Below, one piece after another: positions 1 to 64,000 of a DNA stretch of 64,000 nucleotides (position 1 is the stretch's first letter; the number at the start of each line of letters is the position of its first letter). The stretch covers positions 62,001-126,000 of the forward strand of contig JAJZZX010000001.1 of the NCBI GenBank assembly GCA_021797355.1, written 5' to 3'. Under the pieces are notes generated by a model, which had not been told where the DNA came from, did not search any database, and saw only the letters and a program-made list of their open reading frames with translations. The position numbers and the translations under genes are program-made. The DNA comes from Thermoplasmata archaeon. Lineage in GTDB: Archaea > Thermoplasmatota > Thermoplasmata > Thermoplasmatales > Thermoplasmataceae.

Positions 1-359
1 TTGACGAGGGGACCGGTTCTTCTGGTGCCGTACCTCTTGTTAATGTTATCAACGTAGCAGAATCTGCAGGCATGTGTGCATCCAACCGCATAATTCAGTG
101 CCCAGCCATCGGACAGTTCCTTTCCAACCCCGCCCTTCTCAATCCAGGTGAGCTTGGAAGGCTTGATCAGGGGCGGGTTTATCCGGTATGTGCCAAATGC
201 TACCTTTCTCATGTCAGGATCGAACAGATAATCATCGACGCTTTCAGTTTCAGACTTTATTTTCTCAATCTTCAGCCTGCGCATTGTTTCCCAGGCCTTC
301 AGAGCAGCCATCCTGTGTTTTTCTTTCTCAGGATCTGCAGTCTGGTTTATACTTATCAT
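1..359 (-). CDS. Radical SAM protein (SPL-like), 3' part beyond window edge
   Basis: The minus strand is open from an ATG at 359 to the window edge, giving the first 119 residues. Near residue 93 the motif GCTHACRFCYVD supplies the CxxxCxxC cysteines that hold the radical SAM 4Fe-4S cluster. The lead-in (FGTYRINPPLIKPSK, then WALNYAVGCTHACRFC) resembles the SPL-family radical SAM proteins common in archaeal plasmids and integrated elements. The substrate is unknown. It is transcribed in the same direction as the mobile element genes to its right and is probably one of them. The plus-strand reading frames over this stretch are shadows. Confidence 0.8.
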   Translation of the reverse strand, partial: MISINQTADPEKEKHRMAALKAWETMRRLKIEKIKSETESVDDYLFDPDMRKVAFGTYRINPPLIKPSKLTWIEKGGVGKELSDGWALNYAVGCTHACRFCYVDNINKRYGTRRTGPLV

Positions 360-425
360 TTCTACCTCTCGTTAATATGATATACAATCATGTCCATAAT
401 TTTAACTGAGTTGGGATAAATGGAG

Positions 426-599
426 TTAAAGGTCTCCCATGGTTTCTTCAAGTTTCTTTATTGCTCTCTCCTCCATCTCCTCGGCTATCTGCTTGGCTTC
501 CTCGAGAGTTTTGGCTTTCTTTACCTTCCTTGCAAGCCTCAGGGTTGACTTGATATAACCGTTGTAAAATTCCATGTCGAACCTGTTCATTGTTTCACT
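426..599 (-). CDS. Small charged helical protein, unknown
   Basis: A 57-aa protein (start MSETMNRFDM) rich in Lys and Glu, with a C-terminal amphipathic helix running KKAKTLEEAKQIAEEMEERA that may form a coiled coil. A longer upstream start is possible, but the ATG at 599 overlaps the end of the preceding gene by a few bases, which is the coupling used throughout this element. No family recognised. Confidence 0.5.
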   Translation of the reverse strand, partial: SETMNRFDMEFYNGYIKSTLRLARKVKKAKTLEEAKQIAEEMEERAIKKLEETMGDL

Positions 600-789
600 C
601 ATCCAGCAGCTCCATTCTCTCCCTGAGCGCAGCAATGAACTCCCTGTAGTTCCTTGATTCCCTGAGGCACTGCTCTATTATGCCGGAATCATGCATCCTC
701 CTGTCATCCCATCCCTTCCTGTAGCCCTCGCTCCTTGCCGCATCAATGACGGCTTGATCAATATCAACAAGTGTTCCCCTGATGTTCAT
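595..789 (-). CDS. Small hypothetical protein of the element
   Basis: A 64-aa protein (MNIRGTLVDIDQAV...). I chose the internal ATG at 789 because a TATA-like element on the minus strand (TTATATACCA, 811-820) sits about 26 nt upstream, giving a leaderless message. It contains SEGYRKGWDDRR and a C-terminal helix REFIAALRERMELLDE. No family recognised. It is the first gene of the short operon that continues into the 57-aa protein and perhaps the radical SAM gene. Confidence 0.5.
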   Translation of the reverse strand: MNIRGTLVDIDQAVIDAARSEGYRKGWDDRRMHDSGIIEQCLRESRNYREFIAALRERMELLDE

Positions 790-810
790 TGTACTGCAGT
801 CTATTCGATA

Positions 811-820
811 TGGTATATAA
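811..820 (-). promoter_or_regulatory. TATA box for leaderless small-gene operon
   Basis: The minus strand reads TTATATACCA about 26 nt before the ATG at 789, the spacing expected for an archaeal TATA box and a leaderless transcript. The rest of 790-1024 holds no gene; it separates this operon from the divergent restriction-modification gene. Confidence 0.5.
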
Positions 821-1024
821 AGCAGCCACATATGCCCCTGCAAAATGACAAAATGAGAAACTACAGCTAAAATGTTATGCTGGCGCGAACTTGATAAAAC
901 ATTCAAAGTACAAATCTAATTCACAATCTGCAATGGACTAAACGTTACAAGGTTCATGAGCCAGCCATATGCTATCTAAAACATATGGAAGCAACACATA
1001 GAAAACAACCTTAAATTATATCAA

Positions 1025-4000
1025 ATGTTATTGGTGCTGTTGGAGAGAACAAATTCACTTTTCATAAAATATATTAATGAACTTCGCGGTTTGCAGGATC
1101 AGGGCACTGAGCATTCTTACCGTGCTTCACTCATATGGCTAATATCGCAGATGTTTGAAGGTAGTCAATTGATAAATGAGCCAAAGGCAGAGAAAAATGA
1201 CCTGAGAATCGACATAAGGGTCCTGCAGAATAATAAAAAAATAGGATATATCGAAACCAAGGATTTGGGCACAGACCTTGATAAAGTATTGGAAAAAGAG
1301 CAACTCAAAAGATATGTTTCATCAGTTCACAACCTGGTACTGACAGATTACATTAGCTTCACCCTTATTCGTGATGGGGTCAAGACTATGACCGCAACTC
1401 TTGTTCATACGGCGCTGAATGCACCGGGAAAGATAGACTTACATGCGGCGGACGCTGTAGCAGTGAAGGAACTCCTTGAATCTTTCATGGAGTACGAGAT
1501 ACCAGCGATCACCAGTGCAAGCGAGCTTGCCGATTACCTCTCGAAGAAAGCAAGGCTGCTTAGGTTCCTATCACAGAAAGGAATTGAAGCAGCACTTCAG
1601 AACAAACCAGCTCCGCCTCCTCTTAAGGATTTTGTGGTTCTGGTCTCGCCCCTTTTGTCGGATGCCCCGGGTGAAGAATATGTGGATGCCTACGCACAGA
1701 CTATGACATTTGGAATCCTTCTTGCCAGGTCTCTTGGAAAGAACAAGATACTGAACAGAGACAACGTTGCTTCTGTAATTCCCTCCTCTGTGAGGATCAT
1801 TAGGCGTATCCTGATGAATATAATTGAGCCGGATCTCCCAGCCAATGTAGGATGGATAATAGATGATATTATTGAGGTTGTCAACAAATCTGATATGGAC
1901 GAGATTCTGTCAGAAATAAAGGATAAAACTGGTGCGGTTCAGGATGCATTCCTGTTGTTTTATGAAGATTTCCTGGGCAGTTACGATCCCGAAAAAAGGC
2001 GAAAGCATGGGGTGTATTACACTCCAAGGCCAATAGTGTCATTTATTGTTATGAACATCAACAGGATTCTGCGACAGGAGTTTGGAAAGGAGCTCTCGCT
2101 GGGAAGCGATGATGTTACTATCCTAGATCCATCCTCTGGAACTGGAACTTTTCTGGCGATGGCTCAGCTTGCTGCATTACTGAGCATTAGGTCAGCAGGG
2201 TATGGTGGACTTATCGAAGATAAAATAAAACGACACATTCTGAAGGACTTTTTTGGGTTTGAACTTCTTGTAGCGCCCTACGTTATTTCTCATCTCAAGC
2301 TAACACGAGAACTTGAACAGACGTGGCATTACCGCTTCTCCGGTGATGAAAGGGTGCAGATATACCTGACCAATACACTTCAGGAAACTAAGCTGGAAAA
2401 TCTGTACGCGTTCGATGAAATTTTGCAGGAGAACAGGATAGCCTCTGAAATCAAGCAAAAGAAGAAAATCCTGGTGATATTGGGAAACCCCCCTTATTCA
2501 GGACATTCACAGAACAAGGGAGGTTATATAGAAGATTCAATAAAGGCAGGAAAGGCACTAGGTGATGGAGAAGAACTTCAGGGTTATTACACGGTAAATG
2601 GTTTGCCACTGAATGAGACGAATACAAAGTGGCTGCTGGACGATTATGTTAAGTTTATCCGCTTTGGTCAGCTGAAGATAGCCCAGGGCGGCGAAGGCAT
2701 AATGGCATACGTTTCCAATAACGGGTATCTGGATAACCCAACCTTCGCAGGCATGAGACAGTCCCTATTGAAGACCTTTGATACAATATATGTTGTTAAC
2801 CTGCATGGCAGCTCGAGGAAAAAAGAAGGTGTAAAGGGTGATGAAAATGTTTTCAACATTAAGCAAGGGGTTACCATAACTTTCTTCATTAAACATGCTG
2901 GGAAGAGGGACCAAACCGTCAGGTATGCTGAAATTTTCGGTAAAAAGGAGAAAAAATTCAAGTGGCTGGACAACAGGTTCCTTGACCAGATAAATTTCCA
3001 AGAAGTAAGGCCAGTATCTCCCTACTATTTCCTGATACCGCATGAGACCGATGAAAGCTACATTTCCCTACTGCCAATAACATCTATATTCAAGAAATAC
3101 AGCGTTGGAATTGCAACGGCTCGCGACAAATTCACACTGGACTTCGAAAAAGAAAAACTTGAGAACAGACTAAATGAGTTTATAGGATTATCAGAAGAGG
3201 AAGCCAGGAGAGCCTTCTCCCTTGGTGTAGATGCAAAAGATTGGAAAGTAAAGGATGCCCAAGAAGATGTTAAAAAAACCGGCATCCGTGAGGAGAACTT
3301 CATAGAAGTTACTTACAGGCCATTTGATTCTAGGATAACATATTACACAGGAAAAAGTAGAGGGTTCATTTGTAGACCTAGAACTGATGTAATGTCAAAT
3401 ATGATAAAGGATAATTTGGCGATAGATACAACTAGGGGCTCTAGGCCTGAGGCCTGGAAGGACGTGTTTGCAAGCGACAAGATGACTGATATTGCCGTCC
3501 TGTCCGGTAATACAAGCCGGTCATCATACCATTTCCCATTGTATCTATACAATGACAACGGAAAAAGCAATAACATCAGTGACACGGTAATAACTCAACT
3601 GTCGCAGAAGTATGGAGAAACAGTTTCTCCGGAATCCATATTCTACTATATATATGGCATTTTAAATTCATCAAAGTACAGGACAAAGTATGACAAAGAG
3701 CTCCAGAGAGATTTCCCAAGAATCTGGTTCCCAGAAACTGTAAAGGAGTTCAATTCAATCGCAAGCTATGGAGCTGCTCTATTAAATATACATACTATGA
3801 AAGAGCCCGTTGAAGGTATGTTAAGCTACCCGGAAAGTGGGAGCAATAAAGTCACAAGAGCAAAATTCGAGGATGACAGAGTATACATAAACGATTCCCA
3901 ATATTTTGGTGGTTGTTCTTCGGAAATTTGGAACTTTTCAATAGGAAGTTACAAAGTACTGGAGAAATGGTTGAAAAGCAGAATCGGGAGAGAGTTAAAG

Positions 4001-4096
4001 TCTTCTGACATTGAATTGTTCTCAAAGATAGCCGCCATTATCAACAAAACTCTAGAAATTGTAGTCAAAATTGACAAAGAAGTCTCACTTGTTTAA
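1025..4096 (+). CDS. Single-chain restriction-modification enzyme (type IIG/ISP-like)
   Basis: A 1023-aa protein that should both methylate adenine and cut DNA. The N-terminal region carries a PD-(D/E)xK-like nuclease pattern (D63, then E77-T-K79 in YIETKD). The central N6-adenine methylase has YYTPRPI near residue 335, motif I DPSSGTGTF near 368 and motif IV NPPY near 488. The last 400 residues would hold target recognition. There is no helicase domain, which separates it from long type ISP enzymes and points to a type IIG-like layout. No separate specificity or methylase gene lies nearby. It is one of the few plus-strand genes in the element and is likely cargo. The exact start is uncertain, since GTG codons follow the ATG closely. 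Confidence 0.85.
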   Translation: MLLVLLERTNSLFIKYINELRGLQDQGTEHSYRASLIWLISQMFEGSQLINEPKAEKNDLRIDIRVLQNNKKIGYIETKDLGTDLDKVLEKEQLKRYVSSVHNLVLTDYISFTLIRDGVKTMTATLVHTALNAPGKIDLHAADAVAVKELLESFMEYEIPAITSASELADYLSKKARLLRFLSQKGIEAALQNKPAPPPLKDFVVLVSPLLSDAPGEEYVDAYAQTMTFGILLARSLGKNKILNRDNVASVIPSSVRIIRRILMNIIEPDLPANVGWIIDDIIEVVNKSDMDEILSEIKDKTGAVQDAFLLFYEDFLGSYDPEKRRKHGVYYTPRPIVSFIVMNINRILRQEFGKELSLGSDDVTILDPSSGTGTFLAMAQLAALLSIRSAGYGGLIEDKIKRHILKDFFGFELLVAPYVISHLKLTRELEQTWHYRFSGDERVQIYLTNTLQETKLENLYAFDEILQENRIASEIKQKKKILVILGNPPYSGHSQNKGGYIEDSIKAGKALGDGEELQGYYTVNGLPLNETNTKWLLDDYVKFIRFGQLKIAQGGEGIMAYVSNNGYLDNPTFAGMRQSLLKTFDTIYVVNLHGSSRKKEGVKGDENVFNIKQGVTITFFIKHAGKRDQTVRYAEIFGKKEKKFKWLDNRFLDQINFQEVRPVSPYYFLIPHETDESYISLLPITSIFKKYSVGIATARDKFTLDFEKEKLENRLNEFIGLSEEEARRAFSLGVDAKDWKVKDAQEDVKKTGIREENFIEVTYRPFDSRITYYTGKSRGFICRPRTDVMSNMIKDNLAIDTTRGSRPEAWKDVFASDKMTDIAVLSGNTSRSSYHFPLYLYNDNGKSNNISDTVITQLSQKYGETVSPESIFYYIYGILNSSKYRTKYDKELQRDFPRIWFPETVKEFNSIASYGAALLNIHTMKEPVEGMLSYPESGSNKVTRAKFEDDRVYINDSQYFGGCSSEIWNFSIGSYKVLEKWLKSRIGRELKSSDIELFSKIAAIINKTLEIVVKIDKEVSLV

Positions 4097-4323
4097 GCAG
4101 TCATCGATTAAGGCACCAGATCCATAACACTGCATTTATTATTTCATTCTGGAAAGACTCCTCTTCTTCATTCACCATTTGCTTCTCTCAAGTACTTTCC
4201 CATAGGGCTATGTTATGTCAGGTCCATAGACTTTTGATCATAAATCTAGATATAAGAAATGGCTGCTTTCTTAGGTGGGTGGACTTAGTAGGATGCAGTA
4301 TTAAATAACCAGCTAAACACCTT
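4097..4323. other. Intergenic, nothing recognised
   Basis: About 225 bases between two convergent genes. I see no ORF with a start, no clear hairpin and no repeat. Confidence 0.5.
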
Positions 4324-5028
4324 CTAAGATTCTTGTCCAGTGATTCCTTGGGATGAGGATCCTAAATTTACTTTATCCATTAGATGCAAAATTCTGGTGA
4401 ATAGCACATACAAACTAATTATTGAAATTATACCGGGAATCCAGAGCAGACCGTTATAAAGTGTCAGTTGAGGATTTGATTGAAGTTCCCGGAATTTATC
4501 AATTGATTCTAAGAAAGCTGCAATTGCTAGTTCTAACACTACAAAGAGATATACATACAGCAGGGGAATTAGCATATTCTTAAGCCTATTCCGGTGCCAA
4601 AACAGCAGAAAGGGCACGTAAATTGAACATGAAAAAGAAATTGCATAGGCGTAAATCTCTATAAAAGTGTCCGGAAACTGGGCTAAAAATACAAAATAAC
4701 TGATTCCTGGGACGTTTTGTTCTGTTCCCAAAGTTGCGAGTACCACTCCGGTGTTGTAGGCATTTCCAATGAATGAAATTGTGCTTAGGACTGGAATAAA
4801 ATCAAAAGATGCGATCCTTAAGTTATTTGGGAATATATTCACAAATTGAGCTACTATAGAATCTACATTAGAAATACTTTTGAATAGAGATTTTAACTCC
4901 TGAGCATCAGTAATATGGCCTGATGCTATAACAAGAATTATTATCATTTGAGCACAAAAGCTAATTAATGTTAATAATCCAAATCTTGTTCTTACACGCG
5001 TGCCTCGAAATGATGTATTGTCAGTCAT
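4324..5028 (-). CDS. Polytopic membrane protein, SpoIIM-like
   Basis: A 234-aa protein from the ATG at 5028 (MTDNTSFRGTRVR), chosen over a longer frame because the extra N-terminus lacks any membrane or domain character. It has about five hydrophobic segments. The stretch FPNNLRIASFDFIP, a later Asn-Gly-type loop and TFIEIYAYAISFS match the layout of the SpoIIM/DUF95 family, whose members are integral membrane proteins of uncertain role. The family call is tentative. It lies in the AT-rich cargo block beside another membrane protein. Confidence 0.6.
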   Translation of the reverse strand: MTDNTSFRGTRVRTRFGLLTLISFCAQMIIILVIASGHITDAQELKSLFKSISNVDSIVAQFVNIFPNNLRIASFDFIPVLSTISFIGNAYNTGVVLATLGTEQNVPGISYFVFLAQFPDTFIEIYAYAISFSCSIYVPFLLFWHRNRLKNMLIPLLYVYLFVVLELAIAAFLESIDKFRELQSNPQLTLYNGLLWIPGIISIISLYVLFTRILHLMDKVNLGSSSQGITGQES

Positions 5029-5185
5029 ATAACTTAATTCATGTGTCCAACAAAGAACTCCTTTTCGGACAGTAAAAACATGGGTAGGAGGTATTAAAAT
5101 AAACGGGTCAGTTTTGAGGGGTGGGTTTTTCGAGCATAACCCCCATTCTGAAAGAAAGTAGCCATTCATAGTTAACCAGAGGATG

Positions 5186-6151
5186 CTATTTAATGGATAT
5201 TCTAATTTTCACTTGATTTGCTAAATCCTGAAACTCATTATAGTTTCCTTCTTTAGTTGAATCTTTAATGGAATTATCAATGGAACACTTTACAATGTAA
5301 TTAAGATGCTTAGTCTTAAAGTTGGTCCCCCCAACAATCAATTCGTACTCAAAACTCGCATTTTCCCACCTGGTAGACGGAGCACCATTATTGCTTTCTC
5401 TTTTTATTTCAAGAATTTCTTTATTCATTCCAGCGACGCTCCCCTGACCTACAGTGTTATGATGGCCGTCGTCTTCTGGCAAACCTGGAACCAGTAATGG
5501 ACATAGCTTGAGTATCTCACCTTCCTGGCGATACTTGCCAACAAATGTACACATATTTAGATATTCTGCCTCATTTGGGGCTAGGTTTCCATTTACCGTT
5601 TCACGAGTAGAGGTACCCTTAAGTATAGAATTATGCCAAGGTGCTTTATATGTCGTTGTTTTATCAAGGCTTACCCACCTTGATTTGAAGGGATTAAAAG
5701 GCGTTAGCCTAGTGGATCCGCCTACTTCTGAATCTACGTTAAGTTTCTTCACCGAAACAACTTTAATATAAACATTTTGGGCAACGGTTCTTCCAAGATT
5801 CATTAAGAAAAGTCTAACCCATATATGTGTAGGATTATTCCCACTCCCGGGTTCAACCGCAAAGGTCGAAATTTCTTTGTCTCTATCTCGTGGATATTCA
5901 GCTTCTTTTTCGGGAAGGACATTTAAAATGGGCCTGTTAAAGACTCTTGACGCTGGCTCCCGCAAAATCGCAATTACTGTGACAAGAGCAAGAGATAGAG
6001 TAGCAAAAGCTGTTGGTTGTTTTATTATGAAGATTAAAATAGCAGATTGCCAGTTGTAATGGCCGTAAAATGCTAGGATTATAACCCCAATGATGAAAAT
6101 GAAAGTTACTGGGTGGATCCTTATAGAATTATAAATCCAACGCAAATTCAT
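5186..6151 (-). CDS. Membrane-anchored protein, unknown
   Basis: About 321 aa from the ATG at 6151 (MNLRWIYNSIRIHP). That ATG overlaps the stop of the upstream recombinase (ATGA) and has a G-rich site before it. Two N-terminal transmembrane helices (about residues 15-35 and 45-65) are followed by a soluble domain of about 250 residues rich in beta-type sequence. The domain contains WVRLFLMNLGRTVAQNVYIK, reminiscent of an immunoglobulin-like strand pair. No catalytic motif and no family recognised. Confidence 0.65.
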   Translation of the reverse strand: MNLRWIYNSIRIHPVTFIFIIGVIILAFYGHYNWQSAILIFIIKQPTAFATLSLALVTVIAILREPASRVFNRPILNVLPEKEAEYPRDRDKEISTFAVEPGSGNNPTHIWVRLFLMNLGRTVAQNVYIKVVSVKKLNVDSEVGGSTRLTPFNPFKSRWVSLDKTTTYKAPWHNSILKGTSTRETVNGNLAPNEAEYLNMCTFVGKYRQEGEILKLCPLLVPGLPEDDGHHNTVGQGSVAGMNKEILEIKRESNNGAPSTRWENASFEYELIVGGTNFKTKHLNYIVKCSIDNSIKDSTKEGNYNEFQDLANQVKIRISIK

Positions 6152-6708
6152 ATCCACCCTTCCACCCATTTCCTCATCTCCTTCCTGTCTTCATCATCAA
6201 ACGGTATGTTAAGGTAATGCTCATATTGCGTTGTTGTGGTATGGCCCTGAGATAGGGCAATCTGTAGCGCTTTATCAGGATAATAAAATACAAGCCAGGA
6301 TTCCCAGGTCTTTCGGAACGTTTTGTTATTGACGGGATTTCCCTCGAGGATCCTCCTAGAAAGCCTCTTCAGCTTCATGTCAAATGCCGGGAGCTCAGGC
6401 AATGGGGATGAGGACTGGAATAGATCTGGCACAAGGGTCTTTCCCATGTCACTCAACCTTATTGCCCTCTCCTTCTGCTTTGCCTTGACCTTCAGCATGG
6501 ATCCTCTTGGCAGATAAACGAACTTCCCGTCAAGCCAGTCAGGATTTTCCCTGAACCTCTGCAGCTCGGCATACCTCATTCCAGTCAGGAGAAGAGAGGT
6601 GCATATCCTCCTGGTGTCAGGATCCATTGCCTCTCTTAATTTTTCAAATTCTATCGGTCTCAGGATCCTCACCTGAAACTTTTCAGAAGATCTCACTATG
6701 GCTCTCAA
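6148..6708 (-). CDS. Small tyrosine recombinase (catalytic domain only)
   Basis: A 186-aa protein that corresponds to the catalytic half of a tyrosine recombinase. It has the first arginine in TGMRYAELQRF, a basic beta-hairpin (KVKAKQKERAIRL), KTFRKTWESW in the position of the HxxR box with a Lys in place of His, and GHTTTTQYEHYLNI with the late His and the tyrosine nucleophile. The usual N-terminal core-binding domain is absent or very short. It could excise the AT-rich cargo block or act at the inverted repeats just upstream (6729-6811). It is co-transcribed with the membrane protein that follows. Confidence 0.75.
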   Translation of the reverse strand: MRAIVRSSEKFQVRILRPIEFEKLREAMDPDTRRICTSLLLTGMRYAELQRFRENPDWLDGKFVYLPRGSMLKVKAKQKERAIRLSDMGKTLVPDLFQSSSPLPELPAFDMKLKRLSRRILEGNPVNNKTFRKTWESWLVFYYPDKALQIALSQGHTTTTQYEHYLNIPFDDEDRKEMRKWVEGWI

Positions 6709-7102
6709 AATGACTGTTAAGATACTGACAAAACTTAACGCTTTCCATCAGGTTTTGACATCTGGATTGTAAGGCCACAATTATTCGATATATAAACCCC
6801 GTTAAGTTTTGCCATAAAAGTTAACACTTTTTGAGAATGATTATTTCCTCTCTTCTATAAATTCTAATAAGTTGTCTTTTTTGTATCAAGGAATCCAATA
6901 TATGGGAGGAACACCTTAAGATTTTAAGGCTAATCATAAGAAAACCCCGTCTTTAATTTGTCTAATCTCTCCTAACTCTTTGAATGCTATCATTAATAGA
7001 GCAATGGTATTCTAGAATATACCTTAAATTTAATTTATTTTAGCTTATAATACGGGAATGACAATGCTAAGGAAAACTCTGAAAGTTGCTAAAGACTGGT
7101 GC
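6709..7102. other. AT-rich spacer with recombinase-side inverted repeat
   Basis: No gene is visible in these 394 bases. The sequence CAAAACTTAACG (6729-6740) recurs as its exact reverse complement at 6800-6811, and a TATA-like GATATATAAA (about 6787-6796) lies between. The remainder is AT-rich without recognised signal. Confidence 0.5.
6729..6811. repeat. 12-bp inverted repeat next to recombinase gene
   Basis: The arms CAAAACTTAACG at 6729-6740 and CGTTAAGTTTTG at 6800-6811 are exact reverse complements 59 bp apart. The core GTTAAGTTTT appears again at 8744-8753. Their position directly upstream of a tyrosine recombinase suggests arm-type binding sites or an attachment region, but operator function is equally possible. 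Confidence 0.5.
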
Positions 7103-7603
7103 TTAATCCTTTGCCATAATTGTCGCCGTTCTTTTAAGAATCATAAATAATGTAACTACGAACACAAAAACAAGATAAAGTGTTAGGAATGATAGGAGTC
7201 TCACAAGCCAAGCAATATTTGGAATAAATAAGAAAATTATTAGAATTATTATTACAAATATGGCTATAAGTATTTCGAACTGAATATTGCTGTTTGTTTC
7301 GTTGAGTAATTTTATCTTGAGCTTATCTATATCTTTGTCATTTTTTGTTTTTTCTCTGCTTTTTACGGAATAAATCACAAATAATAAATTCAGCATCAAT
7401 GCAGCAAAAACCGAGAAAGCAGTGAGCAGCCTCCCTACTATCAATGCATTGATGATTCTACCAAAGCAAAGGAACAATAAAGAGATAACTAATGGAAGAA
7501 CAAAGCTTGCAGTGACATCGTACTTGGATAATTTAGAAGTATTATAATCCACTAGGGTCTGTATATGATTCCGTATAATACTAACAACAGAAAATTTAGA
7601 CAC
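7103..7603 (-). CDS. Four-helix membrane protein, unknown
   Basis: A 166-aa protein with two pairs of transmembrane helices (roughly residues 30-50, 58-78, 107-127 and 132-155). A charged cytosolic loop (SREKTKNDKDIDKLKIKLLN) joins the pairs. No family recognised. It follows the 340-aa gene by 29 bases and is probably translated with it. A small four-TM protein beside a soluble partner recalls the arrangement, not the sequence, of RexAB or Kiwa, so a defence role is possible but unproven. Confidence 0.6.
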   Translation of the reverse strand: MSKFSVVSIIRNHIQTLVDYNTSKLSKYDVTASFVLPLVISLLFLCFGRIINALIVGRLLTAFSVFAALMLNLLFVIYSVKSREKTKNDKDIDKLKIKLLNETNSNIQFEILIAIFVIIILIIFLFIPNIAWLVRLLSFLTLYLVFVFVVTLFMILKRTATIMAKD

Positions 7604-7632
7604 TTAATGGCACCTATTTATGGAGAGAAGGA

Positions 7633-8655
7633 TCAGGGCGATAAACCTTCCATCTTATTCATCATCTCATAAATTTGTTTCACATGTTTTTCAGATTCCT
7701 TGAAGATAGATGCTTGGTCCGGAAACCCAGTTAGTGGATCTTCCGAAACTAAATGAGTTATATCAATTCCTGGTAAGATTGTTTCTCCATCCTCCTTGAT
7801 AACAATTCTCTTTCTTTCACCTTCAACCTCTATATTAAACGCAATTTGATCCGTAGGGAACCAATCCCCCAAAATCCCACGTATACTTGATTCGTGCCTT
7901 AAGATCCCCCCTATTTTAGAACGAAAACTTGGTGTGAATCCTTTTCCACTAAGTTCCAAGCTTATTGTGGGGCCTCTCCCGTGCTCATTTGTCCCCTCAA
8001 ACACATCAGTAAGGTCTGAAGGAATCTGCATACTTTTTAATTCAACTTTGGTTAGACTGTTATTATTCTTTAAGTCCTCTTTCAGGTAGTCAAGAAGATA
8101 ACTAGGTGTATACGGTTCAAATTCTACAATGAAGTTATCATGGCTTGGTTTAAAGTATTTGTTAAAATTTTCCTGGAACAATCCTTTAGCTGCTCTATTT
8201 CTGAACTTTTCAAAAACTGCAATTCCATGAGTACGACGTAAATCTTTCTCATTCGAAGCTTTGGGAATACTTATGAAGATATTTATTGGCGTTGAAGTAG
8301 TATCGTCTTTGCTTGTGGTGTACTTCGTGACCCCGGTGTTAACATCCATTATCGGATAAGATGTTCCAAATTCTCCAATATCGACTCTTGTTTTGATAGT
8401 TCTCTCTTGGTCATTATATTGAACTGAATTAAAATATATGGTCTTCTTATTCCCTTCCTTGAATATTTTTGGATTTGAACCGTTTTGTGGTCTCTGGGAT
8501 TCCAAATAGCCCTTCATTATTTGGTATAGATCCTCATTCGCATCACCAAATTGACTAAGATCAAGGTATTTCTTTGTGTTATTTTTTTCTCTTAACATTA
8601 TCAAATAAGCTACAAGTATTACATTACCATTGTTTTCCACTTCAAACACCTTCAC
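7633..8655 (-). CDS. Soluble protein of unknown function
   Basis: A 340-aa protein, mixed alpha/beta, with no signal peptide or membrane helix. It starts MKVFEVENNGNVILVAYLIM and includes TPINIFISIPKAS and TDQIAFNIEVEGERKRIVIK. I do not recognise the family. Its immediate downstream partner is the four-TM protein, and its neighbours are a restriction-modification gene, recombinase and antirestriction gene. That places it in a typical defence-cargo position. Composition is visibly AT-richer than the element genes to the right. Confidence 0.6.
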   Translation of the reverse strand: MKVFEVENNGNVILVAYLIMLREKNNTKKYLDLSQFGDANEDLYQIMKGYLESQRPQNGSNPKIFKEGNKKTIYFNSVQYNDQERTIKTRVDIGEFGTSYPIMDVNTGVTKYTTSKDDTTSTPINIFISIPKASNEKDLRRTHGIAVFEKFRNRAAKGLFQENFNKYFKPSHDNFIVEFEPYTPSYLLDYLKEDLKNNNSLTKVELKSMQIPSDLTDVFEGTNEHGRGPTISLELSGKGFTPSFRSKIGGILRHESSIRGILGDWFPTDQIAFNIEVEGERKRIVIKEDGETILPGIDITHLVSEDPLTGFPDQASIFKESEKHVKQIYEMMNKMEGLSP

Positions 8656-9107
8656 TTGCGCATAAACAAGTACTCTTGCTACATTTATTGGTCCTAAGAT
8701 TGATGAATTTCAAAGTGATATATCTCCTATGCGTTCAGCATCTGTTAAGTTTTATTTAACTAAATACATTATATGCATACTGACTTATAAATTTTTAGGC
8801 AATTTTATTTCAAGTTCACTAACACAAATTAAAATCTTTTAAATCAATACAGATTCTTACCAGTATGACCCAAATTTGACCTCCTTTTGGTCTTAATACC
8901 CATTTGATTTCATTTTTAGTTATTCCCTCAGAATTAATTCTCAAAAAACTTATTTATGGTGAATAATCAACATTCTTGTCTCGCTAAATTCTTATTCGCT
9001 ATAAATTTCACTGTCTCTTCTGAATATATTAAGCAATCAACTATGATCACTTTCTTCTCTCCTGCATCTTTAAAAGATGCAACTTTAAGAAAGATATTTA
9101 GTTGATC
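8656..9107. other. AT-rich intergenic region
   Basis: These 450 bases hold no convincing ORF. A copy of GTTAAGTTTT (8744-8753), shared with the repeats near 6.7-6.8 kb, lies about 90 bases upstream of the 340-aa gene. The region marks the change from AT-rich cargo to the more GC-rich element core. Confidence 0.4.
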
Positions 9108-10106
9108 CTAAATTACATTGCGAGATATCTCATTTATCAGCCACCTTGCATTATTCATAACCCTATCCATGTTCTCCTTCCCCAGATCCTTGCCCTGGGA
9201 TCTGGCATTGTCAAGCCACCCTCTGATATATGCTGCTGAGTCGTCCCTGAAATCAAAGCCGAAGTGTGCACCCACCAGGTATGTTGAAAGTTCAGCCTCA
9301 GATTCCGCTATTCCCCTGGGAACGTTCCTGTAAAGGTGCTCCAGCCTTGCATGGCTCATCTCATGTATCAGGGTATGGAGAACGTTAACATCCTCTCCAG
9401 GAATCTTCATGACGACAATCTTCTGCCCCTCTCCCGAATGTGCCGTATATCCCCTGGCGCCATTGTGTATTGTACCCTCTTCCACTGTGTAATGCTCCTT
9501 TGCAATCTTCTTCAGTGTATTGTATAGGGTTGTGGCCTTGACATCCTGCTCGACAGGCTTTCCCTTGCCTGGAATTACTGACGTCTGTGAGATATCGTAA
9601 ACGGTTCCGGTGCTGAAAACATGGGTGGAACCGCCGCCCTGTATGTTGAACTTCTCCCTCACGAGCTCATCAATCGCCTCATCGCTCAATCCTTCCTTTC
9701 TCTTCTCCTCTATGAATGCCTTGACCTTTCCTGGACCGTCTTTCCTTCCGGCACCAATTGGATACAGGACAGCAATGGGCTGGGCATCCGGATTTACATC
9801 CCTGCCGAAGTATTTCCATTCATTCCTTGATCTCACAATTGTGGCGTTTGGAAACTGGTGCTCTATAAGCATTGAGTTGAATGAAGAGTAGTCCCCCAGG
9901 GTGCCGGAGTATTTCTTCATCTGCAGCAGCAGCTGATCCACGTTCGACACCTTAGAGAGATCTCCAAGTATGTTCCATGCCTCCTTTTCCAGATCCTTTA
10001 CTGACGGACCGGGATTAGCGACCTGGACCTCCCTTAGATTCCTAGTGTCCTCCATAAGTACGTGCCTCTTCTCCTCTCCCTTTCCCAATGTTATCCACTG
10101 TGCCAT
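9108..10106 (-). CDS. ArdC-like antirestriction protein with zinc metalloprotease domain
   Basis: A 332-aa protein. The N-terminal third (residues 30-110: WNILGDLSKVSNVDQLLLQM and SSFNSMLIEHQFPNAT) matches the ssDNA-binding ArdC N-terminal domain. The C-terminal part carries the zinc protease motif HEMSHARLEH (residues about 247-256) followed by an Ala-Glu-Ser-Glu-Ala-Glu segment that would supply the third ligand. ArdC proteins of plasmids protect incoming single-stranded DNA from host restriction. This argues that the element moves between cells. It is translated directly after the 47-aa gene, whose stop codon lies 5 bases before this ATG. Confidence 0.85.
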   Translation of the reverse strand: MAQWITLGKGEEKRHVLMEDTRNLREVQVANPGPSVKDLEKEAWNILGDLSKVSNVDQLLLQMKKYSGTLGDYSSFNSMLIEHQFPNATIVRSRNEWKYFGRDVNPDAQPIAVLYPIGAGRKDGPGKVKAFIEEKRKEGLSDEAIDELVREKFNIQGGGSTHVFSTGTVYDISQTSVIPGKGKPVEQDVKATTLYNTLKKIAKEHYTVEEGTIHNGARGYTAHSGEGQKIVVMKIPGEDVNVLHTLIHEMSHARLEHLYRNVPRGIAESEAELSTYLVGAHFGFDFRDDSAAYIRGWLDNARSQGKDLGKENMDRVMNNARWLINEISRNVI

Positions 10107-10110
10107 TTTC

Positions 10111-10254
10111 CTATTCCTCCTCTACTTTTTTCTCAATTTCTTCATCCTTAATTTCTATTGGATCCACAATTATGGCCTTACCATTCATTGACCATACCTG
10201 CCTCGCATACTTCCTTCTCGGTTTTATCCTGTATTTTTCATTCTCTGTATTCAT
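10111..10254 (-). CDS. 47-aa charged protein
   Basis: An ORF below the usual length cut-off (MNTENEKYRIKPRRKY...). It has a basic N-terminal half and a very acidic tail (KDEEIEKKVEEE). Its 3' end carries the GAGG site used by the downstream antirestriction gene, so the two are translationally coupled. A TATA-like stretch (ATTATTATATAC on the minus strand, about 10319-10330) lies upstream. Function unknown. Confidence 0.55.
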   Translation of the reverse strand: MNTENEKYRIKPRRKYARQVWSMNGKAIIVDPIEIKDEEIEKKVEEE

Positions 10255-10407
10255 CTTTTCAAGCTCCGGTATTTAAAGCGACCTGGAAGCCGACCTTGGA
10301 TCGGCGTTTGAATCATGTGTATATAATAATAGGGAAGCAGCAGCCGCCACATGCCATTTCAACATCATGAAGCCGTGATTCATAGGTTCCCTGTCGATGG
10401 CATGTAT

Positions 10408-10433
10408 GTGGCATGTGTCACCTGACATGCCAC
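10408..10433 (-). terminator. Hairpin at the end of the ATPase operon
   Basis: GTGGCATGT (10408-10416) and ACATGCCAC (10425-10433) form a perfect 9-bp stem with an 8-base loop. The outer arm begins at the stop codon of the ATPase gene. Further ATGCCA/TGGCAT copies lie at 10348-10405. A transcription-ending or processing hairpin is the simplest reading; a transfer origin or operator cannot be excluded. Confidence 0.45.
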
Positions 10434-11629
10434 TATTCCCTCTTATCACTGTCACTGCCGCCATCATTCCCTTCCTTCTTCTCATTCTGTCTTCTGTTAC
10501 CCTCCTCTGCTACCTTCTCAGCAAGCGTCTCGAGCACCCTCTTCATTTCAGGCGTTATCTTCTCTCCCTTCCGGATCATCTTCTCCACCATGAGGTCGAA
10601 GATCTCCTCCTTTGTCATTCCAGGCCTGTATGGAGCGTTGAGGGGATCAAGCGGATCAATCTGGTTATCATGCCTTGCTTCAACAACATCCCTGATGACA
10701 TTCACGTGCTGCTCACAGTTCGGGCACACAGTACGATTGGCTCCTCCAGTATATGTCCAGGAATATCCGCAGTGACGGCATTTCACCCTGACGCCTGCAG
10801 ATTCCTTTTCCTCCAGCTTTGACACATATATGCGGTGGTCACAGTTGGGGCATCTCGCTGTTGATCTATATCCCGTATAATCCCACTCATAGCCACACTC
10901 ATCGCACTGCAGATGCACAGCGGGCTTGCCGTTGCTGAGTACCATTTTACCGCCATCCAACAACTCAAGCTCCTGCTGGAATTCCTTGAACCTTGATTCC
11001 ATGTACTCCTTCTTCTTGGCCTCGTATTTCTCCCTGAGATCATCTGATGGCAGGCGGAACTTCACCATCTTTACCACGATCCTTGAGACGCCCCTTCTGA
11101 TCCTGGGAAACTTTGCCAGTGGGTGCTCAGGATCGAAAGTGTTCCGTGAAAGGAGCTTCATCTTCATCAGGCCCTGCACGTCAGATGCTTCAAACCTTAT
11201 GTGAACAAGTTTCCTTGACTGCCTTTCGATGAATGTCTCATCAGGAACTGTGATGAATGTCAGTATCTGCCTGTACCTGAAGCCCTGCGTCAGCATGCCA
11301 AATACCCGGGCTGACATCTCCTGCCACAGCCTTGCATTGATGCCGAGGCCTGCATCGTCAAACACTATGACCGATCCAGGTGGAAGGCCCTGATTGACCA
11401 GCGACAGGAAATCCTTGACTGTAAAGACGATCCTGTCAACAGAAAAATTTGGATCCACCAGTTCCGCCAGCCTTATTGACGACATGGATTTCCCTGAACC
11501 CGTATCCCCGATGAACAGTGCGATGAGATTGCGGTTATTCTCTATCCTGTGCCGGATCCACTGCAATAGCCAGACGCTGTTCTTCATGGGATCGTCTTTG
11601 CTTTCATCCCTGTTTTTCTCTCCGGTCAT
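10433..11629 (-). CDS. Zot/HerA-like P-loop ATPase with two zinc ribbons
   Basis: A 398-aa protein. Walker A is GDTGSGKS (about residues 41-48) and Walker B is SVIVFDDAG (about residues 84-92). A later segment has arginine-rich sensor-like residues (RQSRKLVHIRF). Two tandem zinc ribbons follow near residues 242-265 (CDECGYEWDYTG...CPNC) and 284-307 (CRHCGYSWTYTG...CPNC), and the C-terminus is charged and disordered. The architecture fits DNA-packaging, DNA-translocating or Zot-type assembly ATPases of archaeal viruses and plasmids. It heads the set of membrane and surface proteins upstream (12.2-22.5 kb), so I infer that it powers that apparatus. ATGA overlap couples it to the 119-aa gene. 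Confidence 0.75.
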   Translation of the reverse strand: MTGEKNRDESKDDPMKNSVWLLQWIRHRIENNRNLIALFIGDTGSGKSMSSIRLAELVDPNFSVDRIVFTVKDFLSLVNQGLPPGSVIVFDDAGLGINARLWQEMSARVFGMLTQGFRYRQILTFITVPDETFIERQSRKLVHIRFEASDVQGLMKMKLLSRNTFDPEHPLAKFPRIRRGVSRIVVKMVKFRLPSDDLREKYEAKKKEYMESRFKEFQQELELLDGGKMVLSNGKPAVHLQCDECGYEWDYTGYRSTARCPNCDHRIYVSKLEEKESAGVRVKCRHCGYSWTYTGGANRTVCPNCEQHVNVIRDVVEARHDNQIDPLDPLNAPYRPGMTKEEIFDLMVEKMIRKGEKITPEMKRVLETLAEKVAEEGNRRQNEKKEGNDGGSDSDKRE

Positions 11630-11985
11630 AGTCCCTCCTCCCCTCCTTCCGTATATGTGAGATTCTCAGGTATGAGCAGCCCAAGCCTCTGATACAGTCT
11701 TGATAATGACCCAAGCCATTCATACAGGGCTTCATAGCCCTCAGATATGTACCTGTCAGATGGATACAGCTTAGAGATTTCCCTGATGTTCTGCTGTGCG
11801 AGCCTGTACTCCTTCAGATACTCGGCATCATGGTATGATGACATGATCTGGTGCAGGGCCTTGAGCTTCTCGCCCCAGCTGTACAGGTTACGGGGATTAT
11901 GCGGCGTTTCGCCCGGATACTCTGACGCCTTGACAAGAAGATCATAGAGCAGCCTGAGGCCCTCTGGTGTTTCGTTGTCACTCAT
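11626..11985 (-). CDS. 119-aa helical protein, unknown
   Basis: Start MSDNETPEGLRLL at 11985 is supported by the GGAGGGAT site just upstream; a longer frame exists but lacks one. The protein is all-helical and Tyr/Leu rich (EGYEALYEWLGSLSRLYQRL), soluble, with no known motif. It overlaps both neighbours by a few bases and probably works with the ATPase. Confidence 0.65.
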   Translation of the reverse strand: MSDNETPEGLRLLYDLLVKASEYPGETPHNPRNLYSWGEKLKALHQIMSSYHDAEYLKEYRLAQQNIREISKLYPSDRYISEGYEALYEWLGSLSRLYQRLGLLIPENLTYTEGGEEGL

Positions 11986-12178
11986 TGCTATCCCTCCTGA
12001 TCCAGAATCTCGGCCTATCAGGTATCTGGACAAGGCTTACCCTTGTCTTCTCCAGGCTCTCTGGTATCCTCCTGGCTTCATCCCGGAATATCATTGCCAG
12101 CGGTGGCGCCCTCTCACCCTCGTCCTCCTCCTCTTTGTTCATCTGGTAAAGATGCGATATGAACTCGTTCTCTCGCAT
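11978..12178 (-). CDS. 66-aa acidic/basic small protein
   Basis: MRENEFISHLYQMNKEEEDE... followed by an Arg-rich C-terminus (IPDRPRFWIRRDSNE). Its end overlaps the start of the 119-aa gene. There is no in-frame start further upstream before a stop, so the ATG at 12178 is the only choice. Function unknown. Confidence 0.55.
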   Translation of the reverse strand: MRENEFISHLYQMNKEEEDEGERAPPLAMIFRDEARRIPESLEKTRVSLVQIPDRPRFWIRRDSNE

Positions 12179-12231
12179 CTCAGGCAGGGAGAAGAACAGA
12201 TCACGGAAGGCATGCTCCCTTGACCAGTTCT

Positions 12232-13086
12232 TTACGACGTTTCTTGCCGTGGCTGTTCACCTCCCTTCATCTTCCTGATCTGTGCCCTAATGTATTCGGG
12301 ATCCTTGAGGAGCTGGTCGATCTCGCCCTCATACAGCCTGCGCTCCTCCTCGCTGAGCTTCTCCCTGTGGAGGATGGACATCATGCTGTCCCTGTGTGCT
12401 GACGTCACCGCTTCTATCAGCTCTCTTGACTGCCTTGTTCCCTCCGTTATTGCCTTGACGTCGCCCGTCTGCTTCAGTTTTGCAATTTCCAGGAGTGCAT
12501 CCTTTAGCATTGTTGTCAGATCATCTAAAACCGACTGGAACATTGCATACTTAGCTCTATTGTAGTGGGCCCAGGCAATTTCAACATACCACGGGATGTT
12601 AGAACCCTCGAGGTATTTCACGTCAGTGCACCAGTATGTTATCCTTCCATTGATCCTGCCCTGCTCCAGCGTCAGTCCCGTCTCCTTCTCCACAAGGGAC
12701 CAGATCTCATCTGATACGAACATCCGGTCCCAGTCCATGAAATCCGACGTTGGCACCATTATGAAAACACCGTTCCTGGTCATTAGAGTGCGTGAGTAAA
12801 AGTAAATCATCGGCACAAAAACAAGGATGGAGACAAGCGTGTAGATCGAACCGACAAGGTCATATTCCACATATGCCAGTATTCCCCCTATTATGAGCTG
12901 GGGAAGCATTGACCTGACAAGAGACCTCAGGGAAACGAAGTTCATCAGCCGCTTGATATTTTCCCCGGATTTTGTCTCAAAGGCCCTCTTAATCTCAGCC
13001 CTTCTCTCCTCAGCAGATCTCTGGGACTTCTCGAATGCATTCTCCCTTCTGCGCTGCAAGAAACCCCTGCCCATTGCATCCTTCAT
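12232..13086 (-). CDS. Membrane protein with cytosolic coiled coil
   Basis: A 284-aa protein. A basic N-terminal region (residues 1-50) is followed by two transmembrane helices (about 60-80 and 82-102), then a soluble domain with WYVEIAWAHYNRAKYAMF. The C-terminal helix (about 230-275, LSEEERRLYEGEIDQLLKDP) is likely a coiled coil. No family recognised. It lies between the ATPase block and the secreted proteins, with ATGA-type overlap to the next gene, consistent with an inner-membrane part of the proposed apparatus. Confidence 0.65.
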   Translation of the reverse strand: MKDAMGRGFLQRRRENAFEKSQRSAEERRAEIKRAFETKSGENIKRLMNFVSLRSLVRSMLPQLIIGGILAYVEYDLVGSIYTLVSILVFVPMIYFYSRTLMTRNGVFIMVPTSDFMDWDRMFVSDEIWSLVEKETGLTLEQGRINGRITYWCTDVKYLEGSNIPWYVEIAWAHYNRAKYAMFQSVLDDLTTMLKDALLEIAKLKQTGDVKAITEGTRQSRELIEAVTSAHRDSMMSILHREKLSEEERRLYEGEIDQLLKDPEYIRAQIRKMKGGEQPRQETS

Positions 13087-13934
13087 ATTCTGATTACCTC
13101 TCTTCTTACCTTCTCTATGAGATACTTGCGGGATGTGAAAAGTGCGATTATGATTGAAAATAAAGATGCCACAAAGGCCCTTGCAATTCCATACTCATAT
13201 TCAGCAACAGTGTATGCCAATGACGGCGGCTTGGGACCGTAGTATTTCTGGATCGGGACTGTGGCAATGATCTCATTGCTGAATTTATAAACCTGATCTC
13301 CCAGCCCTATTGTTACTGTGGCGGACGATCCCGATACATTGAAATCCACGGTCCTTGATCCATAGACATACCCTGAAAGTAGTTCCTGGCCATTCAAATA
13401 GACTGAATATGACACGTTTTGGGATGACTGCATCGTGACGATCCAGTGCGGATACATCAGTGCCCCGGACGTCCCTGGTGCAACAGTCAGGAACTGGTCC
13501 TGCCCGGGATATGAGGATTCCACTGATACGGATGATATGACCCTGTTTGAGAGGGGCCCTGTTATGATGGTGCTGAAGCTGTATGAGACACCTCCAAATA
13601 CCAGGGTAGCGTTGGCGAATTCTCCCGAGGTAAGGGTCCAGTCATATGAGAAATTGAATTCCCCCGTTGAGACGCCTGTTTCAACATTACTTCCGTTGAC
13701 CGAGAACCTGAAGCTGCCTGAACCATACAGGAAGATGTGCCAGTCAGGGTATGCGTACTGCCCTGTGCTGTTTACGGGCACGTAGAGGTACTCAGAACTG
13801 CTGTCGTATGTGGAATACACCATCACATGTGGTGAGACCGGAGACGTTGCACTGACAGCAGGCACAAAAATAAGCGAAATTAGCCCTATGAGGATCGTCA
13901 ACGGTATGATTTTACCTTTTGTCAGTAAAATCAC
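13083..13934 (-). CDS. Secreted protein with C-terminal membrane anchor
   Basis: A 283-aa protein with a signal peptide (residues 1-29, ending PAVSA) and two related beta-rich repeats. Each repeat begins with a YSTYDSSSEYLYVPVNSTGQ-like or SYPGQDQFLTVAPG-like unit and contains an aromatic Tyr-Pro-x-Trp core. A transmembrane helix lies near residues 250-268, followed by a basic tail. The many Asn-x-Ser/Thr sites suit an S-layer or pilus-type surface protein. The start is GTG at 13934, overlapping the upstream gene by 23 bases. Confidence 0.65.
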   Translation of the reverse strand: MILLTKGKIIPLTILIGLISLIFVPAVSATSPVSPHVMVYSTYDSSSEYLYVPVNSTGQYAYPDWHIFLYGSGSFRFSVNGSNVETGVSTGEFNFSYDWTLTSGEFANATLVFGGVSYSFSTIITGPLSNRVISSVSVESSYPGQDQFLTVAPGTSGALMYPHWIVTMQSSQNVSYSVYLNGQELLSGYVYGSRTVDFNVSGSSATVTIGLGDQVYKFSNEIIATVPIQKYYGPKPPSLAYTVAEYEYGIARAFVASLFSIIIALFTSRKYLIEKVRREVIRI

Positions 13935-14211
13935 CCTTGTTTGACCTGATTTCAGTTCCCCTGAGGGATCTCAGCTTCAGGATCCGTCTCAAGTTCTCAA
14001 TCCTCCTTCTGGCCTTCTCCCTTATCCTGGAGTTGGTCAACATCAGCGGCAGGATGAATCCTGAGGTGGAATTGACGGCCGGCGATGATGGAGAGAAGAA
14101 CTGCTTAATGACGTGTTCTAAGAGAGGTAGCGTTATTCCCAGCCTATACAGAATAAAAAATCCTATAATTATTACAAATAATGCTATTGCTGCATCAGTT
14201 ATTTTCCCCAT
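13912..14211 (-). CDS. Small membrane protein with basic tail
   Basis: A 99-aa protein with an N-terminal transmembrane helix (about residues 6-26), a second hydrophobic stretch near 50-60 and a strongly basic C-terminal half (IREKARRRIENLRRILKL). No family recognised. Overlaps at both ends tie it into the same operon. Confidence 0.6.
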   Translation of the reverse strand: MGKITDAAIALFVIIIGFFILYRLGITLPLLEHVIKQFFSPSSPAVNSTSGFILPLMLTNSRIREKARRRIENLRRILKLRSLRGTEIRSNKGDFTDKR

Positions 14212-15233
14212 TATTCATCACCCATCCTGGGAGCGATCAGTCCCTCAGCCTGAATATGCTCTCCATTGTGCCCTATCCTCCTTGTTGATATCTCTATGGG
14301 ATAATCGGCCCTGAGTTTCAGCGTCAGCACTTCCCCTTTGGGGCTCAGGAACGCTTTTCTTCCCAACAATGTACGAACGGTCATCTCTAAATATTCCCTC
14401 GGGAATGTTGCGTGGAGGTCATCAGTCCATCCCGAAGGGAGTTCTTTTACAGGCCTGTTTGTCGATGCGTTCACGGTTGCGAGAATGTCTTTGTTATACC
14501 TGCCTGTCTCTTTGTCGTAAACCTTCCTGTAAAGCGATATGGAAGCCTTTTTCTCATCGCCTGACAGCCCAAAGCTGATGGCTTCATCCTTCGATGTGCG
14601 GATTGCGTTCAGGAACGACTTGAGACTCTCCCCTTCCAGCCGGACATTCCATGTGTCATCGTTAAACTTAACATCCGGCCATCTGATTTTATCAGATCCA
14701 GGAGGGGGGTGGCTGACCCATTCTGCCGTAAAATCGGTTCCGTATGCAGTAGGCTCTAAATATCCATTGGGTAAATCGGTTTCCATAATTTCCCTTATCG
14801 CTGCTATATGGTTCGGATCTATGCTCAAGAAGGATAGTTTGCCGTCATTGATCGACATCCTGATCATGCTGTCCCTGCCGTAGAAGTGATCGATATCGGT
14901 CAGGTTCAGGTTCGGTTTTCCGTTGCTATTGAGAATGCCTAGTTCTCCGGCAATATTTATTTTCTTTCCCGCTTCGTTTTCCTTCTTTTCAGAGGCCGGT
15001 TCCTGAACTGCCGGCTGCGCTGCCGCAGCTTCAGGAGGGATTGTAGAGACGTATGGTGCATAGAGATCGAGCTTCTGATTTGTTTTGATTAATCTGGCCC
15101 TCTTTCCTTCCTTCCTGAGAGCTTCGACCTCTTTGTATGCAAGATTGCGAGAAACACCGAACGCCGTCCTCTTCTTGCTCAACGGATAGACCTTCCTATC
15201 CGCTCCCTTTCCCTTCGTTCTGAATTCTGTCAT
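14211..15233 (-). CDS. PCNA-like sliding clamp with N-terminal extension
   Basis: A 340-aa protein. From about residue 100 it resembles archaeal PCNA: GKLSFLSIDPNHIAAIREIM in the position of the first-domain DPSHVA strand, an FPREYLEMTVRTLL segment like the late EYLKDIVK helix, LTLKLRADYPIEIS like the final LxLxxDxPLxL strand, and the end ...GLIAPRM like the clamp's LLAPRIE. The extra N-terminal 95 residues are basic (KKRTAFGVSRNLAYKEVEAL) with an Ala/Glu-rich linker and may bind DNA. PCNA rings tether polymerases, ligases and nucleases. An element-encoded clamp could divert host replication proteins. Family identity is from pattern only, but several separate blocks agree. Confidence 0.65.
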   Translation of the reverse strand: MTEFRTKGKGADRKVYPLSKKRTAFGVSRNLAYKEVEALRKEGKRARLIKTNQKLDLYAPYVSTIPPEAAAAQPAVQEPASEKKENEAGKKINIAGELGILNSNGKPNLNLTDIDHFYGRDSMIRMSINDGKLSFLSIDPNHIAAIREIMETDLPNGYLEPTAYGTDFTAEWVSHPPPGSDKIRWPDVKFNDDTWNVRLEGESLKSFLNAIRTSKDEAISFGLSGDEKKASISLYRKVYDKETGRYNKDILATVNASTNRPVKELPSGWTDDLHATFPREYLEMTVRTLLGRKAFLSPKGEVLTLKLRADYPIEISTRRIGHNGEHIQAEGLIAPRMGDE

Positions 15234-15568
15234 TTTCGCTTACCTCCAGAGACGTATTGAATGTCTCTCACGATTTTCTCCTTCAATTCAGGCCTGTTAT
15301 AATCGAGTCGATAGAGCTCGCCCAGCTTCCTGAGCGTCTCCTTCTTTCCATATTTCTGCACGGCCCTGTTCAGGGCTGCATGCTTTCTTGCCTCTGGTTC
15401 GGCTATGTGATAACCCAGATCTGTCAGGGATCCGGGATGCCTGATACCAACACCGGTGAGATCCTCTATCTCCCTTGGCGTCAGGCGGTGCTCCCTGATC
15501 CTTTTCGACTTCGCATTTCCTATGGGAGCTTTCCAGCTCTTTCCATTTCTTCTTACCACTCTCACCAT
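15230..15568 (-). CDS. Basic DUF5771-like protein
   Basis: A 112-aa protein with a basic N-terminus (VRRNGKSWKAPIGNAKSKR) and the pattern LGYHIAEPEARKHAALNRAV, then YGKKETLRKLGELYRLDYNR. This matches the short DUF5771 pattern known from large DNA viruses and some archaeal elements. Its function is unknown; nucleic-acid binding is plausible from charge. It overlaps the clamp gene by ATGA, which suggests shared expression with it. Confidence 0.55.
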   Translation of the reverse strand: MVRVVRRNGKSWKAPIGNAKSKRIREHRLTPREIEDLTGVGIRHPGSLTDLGYHIAEPEARKHAALNRAVQKYGKKETLRKLGELYRLDYNRPELKEKIVRDIQYVSGGKRK

Positions 15569-15586
15569 TTCAATACCTCATTTTCC

Positions 15587-18500
15587 TCATTTCTTTCCCT
15601 TCAGCACTATTTTCTCGCTCTTTCCCTTCGGACTGAGCCCCTGCACAATGAGATCGGGGTTGTCCTGCCTTCTCAGCGATGCGTATGCAATGACGAGACC
15701 GCCAATCGTGAGGATTGTGATGAGAAAGTTCGAGAAGCCTCCAAAGAATGCAATCACATTTGCAAGAGTGAATGTGCTCGACGAATATTCTGATGTGACA
15801 GTGAATGGAATTGTTATGTGATTTGACTGTGAGTTGTTGTTGAATGCAACAACGCTGATTCCATATGTTCCGGCGGGGTAATCCCTCTGATCCGTTGTCA
15901 AATTGAAATATGCCAGTTCTCCTGATGCCGTATAGGTGGTGTTGATCTCAGTGATGTTAAGCTGGGTGGATCCAAGGAATGCCTCAACTGCAGTTATGCC
16001 ATGTGTGGACAGGACCTTGACAGTGTAGTAGTCCATCGGGCCATTGACTGTTTTGACATATGATATTGCTATGCTGCTGTTTGTTCCCAGCGGCAGGACT
16101 TCTATGACTGCCCTTGCTGTCGCGGATGCCCCGAGGGAATCTGTGGCAGTGACTGATATGGAATAATTCCCTGGAGACGAGAAGTAATAGAGCTGATCCT
16201 GCCCAGAATAAGAGGATCCGTTTATGTCCCAGGAATATGTGAATGATGTTGAGTCCGGGGCGGATGCAGTTGCGTTAAGGGCCAGCATGGTTCCTGCCGG
16301 AATCTCTGAGGGAGGGTGGAACGTTATTACCGGAGTTGCTGGTATCATCCGTACTGTTAGATCCTGGGTCCAGGACTTTGAACCGTTATCATATGAGAAT
16401 GTGGCAATAACCGTATTCAGTTCATTGTAAACGGGAAATTTGTATGATAGGTCCAGTCCGGTCAGTGTCTGCCCATTGGGGAATGACCATGACATGTTGA
16501 ATGGCCCTGCAGCATCCCAGTTAGGTATTGCCTTGAAACTGAATGCCTGCGTAATGTTCAGGCCTGTTGAATATTCAAAGGCAACAGGCGGGGGAAGGCT
16601 TTCAATGGATAGGTTTGCGCTCCCGATTGCCCCATTGCTTGATGTCACTGAGAAATGCACCGTATAGTTGCCTACGGGGAACTCATATGTTGGATTCTGC
16701 TGGAGCGAGTAATGCCCGTTGCCAAATGACCAGTTGTACGAGTAATCGGATCCTCCAAGGACAGACGAACTGAATTGAACTGCAAGAGGACCAAGTCCGG
16801 ATGTCTGGTTTGCCGATATGGCCACAAACAATGACACATCAATTGTAAAGTTCGTTGTCTCAGTGAACCCGCTCTGGTCTGTGGCCTGAACCTCGAATGT
16901 CTCAGGTCCTGATGCTGAGAAGACATGGGATATGGCTAGGCCGGTCTCATGCTGCCCCGAAGGGAATATCCATGATACCGAATAGGGAGCAATTCCGCCC
17001 GTGATGTTTGCCTCAAGGCTGAATGCCTTTGACACAACCGGATGCCCCGACCATGATACTTTTATTGACGGGTCCGGAAAGACTGACACATTTACGGATG
17101 AAGCGGCATCCTTCCCGAATGCATCGGAGATTATGAGCTGAACAGAATAGTTACCTGGAGACCTGAATGCATACGATACGGTCTGGCTGGTGAATGTATG
17201 GCCGGCAATTACCCATTCATAGCTGTAAGGGCCTATCCCGCCAATGCCTGATGCCCTGAACTGGTCCGACACATTGGCATCGGTTCGAGTGCTGGATGCT
17301 ATGATGAAGGCCTCAGGATAGGAGACAACAGTGATGTCAGTAACATAGGATGATGTTTCGCCGAGGGAATCTGCTATGAGGACGCTTACCGTGTAGATGC
17401 CGGGGGAAGCAAATGAATATGAAAGGGAGCTCCCGTTCCCCTCCAGTTTTCCGGAAACATACCAGGAGAAATGGAATCCGGGTGTTCCGCCTGTTATGTT
17501 GGCATTGAAGGCATCCGTTACGTTTGGATCGATGTTGGAATACTCCGGACTTATGACCACATGGGGAATGGAATTGACTTTGATTTCAACGGATACCGAT
17601 GCCCTGTTTCCGGGACCATCAGTAACCGATGCCGTGACATTGTAATCACCGGGAGAGCTGAAGATGTATGTCAGATCTCTCTGAAACCCTACATATCCAT
17701 AGCCTGCAATGGACCAGGAATAGTTGAAGAATGGAGATCCCCCTGAAACTGAGGAATTGAAAGTGACGGGAATGCCAACATCAGTTGCAGACAGAGATTC
17801 CGTTACGGCTATGACTGGAAGCGGTTCGACGGTCACGTTCAGGTACGCGTAGGCCTTTGATCCCTGGCTGTCGTCTATGAGCAATGAAATGTTGTATTCT
17901 CCGGTCTTGGGGAAGGAGTACTCAAGATACAGGCCTGCAGATGTGTTGACTCCGTTGATGAACCAGTAGTAGTTGTACGGGGCAGTCCCGTAAGAACCGT
18001 AGCCTTCCCAATACGTTTCAGTTGAGACATCAGTCTCATTGACTCCCTCAATTAGGGCAGACGGCTTCTTTATCACCGTAATGGTGATCGATGATCGGGC
18101 CTTCTCACCAAGGGAATCAACAACTGTCAGGTTGATTGTATAGGAACCAGTTGAAGAGAAGTTCATGTGGAATTCTGAGGAATAGTTTACGACAACTGAT
18201 CCCAACGTCCAGGTGTAATTGAAAGGCGAAGTCCCACCGGTGACTGATGCGGAGAATGTGTCATTTATTCCCTGATCGACCTTTGCGTATGAAGCCAGGA
18301 TTGTCGCTGTGGGATCCGGGTTCACAACCTCATCGACTGAATCAGATGCGGTATTGCCGTTTGCGTCCCTTACAGAAAGCTGCACCGGAAAAGTCCCCGA
18401 TGAAGTAAAGGTGTAGTTCACCGATGATGTATAGAAATTCTCACCATTGATGGTCCAGGTGTAATTGAATGGCCCCGTTCCCCCTGTTACCGATGATGAG

Positions 18501-20290
18501 AATAAGGCCCAGATGCCGGTATCGGTTGGGTTGTGATCCACGCCTATGGTTACTGATGGATCTGGATTCACGGTTTCCTTCAGCGAATAGAAGGCCTGAT
18601 GGCCGTCCCCATCGGTTACGGTGACATTGACATAGAATAATCCAGCAGAACTGAAAGAATATGAGAATTCTGATGCGGTTGATTCCTCGGCCCCGTTTAT
18701 TGTCCATACATAGGTATCAGATCCTGTCCCGCCTGTTAGGGAGGATGAAAATGTGACCGAATTCCCCACATCGGTTGGGTTCTGGCTTGATGATATGGAG
18801 ACTGAGGGGTTGGGATTAATTGTCACCGATACTGTAGCGCTGCTCGTCTCTCCCACGCTGTCGGTTATTGTTATTGTGAGCGTGTAAGAACCAGAGGACG
18901 AAAATGAATAGGAAAAGTCCTGGGATGTGGATATCTGGTTTCCGTTGAGAGTCCATGAATAGGAGTATCCGCCTGTTCCTCCTGACGGTGAGGATGAGAA
19001 CTCAATGGGATACCCTATATCTGCCGAACTGACATTGGATGATGCCGATACTGTTGGATCCGAGTTTACAGTCTCGGATATGGTGTTAGAATCAACTGTG
19101 TAATCCGCCTGGTCAGTGACAGATACGTAATAGTCATAGGTTCCTGATGATGAATAGGAACCGGGAGAATACGTTGAAGACGTTGCCCCAGAAATGGCAT
19201 TGCTGTTCAGGTACCACTGGTAGGAATAGGAACCGGTACCTCCTGATGCGGAGGCAGTCAGGGTTATGGAATTCCCCACATCTGTGGGATTCTGGCTGGA
19301 ACTGATTGAGACTGAAGGGTCAGTGTTGACAGTCTGGGTCAGTGAGGTGCTGGATGTGTAACCGTTGCTGTCGGTGACGGAATAATCCAGGAGATACGAT
19401 CCGGTAGAGGAGAAGGTATAGCTGAATGACGATGTTGATCCGGACGCAAGCTGGGAATCCGATGTACTGGTGCCGTCATAGAGGGCGTAGGAATAAGATG
19501 AATAAGAACCGGAACCTCCTGATACAGATGTGCTGAAATCCACGATCTGCCCGAGGTCACTTGGATTCCGGCTGGAGGAAACTGAAACTGATAGTTCCGG
19601 GTCAACGGTTTCGGATATTGTGTTGGAATTAACTGAGTATCCGACTGAATCAGTCAGATGCAGATACACACTTTCTGTCCCTGAAGTCCCGAACGACGTA
19701 GTCCATGAGGATGACGTCGCTCCGGATACGGCATTACCGTTGAGGTACCACTGGTAAGAATATCCAGGCGTCCCGCCCGAGACGGATGATGAGAAAGTAA
19801 CTGACTGCCCTACATCTGCAGGATTTCGGGATGATGTTATGGTCACGCTAGGGTCAGGGTTGACAGTAATCGTTATTGTTGACGAATCGGTGCCAGAGAC
19901 GCTCCCGTAATAACTCTGCGATCCTGATGATGAGAACGAGTAGGTGTATGAAAGATTCCACGGGTTTGAAGTTATGTCGGTGCTTTCAGAATATATGCTT
20001 GCACCGTTTATGTACCAGGTGTAGGTGACGCCACCCCCAGCACCGTTGTAGTTGTCAGATAGCCAGAGAGTATCTGACTGGCCCACATCCACAGGTGACT
20101 CTGCCGTCACCTCAATCTCGCCGCCCGATGATATCTCGGAATCTGGCAACGCTCCTATAACCTGGGAACTTCGAATTTCTAATGGATCCCAGTGGCTGAG
20201 TGCCTGGAATCCTGCAATTCCAATCGCAGAGAATATCATCAGCGATACGAAAATCAGGGCAATTCCAGCCTTCCTACCCACAGACACCAC
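15587..20290 (-). CDS. Giant PKD-repeat surface protein
   Basis: A 1567-aa secreted protein. The N-terminal signal segment (KAGIALIFVSLMIFSAIGIA) is followed by about fifteen tandem beta-sandwich repeats of some 85-90 residues. Each opens with a DPSVTI or DPTATI-type strand, continues with GGTGPFNYTWTING-like PKD cores and ends with a SGSYTINLTVVDS-like strand. The repeats are very Ser/Thr/Gly/Asn rich. A transmembrane helix near residues 1520-1540 (FLITILTIGGLVIAYA) leaves a short basic cytosolic tail. It probably projects from the cell or particle surface as a spike or adhesin. The start is a GTG next to the upstream stop codon. Confidence 0.8.
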   Translation of the reverse strand: MVSVGRKAGIALIFVSLMIFSAIGIAGFQALSHWDPLEIRSSQVIGALPDSEISSGGEIEVTAESPVDVGQSDTLWLSDNYNGAGGGVTYTWYINGASIYSESTDITSNPWNLSYTYSFSSSGSQSYYGSVSGTDSSTITITVNPDPSVTITSSRNPADVGQSVTFSSSVSGGTPGYSYQWYLNGNAVSGATSSSWTTSFGTSGTESVYLHLTDSVGYSVNSNTISETVDPELSVSVSSSRNPSDLGQIVDFSTSVSGGSGSYSSYSYALYDGTSTSDSQLASGSTSSFSYTFSSTGSYLLDYSVTDSNGYTSSTSLTQTVNTDPSVSISSSQNPTDVGNSITLTASASGGTGSYSYQWYLNSNAISGATSSTYSPGSYSSSGTYDYYVSVTDQADYTVDSNTISETVNSDPTVSASSNVSSADIGYPIEFSSSPSGGTGGYSYSWTLNGNQISTSQDFSYSFSSSGSYTLTITITDSVGETSSATVSVTINPNPSVSISSSQNPTDVGNSVTFSSSLTGGTGSDTYVWTINGAEESTASEFSYSFSSAGLFYVNVTVTDGDGHQAFYSLKETVNPDPSVTIGVDHNPTDTGIWALFSSSVTGGTGPFNYTWTINGENFYTSSVNYTFTSSGTFPVQLSVRDANGNTASDSVDEVVNPDPTATILASYAKVDQGINDTFSASVTGGTSPFNYTWTLGSVVVNYSSEFHMNFSSTGSYTINLTVVDSLGEKARSSITITVIKKPSALIEGVNETDVSTETYWEGYGSYGTAPYNYYWFINGVNTSAGLYLEYSFPKTGEYNISLLIDDSQGSKAYAYLNVTVEPLPVIAVTESLSATDVGIPVTFNSSVSGGSPFFNYSWSIAGYGYVGFQRDLTYIFSSPGDYNVTASVTDGPGNRASVSVEIKVNSIPHVVISPEYSNIDPNVTDAFNANITGGTPGFHFSWYVSGKLEGNGSSLSYSFASPGIYTVSVLIADSLGETSSYVTDITVVSYPEAFIIASSTRTDANVSDQFRASGIGGIGPYSYEWVIAGHTFTSQTVSYAFRSPGNYSVQLIISDAFGKDAASSVNVSVFPDPSIKVSWSGHPVVSKAFSLEANITGGIAPYSVSWIFPSGQHETGLAISHVFSASGPETFEVQATDQSGFTETTNFTIDVSLFVAISANQTSGLGPLAVQFSSSVLGGSDYSYNWSFGNGHYSLQQNPTYEFPVGNYTVHFSVTSSNGAIGSANLSIESLPPPVAFEYSTGLNITQAFSFKAIPNWDAAGPFNMSWSFPNGQTLTGLDLSYKFPVYNELNTVIATFSYDNGSKSWTQDLTVRMIPATPVITFHPPSEIPAGTMLALNATASAPDSTSFTYSWDINGSSYSGQDQLYYFSSPGNYSISVTATDSLGASATARAVIEVLPLGTNSSIAISYVKTVNGPMDYYTVKVLSTHGITAVEAFLGSTQLNITEINTTYTASGELAYFNLTTDQRDYPAGTYGISVVAFNNNSQSNHITIPFTVTSEYSSSTFTLANVIAFFGGFSNFLITILTIGGLVIAYASLRRQDNPDLIVQGLSPKGKSEKIVLKGKK

Positions 20291-20602
20291 CTACACCACT
20301 GCACCCACAACGGGGGTGTCCTTTGCCAGTGCAAATATGAGATATCCTGATCCGATCACCAGTGCTGTGCCTATTACAAAGACAGGGAGAGAAAATGGTC
20401 CCAGCGACACCGCTGCTGATATGAACATCCCTACTGTCCCCTGGAATGCTGACATCATTAAACTGAAAATTCCGGATAATCCCAACTGAAACGAATAAAG
20501 AATCTCGGAGAGCCAGTACAGGATTATGTGCTCCACATTGCTGATTGCATCCAGAGGGTTCAGCCATGACACCAGAGACGGAGGATTGATTCCGTATGCC
20601 AT
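20291..20602 (-). CDS. Small membrane protein, paralogue A
   Basis: A 103-aa protein with an N-terminal amphipathic part and two hydrophobic helices. Its C-terminal third (LPVFVIGTALVIGSGYLIFA, then a short charged segment and VVG) aligns with the ends of the next two proteins. No family recognised. Size, hydrophobicity and position beside a giant surface protein suit a pilin-like or coat-like subunit, by inference only. Confidence 0.65.
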   Translation of the reverse strand: MAYGINPPSLVSWLNPLDAISNVEHIILYWLSEILYSFQLGLSGIFSLMMSAFQGTVGMFISAAVSLGPFSLPVFVIGTALVIGSGYLIFALAKDTPVVGAVV

Positions 20603-20863
20603 CTATGCTCCCACCACGTCTTTTCCTGCGTCCACAAAGACGAATACCAGGTACAGTCCCGCCACCGTAACACCGATAACTGCCACAAAGAGCGCCGGTA
20701 TCCAGGGGCCGTATCCTGAGAATGAACTCCCCCATGAAGAGAACAGATAGCTGATCTTCCATCCCAGCCAGTTCAGCTCGTACGTTATGTCCCCCACGAA
20801 CAGTCCCATGAGGGATCGAAAGAAATTCAGCAGAAGGGTCAGCAGCGAGGGAGCGGATGACAT
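20603..20863 (-). CDS. Small membrane protein, paralogue B
   Basis: An 86-aa protein. The end SGYGPWIPALFVAVIGVTVA plus VFVDAGKDVVG closely matches paralogue C (SGYGVWAPVMFVVGLG, then FIDAEKDVTG). The N-terminal half carries an amphipathic stretch (LLNFFRSLMGLFVGD). Probably duplicated from the same ancestor as its neighbours; exact role unknown. Confidence 0.65.
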   Translation of the reverse strand: MSSAPSLLTLLLNFFRSLMGLFVGDITYELNWLGWKISYLFSSWGSSFSGYGPWIPALFVAVIGVTVAGLYLVFVFVDAGKDVVGA

Positions 20864-20876
20864 TCAATCGGACACC

Positions 20877-21272
20877 TCAGAGGTCATTTTCAAAGCCGGT
20901 TACGTCCTTCTCGGCGTCTATGAAGGTAAAGAACAGATAACCGACAAGTATTGCCACCCCAAGGCCAACAACGAACATGACCGGCGCCCACACCCCGTAG
21001 CCTGACATCGAGAAGCCGAAACTCTGGAACATGAGCACAACGGACTGCCCGAAGCCGGACATCATCTCGCCAAAGAGTGAACCAAGGCTTGCAGTGATTG
21101 ACTTGAAGAGATTCAGTATTATGCCCCAGAGGCCGTTGAAAATTGTCTGTCCTATTGATGAGGATGTCGAATCTGCCACAAGCAAGATCACGGGGAATAT
21201 ACCCATGCTCAGCTTCCTGCTGCCTGCCCTTATCCTGGCAGCAAATTTCCTGATATTCTGTATTCCGATCAT
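20877..21272 (-). CDS. Small membrane protein, paralogue C
   Basis: A 131-aa protein with a basic N-terminus (RKFAARIRAGSRK), a hydrophobic signal-like helix, a Gly/Ser/Phe-rich middle (FGEMMSGFGQSVVLMFQSFG) and the same C-terminal unit SGYGxWxP...FIDAEKDV found in paralogue B. It is the longest of the three. ATGA overlap with the polytopic protein upstream puts all of them in one transcription unit. Confidence 0.65.
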   Translation of the reverse strand: MIGIQNIRKFAARIRAGSRKLSMGIFPVILLVADSTSSSIGQTIFNGLWGIILNLFKSITASLGSLFGEMMSGFGQSVVLMFQSFGFSMSGYGVWAPVMFVVGLGVAILVGYLFFTFIDAEKDVTGFENDL

Positions 21273-22465
21273 GCCTTCCGACCTCCCTTCTTCTGTGCTA
21301 CGATTGCACCAGCATTCAGCGAAATATCGTACACGGATATCTCCAGGAATGCCGATGCAAAGAGAAGTACAGCGCCTATGATGTAAGAGATCTGCATCAC
21401 CGGATACGGTCCGAACACGGTTACAAGGCCGTTGTTACCGTAAGTCTGGATGTTAAGGCTCATAGATGATGCATTGGCCTGTATCTCGAAGGTTACCGGG
21501 GAGGACTGGTTTCCCGTCAGGAGTGCTGGCGAAATGGCAAGCGACAGGGATGTTGAATTGCCAGAAGCTGCGCTTATAATGGGAGTAAAGTCTGTTGCGT
21601 TAATTCCGGTTCCCATGGTCACGTTGAAATCCCTGACATTAGTGGCCAGAACTATCCTTGAGACTGCAAAGTTGTTCAGCTCGGCAAGGGTGAGATTGCT
21701 CTCCACATAAACAGTGTGGGAATAGGTCGTCACATTGTTTGTTGTGACTGAAGGAAAGTCAAATGTTGCCGTTCCGTTGACCGAGCCGAATGGGACAGGT
21801 CCGGAGCTGCCTGATATATATGTTACAACAGACTCTTCCTGCAGGACATGAGTGTTATCATGCCCTGCCACAAACAGTCCCCCAAGGCCTGCACCTATGG
21901 GAACAATGAGGATGGCAACGATGAATATGATCAGCAGAGCAAGCATTCCCCTTGCACCCTTGGATGTGCCTGATTCCGATTTGGTGAGGACAACGGACTT
22001 GCCAGCCTTCTGACCCCTGAATCCATGCTTGTGTGACCATGCCGCATTCCAGGTGACTGCAAGACCGGCTGTCAGGACAGCAACAAGGAACAGCAGTGCA
22101 TCGGGATTTCCGTTGAATGCCGGTTCTATCACATATTTGCCGAAGTTGAACATGTATCCTAGGAGGCCGCCGACAAATGCTCCAACGATAAAGGCAGGAA
22201 TAATTCGGATGAGAAGATCTTGTATGCTCCTTCCAGGGGGCGTGAAGAATTCCACGATTGCCCAAACTATGGCACCCATCAGTATGGCAGGTGCCACAAT
22301 TCCCTGCGTAAGCACAACGGTATGGTGCAGAATGACGAACTGCGGCTTTGAAAGCATTGAGACAAGCAGCAGGAACGTTCCCAGGAGAGCAACAATAACT
22401 GCTCCAAGAGACCAGTTGGGGTTGTTCCATTTCCTCTTTTCCGGGTTCTTTGCCTTTTTTACCAT
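21269..22465 (-). CDS. Polytopic membrane protein with extracellular domain
   Basis: A 398-aa protein from the ATG at 22465, preceded by CGGAGGAAACCTC, a clear ribosome site. A longer frame begins at an ATG at 22549. Four N-terminal transmembrane helices (to about residue 145), a basic loop, another helix near 170-190, a 150-residue extracellular beta-rich domain with many Asn-x-Thr/Ser sites and a last helix near 365-385 can be seen. No family recognised. It is the first gene of the long structural operon and probably the membrane platform of the proposed apparatus. Confidence 0.7.
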   Translation of the reverse strand: MVKKAKNPEKRKWNNPNWSLGAVIVALLGTFLLLVSMLSKPQFVILHHTVVLTQGIVAPAILMGAIVWAIVEFFTPPGRSIQDLLIRIIPAFIVGAFVGGLLGYMFNFGKYVIEPAFNGNPDALLFLVAVLTAGLAVTWNAAWSHKHGFRGQKAGKSVVLTKSESGTSKGARGMLALLIIFIVAILIVPIGAGLGGLFVAGHDNTHVLQEESVVTYISGSSGPVPFGSVNGTATFDFPSVTTNNVTTYSHTVYVESNLTLAELNNFAVSRIVLATNVRDFNVTMGTGINATDFTPIISAASGNSTSLSLAISPALLTGNQSSPVTFEIQANASSMSLNIQTYGNNGLVTVFGPYPVMQISYIIGAVLLFASAFLEISVYDISLNAGAIVAQKKGGRKA

Positions 22466-22500
22466 GAGGTTTCCTCCGCCATCGGGGAAACGGAAACCCC

Positions 22501-22542
22501 AGCTAATCGGGCAAGAATATGGCTTCCGCTTCCCGATTAGCT
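22501..22542 (-). promoter_or_regulatory. 11-bp inverted repeat in the operon leader
   Basis: AGCTAATCGGG (22501-22511) and CCCGATTAGCT (22532-22542) are exact reverse complements with a 20-base loop. They lie at the 5' end of the transcript predicted from the TATA element at 22566-22575 and upstream of the GGAGG site. This could be an mRNA control hairpin or a dimer-binding operator. Confidence 0.5.
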
Positions 22543-22565
22543 TCAGCATTAGATAAGAAGTCCTT

Positions 22566-22575
22566 GCTTAAATAG
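22566..22575 (-). promoter_or_regulatory. TATA box of the structural operon
   Basis: The minus strand reads CTATTTAAGC, placing a transcription start near 22547, almost at an ATG at 22549. Either a leaderless 29-residue extension or an 80-base leader containing the inverted repeat would result. The leader reading is preferred because of the strong ribosome site at 22465. Confidence 0.5.
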
Positions 22576-22825
22576 AGTTGACATTAGGTTTGCTGGAAGT
22601 TTGTTAGTACTCTTTTAAATAATCGTGATGTTATTACAACTGTTATTAGGTCGAATTTTGCGATTGTATAAAATATTATATATTTCAGCAAATTGTATCA
22701 GAAATTTCGTATTTTATTGATGATGTAGATGTTAATAGATTTAATGCTGATATATATAATAAACAGTAAATTTAATATAGTCTATCACTCTAAACAAGCA
22801 TGCCCTAAGCGAACGGGGGTGATAA
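22576..22825. other. Very AT-rich divergent control region
   Basis: This spacer separates the minus-strand structural operon from the plus-strand 46-aa gene. It holds several TATA-like runs, including GATATATATAATAAAC near 22749 and AAATTTAATATAGT near 22769 that could serve the plus-strand gene. It has no ORF. As the most AT-rich spacer of the element, it is the best place here for an origin, though I see no iterated repeats to support one. Confidence 0.4.
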
Positions 22826-22966
22826 ATGAATAAAAGAGCATTTGCAGCAATATTTGGTTCCGGCTTGATTGTAGGGGCTCTGATTAGCCCCATATCCATG
22901 TATGCCGGGATCTCAGTATTCGCAGCAGGGGCCATTGTTGCCTTGATAGTTTATTTCCTACTTTAG
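22826..22966 (+). CDS. 46-aa two-helix membrane protein
   Basis: MNKRAFAAIFGSGLIVGALI... ending in IVALIVYFLL. A ribosome site GGGGGTGAT lies just upstream. Two hydrophobic helices of about 18 residues are joined by a Pro/Tyr/Gly turn. It is the only plus-strand gene in the element core, between the structural operon and the winged-helix regulator. A holin-like, coat or signalling peptide role is possible; none is proven. Similar short plus-strand hydrophobic ORFs occupy the same place in the relic at 54.6-54.9 kb. Confidence 0.6.
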   Translation: MNKRAFAAIFGSGLIVGALISPISMYAGISVFAAGAIVALIVYFLL

Positions 22967-22992
22967 GAGGAAAATAGAGAGATGGGGGTATT

Positions 22993-23220
22993 TCATTCCC
23001 TCCATCTGTAGAAACTCTTTACCCTGGACTTTCCCCGGGTACGTCTTTCCAGATAACCCATCTGATTCAGCTCCCTGAGAATTTTGGAAATACTGAATGA
23101 TGAGAGTTCAAAATATTTGGAGAGTCTCCTTGAGCTGAAGGAAATAGTTCTGTGTTTTCTTAAAAATTCGAGTATCTGTTCCCATTCCTGTGGCAAATCT
23201 GGCTGCTCTGACTGAATCAA
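22993..23220 (-). CDS. Winged-helix DNA-binding protein
   Basis: A 75-aa single-domain regulator. WEQILEFLRKHRTISFSSRR is the first helix pair, LSKYFELSSFSISKILREL is the helix-turn-helix with recognition helix, and MGYLERRTRGKSRVKSFYRW forms the wing. It probably controls the divergent promoters in the AT-rich region next to it. ATGA overlap joins it to the nuclease gene upstream. A truncated homologue sits at 54835-54954. Confidence 0.75.
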   Translation of the reverse strand: MIQSEQPDLPQEWEQILEFLRKHRTISFSSRRLSKYFELSSFSISKILRELNQMGYLERRTRGKSRVKSFYRWRE

Positions 23221-23615
23221 AGCCGAACCCCCGCAATTCTGACATATTCCTGCTGTTTTGACCTGAGCAGATCGAATAGCCCCTCAATTCTTAGACTGCT
23301 CCTGATTTTCAGAGGGACAGGCTTTTCCGGTAAGTTGAAGTAACGCCACTCTCTTCTATTGAACCTGATGACATAGTAGATTTCCCAGGGAAATTTCCCC
23401 CTCATTTCCCTTAATGCATTCCACTGCGCCTCACCTTTCCCGGAATGCTGCCTGAAGCTGAAGGAGTTGGACTTCGGGTCCTTAATCTCTATGATCACAT
23501 CCGGTGGCACGATGATGTCACCCGGTCTTGATGGGGACCCATGCACTGCCTCTATTCCGTTCTCATGGAGCATCTTCAGGAAGATTCCCTCGGCAGCTGT
23601 GCCTTTTTGAGTCAT
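23217..23615 (-). CDS. Holliday-junction-resolvase-like nuclease
   Basis: A 132-aa protein of the PD-(D/E)xK fold. GTAAEGIFLKMLHENGIEAV gives the early Glu, HGSPSRPGDIIVPPDVIIEI the Arg-Pro-Gly-Asp and following Glu, and EIKDPKS the E-x-K. This is the layout of archaeal Hjc and related resolvases. It could resolve recombination intermediates or concatemers of the element. A paralogue at 55037-55393 shares most motifs. Its start overlaps the end of the DUF5131 gene. Confidence 0.7.
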   Translation of the reverse strand: MTQKGTAAEGIFLKMLHENGIEAVHGSPSRPGDIIVPPDVIIEIKDPKSNSFSFRQHSGKGEAQWNALREMRGKFPWEIYYVIRFNRREWRYFNLPEKPVPLKIRSSLRIEGLFDLLRSKQQEYVRIAGVRL

Positions 23616-25570
23616 TCCTCAGTCACCTCTACCTCTGGAAATTCCCTTATCCGGAGGTCTTCAGGAAAGTCCTCCAGATTGCCGCCGGGCCTCAGTCCGC
23701 CCAGCTGCTTCATCCAGACGGAAACACCCTGCTCCTTTGCCTGCCTGATGAGGTTACGTGTCCATTCCAGCTTCATTGGGCGATGGTGTGGTCCAGAGTT
23801 GTGCGTCACGATACCGTTTGCAATGTAATTGTGTATGTCCCCATCCAGTACCAGATCATACATTTCTTTAGGCCCACCATGACTGATAGAATAAACCTTT
23901 TCAAGAGTAAAATTAGTATTCTTCAAGCTCCTCATTATTGGTCGTGCACTAATATCATTAAAAGACTTGTGCTGATTTCCAAGTGGACTTATTGAAAAAT
24001 AGAAACTCTCGCTTTCATCGTAATGATAATTTATACCATTATTGGATTTCCAGTCCCCCCTCGTTCTTTTTCTCGATCTCACTATAGTCGCAGGCAACCC
24101 AATTGTTAAAGCCAATTGATAAAAATCCTCAATCAGTTCCTTATTTGGGGACTCAAACTTCCATCTGCCTGTGGCTTTTTCAATCGTTCCATCCGTAATT
24201 AGATACCCCTGGAGTAAAGCTTCTCTCTGACTCTTTGGCAAGCCCCAGCACCATGCAGGTATTCTCTTTTGTAATGCCTTTTTATTTAAATCAAGATTGC
24301 AAAATAGTTTCGCCACTTCATTTTTATATATATGAACTTGTATCCCTCTGGGATCTTGTGTTGATACTTTACCAAAGAATTTAATAAGAAGTGGAAGAAG
24401 CACATTGCGTTTATTAGAACCTTCTGGAAGCGCAAAGGAAACTTCACTCCTCCTTCTCTCACGTAGTCTTATCCATCCATCCCCTAAAAACGCACCTATT
24501 ATTGTCATAAATTCTTCAGATGTTTGGCCATATGGTTCTGGCAAGTTAAAAGGGACGCCGTTATCCGGGATAGATTTACTTATCAAAATCAAATCCCCTT
24601 TTCTTATATACTTCAGGGGTACCCATTCAAACGAGTAGCGATGTCTTATTCTTTGTTCAAATTTAATCTTCTCTATTGTCAAACGTAGGAACTTATGGTC
24701 TTCTGAGCACTGTATCTGCCTGGTATTAGTATCGAGAATTAGAGACTCTTTGATTCCAGCTAATGATAAATGTTTGATATGGGAATAGACCGTTTCAGCC
24801 TTGACTCTATGTTGAATTTTATAACTAGGCTGATCGCTTGTTATTGAATAGTCACAGGAAATGACCTCATCATCTTCAGTCAGAGATTCAATACTCTTTG
24901 GTCCGTTCTTTGTGGCAATTCTCGTACCTTTCGCAATACATTCGCCTCCTATTATGATCCATTTAATCCCTGTCAGATCAATGTTCCCGATGTCGCCGAT
25001 AAGCGGCTCAAATGAAACAAACTTCGTAAACCCGGGAACGGCACGGAGCGATACGATCCTGTGGGCATACTGCTTCATTTCCACCGAAACCCCAAGCCAT
25101 ATGTGCTTTCCCTGGGTCTTTGACCATTCCGTTATCTCATTAGCACCGTACTTGTCAATCAGATGGAGCCAGAACTTCAACAGGTTCTCAGGTCTTTTTG
25201 TAAGGATCTGGAAGGTCACATCGGGCCTGAATGCCATTGCCCTGAAAACCCCCTCCAGAAACTCGTAGGGGCTTTCCCATTCCCACGCATATCGTTTGTA
25301 CGGCACCAGGACTTTGTCGTGAAATAAATCCGACATGGAATTTACGAATACCTTTGTGCCCGAAGGTATTCTACTGATCTGGCTCAATCTTTCGGGATGC
25401 AGGGTCACATCGAATGACCTGTGCCATCTGTGCGACCAGGCTTCCGCATAGCAATTCTGGCAGCCAGGCGATACCTTGGTGCATCCGGATACAGGGTTCC
25501 AAGTGTAGCCCTTTCTTACTATTCCGTTCTCATCAGCCCATTCCGTCCAGCTTATGTTAGTCTCATTCAT
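23612..25570 (-). CDS. DUF5131 (phage Gp37/Gp68) protein interrupted by an intein
   Basis: A 652-aa precursor. Residues 1-210 and 592-652 together form a DUF5131 protein. YTWNPVSGCTKVSPGCQNCY gives the CxxxxxxCxxC cysteines of a radical-SAM-like cluster, followed by TKRPENLLKFW and WIIIGGE, then SGPHHRPMKLEWTRNLIRQA. The family is widespread in phages and plasmids and its reaction is not established. Residues 211-591 are an intein placed in the conserved GGE/SG loop. Once spliced, the mature protein is about 271 residues, the normal family length. It overlaps the HNH gene by 8 bases. Confidence 0.85.
   Translation of the reverse strand: MNETNISWTEWADENGIVRKGYTWNPVSGCTKVSPGCQNCYAEAWSHRWHRSFDVTLHPERLSQISRIPSGTKVFVNSMSDLFHDKVLVPYKRYAWEWESPYEFLEGVFRAMAFRPDVTFQILTKRPENLLKFWLHLIDKYGANEITEWSKTQGKHIWLGVSVEMKQYAHRIVSLRAVPGFTKFVSFEPLIGDIGNIDLTGIKWIIIGGECIAKGTRIATKNGPKSIESLTEDDEVISCDYSITSDQPSYKIQHRVKAETVYSHIKHLSLAGIKESLILDTNTRQIQCSEDHKFLRLTIEKIKFEQRIRHRYSFEWVPLKYIRKGDLILISKSIPDNGVPFNLPEPYGQTSEEFMTIIGAFLGDGWIRLRERRRSEVSFALPEGSNKRNVLLPLLIKFFGKVSTQDPRGIQVHIYKNEVAKLFCNLDLNKKALQKRIPAWCWGLPKSQREALLQGYLITDGTIEKATGRWKFESPNKELIEDFYQLALTIGLPATIVRSRKRTRGDWKSNNGINYHYDESESFYFSISPLGNQHKSFNDISARPIMRSLKNTNFTLEKVYSISHGGPKEMYDLVLDGDIHNYIANGIVTHNSGPHHRPMKLEWTRNLIRQAKEQGVSVWMKQLGGLRPGGNLEDFPEDLRIREFPEVEVTEE
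23798..24940 (-). mobile_element. Intein with LAGLIDADG homing endonuclease
   Basis: 381 codons inside the DUF5131 gene. It begins with Cys (CIAKGTRIATKNGPKSIESL, splicing block A), has CSEDHKF like block B and ends with DLVLDGDIHNYIANG then VTHN before the +1 Ser (blocks F and G). Two dodecapeptide motifs, IGAFLGDGWI and GYLITDGTI, mark a double-motif LAGLIDADG endonuclease. All splice-junction residues (Cys1, His-Asn, Ser+1) are present, so splicing and homing both look possible. Confidence 0.9.
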
Positions 25571-26237
25571 ATAATATCAAATCCCTGCCGTTAGCTAAGG
25601 CCACAGAAATGATATCTTCAAATACGTCTGGCAACGCAAACACTTTCGCATCTATGAACTCGAACACGCTTTTTGCTTTTTTTCTTGAATTACAAGAAAT
25701 GCAACAAGGCACTAAATTTCCCATTTCACTGTCGCCTCCTCTGGATAATGGCACTACATGATCTAAAGTGTTTGCTGGACTTCCACAATACACACATTTT
25801 CCGTCCGTTAAGGCAAATATGGTTTTCACAACTTTCGGGTCTGGTTTTACTGTCATTCTCTTTCTGGCATGTGCGTGTAATCTTCGCTCGGTTCTATAAG
25901 AAATATTCTCTGCATATCTCAATCTGGCGTAAACCCTGCTACATGATTTACAGATATTTTTGTAGTATCCGTGAGCACGATAAAAGTTCTCTAAAAGTAG
26001 CCACTTTTCGCACATCCTACAGTGATGGAATCCTTTTTTTCTCATCTCTCTACGGATTCTTTTTCCTATACGATCTGTTGTTGGTTTGTATTTGCATTGT
26101 TTGCAGATTGTTGTATGTAGATCTTTATGACTCCTATCCATGTCGAAGAGAGACAATGGCAATAACTGACCACATTTATTGCAGGTTTTGAATCCTTTGA
26201 AAATGTATTCAGCCCATGATATCCTTGTTTTGTTCAT
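25563..26237 (-). CDS. HNH endonuclease with zinc-finger pairs
   Basis: A 224-aa protein. Two CxxC...CxxC fingers (CNKCGQLL...CKQC and CRMCEKWL...CKSC) are followed by an HNH domain: CVYCGSPANTLDHVVPLSRG, then NLVPCCISCNSRK. Such genes are often free-standing homing endonucleases. Its first eleven residues (MNKTRISWAEY) mimic those of the downstream DUF5131 protein (MNETNISWTEW). That suggests insertion near the 5' end of an ancestral DUF5131 gene with the start rebuilt. It overlaps the upstream gene by ATGA and the downstream gene by 8 bases. Confidence 0.8.
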   Translation of the reverse strand: MNKTRISWAEYIFKGFKTCNKCGQLLPLSLFDMDRSHKDLHTTICKQCKYKPTTDRIGKRIRREMRKKGFHHCRMCEKWLLLENFYRAHGYYKNICKSCSRVYARLRYAENISYRTERRLHAHARKRMTVKPDPKVVKTIFALTDGKCVYCGSPANTLDHVVPLSRGGDSEMGNLVPCCISCNSRKKAKSVFEFIDAKVFALPDVFEDIISVALANGRDLILYE

Positions 26238-26506
26238 TTTTTCTCATCCTCTATTTCCTGCAGCTTCTCGTTTATGAGGGCAGTGACCTCATTGAGCTTT
26301 TGCCTTACGGGTTCGATGAATTCCATTGCCATATCCCTGTTGTGTGACGTATTTCTCCGGTATCTCCAGAAAAATAGCCTTAGAGGAGCCATTCTTGTTA
26401 TCATCGGCCTGATCCTGGGAGGAGTTTCATCCCCGTCTATCTGAGCCTTGATGTTCTCCAGCCACAGCCGGTAAAAGCGTTTTTCCTTTTCACTCAAGTT
26501 CGCCAT
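26234..26506 (-). CDS. Helical basic protein, unknown
   Basis: About 90 aa from the ATG at 26506 (MANLSEKEKRFYRLWLENIK), two bases after the preceding stop with GGTGAT as ribosome site. A central Arg-rich part (MAPLRLFFWRYRRN) and a C-terminal acidic helix (LNEVTALINEKLQEIEDEKK) are visible. No family recognised. Confidence 0.55.
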   Translation of the reverse strand: MANLSEKEKRFYRLWLENIKAQIDGDETPPRIRPMITRMAPLRLFFWRYRRNTSHNRDMAMEFIEPVRQKLNEVTALINEKLQEIEDEKK

Positions 26507-26508
26507 TC

Positions 26509-26763
26509 TCAATCACCATCCGTTTTCGGGACTTCCAGATGCATGAGGTCAAGATGGTTTCCCTCCCGTATGCTGTGAACATCATACAAATTAAACCATG
26601 CGCTGCCCTCACTGTCGGCTATAAGTATTCCATCCCTGTCCGCAGCTACCAGCCTGCCAAAGACCGCTTTTCCGTAGGTTTCACCTTCATCCTCAAAGCT
26701 GATGGAAAAACTCACCGTGACCTCCTTTCCGATTAATCTTTTCAGCGATTTTAGTTTGTTCAT
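26509..26763 (-). CDS. Small beta-barrel-like protein, unknown
   Basis: An 84-aa protein (LIGKEVTVSFSISFEDEGE, GRLVAADRDGILIADSEGSA) whose alternating strands resemble an Sm-like or similar small barrel. That is inference from pattern only. Overlaps the upstream gene by ATGA. Confidence 0.55.
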   Translation of the reverse strand: MNKLKSLKRLIGKEVTVSFSISFEDEGETYGKAVFGRLVAADRDGILIADSEGSAWFNLYDVHSIREGNHLDLMHLEVPKTDGD

Positions 26764-27191
26764 CTCTCAGTCACCCCCAGCCATTCCTTCAGCTGATGCA
26801 ATCTCTTTCCTATTGAGCCTGACGCTATCTGCAGACTGTGGTGCTCGTCCATGTATTCAATGAGATCTCGTGAAATTGCAAGGTTATAGGGGGAGCCCAG
26901 GTATACAAAAATCCCCTGAAAATGCCCCTGGGAAAGAATTCTAAGTATTCCGGAGGATACCTGGTCCCTCAGCTCTGTGGCCCTTGATATGGTCATGAGC
27001 TGGTCGTAGTATGAAATCCTGTCGTTCTCGCCTATCAGGCCATATTTGGCGGAAATTGTCAGTATGCTTACGTTATTGTGACCTGATTTCCTGATGACCC
27101 TGTATGCCTGGCCGTCATAGAGTTCAATGGCAGGTACGTTATCAAGATGCTTCTTTGTCCTGGAGCAGCTGATTATGAGCAGATCCGTCAT
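26760..27191 (-). CDS. DUF6884-like protein
   Basis: A 143-aa protein from the ATG at 27191 (MTDLLIISCSRTKKHL), which overlaps the end of the zinc protein upstream. Motifs CSRTK, IELYDGQAYRVIRKSG, ISAKYGLI and SYYDQLM are those of the DUF6884 group, seen in phages and archaea and often linked to base- or tRNA-modification genes. No reaction is assigned. A longer frame begins 51 bases earlier but is less likely. Confidence 0.65.
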   Translation of the reverse strand: MTDLLIISCSRTKKHLDNVPAIELYDGQAYRVIRKSGHNNVSILTISAKYGLIGENDRISYYDQLMTISRATELRDQVSSGILRILSQGHFQGIFVYLGSPYNLAISRDLIEYMDEHHSLQIASGSIGKRLHQLKEWLGVTER

Positions 27192-27427
27192 GCAAAGACC
27201 TCCAGCTTCTTCTGCTTCCATGGCTCCCTGTCCAGCTTCCATCGCTCGTCCTGGTCCCTGAACCCTGTCCTGACGTCATCAATATACTCAAGGATGAATT
27301 CGTATACGGATGCAGCGCAGATCCCGCATACATTCATCCTGAGGTTGTCCTCCGGACCGATTACTGAAACTGTCGAGTTCACCTCTTCATCCAGGAGGCC
27401 ATGGCACATCTGGCATTTCCTGGTCAT
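27188..27427 (-). CDS. Zinc-finger-like small protein
   Basis: A 79-aa protein with CQMCHGLLDEE and, about 25 residues on, CGICAAS, forming a likely four-Cys zinc site. The C-terminus is helical and charged (DQDERWKLDREPWKQKKLEV). Function unknown; ATGA overlaps on both sides. Confidence 0.6.
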   Translation of the reverse strand: MTRKCQMCHGLLDEEVNSTVSVIGPEDNLRMNVCGICAASVYEFILEYIDDVRTGFRDQDERWKLDREPWKQKKLEVFA

Positions 27428-27696
27428 CTCTCCTTCAACCTCCCCTTCTTAACCGCCATCCTCAGAATTTGCACGAGATATGGCGAATACGGTCTCACTA
27501 TCCAGTCTCCCGGCTTTATTCCGTTCTTAGCCTTCTGGAACGACCTGTCAGCCTTCTGTCCGTTTCTTATTAGTTCTATGAACTTCTTGAAGTCCCCTGT
27601 GACGGCATATCTGGCCTGGACCTCGTCAACAAATGCGACCGGATCTGTCACTGAAATGTCCATCCAGTTCTCTGAGAATGAGAACAATGAAATCAC
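27424..27696 (-). CDS. Conserved element protein, 90 aa
   Basis: The frame opens with GTG at 27696, overlapping the previous stop as GTGA. The conserved half is FIELIRNGQKADRSFQKAKN, then GIKPGDWIVRPYSPYLVQIL. The same sequence, truncated, recurs at 55755-55926, so this is a shared core gene of two related elements. No family recognised. Confidence 0.65.
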   Translation of the reverse strand: MISLFSFSENWMDISVTDPVAFVDEVQARYAVTGDFKKFIELIRNGQKADRSFQKAKNGIKPGDWIVRPYSPYLVQILRMAVKKGRLKER

Positions 27697-27848
27697 CGGA
27701 CATCAGCTCCTTCAGCTTTCTCAAGGATGAGTTTCCTGTAGCACACCTCATGGTATGAGGACATCTTCCAGGCTTCGCCATAGGAGTTGACGTAGTGCCC
27801 GGCATAGATATCTATCGGCTTTCCGCAGAATGCGCATTTCTTTGCCAT
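27693..27848 (-). CDS. 51-aa zinc-finger protein
   Basis: MAKKCAFCGKPIDIYAGHYV... with CAFC and SYHEVCYRK, forming a C-x2-C...H-x2-C zinc finger. It is below common ORF cut-offs but framed by ATGA and GTGA overlaps on both sides, which supports translation. A role in nucleic-acid or protein contact is likely. Confidence 0.6.
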   Translation of the reverse strand: MAKKCAFCGKPIDIYAGHYVNSYGEAWKMSSYHEVCYRKLILEKAEGADVR

Positions 27849-28627
27849 CAGGCCACGCCCCCTGTTTCAAGAGTGATGTGCCTGTATGCTGGTTCCATCC
27901 TGCCCTTCACCTCAGATTTGACCTTTTCCTGGATTATTACAGGCTTGAATCTCCTGAAATAATCAACAGGAAGGTCGCCCATCGACTGGTTCAGCAGGAA
28001 CTCCTTCTGGAACTCGTCGAACTCAATGGATATGCTGTATCCTGACCTGAGGGTGTCCTGTATCGGTACAACCCATTCCCTTGACGGTATGGGCATCAGA
28101 GTGTTGTTTCTGTCCCTGAGGAACTGCCTTAATCGTTTTCTTGTCTGCGGTGTGGCCTTATCGGTAAGTGATGCCCTTCCGTCTGATATCTCCACCTCGT
28201 ATTCCCTGATTGTACCGGCCTGAATCTCCTCCATCACCATGGCAACAGGATCAACGGATTCGCTTCTCATCACCCTGAAGACGCCAGACTGCACCAGTGA
28301 CCGGAGATACCATGGATGGCAGTCCTGCTCAAGCCTGAGGTCAAGCTGGAGCTTCTCCCTCTCCTCAACCCTCTTCTTGAGGCTGCTGTACTCAGCCTCC
28401 TTTATGGAGAGGGATACCCTCATCTCCGAGATCTCCTCCGCCAGCTTGGATAATCTTATTGAATCAATATCCCTCGGCATCATGCTCCGGACTGCCCTCC
28501 TGTAGATGTCAGATGCGTTTACCGATGGATTCTTCCTCAGGAACTCCTCTATCTCAGGATCAGATGTTACCATCCTCTGGACCAGCTTTCTGTCTCCAAT
28601 GGTAGGTCTTCCTGCCTTGGACTTCAT
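27848..28627 (-). CDS. Coiled-coil protein with DNA-binding-like N-terminus
   Basis: A 259-aa protein. Residues 1-55 are basic and helical (GRPTIGDRKLVQRMVTSDPE) and may bind DNA. Residues 58-100 form a coiled coil (LAEEISEMRVSLSIKEAEYS). The rest is mixed alpha/beta with FDEFQKEFLLNQSMGDLPVD. No family recognised. A long perfect AT palindrome (28684-28708) lies about 60 bases upstream and may carry its own promoter. Confidence 0.65.
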   Translation of the reverse strand: MKSKAGRPTIGDRKLVQRMVTSDPEIEEFLRKNPSVNASDIYRRAVRSMMPRDIDSIRLSKLAEEISEMRVSLSIKEAEYSSLKKRVEEREKLQLDLRLEQDCHPWYLRSLVQSGVFRVMRSESVDPVAMVMEEIQAGTIREYEVEISDGRASLTDKATPQTRKRLRQFLRDRNNTLMPIPSREWVVPIQDTLRSGYSISIEFDEFQKEFLLNQSMGDLPVDYFRRFKPVIIQEKVKSEVKGRMEPAYRHITLETGGVA

Positions 28628-28872
28628 CTCTGATAACCTCCCGATCCTTCAGAAAGAAAAGAAATAAGGAAAAAATAGAAAATAAATAAATATTTTAAAT
28701 ATTTATTTAATTCCGGAAAAAAGAGAATTTTACTGGTTTTGCGGAAGGTCTGCCTCGGGAATTTGATATATATGAAAATTCCTGAAACAATCTCTGAGCG
28801 GTTCTCCAGCGCATATCCATTTGCAGTATTTTCATATATGTTAATTTCCGAAGCAGTAAAATGCGGGTTCAT
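28624..28872 (-). CDS. Doubtful 82-aa ORF linking two genes
   Basis: The frame overlaps the neighbouring genes by ATGA at both ends, as real genes here do, and starts MNPHFTASEINIYENTANGY. Its second half is very AT-rich and encoded across a perfect 25-bp palindrome, giving a hydrophobic Phe/Leu/Tyr run. It may be a real small membrane protein or simply promoter DNA with a chance frame. Confidence 0.35.
   Translation of the reverse strand: MNPHFTASEINIYENTANGYALENRSEIVSGIFIYIKFPRQTFRKTSKILFFPELNKYLKYLFIFYFFLISFLSEGSGGYQR
28684..28708. promoter_or_regulatory. Perfect AT palindrome, operator/TATA-like
   Basis: AAATAAATATTT (28684-28695) and AAATATTTATTT (28697-28708) are exact reverse complements around one T. 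The site contains TATA-like sequence about 60-80 bases upstream of the 259-aa gene, so it may be a dimer-bound operator over a promoter. Confidence 0.45.
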
Positions 28873-29165
28873 CTTCCATACCTCCTCTTTCTCCTTTGCA
28901 CGAATGCATCCTTCCGGGACTTCTGCTCCGGATCATGACTGTACGCTGTAGGATAGATCTTCAGTTCCAGTGGATTCTTTCCTATGATCAGAAAATCATC
29001 GGGATGCCTGGACATCCATATCCGGAGCTGCCTCTCGGCTTCAGGCAGGTCATAATCGACAAGCTGCATTATTCCCGGATCATTGGCTGCTATCCTGTCA
29101 GGCCTCTCCATCTCGATAAGGAGGGAGACCTTGGGCTGGATCAGGTTGTCATTCCGGGTTATCAT
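28869..29165 (-). CDS. 98-aa hypothetical protein
   Basis: MITRNDNLIQPKVSLLIEME... then LPEAERQLRIWMSRHPDDFL and a strongly basic end (KSRKDAFVQRRKRRYGR). Soluble, no known motif. Coupled to its neighbour upstream by ATGA overlap. Confidence 0.55.
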   Translation of the reverse strand: MITRNDNLIQPKVSLLIEMERPDRIAANDPGIMQLVDYDLPEAERQLRIWMSRHPDDFLIIGKNPLELKIYPTAYSHDPEQKSRKDAFVQRRKRRYGR

Positions 29166-29296
29166 CTCCTCATCCCCCTGAGTAGGAATCTGGCGCTGTC
29201 GATGCCCTTCTTCAGATCCTCATCAGTAACAGATCTGAGCTGGCGGAAAATGCCATGGAATGGATTCTTATTTGTTGGTGGTACTACGGGCTTCAT
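29162..29296 (-). CDS. 44-aa small protein
   Basis: MKPVVPPTNKNPFHGIFRQL... ending in a basic helix (FLLRGMRR). Its ATG overlaps the stop of the next gene upstream and its stop overlaps the ATG downstream, which supports it despite its length. Function unknown. Confidence 0.5.
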   Translation of the reverse strand: MKPVVPPTNKNPFHGIFRQLRSVTDEDLKKGIDSARFLLRGMRR

Positions 29297-29451
29297 TCCA
29301 GAACCTCCAGAAGTTGTTCAAAGCTCCTTGGCTGGATCAGGTACTCTTCCCTGTAAATCTTAAGAAGTTCCCTGAGGGCTTGAGTCGGAATCCCCAGCTG
29401 TTTTGCCCTGCGGGTGAATCTCAAGCCCCTTACTTTACTGAACTTCTGCAT
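29293..29451 (-). CDS. 52-aa helical basic protein
   Basis: MQKFSKVRGLRFTRRAKQLG, then IPTQALRELLKIYREEYLIQ. It resembles a small helix-turn-helix or a DNA-contacting helix pair but has no assignable family. It lies at the integrase end of the element and overlaps the integrase gene by 17 bases, so it might act as an excisionase-type factor. That is a guess from position. Confidence 0.5.
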   Translation of the reverse strand: MQKFSKVRGLRFTRRAKQLGIPTQALRELLKIYREEYLIQPRSFEQLLEVLE

Positions 29452-30460
29452 GGATCGCACCTCCAAAATGAAGGACGTTTAGCAGATTGCGGAATTCAGC
29501 AGTAAAAACACGTATTCGGGCAGCCCCATGTGATCTAGGTCCGGATTCGTCCATTTGCACGGATTCGATCATTTTTTCACTTCCCTGAAATATCTCCCCA
29601 ATGCGGGACCTGACCACCTCCGCAACTTCATGCTGAGACACATGGGTGTACCTCTGTGTAGTCCGGAGTGATCTGTGACCCAGATGGATTTGGACCATGC
29701 GGATATCCATGGGTTTTGCTCCCTGGTAGCCCTTCAACAGGGCCGTGGCACACCAGTGCCTTGCAGCATGCCAGTGGAACTTTCTGATCCCCGTGAAAGC
29801 CCCGATCCTTTTGGCCAGATTCCGTACATAGTCATAGGTCATCCTTCCTCTGGGTGTTGTGAAAAGTGCCGTTGGATCGGATGACGGCCTATAATCTCTA
29901 ATATATCTTCTCACGTCTTCCAGAATCTCATCGGGCAGTCCTATGATCCTCTCTGCCTCGCCCTTCTCCGATCTTATCCTGATGCCATTGTCCATGAGGT
30001 CATTCACATTGATCTGCACCAGTTCTCCGACCCTGATTCCGCCAAAGAATGCAAGGTAGGCAATGATGGAATTCCTGAGGTTGATCTCCTTTCTCCTGCT
30101 CAGCTTTGAGGCGGCATTCATTAAGGCCATTGCCTCATCGTCTGAAGGTATCCATGGGTCGGGAACAGGCGGTTCACGGATCTTCGGCATCTCTATGCTT
30201 ATGTTCAGGAAGCGGAACCATGCAGCCAGGTCCTTTCTCTGGTTGTTTATTGTGTGAGGTTTCACACCCTTCTCAATCTCAGATGCAAAGAAGTTGAGCA
30301 GCTTCTCCTGGTTAGGGTTGAATAGGTCCATGACCCTGGAGAAGCTCCTTATCCTCCTCACTGCCCTCTTGACAGTTGAGGGACTGTACCTTCCAAGTGT
30401 CATGGCCCATATCCTGAATTCCTGAAGCTTTGAATCAAGAGTACCCTGGTTTGGAGTCAT
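29435..30460 (-). CDS. Tyrosine integrase, XerC/D-like, full length
   Basis: A 341-aa protein. An N-terminal core-binding domain (residues 10-90) precedes a complete catalytic domain: Arg in GGIRVGELVQI, Lys in SEKGEAERI, HAARHWCATALL with His and Arg, the late His in LGHRSLRTTQRY and the Tyr nucleophile in QRYTHV. A 60-residue C-terminal extension is unusual. All catalytic residues are present, so it should cut and rejoin DNA and is the best candidate for integrating this element. No attachment site or tRNA gene is recognisable next to it. Confidence 0.9.
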   Translation of the reverse strand: MTPNQGTLDSKLQEFRIWAMTLGRYSPSTVKRAVRRIRSFSRVMDLFNPNQEKLLNFFASEIEKGVKPHTINNQRKDLAAWFRFLNISIEMPKIREPPVPDPWIPSDDEAMALMNAASKLSRRKEINLRNSIIAYLAFFGGIRVGELVQINVNDLMDNGIRIRSEKGEAERIIGLPDEILEDVRRYIRDYRPSSDPTALFTTPRGRMTYDYVRNLAKRIGAFTGIRKFHWHAARHWCATALLKGYQGAKPMDIRMVQIHLGHRSLRTTQRYTHVSQHEVAEVVRSRIGEIFQGSEKMIESVQMDESGPRSHGAARIRVFTAEFRNLLNVLHFGGAIHAEVQ

Positions 30461-30714
30461 TTCACATCCCTCACAAATGCCCTGTCCTTTGAATCATACC
30501 TGTATCCCGCCAGCTTCATGTTTTCTGACAGCCTCTTGAACTCTTCAGTTTCCAATCTCGAGGTTATAAAGAATTTATCCTCTGAGATCTTAAGTTTGTA
30601 TTTGGCTGCAAGTGCCTTGAGAAGGCTCATCCTCTTCTCGTCGCTTATGGACTGCCTGGTCTCATTCTTGGTCCTTGATTCGAGCCAATACACAAACGGT
30701 GATGCTGTCTTCAT
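30457..30714 (-). CDS. 85-aa hypothetical protein
   Basis: MKTASPFVYWLESRTKNETR..., ending SENMKLAGYRYDSKDRAFVR. Mixed alpha/beta, soluble, no family recognised. Coupled to the integrase by ATGA overlap. Confidence 0.55.
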   Translation of the reverse strand: MKTASPFVYWLESRTKNETRQSISDEKRMSLLKALAAKYKLKISEDKFFITSRLETEEFKRLSENMKLAGYRYDSKDRAFVRDVK

Positions 30715-30989
30715 CTCCTCACCTCAGTCCTGTTCCATCCCGATGAGTTGTACCATTCCGCCATTGCCCTGGCATGGTTCTCTCTCTGCTTCCTGGTGAA
30801 TTCGCAGATGTTGATCCAATGGCTTTTTTCCTGTTCAATACCAAAATAACCGGCATGCCTGACCGTAAGATGTGTACGTCTTCCCCTTCGGGTTTGAACC
30901 TCTCGGCCGCATATTTTGCATATTATCCTGCCATCATCGCTGATGTCGAAGAAATCCATCTTGTTGTACTGGGTGCCGTTGACCATCAT
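30711..30989 (-). CDS. C2H2 zinc-finger protein
   Basis: A 92-aa protein with a classical finger, CKICGREVQTRRGRRTHLTV followed by RH, at residues 24-45. The C-terminal helix is rich in Arg and Asn (TRKQRENHARAMAEW). A DNA-binding regulator of the integrase operon is likely. It lies between the ribbon-helix-helix gene and the 85-aa gene with overlaps on both sides. Confidence 0.7.
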   Translation of the reverse strand: MMVNGTQYNKMDFFDISDDGRIICKICGREVQTRRGRRTHLTVRHAGYFGIEQEKSHWINICEFTRKQRENHARAMAEWYNSSGWNRTEVRR

Positions 30990-31153
30990 GCAGATACACC
31001 CTTTTCAAGTTCTTTCCTGACCACATACTTTATGAAGTCAGCCACGGATGTGAAGGAACCTGATCTCTTCAGGCTGGCCTCAATCTCCCTGTAAAGAGCA
31101 TCCGGTAGTGAGACCTGTCTATAACCCTTCAATTTTCTCAACTCCTCTACCAT
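30986..31153 (-). CDS. Ribbon-helix-helix regulator 1
   Basis: A 55-aa protein: GYRQVSLPDALYREIEASLK is the strand and first helix, SFTSVADFIKYVVRKELEKG the second helix. This is a complete RHH domain, presumably an obligate dimer and autorepressor of the operon running left toward the integrase. It shares GYRQVSLP with the divergent RHH gene at 31252, so the two arose by duplication. Confidence 0.75.
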   Translation of the reverse strand: MVEELRKLKGYRQVSLPDALYREIEASLKRSGSFTSVADFIKYVVRKELEKGVSA

Positions 31154-31251
31154 ATTTAGTAGAAATGTTAAACCTCATATTAAACTTTCTACTATAATTA
31201 GTGTAAACATACGTCATAATGTTTGATAGAAACCTATACCATACATGGTAT
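31154..31251. promoter_or_regulatory. Shared operator region of two divergent RHH genes
   Basis: TAGTAGAAA (31157-31165) and its exact reverse complement TTTCTACTA (31186-31194) flank the start of the leftward gene, and a related GATAGAAA lies near 31224. ATACCAT-AC-ATGGTAT (31236-31251) is a palindrome ending one base before the rightward ATG. These are typical dimer sites for RHH repressors. Confidence 0.6.
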
Positions 31252-31395
31252 ATGGCAAAAGGATACAGGCAGGTTTCCCTGCCTGAACCCCTGTATGAGC
31301 AGATGCTGGAATACCTGAAATCACATCCTGAGTACACGTCAGTTGCGGACCTTGTGAAGGAGCTTGTGCGAAGGGAACTGAGAAGTGAAAAGTGA
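31252..31395 (+). CDS. Ribbon-helix-helix regulator 2
   Basis: A 47-aa protein: GYRQVSLPEPLYEQMLEYLK, then SHPEYTSVADLVKELVRREL. It aligns along its whole length with the divergent 55-aa RHH protein. A palindrome directly abuts its start codon, suggesting autoregulation. The pair could form a genetic switch for integration and excision. Confidence 0.7.
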   Translation: MAKGYRQVSLPEPLYEQMLEYLKSHPEYTSVADLVKELVRRELRSEK

Positions 31396-31396
31396 T

Positions 31397-31567
31397 TCAT
31401 GCCTCCACCTCCAGCTCCTTCAGTTTCCGGATCCTCTTCTCAACCTTCCACCATGCAGTCTCATAGTTCGATATGGTGCATTTCTGGTAAGCCCACCATT
31501 TCCTTCCTACTGAATCAGCAATGCCGCCGGAATGGGGATATCCATACCATGTCCCCACATTCTCCAC
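31397..31567 (-). CDS. Small Trp-rich ORF, possibly truncated
   Basis: From a GTG at 31567 the minus strand encodes 56 aa including GRKWWAYQKCTISNYETAWW and a basic-acidic helix VEKRIRKLKELEVEA. The frame stays open further right only because it runs antisense to a transposase fragment. Its codon character resembles the element genes. It may be the last element gene, with its 5' end cut off by the IS fragment. Confidence 0.35.
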   Translation of the reverse strand: MENVGTWYGYPHSGGIADSVGRKWWAYQKCTISNYETAWWKVEKRIRKLKELEVEA

Positions 31568-31600
31568 ATGTTCAGAGGATCCGCCAATGCACTGGAATGA

Positions 31601-31927
31601 CTTTCCATATACCGCAACCGGGATAATATTGAGAAGGCATTCCGCATGCTGAAAACGGATATGGACATATTCCCCATGAGGGTGAGGAAGGAATCAACCA
31701 TCAGGGGGATGCTGTTCATATTCTTCATATCGCTCATAATAAGGACGGCGCTCATGAGGGGAATGATCTCATCAGGCCTGATGAGGAAGTATTCCCTGGA
31801 GAAATTGATCCTGGAGCTGGAAAAGCTGCATGTTGTGGAAGATGCAAATGGAAGTATGAGCGAACTGGAAAGGACAAGGAAGCAGAAAGACATCCTTGAT
31901 GCACTTGAAAAGGTATCGTGGTGGTAA
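31601..31927 (+). pseudogene. C-terminal fragment of IS1634/IS4-type transposase
   Basis: The frame IYRNRDNIEKAFRMLKTDMD...VRKESTIRGMLFIFFISLII is the typical C-terminal end of IS1634-type DDE transposases (the YRxRxxIE box). It is preceded by an in-frame stop, and nothing of the upstream transposase remains. It marks the right border of the mobile element region. Confidence 0.7.
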
Positions 31928-31980
31928 AAGCAGGGAGATCAGGATATAATGCTATCTGACGTGAACTTATAGGTAAACTA

Positions 31981-31989
31981 CTTATACAT
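31981..31989 (+). promoter_or_regulatory. TATA box for the DUF3834 gene
   Basis: CTTATACAT lies about 22-26 nt upstream of the ATG at 32007, the classic spacing for a leaderless archaeal transcript. Confidence 0.5.
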
Positions 31990-32006
31990 AAGTAAAATAC
32001 TGTATA

Positions 32007-32668
32007 ATGGAAAAATAAATGTAATTGCAGCGCCAGGTCCAGTATGCTATCCATTGATTGCAGCGCAGGATGAGAGATTCAACATATCGTTCCAGAAGGA
32101 GGGAGAAGCCCCCATAATTCTTGATTCTTCAGTGTCCATGGCAAAGAGGGGACTCACTCCAAATGTTTCACTCATAAGGGGACTTGCAGTGGCCTCACCA
32201 GGAATTGGAAAGAGGATTGGCATAATGAGGAGGGGGAGCTCAAACGAGATTCTGGTCAGGGCCATAATGCACCTGAAACAGGAGCAGGCTGATGTTGTCA
32301 CTATAGAGGACGCGTCATCTATTGAAGGCATGATGAAGGATGGCTCCATTGATTCAGCCATAGTGCCAGCACCCTTTGGAAAGGGCATATCCCTTGAAAC
32401 AATCCTGGAATCCCATGGGATCAGCACACCAGGAAGCTGTGTTGCAAGGGTTGACGATTCAGTAAAGAGAGCATTTGTTGAGGCTTACAGCAACGGTATA
32501 GAAAAAATGAGGAAAGATCCGGAAGGGACAGCAAAATATGTTGCATCGGTGCTTCCCAACAAAACAGACCCGAATTTCATCAGAAAGGCAATACTTGAGA
32601 CCGACACCTCTGTGAAGGACACCCCGGAACACAGGGAATTTGCTGACCTTGTTAGAAGATTCAGCTGA
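32007..32668 (+). pseudogene. DUF3834 / substrate-binding-like protein, frameshifted start
   Basis: The long frame (NVIAAPGPVCYPLIAAQDER through ...FADLVRRFS) is a substrate-binding-like protein of the DUF3834 type, with SLIRGLAVASPGIGKRIGIM and SIDSAIVPAPFGKG. It has no in-frame ATG. The ATG at 32007, correctly placed behind the TATA box, is one base out: one more A in the AAAAA run at 32011-32015 would give MEKINVIAAPGPVC. Either the gene is broken there or the run is miscounted. The next gene is an MFS transporter, so a small-molecule uptake role is plausible. Confidence 0.65.
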
Positions 32669-32675
32669 TGGTTTA

Positions 32676-33869
32676 ATGAACAGCAGGCAGTCATTCCTTT
32701 TCACCGTGATGGTGATAATATCTGCTACCTTTGCGGTGAGAGCAAGCAACAACATGTTCATGACAACGCTCCCTCTCCTTGCAAGGTACAATTTTCATTT
32801 TTCAGAGTTCCTTGTTGGCCTCATATCCACTGCAGGAGCAACGGGAACATTCATCATGAGCGCCATGATCAACGCAAGGCTTACATCCACCAGGCGCAGA
32901 TGGGTGTTCATTATTTCATCATTCGCCTACATGGTTGTATTTCCCCTGTTCTATATATCATCTGCCATTGTCATCTGGCCACTTGTTCTCATTGCAGGAT
33001 TCGTTCTTGGGGCCATAATGCCCAACATAATCACATCTGCCAGCCTTTTCAGTGACAGGAAGATGCGTGAAAGGATACTTTCACTGTACACATTAACCCT
33101 GAGCATATCTCTGGTTGCTGGTCCGGCCATAGAATCTGAAATACTGTGATTCTTCACTCTTGAACAGTCATTCCTTTTCTTTTCAGTCCTTCCCGCAGTT
33201 GTATTCATTTCAGCATTCGGCATAAAGTTCCCTGATGAGAAAGGGAAAAGGATCACAGGCGGTTCCGAGGTCACGTCAAGCCATGGATTCAGGGCGGCCA
33301 TATACAACATCATGACATACAACATTCCATTCGCACTCATACTGACATTTGGTGGAATATTCGCAAAGGAATACCTTAACGCATCCTACTCCCTGATCAC
33401 ACTGCTATTCAGCCTGTTCTTCCTGACATCCTTTGCATCCAGGCTTGCGCTCACGCTCAGGCCCCCAGATAACCTCCGCGTTCTCATGACAGTATCGGTC
33501 ATAATCACAGGCGCCGGCCTTGTTGTTCTCAGCATGTCAAGGGACATTCTGATATTTTCCATAAGTTTCCTCATTCTGGGTTTTCCACATGGCTTCACCT
33601 ACCCGCTGTCCATAATATCCATATCAAGAAGCATAAGCCCGGAGAAGAGGAACATTGCAAACAGCTACTTCTTTTCCCTCATGATGCTTGTTGGCGCTAT
33701 AATGCCATTCGTGTCCGGCATCCTTGTTGACACCCTGGGGCTAAGATACGCCTTCATGTCAATCATACCGGTTGTTGCCGTCCTGTACGTTCTGCTGAGA
33801 GTGGAGCTTGGCAGGGAAAAGGCACTGAAGAGTGCAATGGAGGACGAGAACGCCAACAGGGCTGCATAA
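32676..33869 (+). pseudogene. MFS transporter with in-frame stop codon
   Basis: MNSRQSFLFTVMVIISATFA begins a 12-TM major facilitator protein. Residues 1-157 run to a TGA at 33147-33149. The same frame then continues without a gap (FFTLEQSFLFFSVLPAVVFI) to ...NANRAA at 33869, about 397 codons in all. Both halves have MFS character (loop RLTSTRRRWVF, later STRMP-type helices). A single nonsense change, probably from a Trp or Arg codon, explains the break. The lower half could restart only at 33312. Confidence 0.75.
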
Positions 33870-33942
33870 TTGCCATTTTTAACGCTCTGTGCTGTTTACT
33901 GCCATCAGATAATGTCTAATCCAACAACAGCATACATTTGTT

Positions 33943-34950
33943 GTGAAGATCGCAGTCACCATGGGGGACCCTGCAGGCATAGGGCCGGAAATTGTTGCAA
34001 AGGCAGTTGTGAAGCTGAAATCCAGTGCAGATGATCTTGTCATAGTTGGAAACAGGAAAGTATTCGGGGAAACGATGGAAAAACTGGGTTTGGACACGAA
34101 TGTGCTCAGGAATCTTCATACTGTTGATATCGAATCCAGGGATATTGAAATGGGAAAGCCGTCGGAGATTTCAGGCAGGGTTGCCATTGAATCCATTGAA
34201 AAGGCTGTCGGGATGTGCCTGAATGGAACTGTACAGGGAATATGTACTGCACCCATAAGCAAGGAGGCCCTAAAGATGGCCGGATCGCCCTACATAGATC
34301 ATACTGAGATGCTGGGACATATGACATCAACAAAGAATGCGGTCACCATGTTTCAGACAGGAAAACTCAGGATAGTATTCGCAACCAAGCACCTTCCCCT
34401 GGCCCGTGCCATAAAGGAGATCAACAGCGATCTCATCACGAAATATATCTCACTTGCGGACATGGCGCTGAAGCTTCTTGGAATCAAGAGGCGGAAAATA
34501 GCAGTTGCAGCCCTGAATCCTCATGCCGGAGAAGGCGGACTTCTTGGGACCGAAGAGATCCAGATAATTGGCCCTGCGGTGAAGTCTGCATCAGCAGATT
34601 TTGATGTGTCGGGGCCTTATGCCGCTGATTCTGTTTTTTACCGTGCTTCTCTGGGTGAATTTGATGCGGTTGTCTCACTATATCATGATCAGGGCCACAT
34701 TGCAGCAAAGATGCTGGACTTCCACGGCACTGTGAGCATGAACCCTGGATTGCCATTCCTCAGGACATCCGTGGATCACGGCACAGCATTCGATATTGCG
34801 GGGAGGGGAATCGCAAGGGAGGACAGCATGGTCGCGGCCATCAGGCTGGCTCTGGAAAAAGCAGAAGTTTACCGGAGAAATTATGAATATCTGCCCAGGA
34901 ATGTTCATGGTGGTAGTATTCCCGATACAGGCAGTGAATGTGTCAGGTAG
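33943..34950 (+). CDS. PdxA/PdxA2-family 4-phosphate dehydrogenase
   Basis: A 335-aa protein starting at GTG 33943 (MKIAVTMGDPAGIGPEIVAK). Family signatures: the N-terminal MGDPAGIGPE, TAPISKEAL, DHTEMLGHM, ALNPHAGEGGLLG and YHDQGHIAAKML, with metal-binding histidines in DHT, YHDQ and the late VDHGTAFDIAG. Members oxidise 4-hydroxythreonine 4-phosphate (pyridoxal pathway) or D-erythronate-type phosphates. Most archaea make PLP by another route, so a sugar-acid role is more likely here. It is complete and looks functional. Confidence 0.85.
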   Translation: MKIAVTMGDPAGIGPEIVAKAVVKLKSSADDLVIVGNRKVFGETMEKLGLDTNVLRNLHTVDIESRDIEMGKPSEISGRVAIESIEKAVGMCLNGTVQGICTAPISKEALKMAGSPYIDHTEMLGHMTSTKNAVTMFQTGKLRIVFATKHLPLARAIKEINSDLITKYISLADMALKLLGIKRRKIAVAALNPHAGEGGLLGTEEIQIIGPAVKSASADFDVSGPYAADSVFYRASLGEFDAVVSLYHDQGHIAAKMLDFHGTVSMNPGLPFLRTSVDHGTAFDIAGRGIAREDSMVAAIRLALEKAEVYRRNYEYLPRNVHGGSIPDTGSECVR

Positions 34951-35106
34951 AAACCTGAAAATTCGCGGTAATATTTAAATAAAATACACAGATTGAGAAT
35001 CAGCCAGAGAGTATGTGGTCCAGAGGGATGGAGTTCCCTATGATTGTCTCCATGAGACTGATAACTCCTGAGGAGCAACTGATGAAAGTAAAGGGTTGCG
35101 ACAGGA
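34951..35106 (+). promoter_or_regulatory. Promoter and leader of the MutS-like pair
   Basis: TAATATTTAAAT (34969-34980) is a good TATA element, placing transcription near 35002 and leaving a leader of roughly 100 bases. A short frame beginning at ATG 35010 runs through it, but I see no reason to call it a gene. Confidence 0.4.
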
Positions 35107-36636
35107 GTGAAGGTGATGGTTTTCAACAGTATTCTGTGGACAAAGGGCCAAACAGGTCATCTTGCAGAGAAAGATCCTGATTTCTTCGTTGATCTCAATA
35201 TTGATCAGATCATAGACGGGATAACGGCGGCATATGGAGATTACAACCTGCGACCATTATTTGACACAATACCTGAAAGCATTGAAACGGTGAGATACAG
35301 GCAGGAGATTTTCAGAGACCTCCAGAACGGAGAGACATTAGCAGCATTGAAGGAATATTCCATGAGAATGAAGAGTGTAAACACGAGACTTTCCGGAAGT
35401 GAAAGGCTTTACCAATATCAGAAGCAGGGATGGCATCTGGACGCCGCTCTGATGTACTTTGATGCAATTCAGGACCTTGCTAAAAAACTCAGTGATACGC
35501 AAATTGATTCGCAGGGTCTCATATTATTGAGGAATTATGTTCAGGCGTATGTTTCCTCCAAAAGCTTCATGGAAGCACAAGAAGAGGCAAACCGTGTAAA
35601 GGGAGACTTATCCGCAATCCGTTATGAGATGTCCATAGGATCGTCAAGAGTGACAGTCAGGAAAGACAGGGGCAGGCAAAACTACAATGAGATGGTGCGT
35701 GGAGTCTTTAGCAAATTCAGAGAAAAAAAAGAATCGGCAGGAAGAATGCAACACTCCAATGATCCTTCCATGAATCACGTCGAAATTGCAGTGCTGGCAT
35801 TGATCGCACGTCTGTTCCCTGAAGAATTCAAAGCACTCATTACTTTCTACGATAACCATTCAAGCTTCATAGATCCGGTTTTGGCTCGCATATATTATGA
35901 ATTGCAGTTCTACCTCTCATATATTGAATATATATCTCCAGTCAGAAATGCAGGATTGAAATTTTGCATTCCTGAAATAAGAAACGAAAGGGATATTTAC
36001 TGCATCCAGTCCTTTGATCTTGCTCTTGCACACAAGTTTTCATCTTCAGGCTTTCAAGTAGTTACCAATAATTTCAGGTTATCCAGAGATGAAAGCATCA
36101 TTGTCGTGACAGGACCTAACAATGGAGGAAAAACAACATTCGCCAGATCATTCGGACAGGCATATTATCTTGCTGCACTTGGTCTCCCTATTCCGGGAAT
36201 GGAAGCAAGATTGTTCCTGGTGGACAAAATTTACACCCATTTTGAGAAATCTGAGGATCCTGAAAACCTTAGGGGAAAACTGGAGGACGATCTGTTGAGG
36301 ATGCGAATAATCTTGAATTCCGCAACAGAAAGGAGCATAATTGTGATAAATGAAATGCTCAGTTCCACAACCTCAAACGATGCAATTCAGATTGGAAAAA
36401 GAATCATAGACCTCATAAGGAAGAAAAATTCCATTTGTATTTACGTGACATTTCTTGATGAGTTTGCCAGGATTCCTGGTGTTGTCAGCATGGTAAGCCA
36501 GGTCGATCTATCGGCATCTGAAATAAGGACATTAAAGATCGTCAGAAGCGAACCAAACGGCCTCGCATACGCGAAAGCAGTAGTCGAGAAGTACGGTCTT
36601 ACATATGAGAAAATTTTGCGGAGGATCAAGGAATGA
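35107..36636 (+). CDS. MutS-like ATPase 1
   Basis: A 509-aa protein. Residues 30-330 are helical, like the MutS core and clamp (SIETVRYRQEIFRDLQNGET). The ATPase has Walker A GPNNGGKTTFARSF near residue 338, then LEDDLLRMR, Walker B SIIVINEMLSSTTS and a switch segment IYVTFLDEFARI, where the usual Thr-His is changed to Thr-Phe. No mismatch-recognition or Smr domain is present. It overlaps the second MutS-like gene by ATGA, so the two are likely to form a heterodimer. The start is GTG 35107 or ATG 35116; the second has the better-placed ribosome site. Confidence 0.8.
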   Translation: MKVMVFNSILWTKGQTGHLAEKDPDFFVDLNIDQIIDGITAAYGDYNLRPLFDTIPESIETVRYRQEIFRDLQNGETLAALKEYSMRMKSVNTRLSGSERLYQYQKQGWHLDAALMYFDAIQDLAKKLSDTQIDSQGLILLRNYVQAYVSSKSFMEAQEEANRVKGDLSAIRYEMSIGSSRVTVRKDRGRQNYNEMVRGVFSKFREKKESAGRMQHSNDPSMNHVEIAVLALIARLFPEEFKALITFYDNHSSFIDPVLARIYYELQFYLSYIEYISPVRNAGLKFCIPEIRNERDIYCIQSFDLALAHKFSSSGFQVVTNNFRLSRDESIIVVTGPNNGGKTTFARSFGQAYYLAALGLPIPGMEARLFLVDKIYTHFEKSEDPENLRGKLEDDLLRMRIILNSATERSIIVINEMLSSTTSNDAIQIGKRIIDLIRKKNSICIYVTFLDEFARIPGVVSMVSQVDLSASEIRTLKIVRSEPNGLAYAKAVVEKYGLTYEKILRRIKE

Positions 36637-38153
36637 AGGTGAATTTGCTTTTCCGGAATGGAACGTACAGAAACTCAGACAACTTTCCGTGGAACAGCAA
36701 AGATCTTGAAAAGGATCTGGATCTCAATGAAATATTCAGTGCAATGGCTGGTAAGGACGCTTATGTATTTGAAGTGTGTCGGAAAGTTGTTCTAAGCAGC
36801 ATTACAGACCATGAGACAATAATGTACCGTCAGGGTGTGATGCGTGATGCCATCGACAACCAGATGTTCGTTCGTGAACTGTATTCAACCCTCGTCAATG
36901 CTATTGCGGAAGCCAGGAAACAGCATTTTTGGATAAGCCGTTCGAACCCGGAGATTGTTCTGCATGAATCTATATCCATTCTGAAGATCTACACTGCCGC
37001 CCTGGAAAAGATAAGGGAAATGGGAAAGATAGCACTGCCATCGCTTCGTTCTGAAGGCTTCAGGCAGCTTTTCACCATGATAATCGATGAGTTTAGCGAA
37101 GAATATATCGGTACGGTGTCAGATTACTTAGAAAGCCTTCGTTTTCCAAGGGGAATATATGTGCGTGGCGAAATTGGAAGAGGAAACTCCCTAACTGGAT
37201 ACACACTGGTGGTACCGGATGTAAGACCTGATAGATTTATGGAAAGAATCACGCATCTTAGGGAGCCCCGCTATACCTATGTCCTTCCAGATCGGGATGA
37301 AAGCGGAGCCCAGGCACTTGCTGAAATGCGAATGAGAAGCATAGGTGAGACATCCCGAATAGTAGGAGAATCTGCAGAACACGTTCTGGGGTTCATTGAA
37401 GACTTAAGGGAGGAAATTGCATTCTATCTGGGATGCCTCAACCTGTGGAATAAACTTGAACTCATAGGTGCAAAGGCCTCATTCCCAGTTCCTGAGCACG
37501 ATTATAAAAAGGGAACCAGATATGAGGACCTGTATGATGTAGCACTGACTCTGAGAATAGATCAGGCTGCAGTTGGAAACTCGCTTAATGCAGAAAGTGA
37601 TGGCATAATATTCATAACCGGTGCCAATAAGGGTGGGAAATCAACTCTGCTCAGAGCCATAGGGCAGGCACAGCTGATGATGCAGTGTGGGATGTTTGTT
37701 GGTGCAGAAACATTCAGCACTTCTATTGCCAGCAGCATCTTCACACACTTCAAGAGAGAGGAGGATTCCGGCATAGCAATGGGAAAATTTGATGAGGAAC
37801 TGAGCAGGATGAGTGCAATAATTGACCACATGTATTCTGGAAGCAGACTGCTTTTAAATGAATCATTCTCGTCAACGAACGCGAGGGAAGGATCTGAGAT
37901 CGCTAAGCAGATCATAAACGCTTTGCTGGCCAGAGGTATAAAAACTATATTTGTAACACATTTCAATGAACTTGCTGAAGCATACGCTGGAAATGTGCCA
38001 AGGCCAACATTTCTCAGGGCAGAGAGGTTGGAGGACGGAACACGTACATTCAGAGTCATTCAGGCCGATCCGATTCCAACAAGCTTTGGGGATGATATAT
38101 TCCAGAAAATTTTCGGAGAGCGAGTTAAGATCAGACCAGTCGTGGAATCATGA
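36633..38153 (+). CDS. MutS-like ATPase 2
   Basis: A 506-aa paralogue of the previous protein with the same order: helical core (residues 40-310), Walker A GANKGGKSTLLRAI near 331, FDEELSRMS, Walker B RLLLNESFSSTNARE and the intact switch VTHFNELAEAYA. It keeps the normal MutS ATPase residues, while its partner lacks the switch His. That suggests one catalytic and one regulatory subunit, as in Msh4-Msh5-type pairs. It lacks a mismatch-binding domain, so recombination-intermediate binding is more likely than mismatch repair. Confidence 0.8.
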   Translation: MKVNLLFRNGTYRNSDNFPWNSKDLEKDLDLNEIFSAMAGKDAYVFEVCRKVVLSSITDHETIMYRQGVMRDAIDNQMFVRELYSTLVNAIAEARKQHFWISRSNPEIVLHESISILKIYTAALEKIREMGKIALPSLRSEGFRQLFTMIIDEFSEEYIGTVSDYLESLRFPRGIYVRGEIGRGNSLTGYTLVVPDVRPDRFMERITHLREPRYTYVLPDRDESGAQALAEMRMRSIGETSRIVGESAEHVLGFIEDLREEIAFYLGCLNLWNKLELIGAKASFPVPEHDYKKGTRYEDLYDVALTLRIDQAAVGNSLNAESDGIIFITGANKGGKSTLLRAIGQAQLMMQCGMFVGAETFSTSIASSIFTHFKREEDSGIAMGKFDEELSRMSAIIDHMYSGSRLLLNESFSSTNAREGSEIAKQIINALLARGIKTIFVTHFNELAEAYAGNVPRPTFLRAERLEDGTRTFRVIQADPIPTSFGDDIFQKIFGERVKIRPVVES

Positions 38154-38241
38154 AAACGTAGGTAGGTTGGCAAATGATAAAGAAAGTGCCAGTGATATTC
38201 AAGGTGTAACCGTGGTGCGCACAGACTAATTTTGCCCTGAT

Positions 38242-41200
38242 TTAAGCTGGCACCAGGACACTGGTGTAGGCAAGAAATCTGGCTGGAATCGGCCTGTCGA
38301 GCTTCCACACAACATTCATGGGCCTGCTCCCGGTGTGGCTCAGGTAACTGACAGTTCCAAGGAATGTATATGGAGAGGCACCGGCCATATCTTCCCGGTT
38401 TTCCCGCACAAAGAGCACTATCTTCCCACCGTTCCGGCTGTGGTTCATATACCTCTGCCCCGTAGCTGAATCCTCTGAAGTTGTGCTCTGGCTCTGCCAG
38501 TGGAACAGCAAATCGCTTATGGAGTAATCCCTGTACATTGTGGATGGAGAATAGTGCTCCTCCGATTTGTTCAGGGTGATGAACAGTATGTCAATTTTCT
38601 TGTCAGGAATGTATTTCACCCCTTCCCTGACATTTCCAGGCGTCAGATAATCAAAGGCCACAAGAATCTGGTCTCTGGTATAGTTGCAGTGAAGATACAG
38701 TGGCGATTCAAATCCAAGGTCGACAGGCTCATCCACAAAGTCAATGCTGTCGAGGCTGTACCGGAGAAGTTCCACCAGCTCAGCATACATGTTGTGGTTC
38801 TCCCTGATCTTCAGCAGCCCGTCCTTAATGCTGGAAAATCCACACATCTCAGGGCTTTTCTGCCATATTGTGAAGTGGAACATCATGAGCATCCTGTATT
38901 TCTCAGGATCAAGTTTCTCCACATCAAGAGAATCCAGATGTTCAAGGGCGCCGATGAGAAACTCAAGCCACTTCCTTGAATCTATCGAACATATGCGCGA
39001 AAAAGACTTAGTCATAACGTTTTCCAGTGGTTCATTGAAATCCTCAATTATGCCTGCCCTTGCCTTGAGTCTGGAGAAACTGTACTTCCCATAAATTTCA
39101 CGGACATCCATATGGTAATACCTGAGAAAATTTTCCAGTGAAAGATCCAGTGATGTGCTTTCCTGGAATGCTGAAATCCTGGAAATCATACCGGAAAGCG
39201 TCCCGATGGATTCCCTTATATTCTTCAGTATAAATTCTGTGGCTCTGCGCTCCAGTTGAATATAGCAGCCTGCTGGGACCCCGGGAAAGCCGTTCTTTAT
39301 CTCATTTACAATACCTCTGCTATTCTTACCCAGGAGGGCCTTGAACTTGGATTCAAAATCGTACCTGTGGTTTGCCTGGCCGACAAAATCCAAAACCGTC
39401 AGGCACTCTTTGTCCTCAGTGATCCTGAGGCCACGCCCAAGTTGCTGCAGGAATATTGTCAGGCTTTCCGTGGGCCTGAGGAAAAGGATGGTGTTTATCT
39501 CAGGAATGTCCACTCCCTCGTTGTAAAGGTCCACAACAAAAATAAACCTGATTTTCCCTGATACCAGAGCCTCTCTGGCGGTGAACCTCTCTTCATCCGA
39601 TGAATCTGCAGTAAGGGTCATTGATGCAATTCCCGCATCATTGAACTGCCTGGCCATGAAGGCAGCATGAACCCTGGAGACACAGAACCCAAGCCCCCTG
39701 ACAGTCCTTATGTCCGAGATGTATTTCATAACCGAATCAATTATGAGTGTTGCACGGGTGATCCCCCAGCCCTTTTCATCCGTGTAGAGTTTTTCGATCT
39801 CAGAGGTGTCATAGCCTCCCCTTGTCCAGCGCAGTTCCTGAAGGCTCACAGGATCAGTTATTACAAAATACTGGAAAGGGCTCAGCAGCTTTCTGTCAAT
39901 GGCTTCCGGAAGTCTGATTTCCGCAGAGATGTGGTTCCCGAAATAGCGAAGTATATTTCTGCCATCCATACGCTCCGGTGTTGCTGTAAGTCCCACAAGG
40001 ACCTTCGGATGATAATATTCAAGAAGCTTCTGGTAGCTTGCGGAAGCCGCATGATGAAATTCATCTATCACTATATAATCATAATAATGGGGGTCTGTTT
40101 GTAGAAACAGTTCCTGTGAATTGAATGACTGGATACTTACGAAAAGGTGTTCCAGGCTGGATGGTTTAAAATTACCCACCATCAAATCTCCAAAATTGTA
40201 ATCCCTGAGAATTCCACGGAAACAATCAATGCTCTGTCTGAGAATCTCCTCGCGGTGTGCCACAAAAAGGAGCCGGTGCCTCCCGTTTTTCGCTTCATTG
40301 CGGAATTTTCCATAATCAAATGCAGATATGACAGTTTTCCCTGTACCAGTTGCAGCAACCACTAGATTCCTGTAATTATTGTGCACCAGACGCTCAGCTT
40401 CCAGTTTCTCCAGGATTTCTGTTTGATACGTGTATGGGTGCACCTCAAAAAGGAATGGAGCAGAACTTCCCGATTCTCTTTTCCTTTCCGATTCTATTGC
40501 CCTGGTGAATCTTGATCGGTCTTCAGGGCCATATGGTTCAAAATCCTTTGAATTCCAATAGGTTTCAAATGTAGCACTGATCTTCTGCATGGTGCTGGTC
40601 AGGTCCTTCTCAGTAACCTTAACGTTCCATTCCAGGCCACTGGAGACCGCGGCATTGGAAAGGTTCGATGATCCCACATAGGCTGTTGAAAAGCCATTTT
40701 CCCTGTTGAATATGTATGTCTTGGCATGCAGCCTTGTTCTCTGGGTATCATACGAAATTCTGATCTGTGTATTTGGGAGGAAACTGATCTCTTCAACTGC
40801 CTTAATGTCAGTTGCGCCCATGTATGAAGTAGTTATTACCCTCAACTTTCCTCCCCGGGATGTGAAATTCCTGAGATCGTCAATAATCAGGCGCAGACCG
40901 CTCCACCTTATAAAGGAAACCAGCATGTCAATGGAATCACAGGACTGTATCTCCTTTTTCAGTTCTGAATAAAGGCTGGGCTCACCAAGAGATCCCGTGA
41001 ACAGGGAACTCATGGAAATGGACGATTCTGGCCTTACTATTGCATGATTTTCTTGTGCTCTCCCAGCCTCAGAGATCCTTTCAGTAACGGACAGTAACTT
41101 TTCCCCTGTATCATGAATTAGGAAATCATCCAGCTCAAGCCCAATTTTTCGATAGTTCATGGATTCGAGCGATCTGTTCAGCACAGAAACAAGTTCGCTG

Positions 41201-41388
41201 ATGCTAGCACCTTTTTCCCTCAGGAGTTCAAGATATTTTTCAATAGTATCTGCAACATATAAGGCCAGCATTCTTGAGGCTTCTTCACCGTTTATTCTTG
41301 CTTTGTTTATGATTTTTGCATTCTGCGATTCGATCTCATCATGTATTAACCTGTTGATTACCTGCTCATAGATTCCGGGTTTAAGCAC
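38242..41388 (-). CDS. PLD-nuclease/superfamily 2 helicase (DUF3427-like)
   Basis: A 1048-aa protein. The N-terminal helical part is followed by a phospholipase-D-like nuclease unit near residues 150-260 (RLHAKTYIF and AYVGSSNLSNAAV, an HxK half-motif). Next comes an SF2 helicase: VAATGTGKTVISAF near 341-354, DEFHHA, LTATPERMDG and QLGRGLRITEDKECL. The last 300 residues resemble the DUF3427 region of bacterial homologues. Such fusions are suspected DNA-processing or defence enzymes. It is convergent with the MutS-like genes and has no obvious partner. Confidence 0.85.
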   Translation of the reverse strand: MLKPGIYEQVINRLIHDEIESQNAKIINKARINGEEASRMLALYVADTIEKYLELLREKGASISELVSVLNRSLESMNYRKIGLELDDFLIHDTGEKLLSVTERISEAGRAQENHAIVRPESSISMSSLFTGSLGEPSLYSELKKEIQSCDSIDMLVSFIRWSGLRLIIDDLRNFTSRGGKLRVITTSYMGATDIKAVEEISFLPNTQIRISYDTQRTRLHAKTYIFNRENGFSTAYVGSSNLSNAAVSSGLEWNVKVTEKDLTSTMQKISATFETYWNSKDFEPYGPEDRSRFTRAIESERKRESGSSAPFLFEVHPYTYQTEILEKLEAERLVHNNYRNLVVAATGTGKTVISAFDYGKFRNEAKNGRHRLLFVAHREEILRQSIDCFRGILRDYNFGDLMVGNFKPSSLEHLFVSIQSFNSQELFLQTDPHYYDYIVIDEFHHAASASYQKLLEYYHPKVLVGLTATPERMDGRNILRYFGNHISAEIRLPEAIDRKLLSPFQYFVITDPVSLQELRWTRGGYDTSEIEKLYTDEKGWGITRATLIIDSVMKYISDIRTVRGLGFCVSRVHAAFMARQFNDAGIASMTLTADSSDEERFTAREALVSGKIRFIFVVDLYNEGVDIPEINTILFLRPTESLTIFLQQLGRGLRITEDKECLTVLDFVGQANHRYDFESKFKALLGKNSRGIVNEIKNGFPGVPAGCYIQLERRATEFILKNIRESIGTLSGMISRISAFQESTSLDLSLENFLRYYHMDVREIYGKYSFSRLKARAGIIEDFNEPLENVMTKSFSRICSIDSRKWLEFLIGALEHLDSLDVEKLDPEKYRMLMMFHFTIWQKSPEMCGFSSIKDGLLKIRENHNMYAELVELLRYSLDSIDFVDEPVDLGFESPLYLHCNYTRDQILVAFDYLTPGNVREGVKYIPDKKIDILFITLNKSEEHYSPSTMYRDYSISDLLFHWQSQSTTSEDSATGQRYMNHSRNGGKIVLFVRENREDMAGASPYTFLGTVSYLSHTGSRPMNVVWKLDRPIPARFLAYTSVLVPA

Positions 41389-42070
41389 GTCATTTCAATA
41401 TAATAACTCCATATTAATGTGGTGCACAAATGGTGGCACAGTAAGGAATGGCACAGTCATATTGTTATTAAAAGTTGGCGAACAGATAAGAACAAAAGTG
41501 ATTGCCAAGAAGTTTCTGTACAACATCCAGTTTTTAAGGTCAGATGTGTTTAATTTTTTCACCGATATGCTTCTGAGTCTAAAGATGAGTCGATACTTGC
41601 TGTCGGATACAATCAACCGTATGCACAGTACAATGAATCAAGATGAAACAAGAACGCAAGTAAGGTCAAAAAAGGACCGGTCGGGACTGGATTGAAGCTT
41701 CAAGAGAATACTTACAACCCCTGATTTTTAAAATCTTACCCTCTTAACACATATATGGCTACATAAATCATAATATTGCAGGAAACCGAGGACGTTAAAC
41801 TGAGGACTAACGAAACCCTGTTTAAGAGCGTGAGAAAATTACCAAGTTCAGGGAAATCCAGGTTATGCCATGGACCTCAAATTCACTTTAGAATGAAGCC
41901 GAATATTCCAGTTTACTCAGTGACTATTTTCATATTTCACAGGGATATCTCACCCGGTAGCGCTCGGACTATAATTTGCAGAGCTCCATACAAACTGTGC
42001 TTAAGATCCGATATAAGTCTGTTATGTGCAGTTAGAGGATAAGAGTCATTATGGTGATAATGGGAAACAA
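41389..42070. other. Long intergenic stretch without clear gene
   Basis: Nearly 700 bases lie between the helicase start and the toxin relic. A 92-codon plus frame (41417-41695) has no recognisable features. I see no RNA, terminator or repeat that I can support. It may hold decayed sequence. Confidence 0.35.
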
Positions 42071-42387
42071 TCACGAATATTTCAAGAATGAAAGCCTCTT
42101 CGCCAGTTCATCAAAAACCAAACTCCTTTTTTCAGTGCTCAGTCGAAATACCGTTTTTATTATCGCCGCATTTGTAATGGTAAAGATATAATTCAATTTA
42201 ATCACACTATCCTGAGCAGCTCCTTCGCTCTTCGATATGCCTATACCGCTCATTCTGGTGTTGGTTGTTATCCCGGCTATGATGACGTTACCAAGTTCCT
42301 CGAATAATACGAGGGCGGGACGAATTTTAGAGTTCTCAGAATCAGTAAATTTTACCCTGTTAATATCACATCTCCAGGCTCAGGCAC
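42071..42387 (-). pseudogene. MazF/PemK-type toxin, frameshifted
   Basis: A GTG at 42387 overlaps the antitoxin stop and starts VPEPGDVILTG, typical of MazF-type RNases, but runs into TAA. One base further the frame continues as KFTDSENSKIRPALVLFEEL, GNVIIAGITTNTRMSG and on to the stop at 42071. The classic RPALVL and the GxxITT strand are intact. A missing base in the CCC run near 42355 explains it. Either the toxin has been silenced or the assembly lacks a base. Confidence 0.7.
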
Positions 42388-42604
42388 GTTCCCACCCTGA
42401 ATAATCCCCTTCACCCCATAGCTCCTTCATCCTCTCTTCCTGAGCCTTTTGAACAAACGTTTCAAACTCCCTTGTTTCTTCAGTACTTTTTATGAGATTG
42501 AGAATGATCTCGCTATAAGTCTCCCGTCGATATATTTTAAGTTTTTTAAGAGCATCTACAACCGACCTATCCAGTTGAATTGTTGTGACTTTTGATTTAG
42601 GCAT
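42380..42604 (-). CDS. Antitoxin-like DNA-binding protein
   Basis: A 74-aa protein. The N-terminal strand and helices (SKVTTIQLDRSVVDALKKLK, YRRETYSEIILNLIKS) form a ribbon-helix-helix-like domain, and the acidic tail (MKELWGEGDYSGWERA) should wrap the toxin. It overlaps the downstream toxin gene by 8 bases, the usual order for such pairs. It appears intact although the toxin is not. Confidence 0.7.
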   Translation of the reverse strand: MPKSKVTTIQLDRSVVDALKKLKIYRRETYSEIILNLIKSTEETREFETFVQKAQEERMKELWGEGDYSGWERA

Positions 42605-42821
42605 TATATGTCATTTATATTCTGTACATAACGATTTATGCTCTTATACATAGTATGTCACATAATGCTCTTGAATTATTTGACTTCTGCATTACTTGCA
42701 AACGAATTTATGGCAATATTAAGCGTTTGGGAGAAGCAGTAAAACTCCAATCTTCAGAGAGGAGATACATGGGCTTACCCAATTGATATATTTATCAATG
42801 TACTTGCACATCTGTTAAACG

Positions 42822-43211
42822 ATGTTCAGGACTGTTAGACTAAAACTTCCTTGTGATCCCTCCCTACTGGAAACAGGAGTGCGATTCAGGGAAGCCTGTC
42901 AGAAAGTCCTGGATTATGGTTTTTCTGCACATACATTAAACAGTAACAAGCTCAACAGGGCAAACTATCATGACATCAGGAAGGGCATGCCCGCATTGCC
43001 CTCCGCTCTTGTCATAGGAAAATGTCTGTGATGATCCAGGCGGAACTGCCGGATATGGGGATGGAAAAAATCAGATGGTAATGTAAAGGCGGCAGGAATA
43101 GACAGGGGAATAAACAATATGGCAGTATTGTCAAACAACAGATTCTTCAATTCAGCACATCTGAGTATAAACGCCGGTCAAGATTTGTGCAAAATCAACG
43201 GTGCAGAATGA
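42822..43211 (+). pseudogene. IS200/IS605-type TnpB relic
   Basis: The first frame (MFRTVRLKLPCDPSLLETGV, NYHDIRKGMPALPSALV) is the N-terminal end of an archaeal TnpB. After a frame change near 43021 the RuvC-I motif appears out of place (GIDRGINNMAVLSNNRFFNS), followed by a stop at 43211. The middle part between them, and everything after, has been deleted. No TnpA or reliable end is seen. Confidence 0.65.
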
Positions 43212-43574
43212 ACATGGCCTTCTTTCCATTCTTAGCCTCTGCATCCTTGAGTTCTTTCAGTATCAACGAGAGGATTGCCTGTAATACATGTTAGCTCGGG
43301 AAAGTAGTTCAAGGACCAGATCAATGGCTGCAAGCACGTCATTGAGCTGTACAACATTTCTCATTAATGACTCCTTTCAAATGAGAGTTGTGTCTTCATC
43401 ATAGAGTTTTGTTAGTGACCTCTCACCTACAGTTCAGACAGAATCGTCCGTTTCACTCACCTCATACAATATGGAAATCTTTGTCTTCATCATAAAAAAT
43501 GTTTGCAAACTCGAAGTGTGATGGTATGCTTGAGAGCCCTGGAAAGTGAAAATTAACATCCATCAATTGTTATT
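43212..43574. other. Spacer, no gene recognised
   Basis: About 360 bases between the TnpB relic and the IS110 element. There are short broken frames on both strands but none that I can assign. Confidence 0.35.
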
Positions 43575-43608
43575 GTGGGATCACCGTTTAAGGAGGCGAT
43601 GATCCCAC
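43575..43608. repeat. 9-bp inverted repeat upstream of IS110 transposase
   Basis: GTGGGATCA (43575-43583) and TGATCCCAC (43600-43608) are exact reverse complements, with GGAGG in the 16-base loop. They lie just before the transposase start. This may be a subterminal end structure, part of a non-coding RNA or a translation-control hairpin. Confidence 0.5.
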
Positions 43609-43618
43609 GTATACGGGA

Positions 43619-44599
43619 ATGGATATACATTCAAAAATAATTGTATGCACCACTCTGGATGCAGATGGAAAAGTAGTGAGAAAGGATAGTTTTGAGAACA
43701 GTTTTGATAGGCTGCAGGAATACCTATCGCAGTTCCATGAGGGAGATAGATTCGTAATGGAATCAACGGGATTCTATGAACCGCTGTATGATTTCATAGA
43801 ATCCCATGGATTCAGCGTGAAACTGGCAAATCCCCTGAAGATCAAACTCATTGCGGAATCCAGGATGAAGAATGACGATATTGATTCAGATGTCCTTGCA
43901 AAGCTTCTGAAGAATGACTGGATTCCGGAATCATATGTTCCGCCAAGTGACATCAGGGAGATGAGGAGGATCGTAAGGACAAGAATACAGCTGAAGAGAG
44001 ATCTCACGAGGATGAAGAACCGCATTCATTTCGAACTCCTCAGGATGCATGTTGATTATGAAGTGAATCCCTTCACCTGGAAGGGAAGGGTATTCCTGAG
44101 GAACCTCAACAATAACAGGATTCTATCATATCTGGCAGTAATGGAATCCCTGGAGGCGGAGATCAGGAAGGTAGATTCACTCCTGGAAAGGTACACATCA
44201 ATTCCCGGTGTGATCAATCTACAGACAATCCCAGGCATCGGGCTCTTTTCTGCCCTTGTCATTTATTCGGAGATTGGTGATATTCAGAGATTCAGCGACT
44301 CAGGAAAACTCATATCATACGCTGGCATGGTTCCTTCAGTAAGGCAGTCATCCGATATAATACACCATGGAAGAATCACTTATCAGGGTTCAAGGTATCT
44401 CAGGTGGATCATGGTTGAGGCACTGCATTCCCACATGATCAATGATCCCGGCTCGACGATAACATCATTCTACAAGCACCTTGCAAAGAAAAAGGGGAAG
44501 AGCAAGGCCATAATAGCAGCTTCAAACAAGCTACTCAAGGCAATTTACTGGATCCTCAAGGACCATAGACCATATTACTCCAAGAATAACGCTCAATAG
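43619..44599 (+). CDS. IS110-family transposase (DEDD)
   Basis: A 326-aa protein, normal for the family. The N-terminal RuvC-like domain has MDIHSK (first Asp), ESTGFYEPL (Glu) and KNDDIDSDVLAKLL (the Asp pair). The C-terminal Transposase_20 domain has LQTIPGIGLFSALVIYSEIG, SYAGMVPSVRQSS and the Ser-bearing GRITYQGSRYLRWIMVEA. Everything needed for activity is present. IS110 recombinases are guided by a bridge RNA from a non-coding end of the element. The likely candidate here lies downstream (44638-44729). Confidence 0.9.
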   Translation: MDIHSKIIVCTTLDADGKVVRKDSFENSFDRLQEYLSQFHEGDRFVMESTGFYEPLYDFIESHGFSVKLANPLKIKLIAESRMKNDDIDSDVLAKLLKNDWIPESYVPPSDIREMRRIVRTRIQLKRDLTRMKNRIHFELLRMHVDYEVNPFTWKGRVFLRNLNNNRILSYLAVMESLEAEIRKVDSLLERYTSIPGVINLQTIPGIGLFSALVIYSEIGDIQRFSDSGKLISYAGMVPSVRQSSDIIHHGRITYQGSRYLRWIMVEALHSHMINDPGSTITSFYKHLAKKKGKSKAIIAASNKLLKAIYWILKDHRPYYSKNNAQ

Positions 44600-44637
44600 A
44601 GAGGCCTCGCTTGTGCAACGGATGGAAAGCATCGTTA

Positions 44638-44729
44638 GTGTGATTGAGGGAATCTGTTGGGAAATGGTCGGATTATCCATAGTGCCGGAGAGCGGCGGAT
44701 AGGTGTATGATCGGATATTTCAATCACAC
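44638..44729 (+). ncRNA. Candidate IS110/IS1111 bridge (seek) RNA
   Basis: Downstream of the transposase, GTGTGATTGA (44638-44647) pairs perfectly with TCAATCACAC (44720-44729). Inside, TATCC-atagt-GCCG-gagag-CGGC-GGATA forms a nested hairpin. This makes a roughly 90-base structured unit in the non-coding 3' end, where IS1111-type elements encode their guide RNA. Sequence folding by eye only; loop-to-target matching was not possible. Confidence 0.5.
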
Positions 44730-44769
44730 AGACAGGAGGAGGCTCTGAGTTGATTAAGAAAGCTTAAAG

Positions 44770-44791
44770 AGGCATCAATCCATTGATGCCT
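44770..44791. repeat. Perfect 10-bp hairpin before the CRISPR array
   Basis: AGGCATCAAT (44770-44779) and ATTGATGCCT (44782-44791) with a 2-base loop. It may be a terminator for the array, which I read as transcribed leftward, or an IS end. Confidence 0.5.
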
Positions 44792-44819
44792 ATAAAACGG
44801 TATACCTCTTAACATAGGT

Positions 44820-45253
44820 GTTTCAGAAGTACTAGTTAGTATGGCAGGATTCATAGATCGTTTGTCGTGCATCGTCCTCATCATGGTTTCAAAAGTACTA
44901 GTTAGTATGGCAGTATCCTGGGCTTTCCGTCCGGTGCGTCGATTCTCATTGTTGTTTCAAAAGTACTAGTTAGTATGGCAGTGTACTTCGTTTTTATTTG
45001 CAAAACTTAAATCGTAGGCTAGTTTCAAAAGTACTAGTTAGTATGGCAGTGTACATCTCGATCAGCTTCTGTGCTTCCATGTAAGCGACGTTTCAAAAGT
45101 ACTAGTTAGTATGGCAGGTGCTGCTGAAAAGGGCAGTACCTGGATAAGGATGGATAGTTTCAAAAGTACTAGTTAGTATGACAGCTGGTTGGATGGGTTA
45201 CTAAGAACTATATTAACTTAATGGTGTTTCAAAAGTACTAGTTAGTATGGCAG
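44820..45253 (-). CRISPR. CRISPR array, 7 repeats and 6 spacers
   Basis: The 28-bp repeat (plus strand GTTTCAAAAG...TATGGCAG) begins at 44820, 44886, 44954, 45022, 45090, 45157 and 45226. Spacers are 38, 40, 40, 40, 39 and 41 bp. Repeat 1 has one change (position 8, A to G) and repeat 6 has one (GGCAG to GACAG). On the minus strand the repeat ends TTTTGAAAC, the common 3' end of crRNA repeats. That, together with the degenerate repeat at 44820, places the leader at the right side. No cas gene is in the window. No spacer match inside the window was seen by eye. Confidence 0.95.
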
Positions 45254-45337
45254 TACTAAGGGAAAGGTTGTAACTAGTAAGGTGCATTTTTTCCTCGATC
45301 CACATCAGAAGCCTGATATCCTCAGGAAACATGGAAA
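45254..45337 (-). promoter_or_regulatory. Putative CRISPR leader
   Basis: These 84 bases lie between the last repeat and the end of the epimerase gene. If the array reads leftward they form its leader. They are short and not strikingly AT-rich, so the leader may extend into the epimerase gene or be degenerate. Confidence 0.4.
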
Positions 45338-46303
45338 TCACTTCCTCCAGCCCATCTGTTTCAGGGTCTCGGCAACAGCAACGTCCACTGATCCGTCGCT
45401 GTCATACTTATTGGTCCACCCTGTGGAAAAGAGCTTGTTCACGTCCAGCTGCGCAACCTTCACATCCCCTGCCCATCCTCTTCCATCGATGCCGCCGGTG
45501 TACCTGAACTTCACCTTCGGCAGGCCCATCCTTTCGGCAACGGTGTGGGCAATCTTTGTCACGGATGTCGTCTCCCTGTTTCCAAGGTTGATTATGTCGG
45601 TTTTTGCAGATTTCTCATGCACGTGTATCATGGAACCCACACAGTCCTGCACATGCATGTACGATTTTCTCTGGGTCCCGTCTCCAAGTATCTCAGGTTC
45701 CTCCGGGTTCTTCTGGAGCTTCCTGATAAAATCAAAAATGACTCCATGCGTGGAGTTCTTTCCGACTATGTTGGCAAACCTGAATATGGTCCCCCTTATG
45801 CCGTAATAGTGCGAGTATGAAGTTATGAAACCTTCCCCGGCCATCTTGGAGGCGCCGTAACTTGATATGGGCATATATGGCCCGTAATTTTCAGGGGTGG
45901 GTAAAACAGCTGCCTCTCCGTATAATGTGGAGCTGGAGGCAAAAAGGATCTCTCCAACATCGTTTTTCCTCATGTATTCCAGCAGGTTGAATGTTCCCAC
46001 AACATTGTTCTGGAAATCCACCTCAGGACCGTTGGAGCCGTTTCTCACGTCCGAGTTTGCAGCCAGATGCACAACCACATCAACGTCCGTGAGATCGCTG
46101 CGTTCATGAAGGGATGAGATGTCTGCCTTGAGGAACCTAAAATCCTTCTTATTCAGGTACTTGCTGATATACCTCTCATCCACATTGGAAAGATTGTCCA
46201 CAACAGTTATACGGTTATTTTCAGCCAGCTTTTCCACCATGTTGGAACCTATGAAGCCGGCTCCGCCAGTGATCAAGATATTTTTTCCGTTCGACAGTTT
46301 CAC
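45338..46303 (-). CDS. NAD-dependent sugar-nucleotide epimerase/dehydratase
   Basis: A 321-aa extended short-chain dehydrogenase. The NAD site is ILITGGAGFIGSNMVEKL (GxxGxxG), the acidic end of strand 2 is VVDNLSN, and catalysis uses Ser in FASSSTLYGE and YGASK as YxxxK. It probably interconverts UDP-sugars (UDP-glucose 4-epimerase type) for surface glycans. It appears complete. The next gene in the same direction is a membrane transporter. Confidence 0.85.
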   Translation of the reverse strand: MKLSNGKNILITGGAGFIGSNMVEKLAENNRITVVDNLSNVDERYISKYLNKKDFRFLKADISSLHERSDLTDVDVVVHLAANSDVRNGSNGPEVDFQNNVVGTFNLLEYMRKNDVGEILFASSSTLYGEAAVLPTPENYGPYMPISSYGASKMAGEGFITSYSHYYGIRGTIFRFANIVGKNSTHGVIFDFIRKLQKNPEEPEILGDGTQRKSYMHVQDCVGSMIHVHEKSAKTDIINLGNRETTSVTKIAHTVAERMGLPKVKFRYTGGIDGRGWAGDVKVAQLDVNKLFSTGWTNKYDSDGSVDVAVAETLKQMGWRK

Positions 46304-46345
46304 TCATGCTGTTATTCTCTTGGCTCTCAAATAGGATTCGGTCTT

Positions 46346-47494
46346 TCAGATTCTGTAGTCCCGGTATCCCATGTAAAACGCCAGATCGTACGCAATCTTC
46401 ACAAGAGCGGCAGAAAAAAACACGCCCTGCGGGAAGAATTCCATGAATACGCCGGCTATTCCGGGTCCCGGAATCTGGAAACCATTTCTCACCGCCAGGA
46501 AGCTAGAATTCGCAGAAACTCTGGAATCCCTGGGGATTCTCGTGTTCACGAAACTGTCCCTTGCAGGCACATCCATCTGGCTTGTGCTCTGCCTGAGGAA
46601 GAGAAATATCTCACTGACTGCCAGTATGTGGAAAACTGGAACTAGGAAAAGCATCACGTTGCTCACGAGATGCGTGTATACCATTGTCCTCACAAGCCCA
46701 ATCCTCCCTGAGATATATCCTGACCCCATAACAGATAGTGCGGTAATTATGTTCACAGCTATGAATATGAGGCCTGCCTGGGAGAGCGTGATGTGGTACA
46801 CCTGCTCGAACCACAGGGAGATAACTGCCGTATTCACGAGGCCTCCTCCTAGGGAATCTGCTGAGAACAGAACCATCAGTCTCCGGACATCGGATCTCAC
46901 GGCAGGATCGGGAATGGCTTTCCCTTTTTCATGGCGAGCCACGTCAGGGAAATTAAGCGGAATGTAGAGGACAATCTGTACTGCGGCCAGAACAAGATCA
47001 ACTAGGAATATCAGGGTAAAGTTATTAGTCCCAAGGGTGAAGAGGAAATATGAGGCAATTGCGCCGCTCCCATAGGAGGCAAAATTGTACAGTGTGAACA
47101 TGGCGTTCTTCTCCTTCTGGTTCTCGGAGTATGAGCTGATGGTGAACTGCTCCAGGGACTGGTTAACCGAGTAATCCCGGCCCCCCAGGGACAGCCCTCC
47201 CACCACTATGGCAGAAATAAGGGCCAGAGGACTGCGGCCAAGGAAGAGTATTATCATAGCCGCAATAAGGACGGAGGAAAGAAAGAGAAGCCTGGTCTTT
47301 GTGCGCCACTGCAGGGCAGTATAGGTGTAGAGAAATGCAGTGGAAATGCCAATGCTGGCAAATATGACAATGGATGTGTCAAGGGGCGAATATCCATGGG
47401 CGGCCAGGAAGAAAGGCACACTGATTGCCAGCGATACAAATATGAACGATCTTATGGATTTCGTCACTGATAGGAGAATGCTACCCCTGTGCAT
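46346..47494 (-). CDS. MFS transporter
   Basis: A 382-aa protein with about twelve transmembrane helices in two halves joined by a basic loop near residue 200 (ARHEKGKAIPDPAVRSDVRR). The typical MFS loop motif between helices 2 and 3 is weak, but the later GYISGRIGLVRTMVYTHLVS matches the repeat of that motif. It contains RQSTSQMDVPARDSFVNTRI, a loop common to a group of archaeal multidrug-like MFS proteins. Substrate unknown. Confidence 0.8.
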   Translation of the reverse strand: MHRGSILLSVTKSIRSFIFVSLAISVPFFLAAHGYSPLDTSIVIFASIGISTAFLYTYTALQWRTKTRLLFLSSVLIAAMIILFLGRSPLALISAIVVGGLSLGGRDYSVNQSLEQFTISSYSENQKEKNAMFTLYNFASYGSGAIASYFLFTLGTNNFTLIFLVDLVLAAVQIVLYIPLNFPDVARHEKGKAIPDPAVRSDVRRLMVLFSADSLGGGLVNTAVISLWFEQVYHITLSQAGLIFIAVNIITALSVMGSGYISGRIGLVRTMVYTHLVSNVMLFLVPVFHILAVSEIFLFLRQSTSQMDVPARDSFVNTRIPRDSRVSANSSFLAVRNGFQIPGPGIAGVFMEFFPQGVFFSAALVKIAYDLAFYMGYRDYRI

Positions 47495-47582
47495 GCAGCA
47501 TGTGAGCCCCCATTTGTTTTTAACATTTAGTGTAGATCATGAGCACTGGGGCTGCCGAGATCACGTTTCAGAGGATAGCTGA

Positions 47583-47891
47583 GTGCCGGATGGTGACCTG
47601 GTTCTAACCAGCAGTGCAACTGGAGCCCAGGATTATGGGAGGTTTGAAACCGTTGGAAAGGCGTTTTCATGGAACGTCATATTCTCATCCCTGCTTACAG
47701 TCGTGGAATCAACGGGGAAGGGAAAGGAGAAAATCGAGATATCATCATCCAGGCCGGGAACCATGGCCCAGCTGTCAGAGGCAAGGAGCCCTTAGATGGC
47801 ATTTCTGATGAGGCTTATGGGGGAAATTGCTAGGGGCATAACGGATGAGGAAATTAAGAACGCAAAAGGCACTGCAAAGCCTCAGGAGTAG
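47583..47891 (+). pseudogene. Small unrecognised ORF with in-frame stop
   Basis: A frame from GTG 47583 (VPDGDLVLTSSATGAQDYGR) meets TAG at 47793-47795. The same frame then carries on, MAFLMRLMGEIARGITDEEI, to a stop at 47889. The two halves look like one protein of about 100 aa with a C-terminal helix. No family recognised; it may be a gene fragment. Confidence 0.4.
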
Positions 47892-48340
47892 AATTTGTAG
47901 TCGTAGAGAATCATCACATTGGCAGAGGAATCAACCTCCCTGATCCTCGATATGCTTCCCCTGGCATTTGTCAGGCTCTCCGAGAAGCATGTATATACCC
48001 CGGCCCTGCTGTCCGATATGGAGAATATGGTCTGTGGGGCAAGTATTTCCCTGACCCTGTCAACAGAAGTGGAAAAAATTGAATACAGAACAATATCGCC
48101 ACCAGACAGGTCAAGTTCCGTGATGACGCCAAGTATGTGGTTCCTGAACAGGAGATTCAGGCGCCTCTTGGCAGTCATATATGGAATATCGAGATGGTTG
48201 GATATATCGGTCACCGACATCCGTGGATCGGTTTTCAGTACGTTTATAATCTCCAGATCCGTGCTGTTTATGTTTATCCCAAGGGGTACCATGGGTGGCT
48301 GATCTGGATCCACTTCCTTCAGACAGTTTTCCAGGTTCAT
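47882..48340 (-). CDS. Lrp/ArsR-like winged-helix regulator
   Basis: A 152-aa protein. Residues 26-75 are a winged helix (DLEIINVLKTDPRMSVTDIS, HLDIPYMTAKRRLNLLFRN). The rest is an alpha/beta domain (SGGDIVLYSIFSTSVDRVRE) that may bind a ligand or mediate dimers. Its ATG overlaps the stop of an IS3 fragment upstream, so its own N-terminus or promoter may have been altered by that insertion. Confidence 0.65.
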   Translation of the reverse strand: MNLENCLKEVDPDQPPMVPLGININSTDLEIINVLKTDPRMSVTDISNHLDIPYMTAKRRLNLLFRNHILGVITELDLSGGDIVLYSIFSTSVDRVREILAPQTIFSISDSRAGVYTCFSESLTNARGSISRIREVDSSANVMILYDYKFYS

Positions 48341-48588
48341 TCAAGTAATTCAACATGTTTGTACCTCCCGGTTTCCTTTTCTAACCATTTCTTCCTGAAA
48401 TTCTCATTCAATATTGCGGATTCAAATTCTTCCGGTGTCATATAATTCAATGAGGAATGTGGTCTCTTTGTATTGTAATCGGATACAGCCCATTCCATGT
48501 GCTTTCGGAAGTCCTCAAAGCTGACAAATTCCCCGGTGTATATGTAGTCATCCTTGAATCTCCCGAAGTATGATTTGAAATGTTTCAC
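48337..48588 (-). pseudogene. C-terminal fragment of an IS3-type transposase
   Basis: The frame ends with DYNTKRPHSSLNYMTPEEFE, the hallmark C-terminal box of IS3 orfB, followed by a basic tail. The catalytic core is missing; the right side is cut at the end of a second, different IS3 element at 48596. It is not the same IS3 subtype as that neighbour. Confidence 0.75.
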
Positions 48589-48646
48589 GCATCTCTGGAC
48601 AAAATACGAAATTAATTATGATCCATGTTGTTCCATTGCCTTATAA

Positions 48647-48967
48647 ATGTCGGCAAAGAGGGTATACACACCTGAGGAGAAGCTGAAGATCGTCCTTGAA
48701 GGGATGAGCGGCACCATATCCGTAGCAGATCTCTGCAGGAAATATGATCTGAAGCCTGCAAGATTCTACTACTGGAAGGATCAGCTCCTTAACAGTGCAC
48801 CCGAGATATTTGAGAACCGTGGGAGAAAGCTGGATGAGGATCGCATAAGGGAGGAGAAGGATAAGGAGATTGCAAGGCTCAAGGCAACCATCGCTGAGAT
48901 TGTTCAGGAGAACCTGGAGATCAAAAAAAAGATTGGAGAACGCTTGCGTAGAAATGAGAGGATATGA
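48647..48967 (+). CDS. IS3 orfA, helix-turn-helix protein
   Basis: A 106-aa protein: KRVYTPEEKLKIVLEGMSGT, VADLCRKYDLKPARFYYWKD is the helix-turn-helix, and a C-terminal leucine-rich coiled coil (IARLKATIAEIVQENLEIKK) mediates dimers. It recognises the IS ends. Its end overlaps orfB by ATGA. Confidence 0.8.
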   Translation: MSAKRVYTPEEKLKIVLEGMSGTISVADLCRKYDLKPARFYYWKDQLLNSAPEIFENRGRKLDEDRIREEKDKEIARLKATIAEIVQENLEIKKKIGERLRRNERI

Positions 48968-49924
48968 GGTCCCTCTTCTATGACATACACAGAACAGTGG
49001 CGAGGACAGTTGAAAGATCAGGATATTCCATATCAAGGATCCTCCTTATGCTGGGAATATCCAGATCCTGGTACTATTCACAGATGTCATTCTCACCGAT
49101 CCATGACGGAAGATTCAATCCGCTTGCTGTCAGGGATGATGATGAATGGATTGTCATAGGATTCAAGAGACAGCATCCAGGGATGTCTTTCAGGGAGATT
49201 GCATACACTCTGATAGATGAGGATATTGTGTATCTCTCACCTTCAACTGTGTACAGGATACTGAAGAAGCACGATCTCATAATGCCTTGGAAGCATCCGG
49301 TGTGGGAACCAACAAGGCCTGAACATGCAAAATTCCCTGATGAGAAGTGGCAGACCGATATAATGTATGTGAAAATACAGGGAAGGTTCTTCCCCTATGA
49401 TCTTCATTGATGAATACAGCAGGTATATCGTACATCATTCTCTTCTTACAGCAATGGATGCTGATTCCGGATCACTGGAGGCACAGACAGCCATTGAAAA
49501 GCTCAGGAAGGATTCCATTTCTGAACCAGTCATACAGAGCGATAACGGATCATCATTTATCGCCATGGAATTCAGGATTGTTCTGAAGCAGAACAATCTC
49601 ACACAGAAACTCATAAGACCGCATACACCTGAACAGAACGGCATCGTTGAAAGATCAAACAAAACAATGAGGGAATCGCTTGCGCCGGTAATTCTGACAG
49701 ATTATGAGCAGGCCAGACATGAGATATCCAGAATTGTGGATAATTACAACAACAAGAGAAGGCATTCATCCCTGAACTATCTCACACCAATACAGTATTA
49801 CAGGGGAAATCCTGAGGAGTTGATCAGGATAAGGGAATCAAAGATTCAGAAGGCAAGAATATTAAGGAGGGAAAGAAATATGAAGGAACGAAAGGGAGGT
49901 GAAACGGCAGGAACTGTATCATAA
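48964..49924 (+). pseudogene. IS3 orfB DDE transposase, frameshifted
   Basis: The first frame runs to 49410 and carries the first catalytic Asp (KWQTDIMYVKIQGRFF). The second starts at 49397 with IFIDEYSRYIVHHSL and has the second Asp (VIQSDNGSSF), the Glu (PEQNGIVERSNKTM) and the C-terminal NNKRRHSSLNYLTP. All catalytic residues are present but split by a one-base shift at TTCTTCCCCTATG (49387-49399). The shift is inside the catalytic domain, not at the usual orfA/orfB frameshift point, so this copy is probably dead or the C-run is misread. Confidence 0.8.
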
Positions 49925-49944
49925 TTCTTTTCGCAAATTGTCCA

Positions 49945-50494
49945 GAATTGAGAAAAACAGTACAAATGCAGGCATGAAGGATCTTGGTGGCAGGATCCTT
50001 TACATGTATGAGGACACATCGCTCAGGGCGGAGGAGACAAACCCCATCAGGAGGATCAAAGGAGGAAAGATAGACCAAAAATACCTCATGGATGAGAGAA
50101 AAAAGCAGGGAAATTCGCAAACCTCAGCAACATGCGATCCGATCCTAAGGAGATATACGAACTGTACAAGTCAAGGGAGGAGGTGGAGGTTGCATTTGAT
50201 GCTATGAAAAACGAACTGGAGAACGAAAAGGCATATGTGCACAGAACCGACGGTCTCAGGGATATTTCTTCACATCCTTCATATCCCTGTGCGTGTACTT
50301 CAGCATCCTAAATGTGCTGAAAGATAAGGGTCTTTCATAGAAGATGTCTGTGAAGGACGCTCCATTCAAACTGTCAAAGATATATGTCATAGCGGAGGGG
50401 GCAAGAAGAGCACTCGCCGAGATACCTGAGAGATTAAAGAAGGTTTCTGACTTATTTGGGCTAAAGTTATACACTAAAATTCTGTGGAGTTAAG
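49945..50494 (+). pseudogene. IS1634-type transposase remnant
   Basis: Several frames together spell the C-terminal third of an IS1634 transposase: KYLMDERKKQG, YELYKSREEVEVAFDAMKNE, HRTDGL and, after further shifts, the tail MSVKDAPFKLSKIYVIAEGA...LPERLKKVSDLFGLKLYTK-like ending at 50494. The 5' side is cut by the IS3 element. It differs in sequence from the fragment at 31.6 kb. Confidence 0.65.
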
Positions 50495-50721
50495 ATTTAA
50501 ACTTGAGTGAAGGGAAAGTAGCGTAGATTAGATTGATGCATTTAAGACAGAAACCAGGTTTTGAACCGGATTGTATAATAGTCGGGCTGCAAATCCTATT
50601 GAAGTCTCCCGTTAACGTAATCATCAAGAAATAGGAGGTAGATACTTGCTGACTGATACTCACTCTCAGTGAGTTTAATTGAATAGCTTATAGAAAATAT
50701 TGTACTCTGAGGTGGGTTGGG
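50495..50721. other. Intergenic, no gene
   Basis: About 225 bases without a gene. A stretch near 50540-50620 has weak tRNA-like folding that does not close. Confidence 0.35.
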
Positions 50722-51246
50722 ATGAAGAGAGTCTTCGTGATAGCTATTGCTCTTGTGATCATCATTGTCTTCGAATTCTCGATAATCTTCGGCTACCATT
50801 CTTCCTCCAGCTATATAAATGCTTCAGATACGCAAGTGAACGAATCCAACTACATCGTGATAGCCAAGCTACCATCGTTTGAGGCAAAGATCGTTGTTTC
50901 TCTGTATGGGAATGGAATCTACAATATAAGTGAGGAACTGCCAACTAACTCCCAATATGTCCATATCAGTGCTGCATCCAACAGTCCAAAGGTCCTTTCT
51001 AATATCTATATAAATTTTAATTCCACAGCTTTGGTTAAAAATCTAGGTAGCTTAAGTCTCGATACTGATATCGTTCAAAACATCTCCTTCTTTGATCCAA
51101 TCGTTGTGAAGTTCCTTCCAGGAGATCAGCATCCTGGACTGATGACGGGTCTGTTCCAGGAAAATGGAATTGAATTGTTAGTCATATCAGTCAATGAGTC
51201 CTCTGGGCTCTATTACAAGGAGGTGAGCAGATCACAGAGCCTGTAG
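50722..51246 (+). CDS. Membrane-anchored extracellular protein
   Basis: A 174-aa protein. The N-terminal hydrophobic helix (VFVIAIALVIIIVFEFSIIF) acts as signal anchor, followed by a beta-rich domain with many Asn-x-Ser/Thr sites. No family recognised. It is followed closely by a four-TM protein and a winged-helix protein in the same direction, probably one operon. An RBS for the next gene (GGAGGTGA) lies inside its end. Confidence 0.6.
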   Translation: MKRVFVIAIALVIIIVFEFSIIFGYHSSSSYINASDTQVNESNYIVIAKLPSFEAKIVVSLYGNGIYNISEELPTNSQYVHISAASNSPKVLSNIYINFNSTALVKNLGSLSLDTDIVQNISFFDPIVVKFLPGDQHPGLMTGLFQENGIELLVISVNESSGLYYKEVSRSQSL

Positions 51247-51920
51247 ATAGAGCCATAAGTGCTGCCAACTCCCTGAAATCCATCATAGAAAAGTCAAAGA
51301 GGTACAATCAGCTGTGGAGTGAGGCTGCTAGGGCGGTTGTTCTCATACTTTTGACTGCAGCGATGCTGCTTGCCTCTTTAATATTTATACTGCAATATGA
51401 CTTCAATAATACTGTTGCTCTCCTGGGTTCTATCAGGATATCGCAAGGAAATAACCTTCTGGTGTTCAACATTTTGGAATTCGGATCAGGCATTGGCCTA
51501 TTTGCATTTGTCCACCAAATGGGTAGAAGGGTGAAGAAAAATTTAGAGATACAGAGATCCAGAAATTTCCAGAGTAGCAATGTCAAGGAAGTCATGAAGT
51601 TCATAATTGATCAGGACTGGGATTCTCTTCTTACTGAAATAAGGAAAGGGAAGAATGGTTTCACTTTTTACACATGCATAGAAATATTTGTTTTTGCCTT
51701 CATGTTCTACTTGATATTATCTATTGCCTTCAGCATTAGTGTCGGTTTGCTTCTCTCTTTTCACGCATACCAAATTGCCTTGATCATTTTATCAGTTATA
51801 CTAGCTCTGGTAGTGCGGTACAGGAAGATCGTGAATTCAGTCAAGGAGATAAGAGACATGAGGCAGGCAGTAGATCAGCTGAGGTGGTTTGCTGAAAGAA
51901 TCCGGGAAGAACAACTTTAG
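51231..51920 (+). CDS. Four-TM membrane protein with unusual start
   Basis: The frame with no in-frame ATG extends upstream of the TTG at 51351 (TEPVDRAISAANSLKSIIEK, then RYNQLWSEAARAVVLILLTA). A strong ribosome site GGAGGTGA (51220-51227) precedes ATC at 51231, where an ATG would be expected. The start codon may thus be ATC or a mutated ATG. Total about 229 aa with two helix pairs and a long cytosolic helix between them. No family recognised. Confidence 0.55.
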   Translation: MTEPVDRAISAANSLKSIIEKSKRYNQLWSEAARAVVLILLTAAMLLASLIFILQYDFNNTVALLGSIRISQGNNLLVFNILEFGSGIGLFAFVHQMGRRVKKNLEIQRSRNFQSSNVKEVMKFIIDQDWDSLLTEIRKGKNGFTFYTCIEIFVFAFMFYLILSIAFSISVGLLLSFHAYQIALIILSVILALVVRYRKIVNSVKEIRDMRQAVDQLRWFAERIREEQL

Positions 51921-52185
51921 ACCAGATCTTTACCTCGTAGCTAGAATTCTGTACAGCCTTGCAGAGGATGGATCATCAAACCGCTCTAATTTATCGGTTA
52001 AAACAGGTCTTGCTTATGATCGTCTCGCTAGTTACCTGAGCTGGATGGAGAATAAGAACCTCGTGACGAATGACAATGGGATGATTAGCATTACGGCAGA
52101 GGGAATGCGGTCATATGGAAAGCTGGTTAACTGGATAATGGAATACGTTGGAAAACTCACCTTTCCCAAAAGGGACAGGAAATAG
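51889..52185 (+). CDS. Winged-helix protein
   Basis: About 98 aa from TTG 51889. DLYLVARILYSLAEDGSSNR, NLSVKTGLAYDRLASYLSWM and NLVTNDNGMISITAEGMRSY form a complete winged helix of the archaeal PF14947-like kind. Overlap with the membrane protein gene suggests that it regulates this small operon. Confidence 0.65.
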   Translation: MLKESGKNNFRPDLYLVARILYSLAEDGSSNRSNLSVKTGLAYDRLASYLSWMENKNLVTNDNGMISITAEGMRSYGKLVNWIMEYVGKLTFPKRDRK

Positions 52186-52768
52186 CTTTTGAAAATTCAA
52201 TGAATATGGCGATTTTGACTCGCCAGAAAGAAAGCATTGAAAATTATTGGAATAATTTGTTTATCAGACAACCGGTCTGGTAATTTGATTGGTAGCATTC
52301 TCAGGCTTACGTTTTGCTTCATCCTTTGTAATCCGTGGGCTTCATCTATGAAGTCGGATAAGAAGGCCGCTTGCCTAAAGAACACGGTGAAAATGTTAGG
52401 GTTTAAAAGCATGGATGATTTTTGTATAAATAAGATTACTGGATCAAGGAGATCCTATCATAAAGAATACGGAGTGCCTAAGCATGAGGTCTACAGGACG
52501 TGCGCTCTTGTAGCATTAAACTCTAACGCCCGCCAATTTACATAATAGGTATATCCAGGCTGTGAGTTATGATCCTTGACTTCTTTGGTATCTCCGATGT
52601 TTTGTATTCGAGATAGAATAATCCCAGAGAAATTGCTGGATAGCTAAAATAAACACGTGTACCAATTGTTTCTTTTTCTCACTCCTCCACTTAGGAAAAA
52701 TTAGAATACTCTACTTTCTGGAAGCTGAAACTATTAGAAATGAAACAAAAGAAATCAATTGTTAATAG
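52186..52768. other. Region without a supported gene
   Basis: Nearly 600 bases. A 102-codon plus frame (52237-52545) has an odd, Cys-rich composition and no recognisable motif; I leave it out. No RNA or repeat seen. Confidence 0.35.
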
Positions 52769-53188
52769 TTGCCACTCTTAAGAACAAAAATAAATACATT
52801 TCACATCATATTACAGAAATTGGCTTTCTCCATATATCAAATTCTGACAATTACTTCAATGATAGCCTCTGCTATTTACTCCATATTAAGCATACTTAAG
52901 CTCGGAATTAGTCCGAGGTTGAAGAAAAAATCAGATTTGATTAACAGCTTGAAGATTATGAGCACAGAGGTGAGAGAGTTCTACGAGGAATTCAATCCAC
53001 CAATGAGGATTGATAATACAAAGGATAAGTGGTTTCATTATTATTTCTTGGTGATGTTGGCGTTATCGTCTACAATTATTTTTACGTCGCACAAATTCAG
53101 TTTTAGCATGCTGTATATAATACCAGCAATCATTGTCGAATCTTTTGTTCTTACCACCATCTATGAAATTTATGAAGTCGGAAAATGA
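52769..53188 (+). CDS. Small membrane protein, unknown
   Basis: A 139-aa protein with an N-terminal hydrophobic helix (about residues 18-45) and two more near 90-110 and 112-132. A charged segment between them (RLKKKSDLINSLKIMSTEVR) is cytosolic by charge. Its end overlaps the next gene by ATGA. No family recognised. Confidence 0.5.
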   Translation: MPLLRTKINTFHIILQKLAFSIYQILTITSMIASAIYSILSILKLGISPRLKKKSDLINSLKIMSTEVREFYEEFNPPMRIDNTKDKWFHYYFLVMLALSSTIIFTSHKFSFSMLYIIPAIIVESFVLTTIYEIYEVGK

Positions 53189-53679
53189 ACTCAGTCCTAG
53201 AGGCTTTCAATGACAAAAGTTCCAAAAAGATAGGTTCAGAGCTAATAAATGAAGCTTACCGGCGGAATTGGTTTTTCATCAGATTTACTGTCGGAAAAAT
53301 TATCGCAGTTTTATTTATTAATGTATTCATAGTTTCCAACGTTAATCTAGCACAGGGAAGTACTGGCGAAATATTCTTCTATACGTTTTTATTCATTGCA
53401 ACATTCTACATAGTAATATTAGAAGCCTATTTGTATAGAAAGATGTATGTTGAATTAGAATTTGTAGCCTCTCAAAAGTATTTTGCAACGTGTAATAAGA
53501 AAGTGATCACAGAGCTTCATATTGATGTAACAAGAAATAAGAACATTTCTCCGGTAGGTAAGCTTATTGCGATAGGTAAATTTCTTTACATACTCAGAGA
53601 AGATGGATTTACACAAGAGGTCAATTTCAAAACCATTCGAGCGGTAAGTATCAATGAAACAGAAATAGCCAAAGAATAA
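53185..53679 (+). CDS. Two-helix membrane protein, unknown
   Basis: A 164-aa protein with two helices (residues 35-55 and 65-85) and a C-terminal soluble domain (VITELHIDVTRNKNISPVGK, FLYILREDGFTQEVNFKTIR) that looks beta-rich. It is co-translated with the preceding membrane protein. Function unknown. Confidence 0.5.
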   Translation: MNSVLEAFNDKSSKKIGSELINEAYRRNWFFIRFTVGKIIAVLFINVFIVSNVNLAQGSTGEIFFYTFLFIATFYIVILEAYLYRKMYVELEFVASQKYFATCNKKVITELHIDVTRNKNISPVGKLIAIGKFLYILREDGFTQEVNFKTIRAVSINETEIAKE

Positions 53680-53769
53680 TTTTATAATCCATCCCTTCTT
53701 TTTCTGCCTTCGTGTAGTATTATTTAACATCAACCAGCTTGAAAATTAAATTTGGATACTCCAGTAATA

Positions 53770-53988
53770 TCAGTATTCGCCTTCAGGATGCCAGAATTCC
53801 TTCGTGTTCTTCTTGAAAATTTCATAGCATTTCTTGGAGCATAAATATGTGTGATTGCCTCCTTTATATTCAGGGTGCTCAGGTGTACTCCAAGGAACCT
53901 CTGCAATCTCATCTAAAAAGATCCTATAGGCCTGTGAGGGTTGAATTCTATTGCCACAGACTGAACAGTACACAATTTTAGAGGACAT
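53770..53988 (-). CDS. Zinc-binding small protein
   Basis: A 72-aa protein with CSVCGNRIQPSQAYRIFLDE at the start and YLCSKKCYEIFKKN near the end. The four Cys form a TRASH/MYM-like zinc site used in metal sensing and in nucleic-acid contacts. It follows the integrase relic, so it may belong to the decayed element. Confidence 0.6.
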   Translation of the reverse strand: MSSKIVYCSVCGNRIQPSQAYRIFLDEIAEVPWSTPEHPEYKGGNHTYLCSKKCYEIFKKNTKEFWHPEGEY

Positions 53989-53993
53989 GAAAA

Positions 53994-54600
53994 TTAAAGT
54001 GGCATCGTTTCCTTTAAGGTATTCATCGCTGTCTCGTACCAGTGATCAGCCTGTTGTGTATGCGCATGATAGTTTGATGATCCTACAGTAGCAGGAGATA
54101 TTCCCTTATAAAAATCTGCCACATTTTTAGAAATTCCAGCTATTATAACCTTGTTGTAGAACCACTTCCTATGATATTTTTGTATCAGTCCAGATTGCTG
54201 GTCAAACATTATGGTCATAGCTTTTGCAACAATTTTGTAGAATCTCTTCACCATATTTGCGACCTCAATAGGCATGAAGATGTAGAACGAGTTCTTTTGG
54301 CCTCTTTTGAAATTAAAGGCGTATCTTGCGTAATTATCCATTCTTGTGGGGTTTTTAGCGTCAAAATCATGTAGCATTTTAGCCATTTCAGTAACGCTAA
54401 CACCACTATGCGCTAGAATTTCAAAGTAGAGTTTTACCATCTCGTCTTTAATTTTTCATATACATCTTTTACAGTTTTATAATTTGTAACGTAGGTGTCA
54501 GGTCTTGATTGCCTAACTTTTAGGACTTTTCTCAAATCTTCAGCATGACCAGATGATAATTGGCCTGTCTCAACAAGATAGTTTATGTAAACTCTTAAAC
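53994..54600 (-). pseudogene. Archaeal (pNOB8/SSV-type) integrase relic
   Basis: The 148-aa frame 53994-54440 is the catalytic part of an archaeal integrase: NYARYAFNFKRGQKNSFYIF, KYHRKWFYNKVIIAGISKNV, ADFYKGISPATVGSSNYHAH. Upstream, YINYLVETGQLSSGHAEDLR in another frame is its N-terminal domain; one base missing near 54455 in an A-run splits them. The first catalytic Arg position reads HSGVSVTEM, with Ser in place of Arg. It is therefore unlikely to be active. Confidence 0.65.
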
Positions 54601-54625
54601 CCTAACTCAAGCTTTTTTACGTAAT

Positions 54626-54754
54626 ATGGCAAGATCAATCTACAGTGCCAAAGCCAGGTCCTTCGCCTTTTTCGGTACCTCACTCATGATCTCCCTCTTC
54701 TCCATCCTGTACATCTTTATCCTTGACAGTATGAGTAGAACATCCCTTCTTTGA
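54626..54754 (+). CDS. 42-aa hydrophobic protein
   Basis: MARSIYSAKARSFAFFGTSL... continuing MISLFSILYIFILDSM, one transmembrane helix after a basic N-terminus. It lies divergent to the integrase relic. Its place beside the winged-helix gene mirrors that of the 46-aa protein at 22826. Not certain to be expressed. Confidence 0.4.
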   Translation: MARSIYSAKARSFAFFGTSLMISLFSILYIFILDSMSRTSLL

Positions 54755-54776
54755 ACTAGAAATATGTGGCATTTTT

Positions 54777-54869
54777 ATGGCTTCCATTTTTAAAATGACT
54801 TGGGCCTTAGTTTCCCTCTTGTTCGGTTTTCTAGCTATCCTTGTCCATACAATTTTAGTAACCTTTTAG
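54777..54869 (+). CDS. 30-aa hydrophobic ORF
   Basis: MASIFKMTWALVSLLFGFLA... ending ILVHTILVTF, a single membrane helix. It is very short, and its 3' end overlaps the winged-helix relic on the other strand. Supported only by hydrophobicity and conserved position. Confidence 0.3.
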   Translation: MASIFKMTWALVSLLFGFLAILVHTILVTF

Positions 54870-54954
54870 AAATCTCCTGTGCAGAAAGTCCAAAAATCTT
54901 AGCCAGGCGTGAAGAACTGAACGAGATGTGCCTGTCTGCCTTCAAATAGTCCAT
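54835..54954 (-). pseudogene. Truncated winged-helix protein, relic
   Basis: MDYLKADRHISFSSSRLAKI, then FGLSAQEISKRLLKLYGQG. It matches the winged-helix protein at 22993-23220 (FLRKHRTISFSSRRLSKYFE) over the helix-turn-helix. The N-terminal part ends at an in-frame stop and the wing is lost. Confidence 0.7.
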
Positions 54955-55036
54955 AATGTCTTAAGCATCAATACTTGCCCTTTCTAGTCTTATGCTTCAT
55001 CACCTCGCATCACGTTGTAATATGATCGTTACCCCT

Positions 55037-55393
55037 TCAATAAAGTGAAAATAGTTTGCTCATATCGGATCCGTCTATTAGTCGCAGTGGTTTTAATTTT
55101 TCAGGAATCTTAAAGAATCTCCATTCTCTCCGATTGAATCTTACAACATAATATATCTCTAGCCAAGGAAACATCTCCTTTATTCCCTTTAGTGCCTTCC
55201 ACTGCGCCTCACCCTTGCCAGAATTCTGCTTGAATGAGTAACTGCTGGCATTTGGACCCTTAACTTCAATTATCACATTTGGCCATACGATGGTGTCTCC
55301 CGGCCTTGATGGGGACCCATGTTTTGCCTCTATTCCGTCCTGAAGAAGCATCTTTAACAGGATACCTTCTGCAACTGATCCTCTAGATGTCAA
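55037..55393 (-). CDS. Holliday-junction-resolvase-like nuclease, second copy
   Basis: A 118-aa homologue of the nuclease at 23217-23615. GSVAEGILLKMLLQDGIEAK, HGSPSRPGDTIVWPNVIIEV with the E-x-K, SGKGEAQWKAL and YYVVRFNRREWRFF are shared. The C-terminus is about 15 residues shorter. Start is TTG 55393, overlapping the preceding stop. The catalytic residues are intact although surrounding genes are decayed. Confidence 0.75.
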   Translation of the reverse strand: MTSRGSVAEGILLKMLLQDGIEAKHGSPSRPGDTIVWPNVIIEVKGPNASSYSFKQNSGKGEAQWKALKGIKEMFPWLEIYYVVRFNRREWRFFKIPEKLKPLRLIDGSDMSKLFSLY

Positions 55394-55654
55394 TCTGAAA
55401 CCTCCAGGAATTTTATTATTCGATTCCTCTTCCCCTCAACGCTGTGTACGTCCAATTTCCCTTGATATTTCGGAAAATGGCAAACGATTTCATTTTTAAA
55501 TATAAGCAATGAAATCTGTCGGGTTGGAAGGTCTATGTAGAGAATAGGCCATTTTGAATCTTCCTTGATCCCTGCACTATGGCCCAGCTTCTAAGCCACT
55601 CTCACCATGGCCTGGACACACAGATTTCTGTCCAGATACGCCTCGTCCGGTGTT
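55390..55654 (-). pseudogene. Interrupted small gene of the relic element
   Basis: One frame reads TPDEAYLDRNLCVQAMVRVA, a TAG stop, then KLGHSAGIKEDSKWPILYID, LPTRQISLLIFKNEI and FPKYQGKLDVHSVEGKRN. It is clearly a former gene of about 85 codons with one nonsense change. Family unknown. Confidence 0.5.
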
Positions 55655-55656
55655 GA

Positions 55657-55758
55657 TTACAGTTGGTATGAGACCCTGTAAAATGTACAGCTGCAGAGAT
55701 AGTAGAATTTTCCATTGAATGTGTGCTGCTCTTTTGTGTGACCGCAGATGCAGGTCAT
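55657..55758 (-). CDS. 33-aa Cys-rich ORF
   Basis: MTCICGHTKEQHTFNGKFYY then LCSCTFYRV. CxC and CxC with His could bind zinc. ATG overlaps the stop of the preceding relic gene. Probably a residual zinc-finger gene of the decayed element. Confidence 0.35.
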   Translation of the reverse strand: MTCICGHTKEQHTFNGKFYYLCSCTFYRVSYQL

Positions 55759-55926
55759 TTCATCACCAGCCTTCCCTTCTCAACTGATTTCCTAAGCACC
55801 TCCACAAGATGTGGGGAATAAGGCTTTACAATCCAGTCACCGGGCCTGATGCCGTTCTTGGTTTTCTGGAATGATTTGTCTGCCTTCTGACCGTTCCTGA
55901 CAAGCTCTAGGAATTTTCTGGAGGTT
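55755..55926 (-). pseudogene. Truncated homologue of the 90-aa element protein
   Basis: RKFLELVRNGQKADKSFQKT, then NGIRPGDWIVKPYSPHLVEV, nearly identical in pattern to 27424-27696 over 50 residues. The N-terminal part is missing beyond 55926. It fixes the right end of the relic. Confidence 0.75.
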
Positions 55927-55974
55927 CAAAGAGCGCATGAAATCAAAAAGCAAAATGGTGATCTTTCTTGAGAT

Positions 55975-56340
55975 TTACAGAAACATTAGCTTTTTCAGTA
56001 TCATTATGTAATTGTTGTAAGCATCTAGGCCTTCTTTAGTAATTTCAATGATCATCCTCGGCCTGCTTGGGCTGAGAACGGTCCTTGTCCTGACGAGCTT
56101 ACCCGCCTGAAGCTTTTCAATGTGATTGCTAAGGCTTCCTTTTCCCATGGATGTTATCTTCTGAAGATCAGTGAATGTTAGCCTTCTGTTGATCGCTAAT
56201 GTGATTAAAATGGTAAGTCTAGCAGTAGACTTCATAACTGGTTCCTTAAGGCTGTTCCCCAGAGATTCCAGCAGATAGTTAACCTCAGTCAGGTTAGACT
56301 GGTATGGGGTATCCTGGGTTTCTTTCTCTTTCACCATCAT
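55975..56340 (-). CDS. MarR-like winged-helix regulator
   Basis: A 121-aa protein. KSTARLTILITLAINRRLTF, TDLQKITSMGKGSLSNHIEK and KLVRTRTVLSPSRPRMIIEI form a winged helix with a dimer helix at the end. It closes the ABC operon and probably controls it; the membrane gene before it overlaps by ATGA. Confidence 0.75.
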   Translation of the reverse strand: MMVKEKETQDTPYQSNLTEVNYLLESLGNSLKEPVMKSTARLTILITLAINRRLTFTDLQKITSMGKGSLSNHIEKLQAGKLVRTRTVLSPSRPRMIIEITKEGLDAYNNYIMILKKLMFL

Positions 56341-57023
56341 TCCTCTTGATTTTTCGATTCCATGAGATCATCAACTGAATAGTATATGGAAGCAAAGGAA
56401 GCAACTGTCCACATTATGATTGTTGGAATCCACAATAAGCCAAAATAAGTGGCCTTTTTTGTAAGCACGACTGAAAGTCCGCTGGCCAGATCACTGGCAA
56501 GAAATACTATAACTGCCAGCCTACCCTCAAGAGGTATGCTTTCGAAAGTAGCTTTCTGAGTAAAGTGTATATAAATCCCGACAGCAAAGAGCGCTCCGAC
56601 CTCAAGTGTTACTCCTACCGGAGTTCTCAGGAGTGAAGACCCTATTATCAGTGCAGCCAGCAGAATGAAAATGAATACAACCGGTCCAGCATATTTTCTT
56701 CTTCTTTTATTATCACGTTTTGTTGTATCCAGGTCTCTCCTGAGGAGTGACAACCTTTTGGCCTTACCGAATACCATACTGGTTACGTACATTGCCACAG
56801 CAATTATTGCCACATCAATTGATACGTAAACCACATTCTGGATTAACTGGCTCTCTATGGGGAATATGCCATAGCCGTCAACCTCAAACAGCAGTATTGA
56901 TAAGGCCCAGATCCCATAATAGAGGCCCCAGGCTCTCCTCATCAAATATCTCTCATTCATGATAGCATCCATGCCGGTGGCTCTCAGATGCATCTGCAAT
57001 TCTGACAGTTCATCAGATTTCAT
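56337..57023 (-). CDS. Polytopic membrane protein of the ABC operon
   Basis: A 228-aa protein with about six transmembrane helices in three pairs, a basic cytosolic loop (KAKRLSLLRRDLDTTKRDNK) and a C-terminal acidic end. No known domain. Overlap at both ends places it with the transporter. Confidence 0.7.
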   Translation of the reverse strand: MKSDELSELQMHLRATGMDAIMNERYLMRRAWGLYYGIWALSILLFEVDGYGIFPIESQLIQNVVYVSIDVAIIAVAMYVTSMVFGKAKRLSLLRRDLDTTKRDNKRRRKYAGPVVFIFILLAALIIGSSLLRTPVGVTLEVGALFAVGIYIHFTQKATFESIPLEGRLAVIVFLASDLASGLSVVLTKKATYFGLLWIPTIIMWTVASFASIYYSVDDLMESKNQEE

Positions 57024-57820
57024 ATTTGTCTTGCCTCTTCTATGGAACCACTTCTAACTCTCCTTATGAGATAAATAGCCAGCATGAACAGAACCACAAT
57101 CCAGAAGAGCAATCCGGCTGACAGTAGATAAGGATTCAGGGTGGGCCCACTCATTGACGAGATTCCCAGTGGAGAGGCTTCTCCATAATATGTCTGGAAT
57201 AGCAGTCTTGGTATTTCACTGAATGGACTCGCATAAATAATGTAAGAAGGCAAGGGCACTCCAAGTTCCGAAAACCCGAAAAGATAAGAAAGCAGCTGTG
57301 GCAAAAGTGCGATAAATGATATGCTTTTCAAGCCCAAAGAGTTATTAGCGAACAGAACGAGTACACAGGAGAGCAAGAATATGAATATTCCCGCTGTCAG
57401 CAGGACAACAAGGGATATTTCAGGATAGGTCGGAAGAAGAAAGTATCCAGCCTTGGCGCTGAACATTCCAGCGGAAAGCAGAATGACAACTCCTCCAATA
57501 AGTGCTGTCACAAGCGACGCACTAATCATCATTTCTGAAATATATGAAATTGGCTTCAGCTTAGTGTATCTGAATGCGTAGGACAGTGAGGAGTTTGCAT
57601 AATATACAGAATGTGCAATGGATGTGGCCACAACGCTTCCGGATATTAGTCCAATCAGGGAAAACCATATGGAGGTATACGCCAACGCTCCAGATCTGGA
57701 ATCGGTATTGAAGCCGAATACGAAGGCCCCCATAAAGATCCAGAAGGCCATGAATCCAATGCCCCACCCGAGAAGGCTCTTGTTAAGAAGAAGTGATTTT
57801 ATAAAATATCTGGCAATCAT
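57020..57820 (-). CDS. ABC-2-type permease
   Basis: A 266-aa protein with six transmembrane helices, an N-terminal MIARYFIKSLLLNKSLLGWG and a charged C-terminus (RRVRSGSIEEARQI). It has the size and layout of ABC-2 exporters. It partners the ATPase that overlaps it by 4 bases. Substrate unknown. Confidence 0.8.
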   Translation of the reverse strand: MIARYFIKSLLLNKSLLGWGIGFMAFWIFMGAFVFGFNTDSRSGALAYTSIWFSLIGLISGSVVATSIAHSVYYANSSLSYAFRYTKLKPISYISEMMISASLVTALIGGVVILLSAGMFSAKAGYFLLPTYPEISLVVLLTAGIFIFLLSCVLVLFANNSLGLKSISFIALLPQLLSYLFGFSELGVPLPSYIIYASPFSEIPRLLFQTYYGEASPLGISSMSGPTLNPYLLSAGLLFWIVVLFMLAIYLIRRVRSGSIEEARQI

Positions 57821-58608
57821 TGCGACACCTCATCGAAGATGGAGTTTAGATTCCTGGCTGTTGCAATTGGTATCATGCCTTCATCCTGTGTAATGGAGAA
57901 TTTTCCGAAGCTTGTGTCTATGCTGGCGAGACTTCCCGGCACCTCACCCCTGTTGATAAATAGCCTCTTGACCTGGCTTGCGGAGAATCTACCAAATATC
58001 CTCCCCTCGATAATGAAATAGAGGGCCCAATTCTCCAACCTCGGAAGAATGTCAAGTTCGTGAGTGTTCATGAGAATTTCTGAACCGCATTCCTCAACCT
58101 TCCGGAGAAGCTTAACCCTCCGCCCCTGATCAACATTGTCAAAAGGCTCATCAAGCAGAATAAGAGATGGTGAAAATGACAATGCCAGAATATTTCCGAG
58201 CATTTTCTGCTCCCCTGAGCTCAGCTGGTAGATTTTTTTCCTTAGAATGCTGTCAAGTCCAAAATCAGATATGGTGTTCAGCACCTCGCTCTCATCTGCG
58301 CCCTTCAGTATTGAATAAACTGCGATAGTATCCCTAACTGTACCCCCAATGATCCTGTAGACCTCTGCCAGGTTAGTTGAAACCCTGATCTCTCCTTGAA
58401 CCCGGCTGAGTTCATGGCCCATAACACTAACTTTTCCAGATTCATTGTGAACCAGTCCTAGTATAACCTTAAGAAGGGTTGTCTTTCCGGAGCCATTTGG
58501 ACCAACGACCACAGCCTTCTCATTTTTTAGAGTAAGGTTCACATCATTCAGGGCTTCTTTTGTGGATTTCCCGTCATATCTTGCCGATACATGATCAAGT
58601 TCCAGCAT
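57817..58608 (-). CDS. ABC transporter ATPase
   Basis: A 263-aa protein: Walker A GPNGSGKTTLLKVI near residue 37, Q-loop region, signature LSSGEQKML, Walker B LILLDEPFDNVDQ and the switch His in MNTHELDIL. It is the first gene of the operon. A TATA-like CATAATTAAG on the minus strand near 58634 would give a leaderless start. It energises the ABC-2 permease that follows. Confidence 0.9.
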   Translation of the reverse strand: MLELDHVSARYDGKSTKEALNDVNLTLKNEKAVVVGPNGSGKTTLLKVILGLVHNESGKVSVMGHELSRVQGEIRVSTNLAEVYRIIGGTVRDTIAVYSILKGADESEVLNTISDFGLDSILRKKIYQLSSGEQKMLGNILALSFSPSLILLDEPFDNVDQGRRVKLLRKVEECGSEILMNTHELDILPRLENWALYFIIEGRIFGRFSASQVKRLFINRGEVPGSLASIDTSFGKFSITQDEGMIPIATARNLNSIFDEVSQ

Positions 58609-58941
58609 GGAAGAGACATTCCTGGCGTCTTAATTATGGCATTATGAAGTTCAAAACCTGAACTGTCATTTGTTCATAATGTTGCGAACTGTTGGCAACC
58701 AAATCTTTCATTCAGATTGCATGCAAAAAACATAATGGGCAATTTGAGGAAGTATGCGTCAAACCAGATTTACCAGAGTGTGGAAGACAACCAGTGCAAA
58801 CAGATATTGGGTATTCAGGTAGAAACCTAAATCCAACGTTATCAGCTAAGCCTTGGAATATTGTGTCGGAAAAAACAGAACAGTTCATAATGGAATTATA
58901 GATAAAAAAAATAATAAAATATATTTAGCCTAACCAACGAA
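58609..58941. other. Intergenic, nothing supported
   Basis: About 330 bases between the ABC operon promoter and the end of the protease gene. A 69-codon plus frame has no recognisable feature. Confidence 0.4.
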
Positions 58942-61900
58942 TCAGTTCTTCCTCTTCTGCCTCCCATAGCTGTAAAAACTGACAGATGCAATCGTGGCCA
59001 CCATTCCCACTATGACAGCTGCCATTATGCCGCCAATATAGTAGAATGGGGACCTGGCATTGTTCTTCCCGCTCAGTGAGTTTATCTGCTCCTGGAGGTT
59101 TGCAATCTGCTGCTGCAATGAGGCTATTGTATTCTGCTGTGCTGTTGCATTGGCCTTGTACTGGGCTATTTCGCTATTCATCTGCTGGATCTGCTGCTGA
59201 TCAGCCCCATTCAACTTCTCAGCATTCAGCAACTGCGTCTCGGCACTGAGCAGTTCAGATGAGGACAGGTTTGCCTGAGCTTCAGCTGAAGCAAGGCTGG
59301 AGCTCATTGCTCTGATGGTCTGGTTCAGTGTTGCGATCTGATTCTGGAGGGCACTGCTGCTCATTGATGCCTGGGACAGTTCCATCTTCAAAGTGTTCAA
59401 CTGTTGGATTGCCGATGAGTATTCTGTTTCAAGGCCTGCAAGCTGGGTTTCAAGCTGTGCCTGGGAATTGTCAATGTAAATAGTATCCTGTGATGTTGTG
59501 GTCAGCCCCGTTGATGTTGTCACCGTGTAAGTTATGGTATAGTAGCCGTCAGCATATTCAGCGGTGTTGAATATAAGAGATCCCTTCAGCGGGAGATTCT
59601 GCGAAAGAATCTGCTGTCCTGCAGCGGATACTACTGATATGTAGGAACTAACAACCGGTGTTTCAGATACGGCAGAGTAGGAGAGCGTCAGATTACCACT
59701 CACAAGCCCTGTTTCAGACGCCGACAGCGAAGTTATGGGCATTGCTCCAGGATTGCTGATTATTAGTGGATCAGACCACACTATTGGATTCTGGACATCC
59801 TGCAATGAGAAAGTGAACCCGTCGAAGCTGAACTCCTCTGAAAGATCATTGTATCCCTGTGCAACCATATTCATCACTATGGGGGCACCTGCAGGCGGCA
59901 GATTGGTGAAGTTCACAGGTATCACACCGTTGAAGACACCGCTAACAGGAACTCCAGTGAGAGAGTCAACGAACTGGGGTGGATAGCTGACATTCACGTA
60001 TTGTCCTGGCGCTGATCCAATGGATATGTTCACATAATTCACGTATTTCATGCCGCTGAAAGTAACTGTTCCAACCAGTGCAGTTCCAGAGCTGTTCAGT
60101 CCCACATTGGGATAGAAGCTGCCACTCTGAGGCTCCACGTAGACAGTCACCATGTTGCTCGTGAGGTTACCGTACGTGGCATATACCATGTCAACCTGCG
60201 TATAGAGAGGTCCGTTTATTTCCGCAAGGAAAGCGTCAGTCCAGAGGTTGAACATTCCCCTGCCATCGGAAAGGAACGTACCCACCTGTACGCCCGGTGC
60301 ATAACTGCTCACTGGCAATGTCGGATCTTCATACGAGAACTGTGCGTTGCTCACTGATATTTCATGAATTACCGCGTTGCTGACTGGAGTGCCGTTCAGG
60401 AAAACTTCTCCTGTAGCTCCAATGAGGTTATAGTAGCCCGTCTGTGTGTCCATGAACATCGGCACCTCTGCAACACTTGTCTCAAGCATTCCAAGGGCAT
60501 TTGTAACACCAAGCGTCAGGTTGCCCGTTGTCACCGGTGGAAGCACAACAGCAAATTGCTGGAAGCTTGCCTCACTGCTTGCCACAGACGAAACAAGGAA
60601 GTAACCATATTCTGAAGCTGCTGGGCTTGGTGAGTTCATGTTGTATTCCGGCGTATAGTTGAACATTCCCTGTGCATTTGTATGGATCTGCGTCAGTATG
60701 CCACCCCCATACATCCCGTTGTTAGGCCCTCCGGAATAGGCTTCCACAGTGTAATATCCACCAGGCTGCCCATTTGCAAGGATTACCTGGAAGGAGTATG
60801 TATGGCCTCCCACAAGAGTTTCAAACTCAGAGGGGCCTGAGGTGGTCACCTGCATTATGGTAAAGGGTTCGTTCATCAGTGCATGCTGTGTGCTGGGTAC
60901 CTGGCCTATGAGAGCGCTGTCCATTATCCCAACGTTGATCATTCCAAGGCCCTGCAGGTAGTTCCAGTTATTTCCAGCAGGATTTCCAAGGGTGAAAATC
61001 CACCATGGGACGATTGGATCTGAGGGCTCGTTTATGCTGAGGTTGAAGTAATACCAGTCAAAGCTGTTTGTTGGTCCGTAGTTGAATCCCTTCCCGATGT
61101 TCTGCATGTCTATGTACGGGTTGAAGTGCACAGAGGGCATTCCCGCTTCATAAGCGTTGTGCGCCTGGTACAGAACCGGGTTAATGTCACCCATTGACGG
61201 AGACCCAAATGCAACATTTGCCTGCTCGTCTATCAGTGCCCACTCACCTGCCGTTATTGGAGTTGCAAATGAAGTTCCTCCATAGAAAAGGTTCCAGAAT
61301 CCAGTATATACTGACATGTTAAATGCAGCTGGCCCACTGACAACTGGATCCATTCTTGCTCCAGAACTGTATGTGTCAAGGGCATTCTGCCACCATGGCT
61401 GTGCTGACATAATTGACTGGCCAAATCCTCCACCAACTTCTCCCTTGAATGTGCCGTCCTCACCGAAACCATACGACCAGTATGTGTAGGACTGCACACC
61501 AGTGGCCGGAGCAACCTGCATCTCAAGATTGAACTCGGAGTTCAGTGCATATATCCCAGTGTCAGGGAAGGCCAATCCATTGCTTTCCGCCGTAAGCTGG
61601 CCGCCGCCAACGCTCGTGGATCCGGTAGCTATGGCAGGCATTCCTGCGGACGTTGCCCCATATTCATATTCCGCAGCATAAGAGCCGTAATCGCCAGTTG
61701 CAAAGAAGTTTGTTACGCCAACAGCATTGAGTTCGGACAGCAGTGTGTTCTCAACAGTCATGTACATTGGGGCACCGAAGAAGGCGGTGTATTCCTCTCC
61801 ACTTCCGTAAGAGTTGCTTGTTATGCTGACTGAATCAGTTGCGTTGTTTCCGCTCACGAGATTCTGTGCAATGTATTGGTATGCATAGTCGAAGGACGAG

Positions 61901-63177
61901 AACTGTGGATTGGGGACTGCAACAAGGTCTATGTGGGCAGCAGGGGCCATTGCAGCTATATACTCTATGTCTAGAGCTGTCTCCAGTGTCCAGCCATATA
62001 TTTCGCCGTCAAAAAGATTTGCTCCAAGAAGGTTGATAACACTCAACCTGCTTGTAACCTGATTGGGGTTATTCCACACTTCCTTGGCAAATCCCTGCAA
62101 CCAGGAAAGGGGCAGGTCTCCAACTTCTATTACTGCTACAGTGACTCCCTGGCCCATGTCAGGCTCACTGGCAATTGTTGACTGTCCAGACCAGAGATTG
62201 CTAGCTCCGGTTAGAACATGCATTGTGCTCGGGAATATGATCTGATAGTTGCCTGACGGATCATTGAAAGCAGCAGCAGTTGGTGTCAGGTAATTTGGAG
62301 CCCAGGTAAAGTTTGCATCAGTAATATTCTGGACAGAACCAAGATCATATGGATTATAGAAGCTGCCAGGAGTCTGGGTGGAATTGAAGGTAAAAGAAGT
62401 TCCTGTGCTGTTGTAAAGTCCAGGTACAATGCCAGCAGGACTCATTCCGTAGGGAAGCATCAGATCGGGAGATGCAGCCATGCCATCGAGGCCTGTTATT
62501 CCGCTCACATACTGTGCAATTCCAGCAGGCATTTTCAGGCCTGCAGTGTTAACGTATTCAATCGGTGACAGAGAAACACTGCCAGGGACTGCGCTGCCAT
62601 TGCCGAACAGCGGTATCCATACTCCGTCACTTGTGTACTGAATTGCATAAGCGCCTATCTTTGTATTGAAAGCTGATTCAAACTGGGAAACTGTTCCAAC
62701 CAGTGTAAGAGAAAGCCTGGCTGAACTGGTCTGGACACTAATGCCATACTGGCTGAAGTAAGATACAATGGAGTTGTATACCTGCTGTGAAACCCCGAAC
62801 ATCGACCCAAAGGTGCCTGCTGAGACGTATTGCCTGTACAGAGGGGATCCGGGATTCGATATGGAGGACACGTAAGCGGAGAGATTACCTGTTGGCTTCA
62901 GGCTCAGGGTAACGACAAGCTGGGCGTTGGGATTAAACTGTGCACCCTCACTTACAAGCTGGAAATTTCCAAGTTTGGACAGCTGGCCTGATAGCGCCGA
63001 TCCCTGCATTTCCACAAGCGTACCAGAAGATGATGAATTGGCAGCTATTGGCAGGCTTTCTGTGCCTGTGCGACCAGTTGCATTACTCATGCCATATACC
63101 ATGACAGAGGCAATAAAAATTGCAACCACGATCACAGAGACAATAACTTTATACCTATTACTCATGGCTTTTTTCAC
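58942..63177 (-). CDS. Membrane-anchored S53 (kumamolisin-like) protease
   Basis: A 1411-aa secreted protein. After a signal helix (residues 8-28) comes a pro-kumamolisin domain (about 70-210: NPGSPLYRQYVSAGTFGSMF). The catalytic domain has Glu and Asp in ETALDIEYIAAMAP near 398-403 and Ser in GGTSFATPITAGEWA near 635. A long beta-rich middle follows, then a coiled coil at about 1265-1370 (LETEYSSAIQQLNTLKMELS) and a C-terminal membrane helix with a basic tail. S53 proteases work at low pH. It probably stays bound to the cell surface and degrades external protein. Confidence 0.9.
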   Translation of the reverse strand: MKKAMSNRYKVIVSVIVVAIFIASVMVYGMSNATGRTGTESLPIAANSSSSGTLVEMQGSALSGQLSKLGNFQLVSEGAQFNPNAQLVVTLSLKPTGNLSAYVSSISNPGSPLYRQYVSAGTFGSMFGVSQQVYNSIVSYFSQYGISVQTSSARLSLTLVGTVSQFESAFNTKIGAYAIQYTSDGVWIPLFGNGSAVPGSVSLSPIEYVNTAGLKMPAGIAQYVSGITGLDGMAASPDLMLPYGMSPAGIVPGLYNSTGTSFTFNSTQTPGSFYNPYDLGSVQNITDANFTWAPNYLTPTAAAFNDPSGNYQIIFPSTMHVLTGASNLWSGQSTIASEPDMGQGVTVAVIEVGDLPLSWLQGFAKEVWNNPNQVTSRLSVINLLGANLFDGEIYGWTLETALDIEYIAAMAPAAHIDLVAVPNPQFSSFDYAYQYIAQNLVSGNNATDSVSITSNSYGSGEEYTAFFGAPMYMTVENTLLSELNAVGVTNFFATGDYGSYAAEYEYGATSAGMPAIATGSTSVGGGQLTAESNGLAFPDTGIYALNSEFNLEMQVAPATGVQSYTYWSYGFGEDGTFKGEVGGGFGQSIMSAQPWWQNALDTYSSGARMDPVVSGPAAFNMSVYTGFWNLFYGGTSFATPITAGEWALIDEQANVAFGSPSMGDINPVLYQAHNAYEAGMPSVHFNPYIDMQNIGKGFNYGPTNSFDWYYFNLSINEPSDPIVPWWIFTLGNPAGNNWNYLQGLGMINVGIMDSALIGQVPSTQHALMNEPFTIMQVTTSGPSEFETLVGGHTYSFQVILANGQPGGYYTVEAYSGGPNNGMYGGGILTQIHTNAQGMFNYTPEYNMNSPSPAASEYGYFLVSSVASSEASFQQFAVVLPPVTTGNLTLGVTNALGMLETSVAEVPMFMDTQTGYYNLIGATGEVFLNGTPVSNAVIHEISVSNAQFSYEDPTLPVSSYAPGVQVGTFLSDGRGMFNLWTDAFLAEINGPLYTQVDMVYATYGNLTSNMVTVYVEPQSGSFYPNVGLNSSGTALVGTVTFSGMKYVNYVNISIGSAPGQYVNVSYPPQFVDSLTGVPVSGVFNGVIPVNFTNLPPAGAPIVMNMVAQGYNDLSEEFSFDGFTFSLQDVQNPIVWSDPLIISNPGAMPITSLSASETGLVSGNLTLSYSAVSETPVVSSYISVVSAAGQQILSQNLPLKGSLIFNTAEYADGYYTITYTVTTSTGLTTTSQDTIYIDNSQAQLETQLAGLETEYSSAIQQLNTLKMELSQASMSSSALQNQIATLNQTIRAMSSSLASAEAQANLSSSELLSAETQLLNAEKLNGADQQQIQQMNSEIAQYKANATAQQNTIASLQQQIANLQEQINSLSGKNNARSPFYYIGGIMAAVIVGMVATIASVSFYSYGRQKRKN

Positions 63178-63291
63178 CTCGGACGGCTGGGGCCTTATGC
63201 TCTTAGGGGGGCGGGCCTCAACCCTGAGGAAATCAATTGAAAAATATATTTGAGAATTTTGTCAAATTTTAGAAAGGCGCTTTCCATTAAG

Positions 63292-63305
63292 GATATTTAA
63301 ATATC
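63292..63305 (-). promoter_or_regulatory. TATA-like palindrome upstream of the protease
   Basis: GATATTTAAATATC is a perfect 14-bp palindrome with a TATA core, 115 bases before the protease start, so it would give a leader of about 90 bases. It may also bind a dimeric regulator. Confidence 0.45.
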
Positions 63306-63403
63306 TAACACATGGTCTCGGGAGCCAGAAAAATTTTAAGTGCACATTTATCTTTTTACGGGTGTGACATTAAATAATGATACATTATTGAATGTACCAC
63401 AGA

Positions 63404-63811
63404 TCACAGGTCATTTCTAAGAAATCTCTCTTCTTCCAGCTTTTTGCTGATTCTCAATATCTGTCGATATGAATACTCAATACCATATCTTTCCTTTATG
63501 GATTCCCTTGCCATCTTCAGGCTTCGGGAATTCTTTATCAATTCTATCAATTGTTTCGAAACAGGGACTTTCCTTGGCCTCCCTATTTTCCTGGATCTGA
63601 CAAAGGCCAAAGGCCCAAGAGCATTCCACTGCTTAAGCCATAGGTAGCCACAGGCTACAGTTATATAATTCCTGCGGCACGCAATCTTAACTGAATATCC
63701 CAGATAGAGATCCCTGATGAAAGCCATTTTCCTTAAAGCCCTGATTCTGGACCTCTCTGCAGAAATCATCCTCTCCAGCTGTTCCAAATTGAGATGCCTC
63801 TTAACGGACAT
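63404..63811 (-). CDS. Helix-turn-helix protein, IS630-orfA-like
   Basis: A 135-aa protein. LEQLERMISAERSRIRALRK is followed by YSVKIACRRNYITVACGYLW (helix-turn-helix), a GRPRK AT-hook-like link and RESIKERYGIEYSYRQILRI as a second winged helix. This is the N-terminal arrangement of IS630-type transposases, but the catalytic domain is absent downstream. It is a complete ORF and may be a regulator or an IS remnant. Confidence 0.6.
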   Translation of the reverse strand: MSVKRHLNLEQLERMISAERSRIRALRKMAFIRDLYLGYSVKIACRRNYITVACGYLWLKQWNALGPLAFVRSRKIGRPRKVPVSKQLIELIKNSRSLKMARESIKERYGIEYSYRQILRISKKLEEERFLRNDL

Positions 63812-64000
63812 GAAAGGTCATTGAAAGAATACGACTTGGAAATTAAAATAGTTATGTCATAAGAGTTCAGCCAGAAAGCAATCTCTTGTAGAGCCAATAT
63901 TATAGGTCATTTTCTTGGTATACTCCTCTGGCTGAAATCTATATTTTCTTTAGTAATTGTAGTATAAAATTCAATGGACCTAGAAACTGCCCTTTTCCAC
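63812..64000. other. Right edge, no gene recognised
   Basis: AT-rich, with no ORF that I can support before the window ends. Confidence 0.4.

Follow-up and report, generated by a model that had tools for sequence, protein, structure and literature searches.

A complete IS1111-like element of the IS110 family in a Thermoplasmata genome, with a predicted guide RNA in its 3′ non-coding end

The 64,000-nucleotide stretch of DNA analyzed here (the window), part of a Thermoplasmata MAG, contains a complete, 1302-bp element of the IS110 family on its plus strand. This archaeal element probably transposes in the manner of IS1111 elements, with its recombinase guided by an RNA derived from the 3′ non-coding end. 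RNA-guided recombinases of the IS110 family have been demonstrated experimentally in bacteria. The features of the element are listed in Table 1.

Table 1. Features of the IS1111-like element, with positions in the window.
Feature	Position	Strand	Basis
Complete IS110-family (IS1111-like) element, GTGATGG...CATAGGT	43518..44819	+	Common ends, differing flanks, L040 site continuous in homologues
Left terminal extension GTGATGG, 7 bp	43518..43524	+	Copy comparison; rule from PMC11187229
Left subterminal inverted repeat TATGCTTGAGAG (relatives: TATGCTTAAGAG)	43525..43536	+	Copy comparison
Hairpin upstream of the recombinase gene, purine-rich AGGAGG loop	43575..43608	+	18-copy alignment
DEDD recombinase gene, 326 aa from ATG	43619..44599	+	PF01548, PF02371, NF033542, IS621 structure 8wt6
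Predicted guide RNA (seekRNA/bridge-RNA type), region as modeled	44621..44765	+	Kept in 12 copies, covariance model R1
RNA segment TAGTGTGAT, 5′ arm; same sense as left-flank/left-end junction GAAGT/GTGATGG	44636..44644	+	Scan
10-bp outer stem, 5′ arm	44638..44647	+	Perfect inverted repeat, fold
Central covarying hairpin, TATCC/GGATA plus GCCG/CGGC, 5-nt bulge	44674..44701	+	Pairing and double changes
RNA segment ATAGGTGTAT; same sense as right-end/right-flank junction CATAGGT/GTTTC; candidate donor/target guide	44699..44708	+	Scan
10-bp outer stem, 3′ arm; also antisense to left-end junction	44720..44729	+	Perfect inverted repeat, fold
Conserved hairpin AGGCATCAAT/ATTGATGCCT near right end	44770..44791	+	Copy alignment
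TATA-like box TATAAAA, outward-facing, 29 nt before right end	44791..44797	+	Copy comparison; archaeal promoter role inferred
Right subterminal inverted repeat CTCTTAACATA	44806..44816	+	Copy comparison
Right terminal extension GGT, 3 bp	44817..44819	+	Copy comparison

The ends of the element were set by alignment with five relatives (L038, L039, L040, L011, and L049) and by the gene that is interrupted in L040. Recombinases of the first four share 94%, 84%, 67%, and 66% identity, respectively, with that of the window. The stretch from NTGATGG to CATAGGT is common to the window and all five relatives, and the flanks outside it are unrelated. The preliminary description had bounded the element at 43575 and 44729; a distinct conserved hairpin that precedes the recombinase gene begins at the former, and the latter is the end of a stem that falls ~90 bp short of the right end. 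Subterminal inverted repeats in the relatives (TATGCTTAAGAG and CTCTTAACATA) have a perfect 7-bp core, TTAAGAG, and extend over 11–12 bp with one gap, while the left repeat of the window carries a single core change (TTGAGAG). In IS1111 elements, short extensions lie outside such repeats (PMC11187229), and the reading of 7-bp left and 3-bp right extensions in this case depends on the gapped, imperfect inverted repeat.

Insertion leaves no net target duplication, since the L040 site is continuous in homologous genes. Specifically, the left flank of L040 and the first bases of its right flank make up one continuous gene, and homologues from five other genomes extend as far as the insertion junction or across it, with no gap there. 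Non-coding sequence amounts to ~220 bp downstream of the recombinase gene and 101 bp upstream. Subterminal inverted repeats, 7- and 3-bp extensions, lack of target duplication, and a longer downstream non-coding end together follow the IS1111 pattern, as the preliminary description had anticipated in assigning the folded 3′ end to an IS1111-type position. In sister elements of two other genomes (G105 and G059), the non-coding ends are similar in length on both sides. The genome of the window holds one full copy of the element plus left-end remnants on contig C6, and no relatives were found in viral contigs.

On its left, the element is flanked by degraded sequence (43200–43481) that shares 74% identity with a region close to the end of contig C8 (L081), and this flank was ruled out as a CRISPR leader on that account. 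A seven-repeat CRISPR array (GTTTCAAAAGTACTAGTTAGTATGGCAG; 44820–45253) starts exactly at the right end of the element, and its repeat is found nowhere else in the genome. The orientation of this array is ambiguous, with Rfam placing it on the minus strand and a related array in L070 suggesting the plus strand. In L040 (G109:C43), the element adjoins another IS110-family gene, and the right-flank sequence also occurs beside related IS110 genes in other genomes, a recurrence that suggests tail-to-tail insertion at a shared site.

The recombinase gene is intact, as had been claimed, and its product scores above the thresholds that Pfam and NCBIfam set for IS110. Both the DEDD_Tnp_IS110 and Transposase_20 domains (PF01548 and PF02371) exceed their curated cut-offs, and the match to NF033542 reaches 217.7 bits against a cut-off of 140. 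IS621 (8wt6; E 5e-10) and ISCro4 are the nearest solved structures. Key residues were located by alignment to IS621: D6, D90, D93, and S248 are invariant among nine homologues, and E52 lies within a MEST motif of the window protein. The domains and DEDD-S residues are those of the IS110 superfamily, but the SG of the C-terminal G--P----S(t)G motif is absent. The window protein instead reads GMVPSVRQSS, with the Ser kept; close relatives have S-S or S-A at this position, and more distant archaeal homologues have S-G. In a tree with few references, long branches, and unresolved deep branches, the recombinase falls in its own well-supported archaeal clade, apart from IS4321/IS5708. The element is therefore best called IS1111-like, as its ends and downstream non-coding region are of the IS1111 type and its recombinase does not group with the small sample of bacterial IS1111 relatives. 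The recombinase frame is open upstream of the ATG at 43619 through T-Y-T-G (43599–43621), and the codons there (TAT ACN GGN) vary at third positions in a translation-like way. No standard in-frame start was found upstream of this ATG, and an out-of-frame ATG lies within the upstream hairpin.

The 3′ non-coding end has a conserved fold. The perfect 10-bp outer stem (GTGTGATTGA/TCAATCACAC) with a nested hairpin between its arms, as first described, is present, and the fold of this region exceeds those of shuffled controls in stability (z −3.1; as stable in 2 of 200 shuffles). Covariance across related copies, proposed earlier as a check, was evaluated with an alignment of 12 copies and is strong for the central hairpin: 96.3% of its cells are paired, 10 cells carry double changes, none of 500 shuffles is as good, and the signal is lost when partners are slid. 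The outer stem is real, but its covariation is modest and its support is restricted to close relatives and some others. It can be recognized clearly in the window, L038, L039, L049, and L052 and less well in L073 and L011, whereas L040 and L075 lack it. In a swap test, p was 0.03–0.045 for all copies and 0.46 without the window-like copies, so the case for an RNA is not rested on outer-stem covariation.

When 400 genomes of the class were searched with the covariance model, the RNA turned up in 10, every one belonging to the same order; in Rfam, no family matches it, CRISPR repeats being the sole matches. Three internally deleted copies (L075, L082, and L083) keep both ends and have lost most of the recombinase, which makes them candidates for non-autonomous (MITE-like) derivatives. 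The 3′ RNA region is complete in L075, but in L082 and L083 just its 3′ portion survives. In another locus (L097), a remnant of the RNA region is followed immediately by a tRNA-like sequence that ends in GGCCCTCCGCA.

Sequences resembling the insertion junctions occur within the RNA. They were sought with an unbiased scan that compared RNA columns with junction offsets in ~4000 pairings for each junction, with the right end itself left out of the RNA columns. The best match to the right-end/right-flank junction, at 44699–44708, agrees on average at 7.17 of 8 bases and tracks its own junctions better than swapped ones (p 0.0008–0.0018, before allowing for top-hit selection, among few, related copies). 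The base followed is right-flank position +2 (T or G). For instance, GGTGG in the RNA accompanies GG in the right flank of L049, L011, L058, and L075, and T at the tracked position accompanies T in the flank of the window, L038, L039, L073, and L052. L074 is an exception, as its guide mismatches the flank at the tracked base. The same segment showed no tracking of the circle junction (right end joined to left end) in the scan, so part of the signal comes from target DNA outside the element.

The best match to the left-flank/left-end junction, at 44636–44644, agrees at 6.86 of 8 bases, with weak tracking (p about 0.06). No antisense target match in the RNA was consistent across copies. Comparison of the loops with donor and target sites, also suggested in the preliminary description, yielded two segments that match junctions and track them, the left one weakly. 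The conserved CTGTTG of the RNA, which resembles some targets, was rejected as a guide, being identical in elements with other targets. Junction matching and tracking by the two segments make a guide (seekRNA or bridge RNA) role for the 3′ RNA likely.

Known systems share much of this organization. IS1111 elements with a seekRNA (ISEc11, ISKpn4, ISPst6, and ISPa11; PMC11187229) likewise have a ~200-bp downstream non-coding region, subterminal inverted repeats, 7- and 3-bp extensions, no target duplication, and a DEDD recombinase of ~330 aa. The RNA of IS1111 elements comes from the same 3′ position, and target-derived flanks are needed on both sides (PMC11187229; PMC11208160). In contrast, the window element is archaeal, its recombinase groups outside the sampled IS1111 relatives, and it and its close relatives have S-S or S-A instead of S-G in the C-terminal motif. 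IS1111 seekRNAs also carry matches to both target strands, a top-strand complement and then a bottom-strand match (PMC11187229), whereas the two best guide-like segments found here are both same-sense. The IS110 group, including IS621 (PMC11208160; 8wt6), shares a homologous recombinase and RNA segments that match the element ends, and differs in that its RNA lies upstream rather than downstream, its subterminal repeats are shorter, and its fold is different. It is conceivable, if doubtful, that these archaeal elements form a separate IS110-family clade in which the RNA reads the inserted-state junctions (left flank/left end and right end/right flank) through a pair of same-sense segments, and in which one member of the pair contributes to the outer stem. 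ISHvo10 is presumably archaeal, judging by its name. This diverged element (PMC11187229), likened here by description alone, also has long non-coding regions at both ends.

A quite improbable alternative is that the 3′ structure is a cis-acting end, consisting of DNA hairpins or protein-binding repeats, or of an mRNA 3′ stabilizer or terminator, and that the sequences resembling junctions are binding sites of the recombinase present in duplicate. The outer stem does carry left-end sequence on both strands, and the GCATCAATCCATTGATGC hairpin adjoins the right end. However, duplicated binding sites would not follow flanking target bases, as occurs at position +2; the central hairpin keeps its pairing while its sequence changes; and no terminator-like T run was found in the 3′ structure.

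Decay of the element, with an RNA that is no longer functional, is very improbable: the open reading frame is intact, key residues are kept, both ends are present, and the RNA is nearly identical to that of L038 despite different flanks, although the single genomic copy, altered left repeat, and degraded left flank are as expected of a decaying element.

The upstream hairpin is itself conserved and covaries modestly, with 90.9% of cells paired across 18 left ends and double changes at three pairs where 0.7 would be expected. That it supplies the functional guide in an IS110 layout, with the 3′ structure being secondary, is hardly credible even with these compensatory changes and with the description by Siddiquee et al. 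of elements in which both ends carry non-coding regions, because the hairpin is short, its stem and loop hardly vary among insertions at different sites, and the Shine-Dalgarno-like AGGAGG beside the start codon better suits translation control, its likeliest role.

In the preferred reading of RNA-guided transposition, the 3′ non-coding end would be transcribed into an RNA that is bound by the DEDD recombinase, and guide segments of this RNA would base-pair with target sequence and with the ends of the element. The segment ATAGGTGT would most likely read the right end along with the initial bases of the right target, and the 5′ arm AGTGTGAT the left flank plus the left end. The recombinase would join the element ends into a circle and reinsert it, with no net duplication of the target, where the DNA offers a short site similar to A-A-(G/C)-T / G-(T/G). 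A TATA-like sequence is found at equal spacing from the right end in 9 of 12 copies. Given how archaeal promoters generally work, a box so placed would initiate transcription at the junction, reading into the gene in the circle and into the flank in the inserted state. A promoter for the recombinase gene would thus exist only in the circle, where the two ends meet. In the window, transcription from it would start at the first repeat of the CRISPR array.

Bridge RNAs have already been predicted in most IS110 and IS1111 elements (PMC11208160), and the usefulness of the present element lies mainly in its archaeal host and candidate guide bases. Together with its relatives, it supplies specific archaeal cases, from Thermoplasmata, for which the ends are defined, the RNA covaries, and both candidate guide bases and target sites are available. 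Archaeal bridge RNAs or seekRNAs thereby become directly testable, including whether their guide layout differs. If true, two same-sense, junction-reading segments would represent a guide layout unlike that of the published IS110 and IS1111 RNAs.
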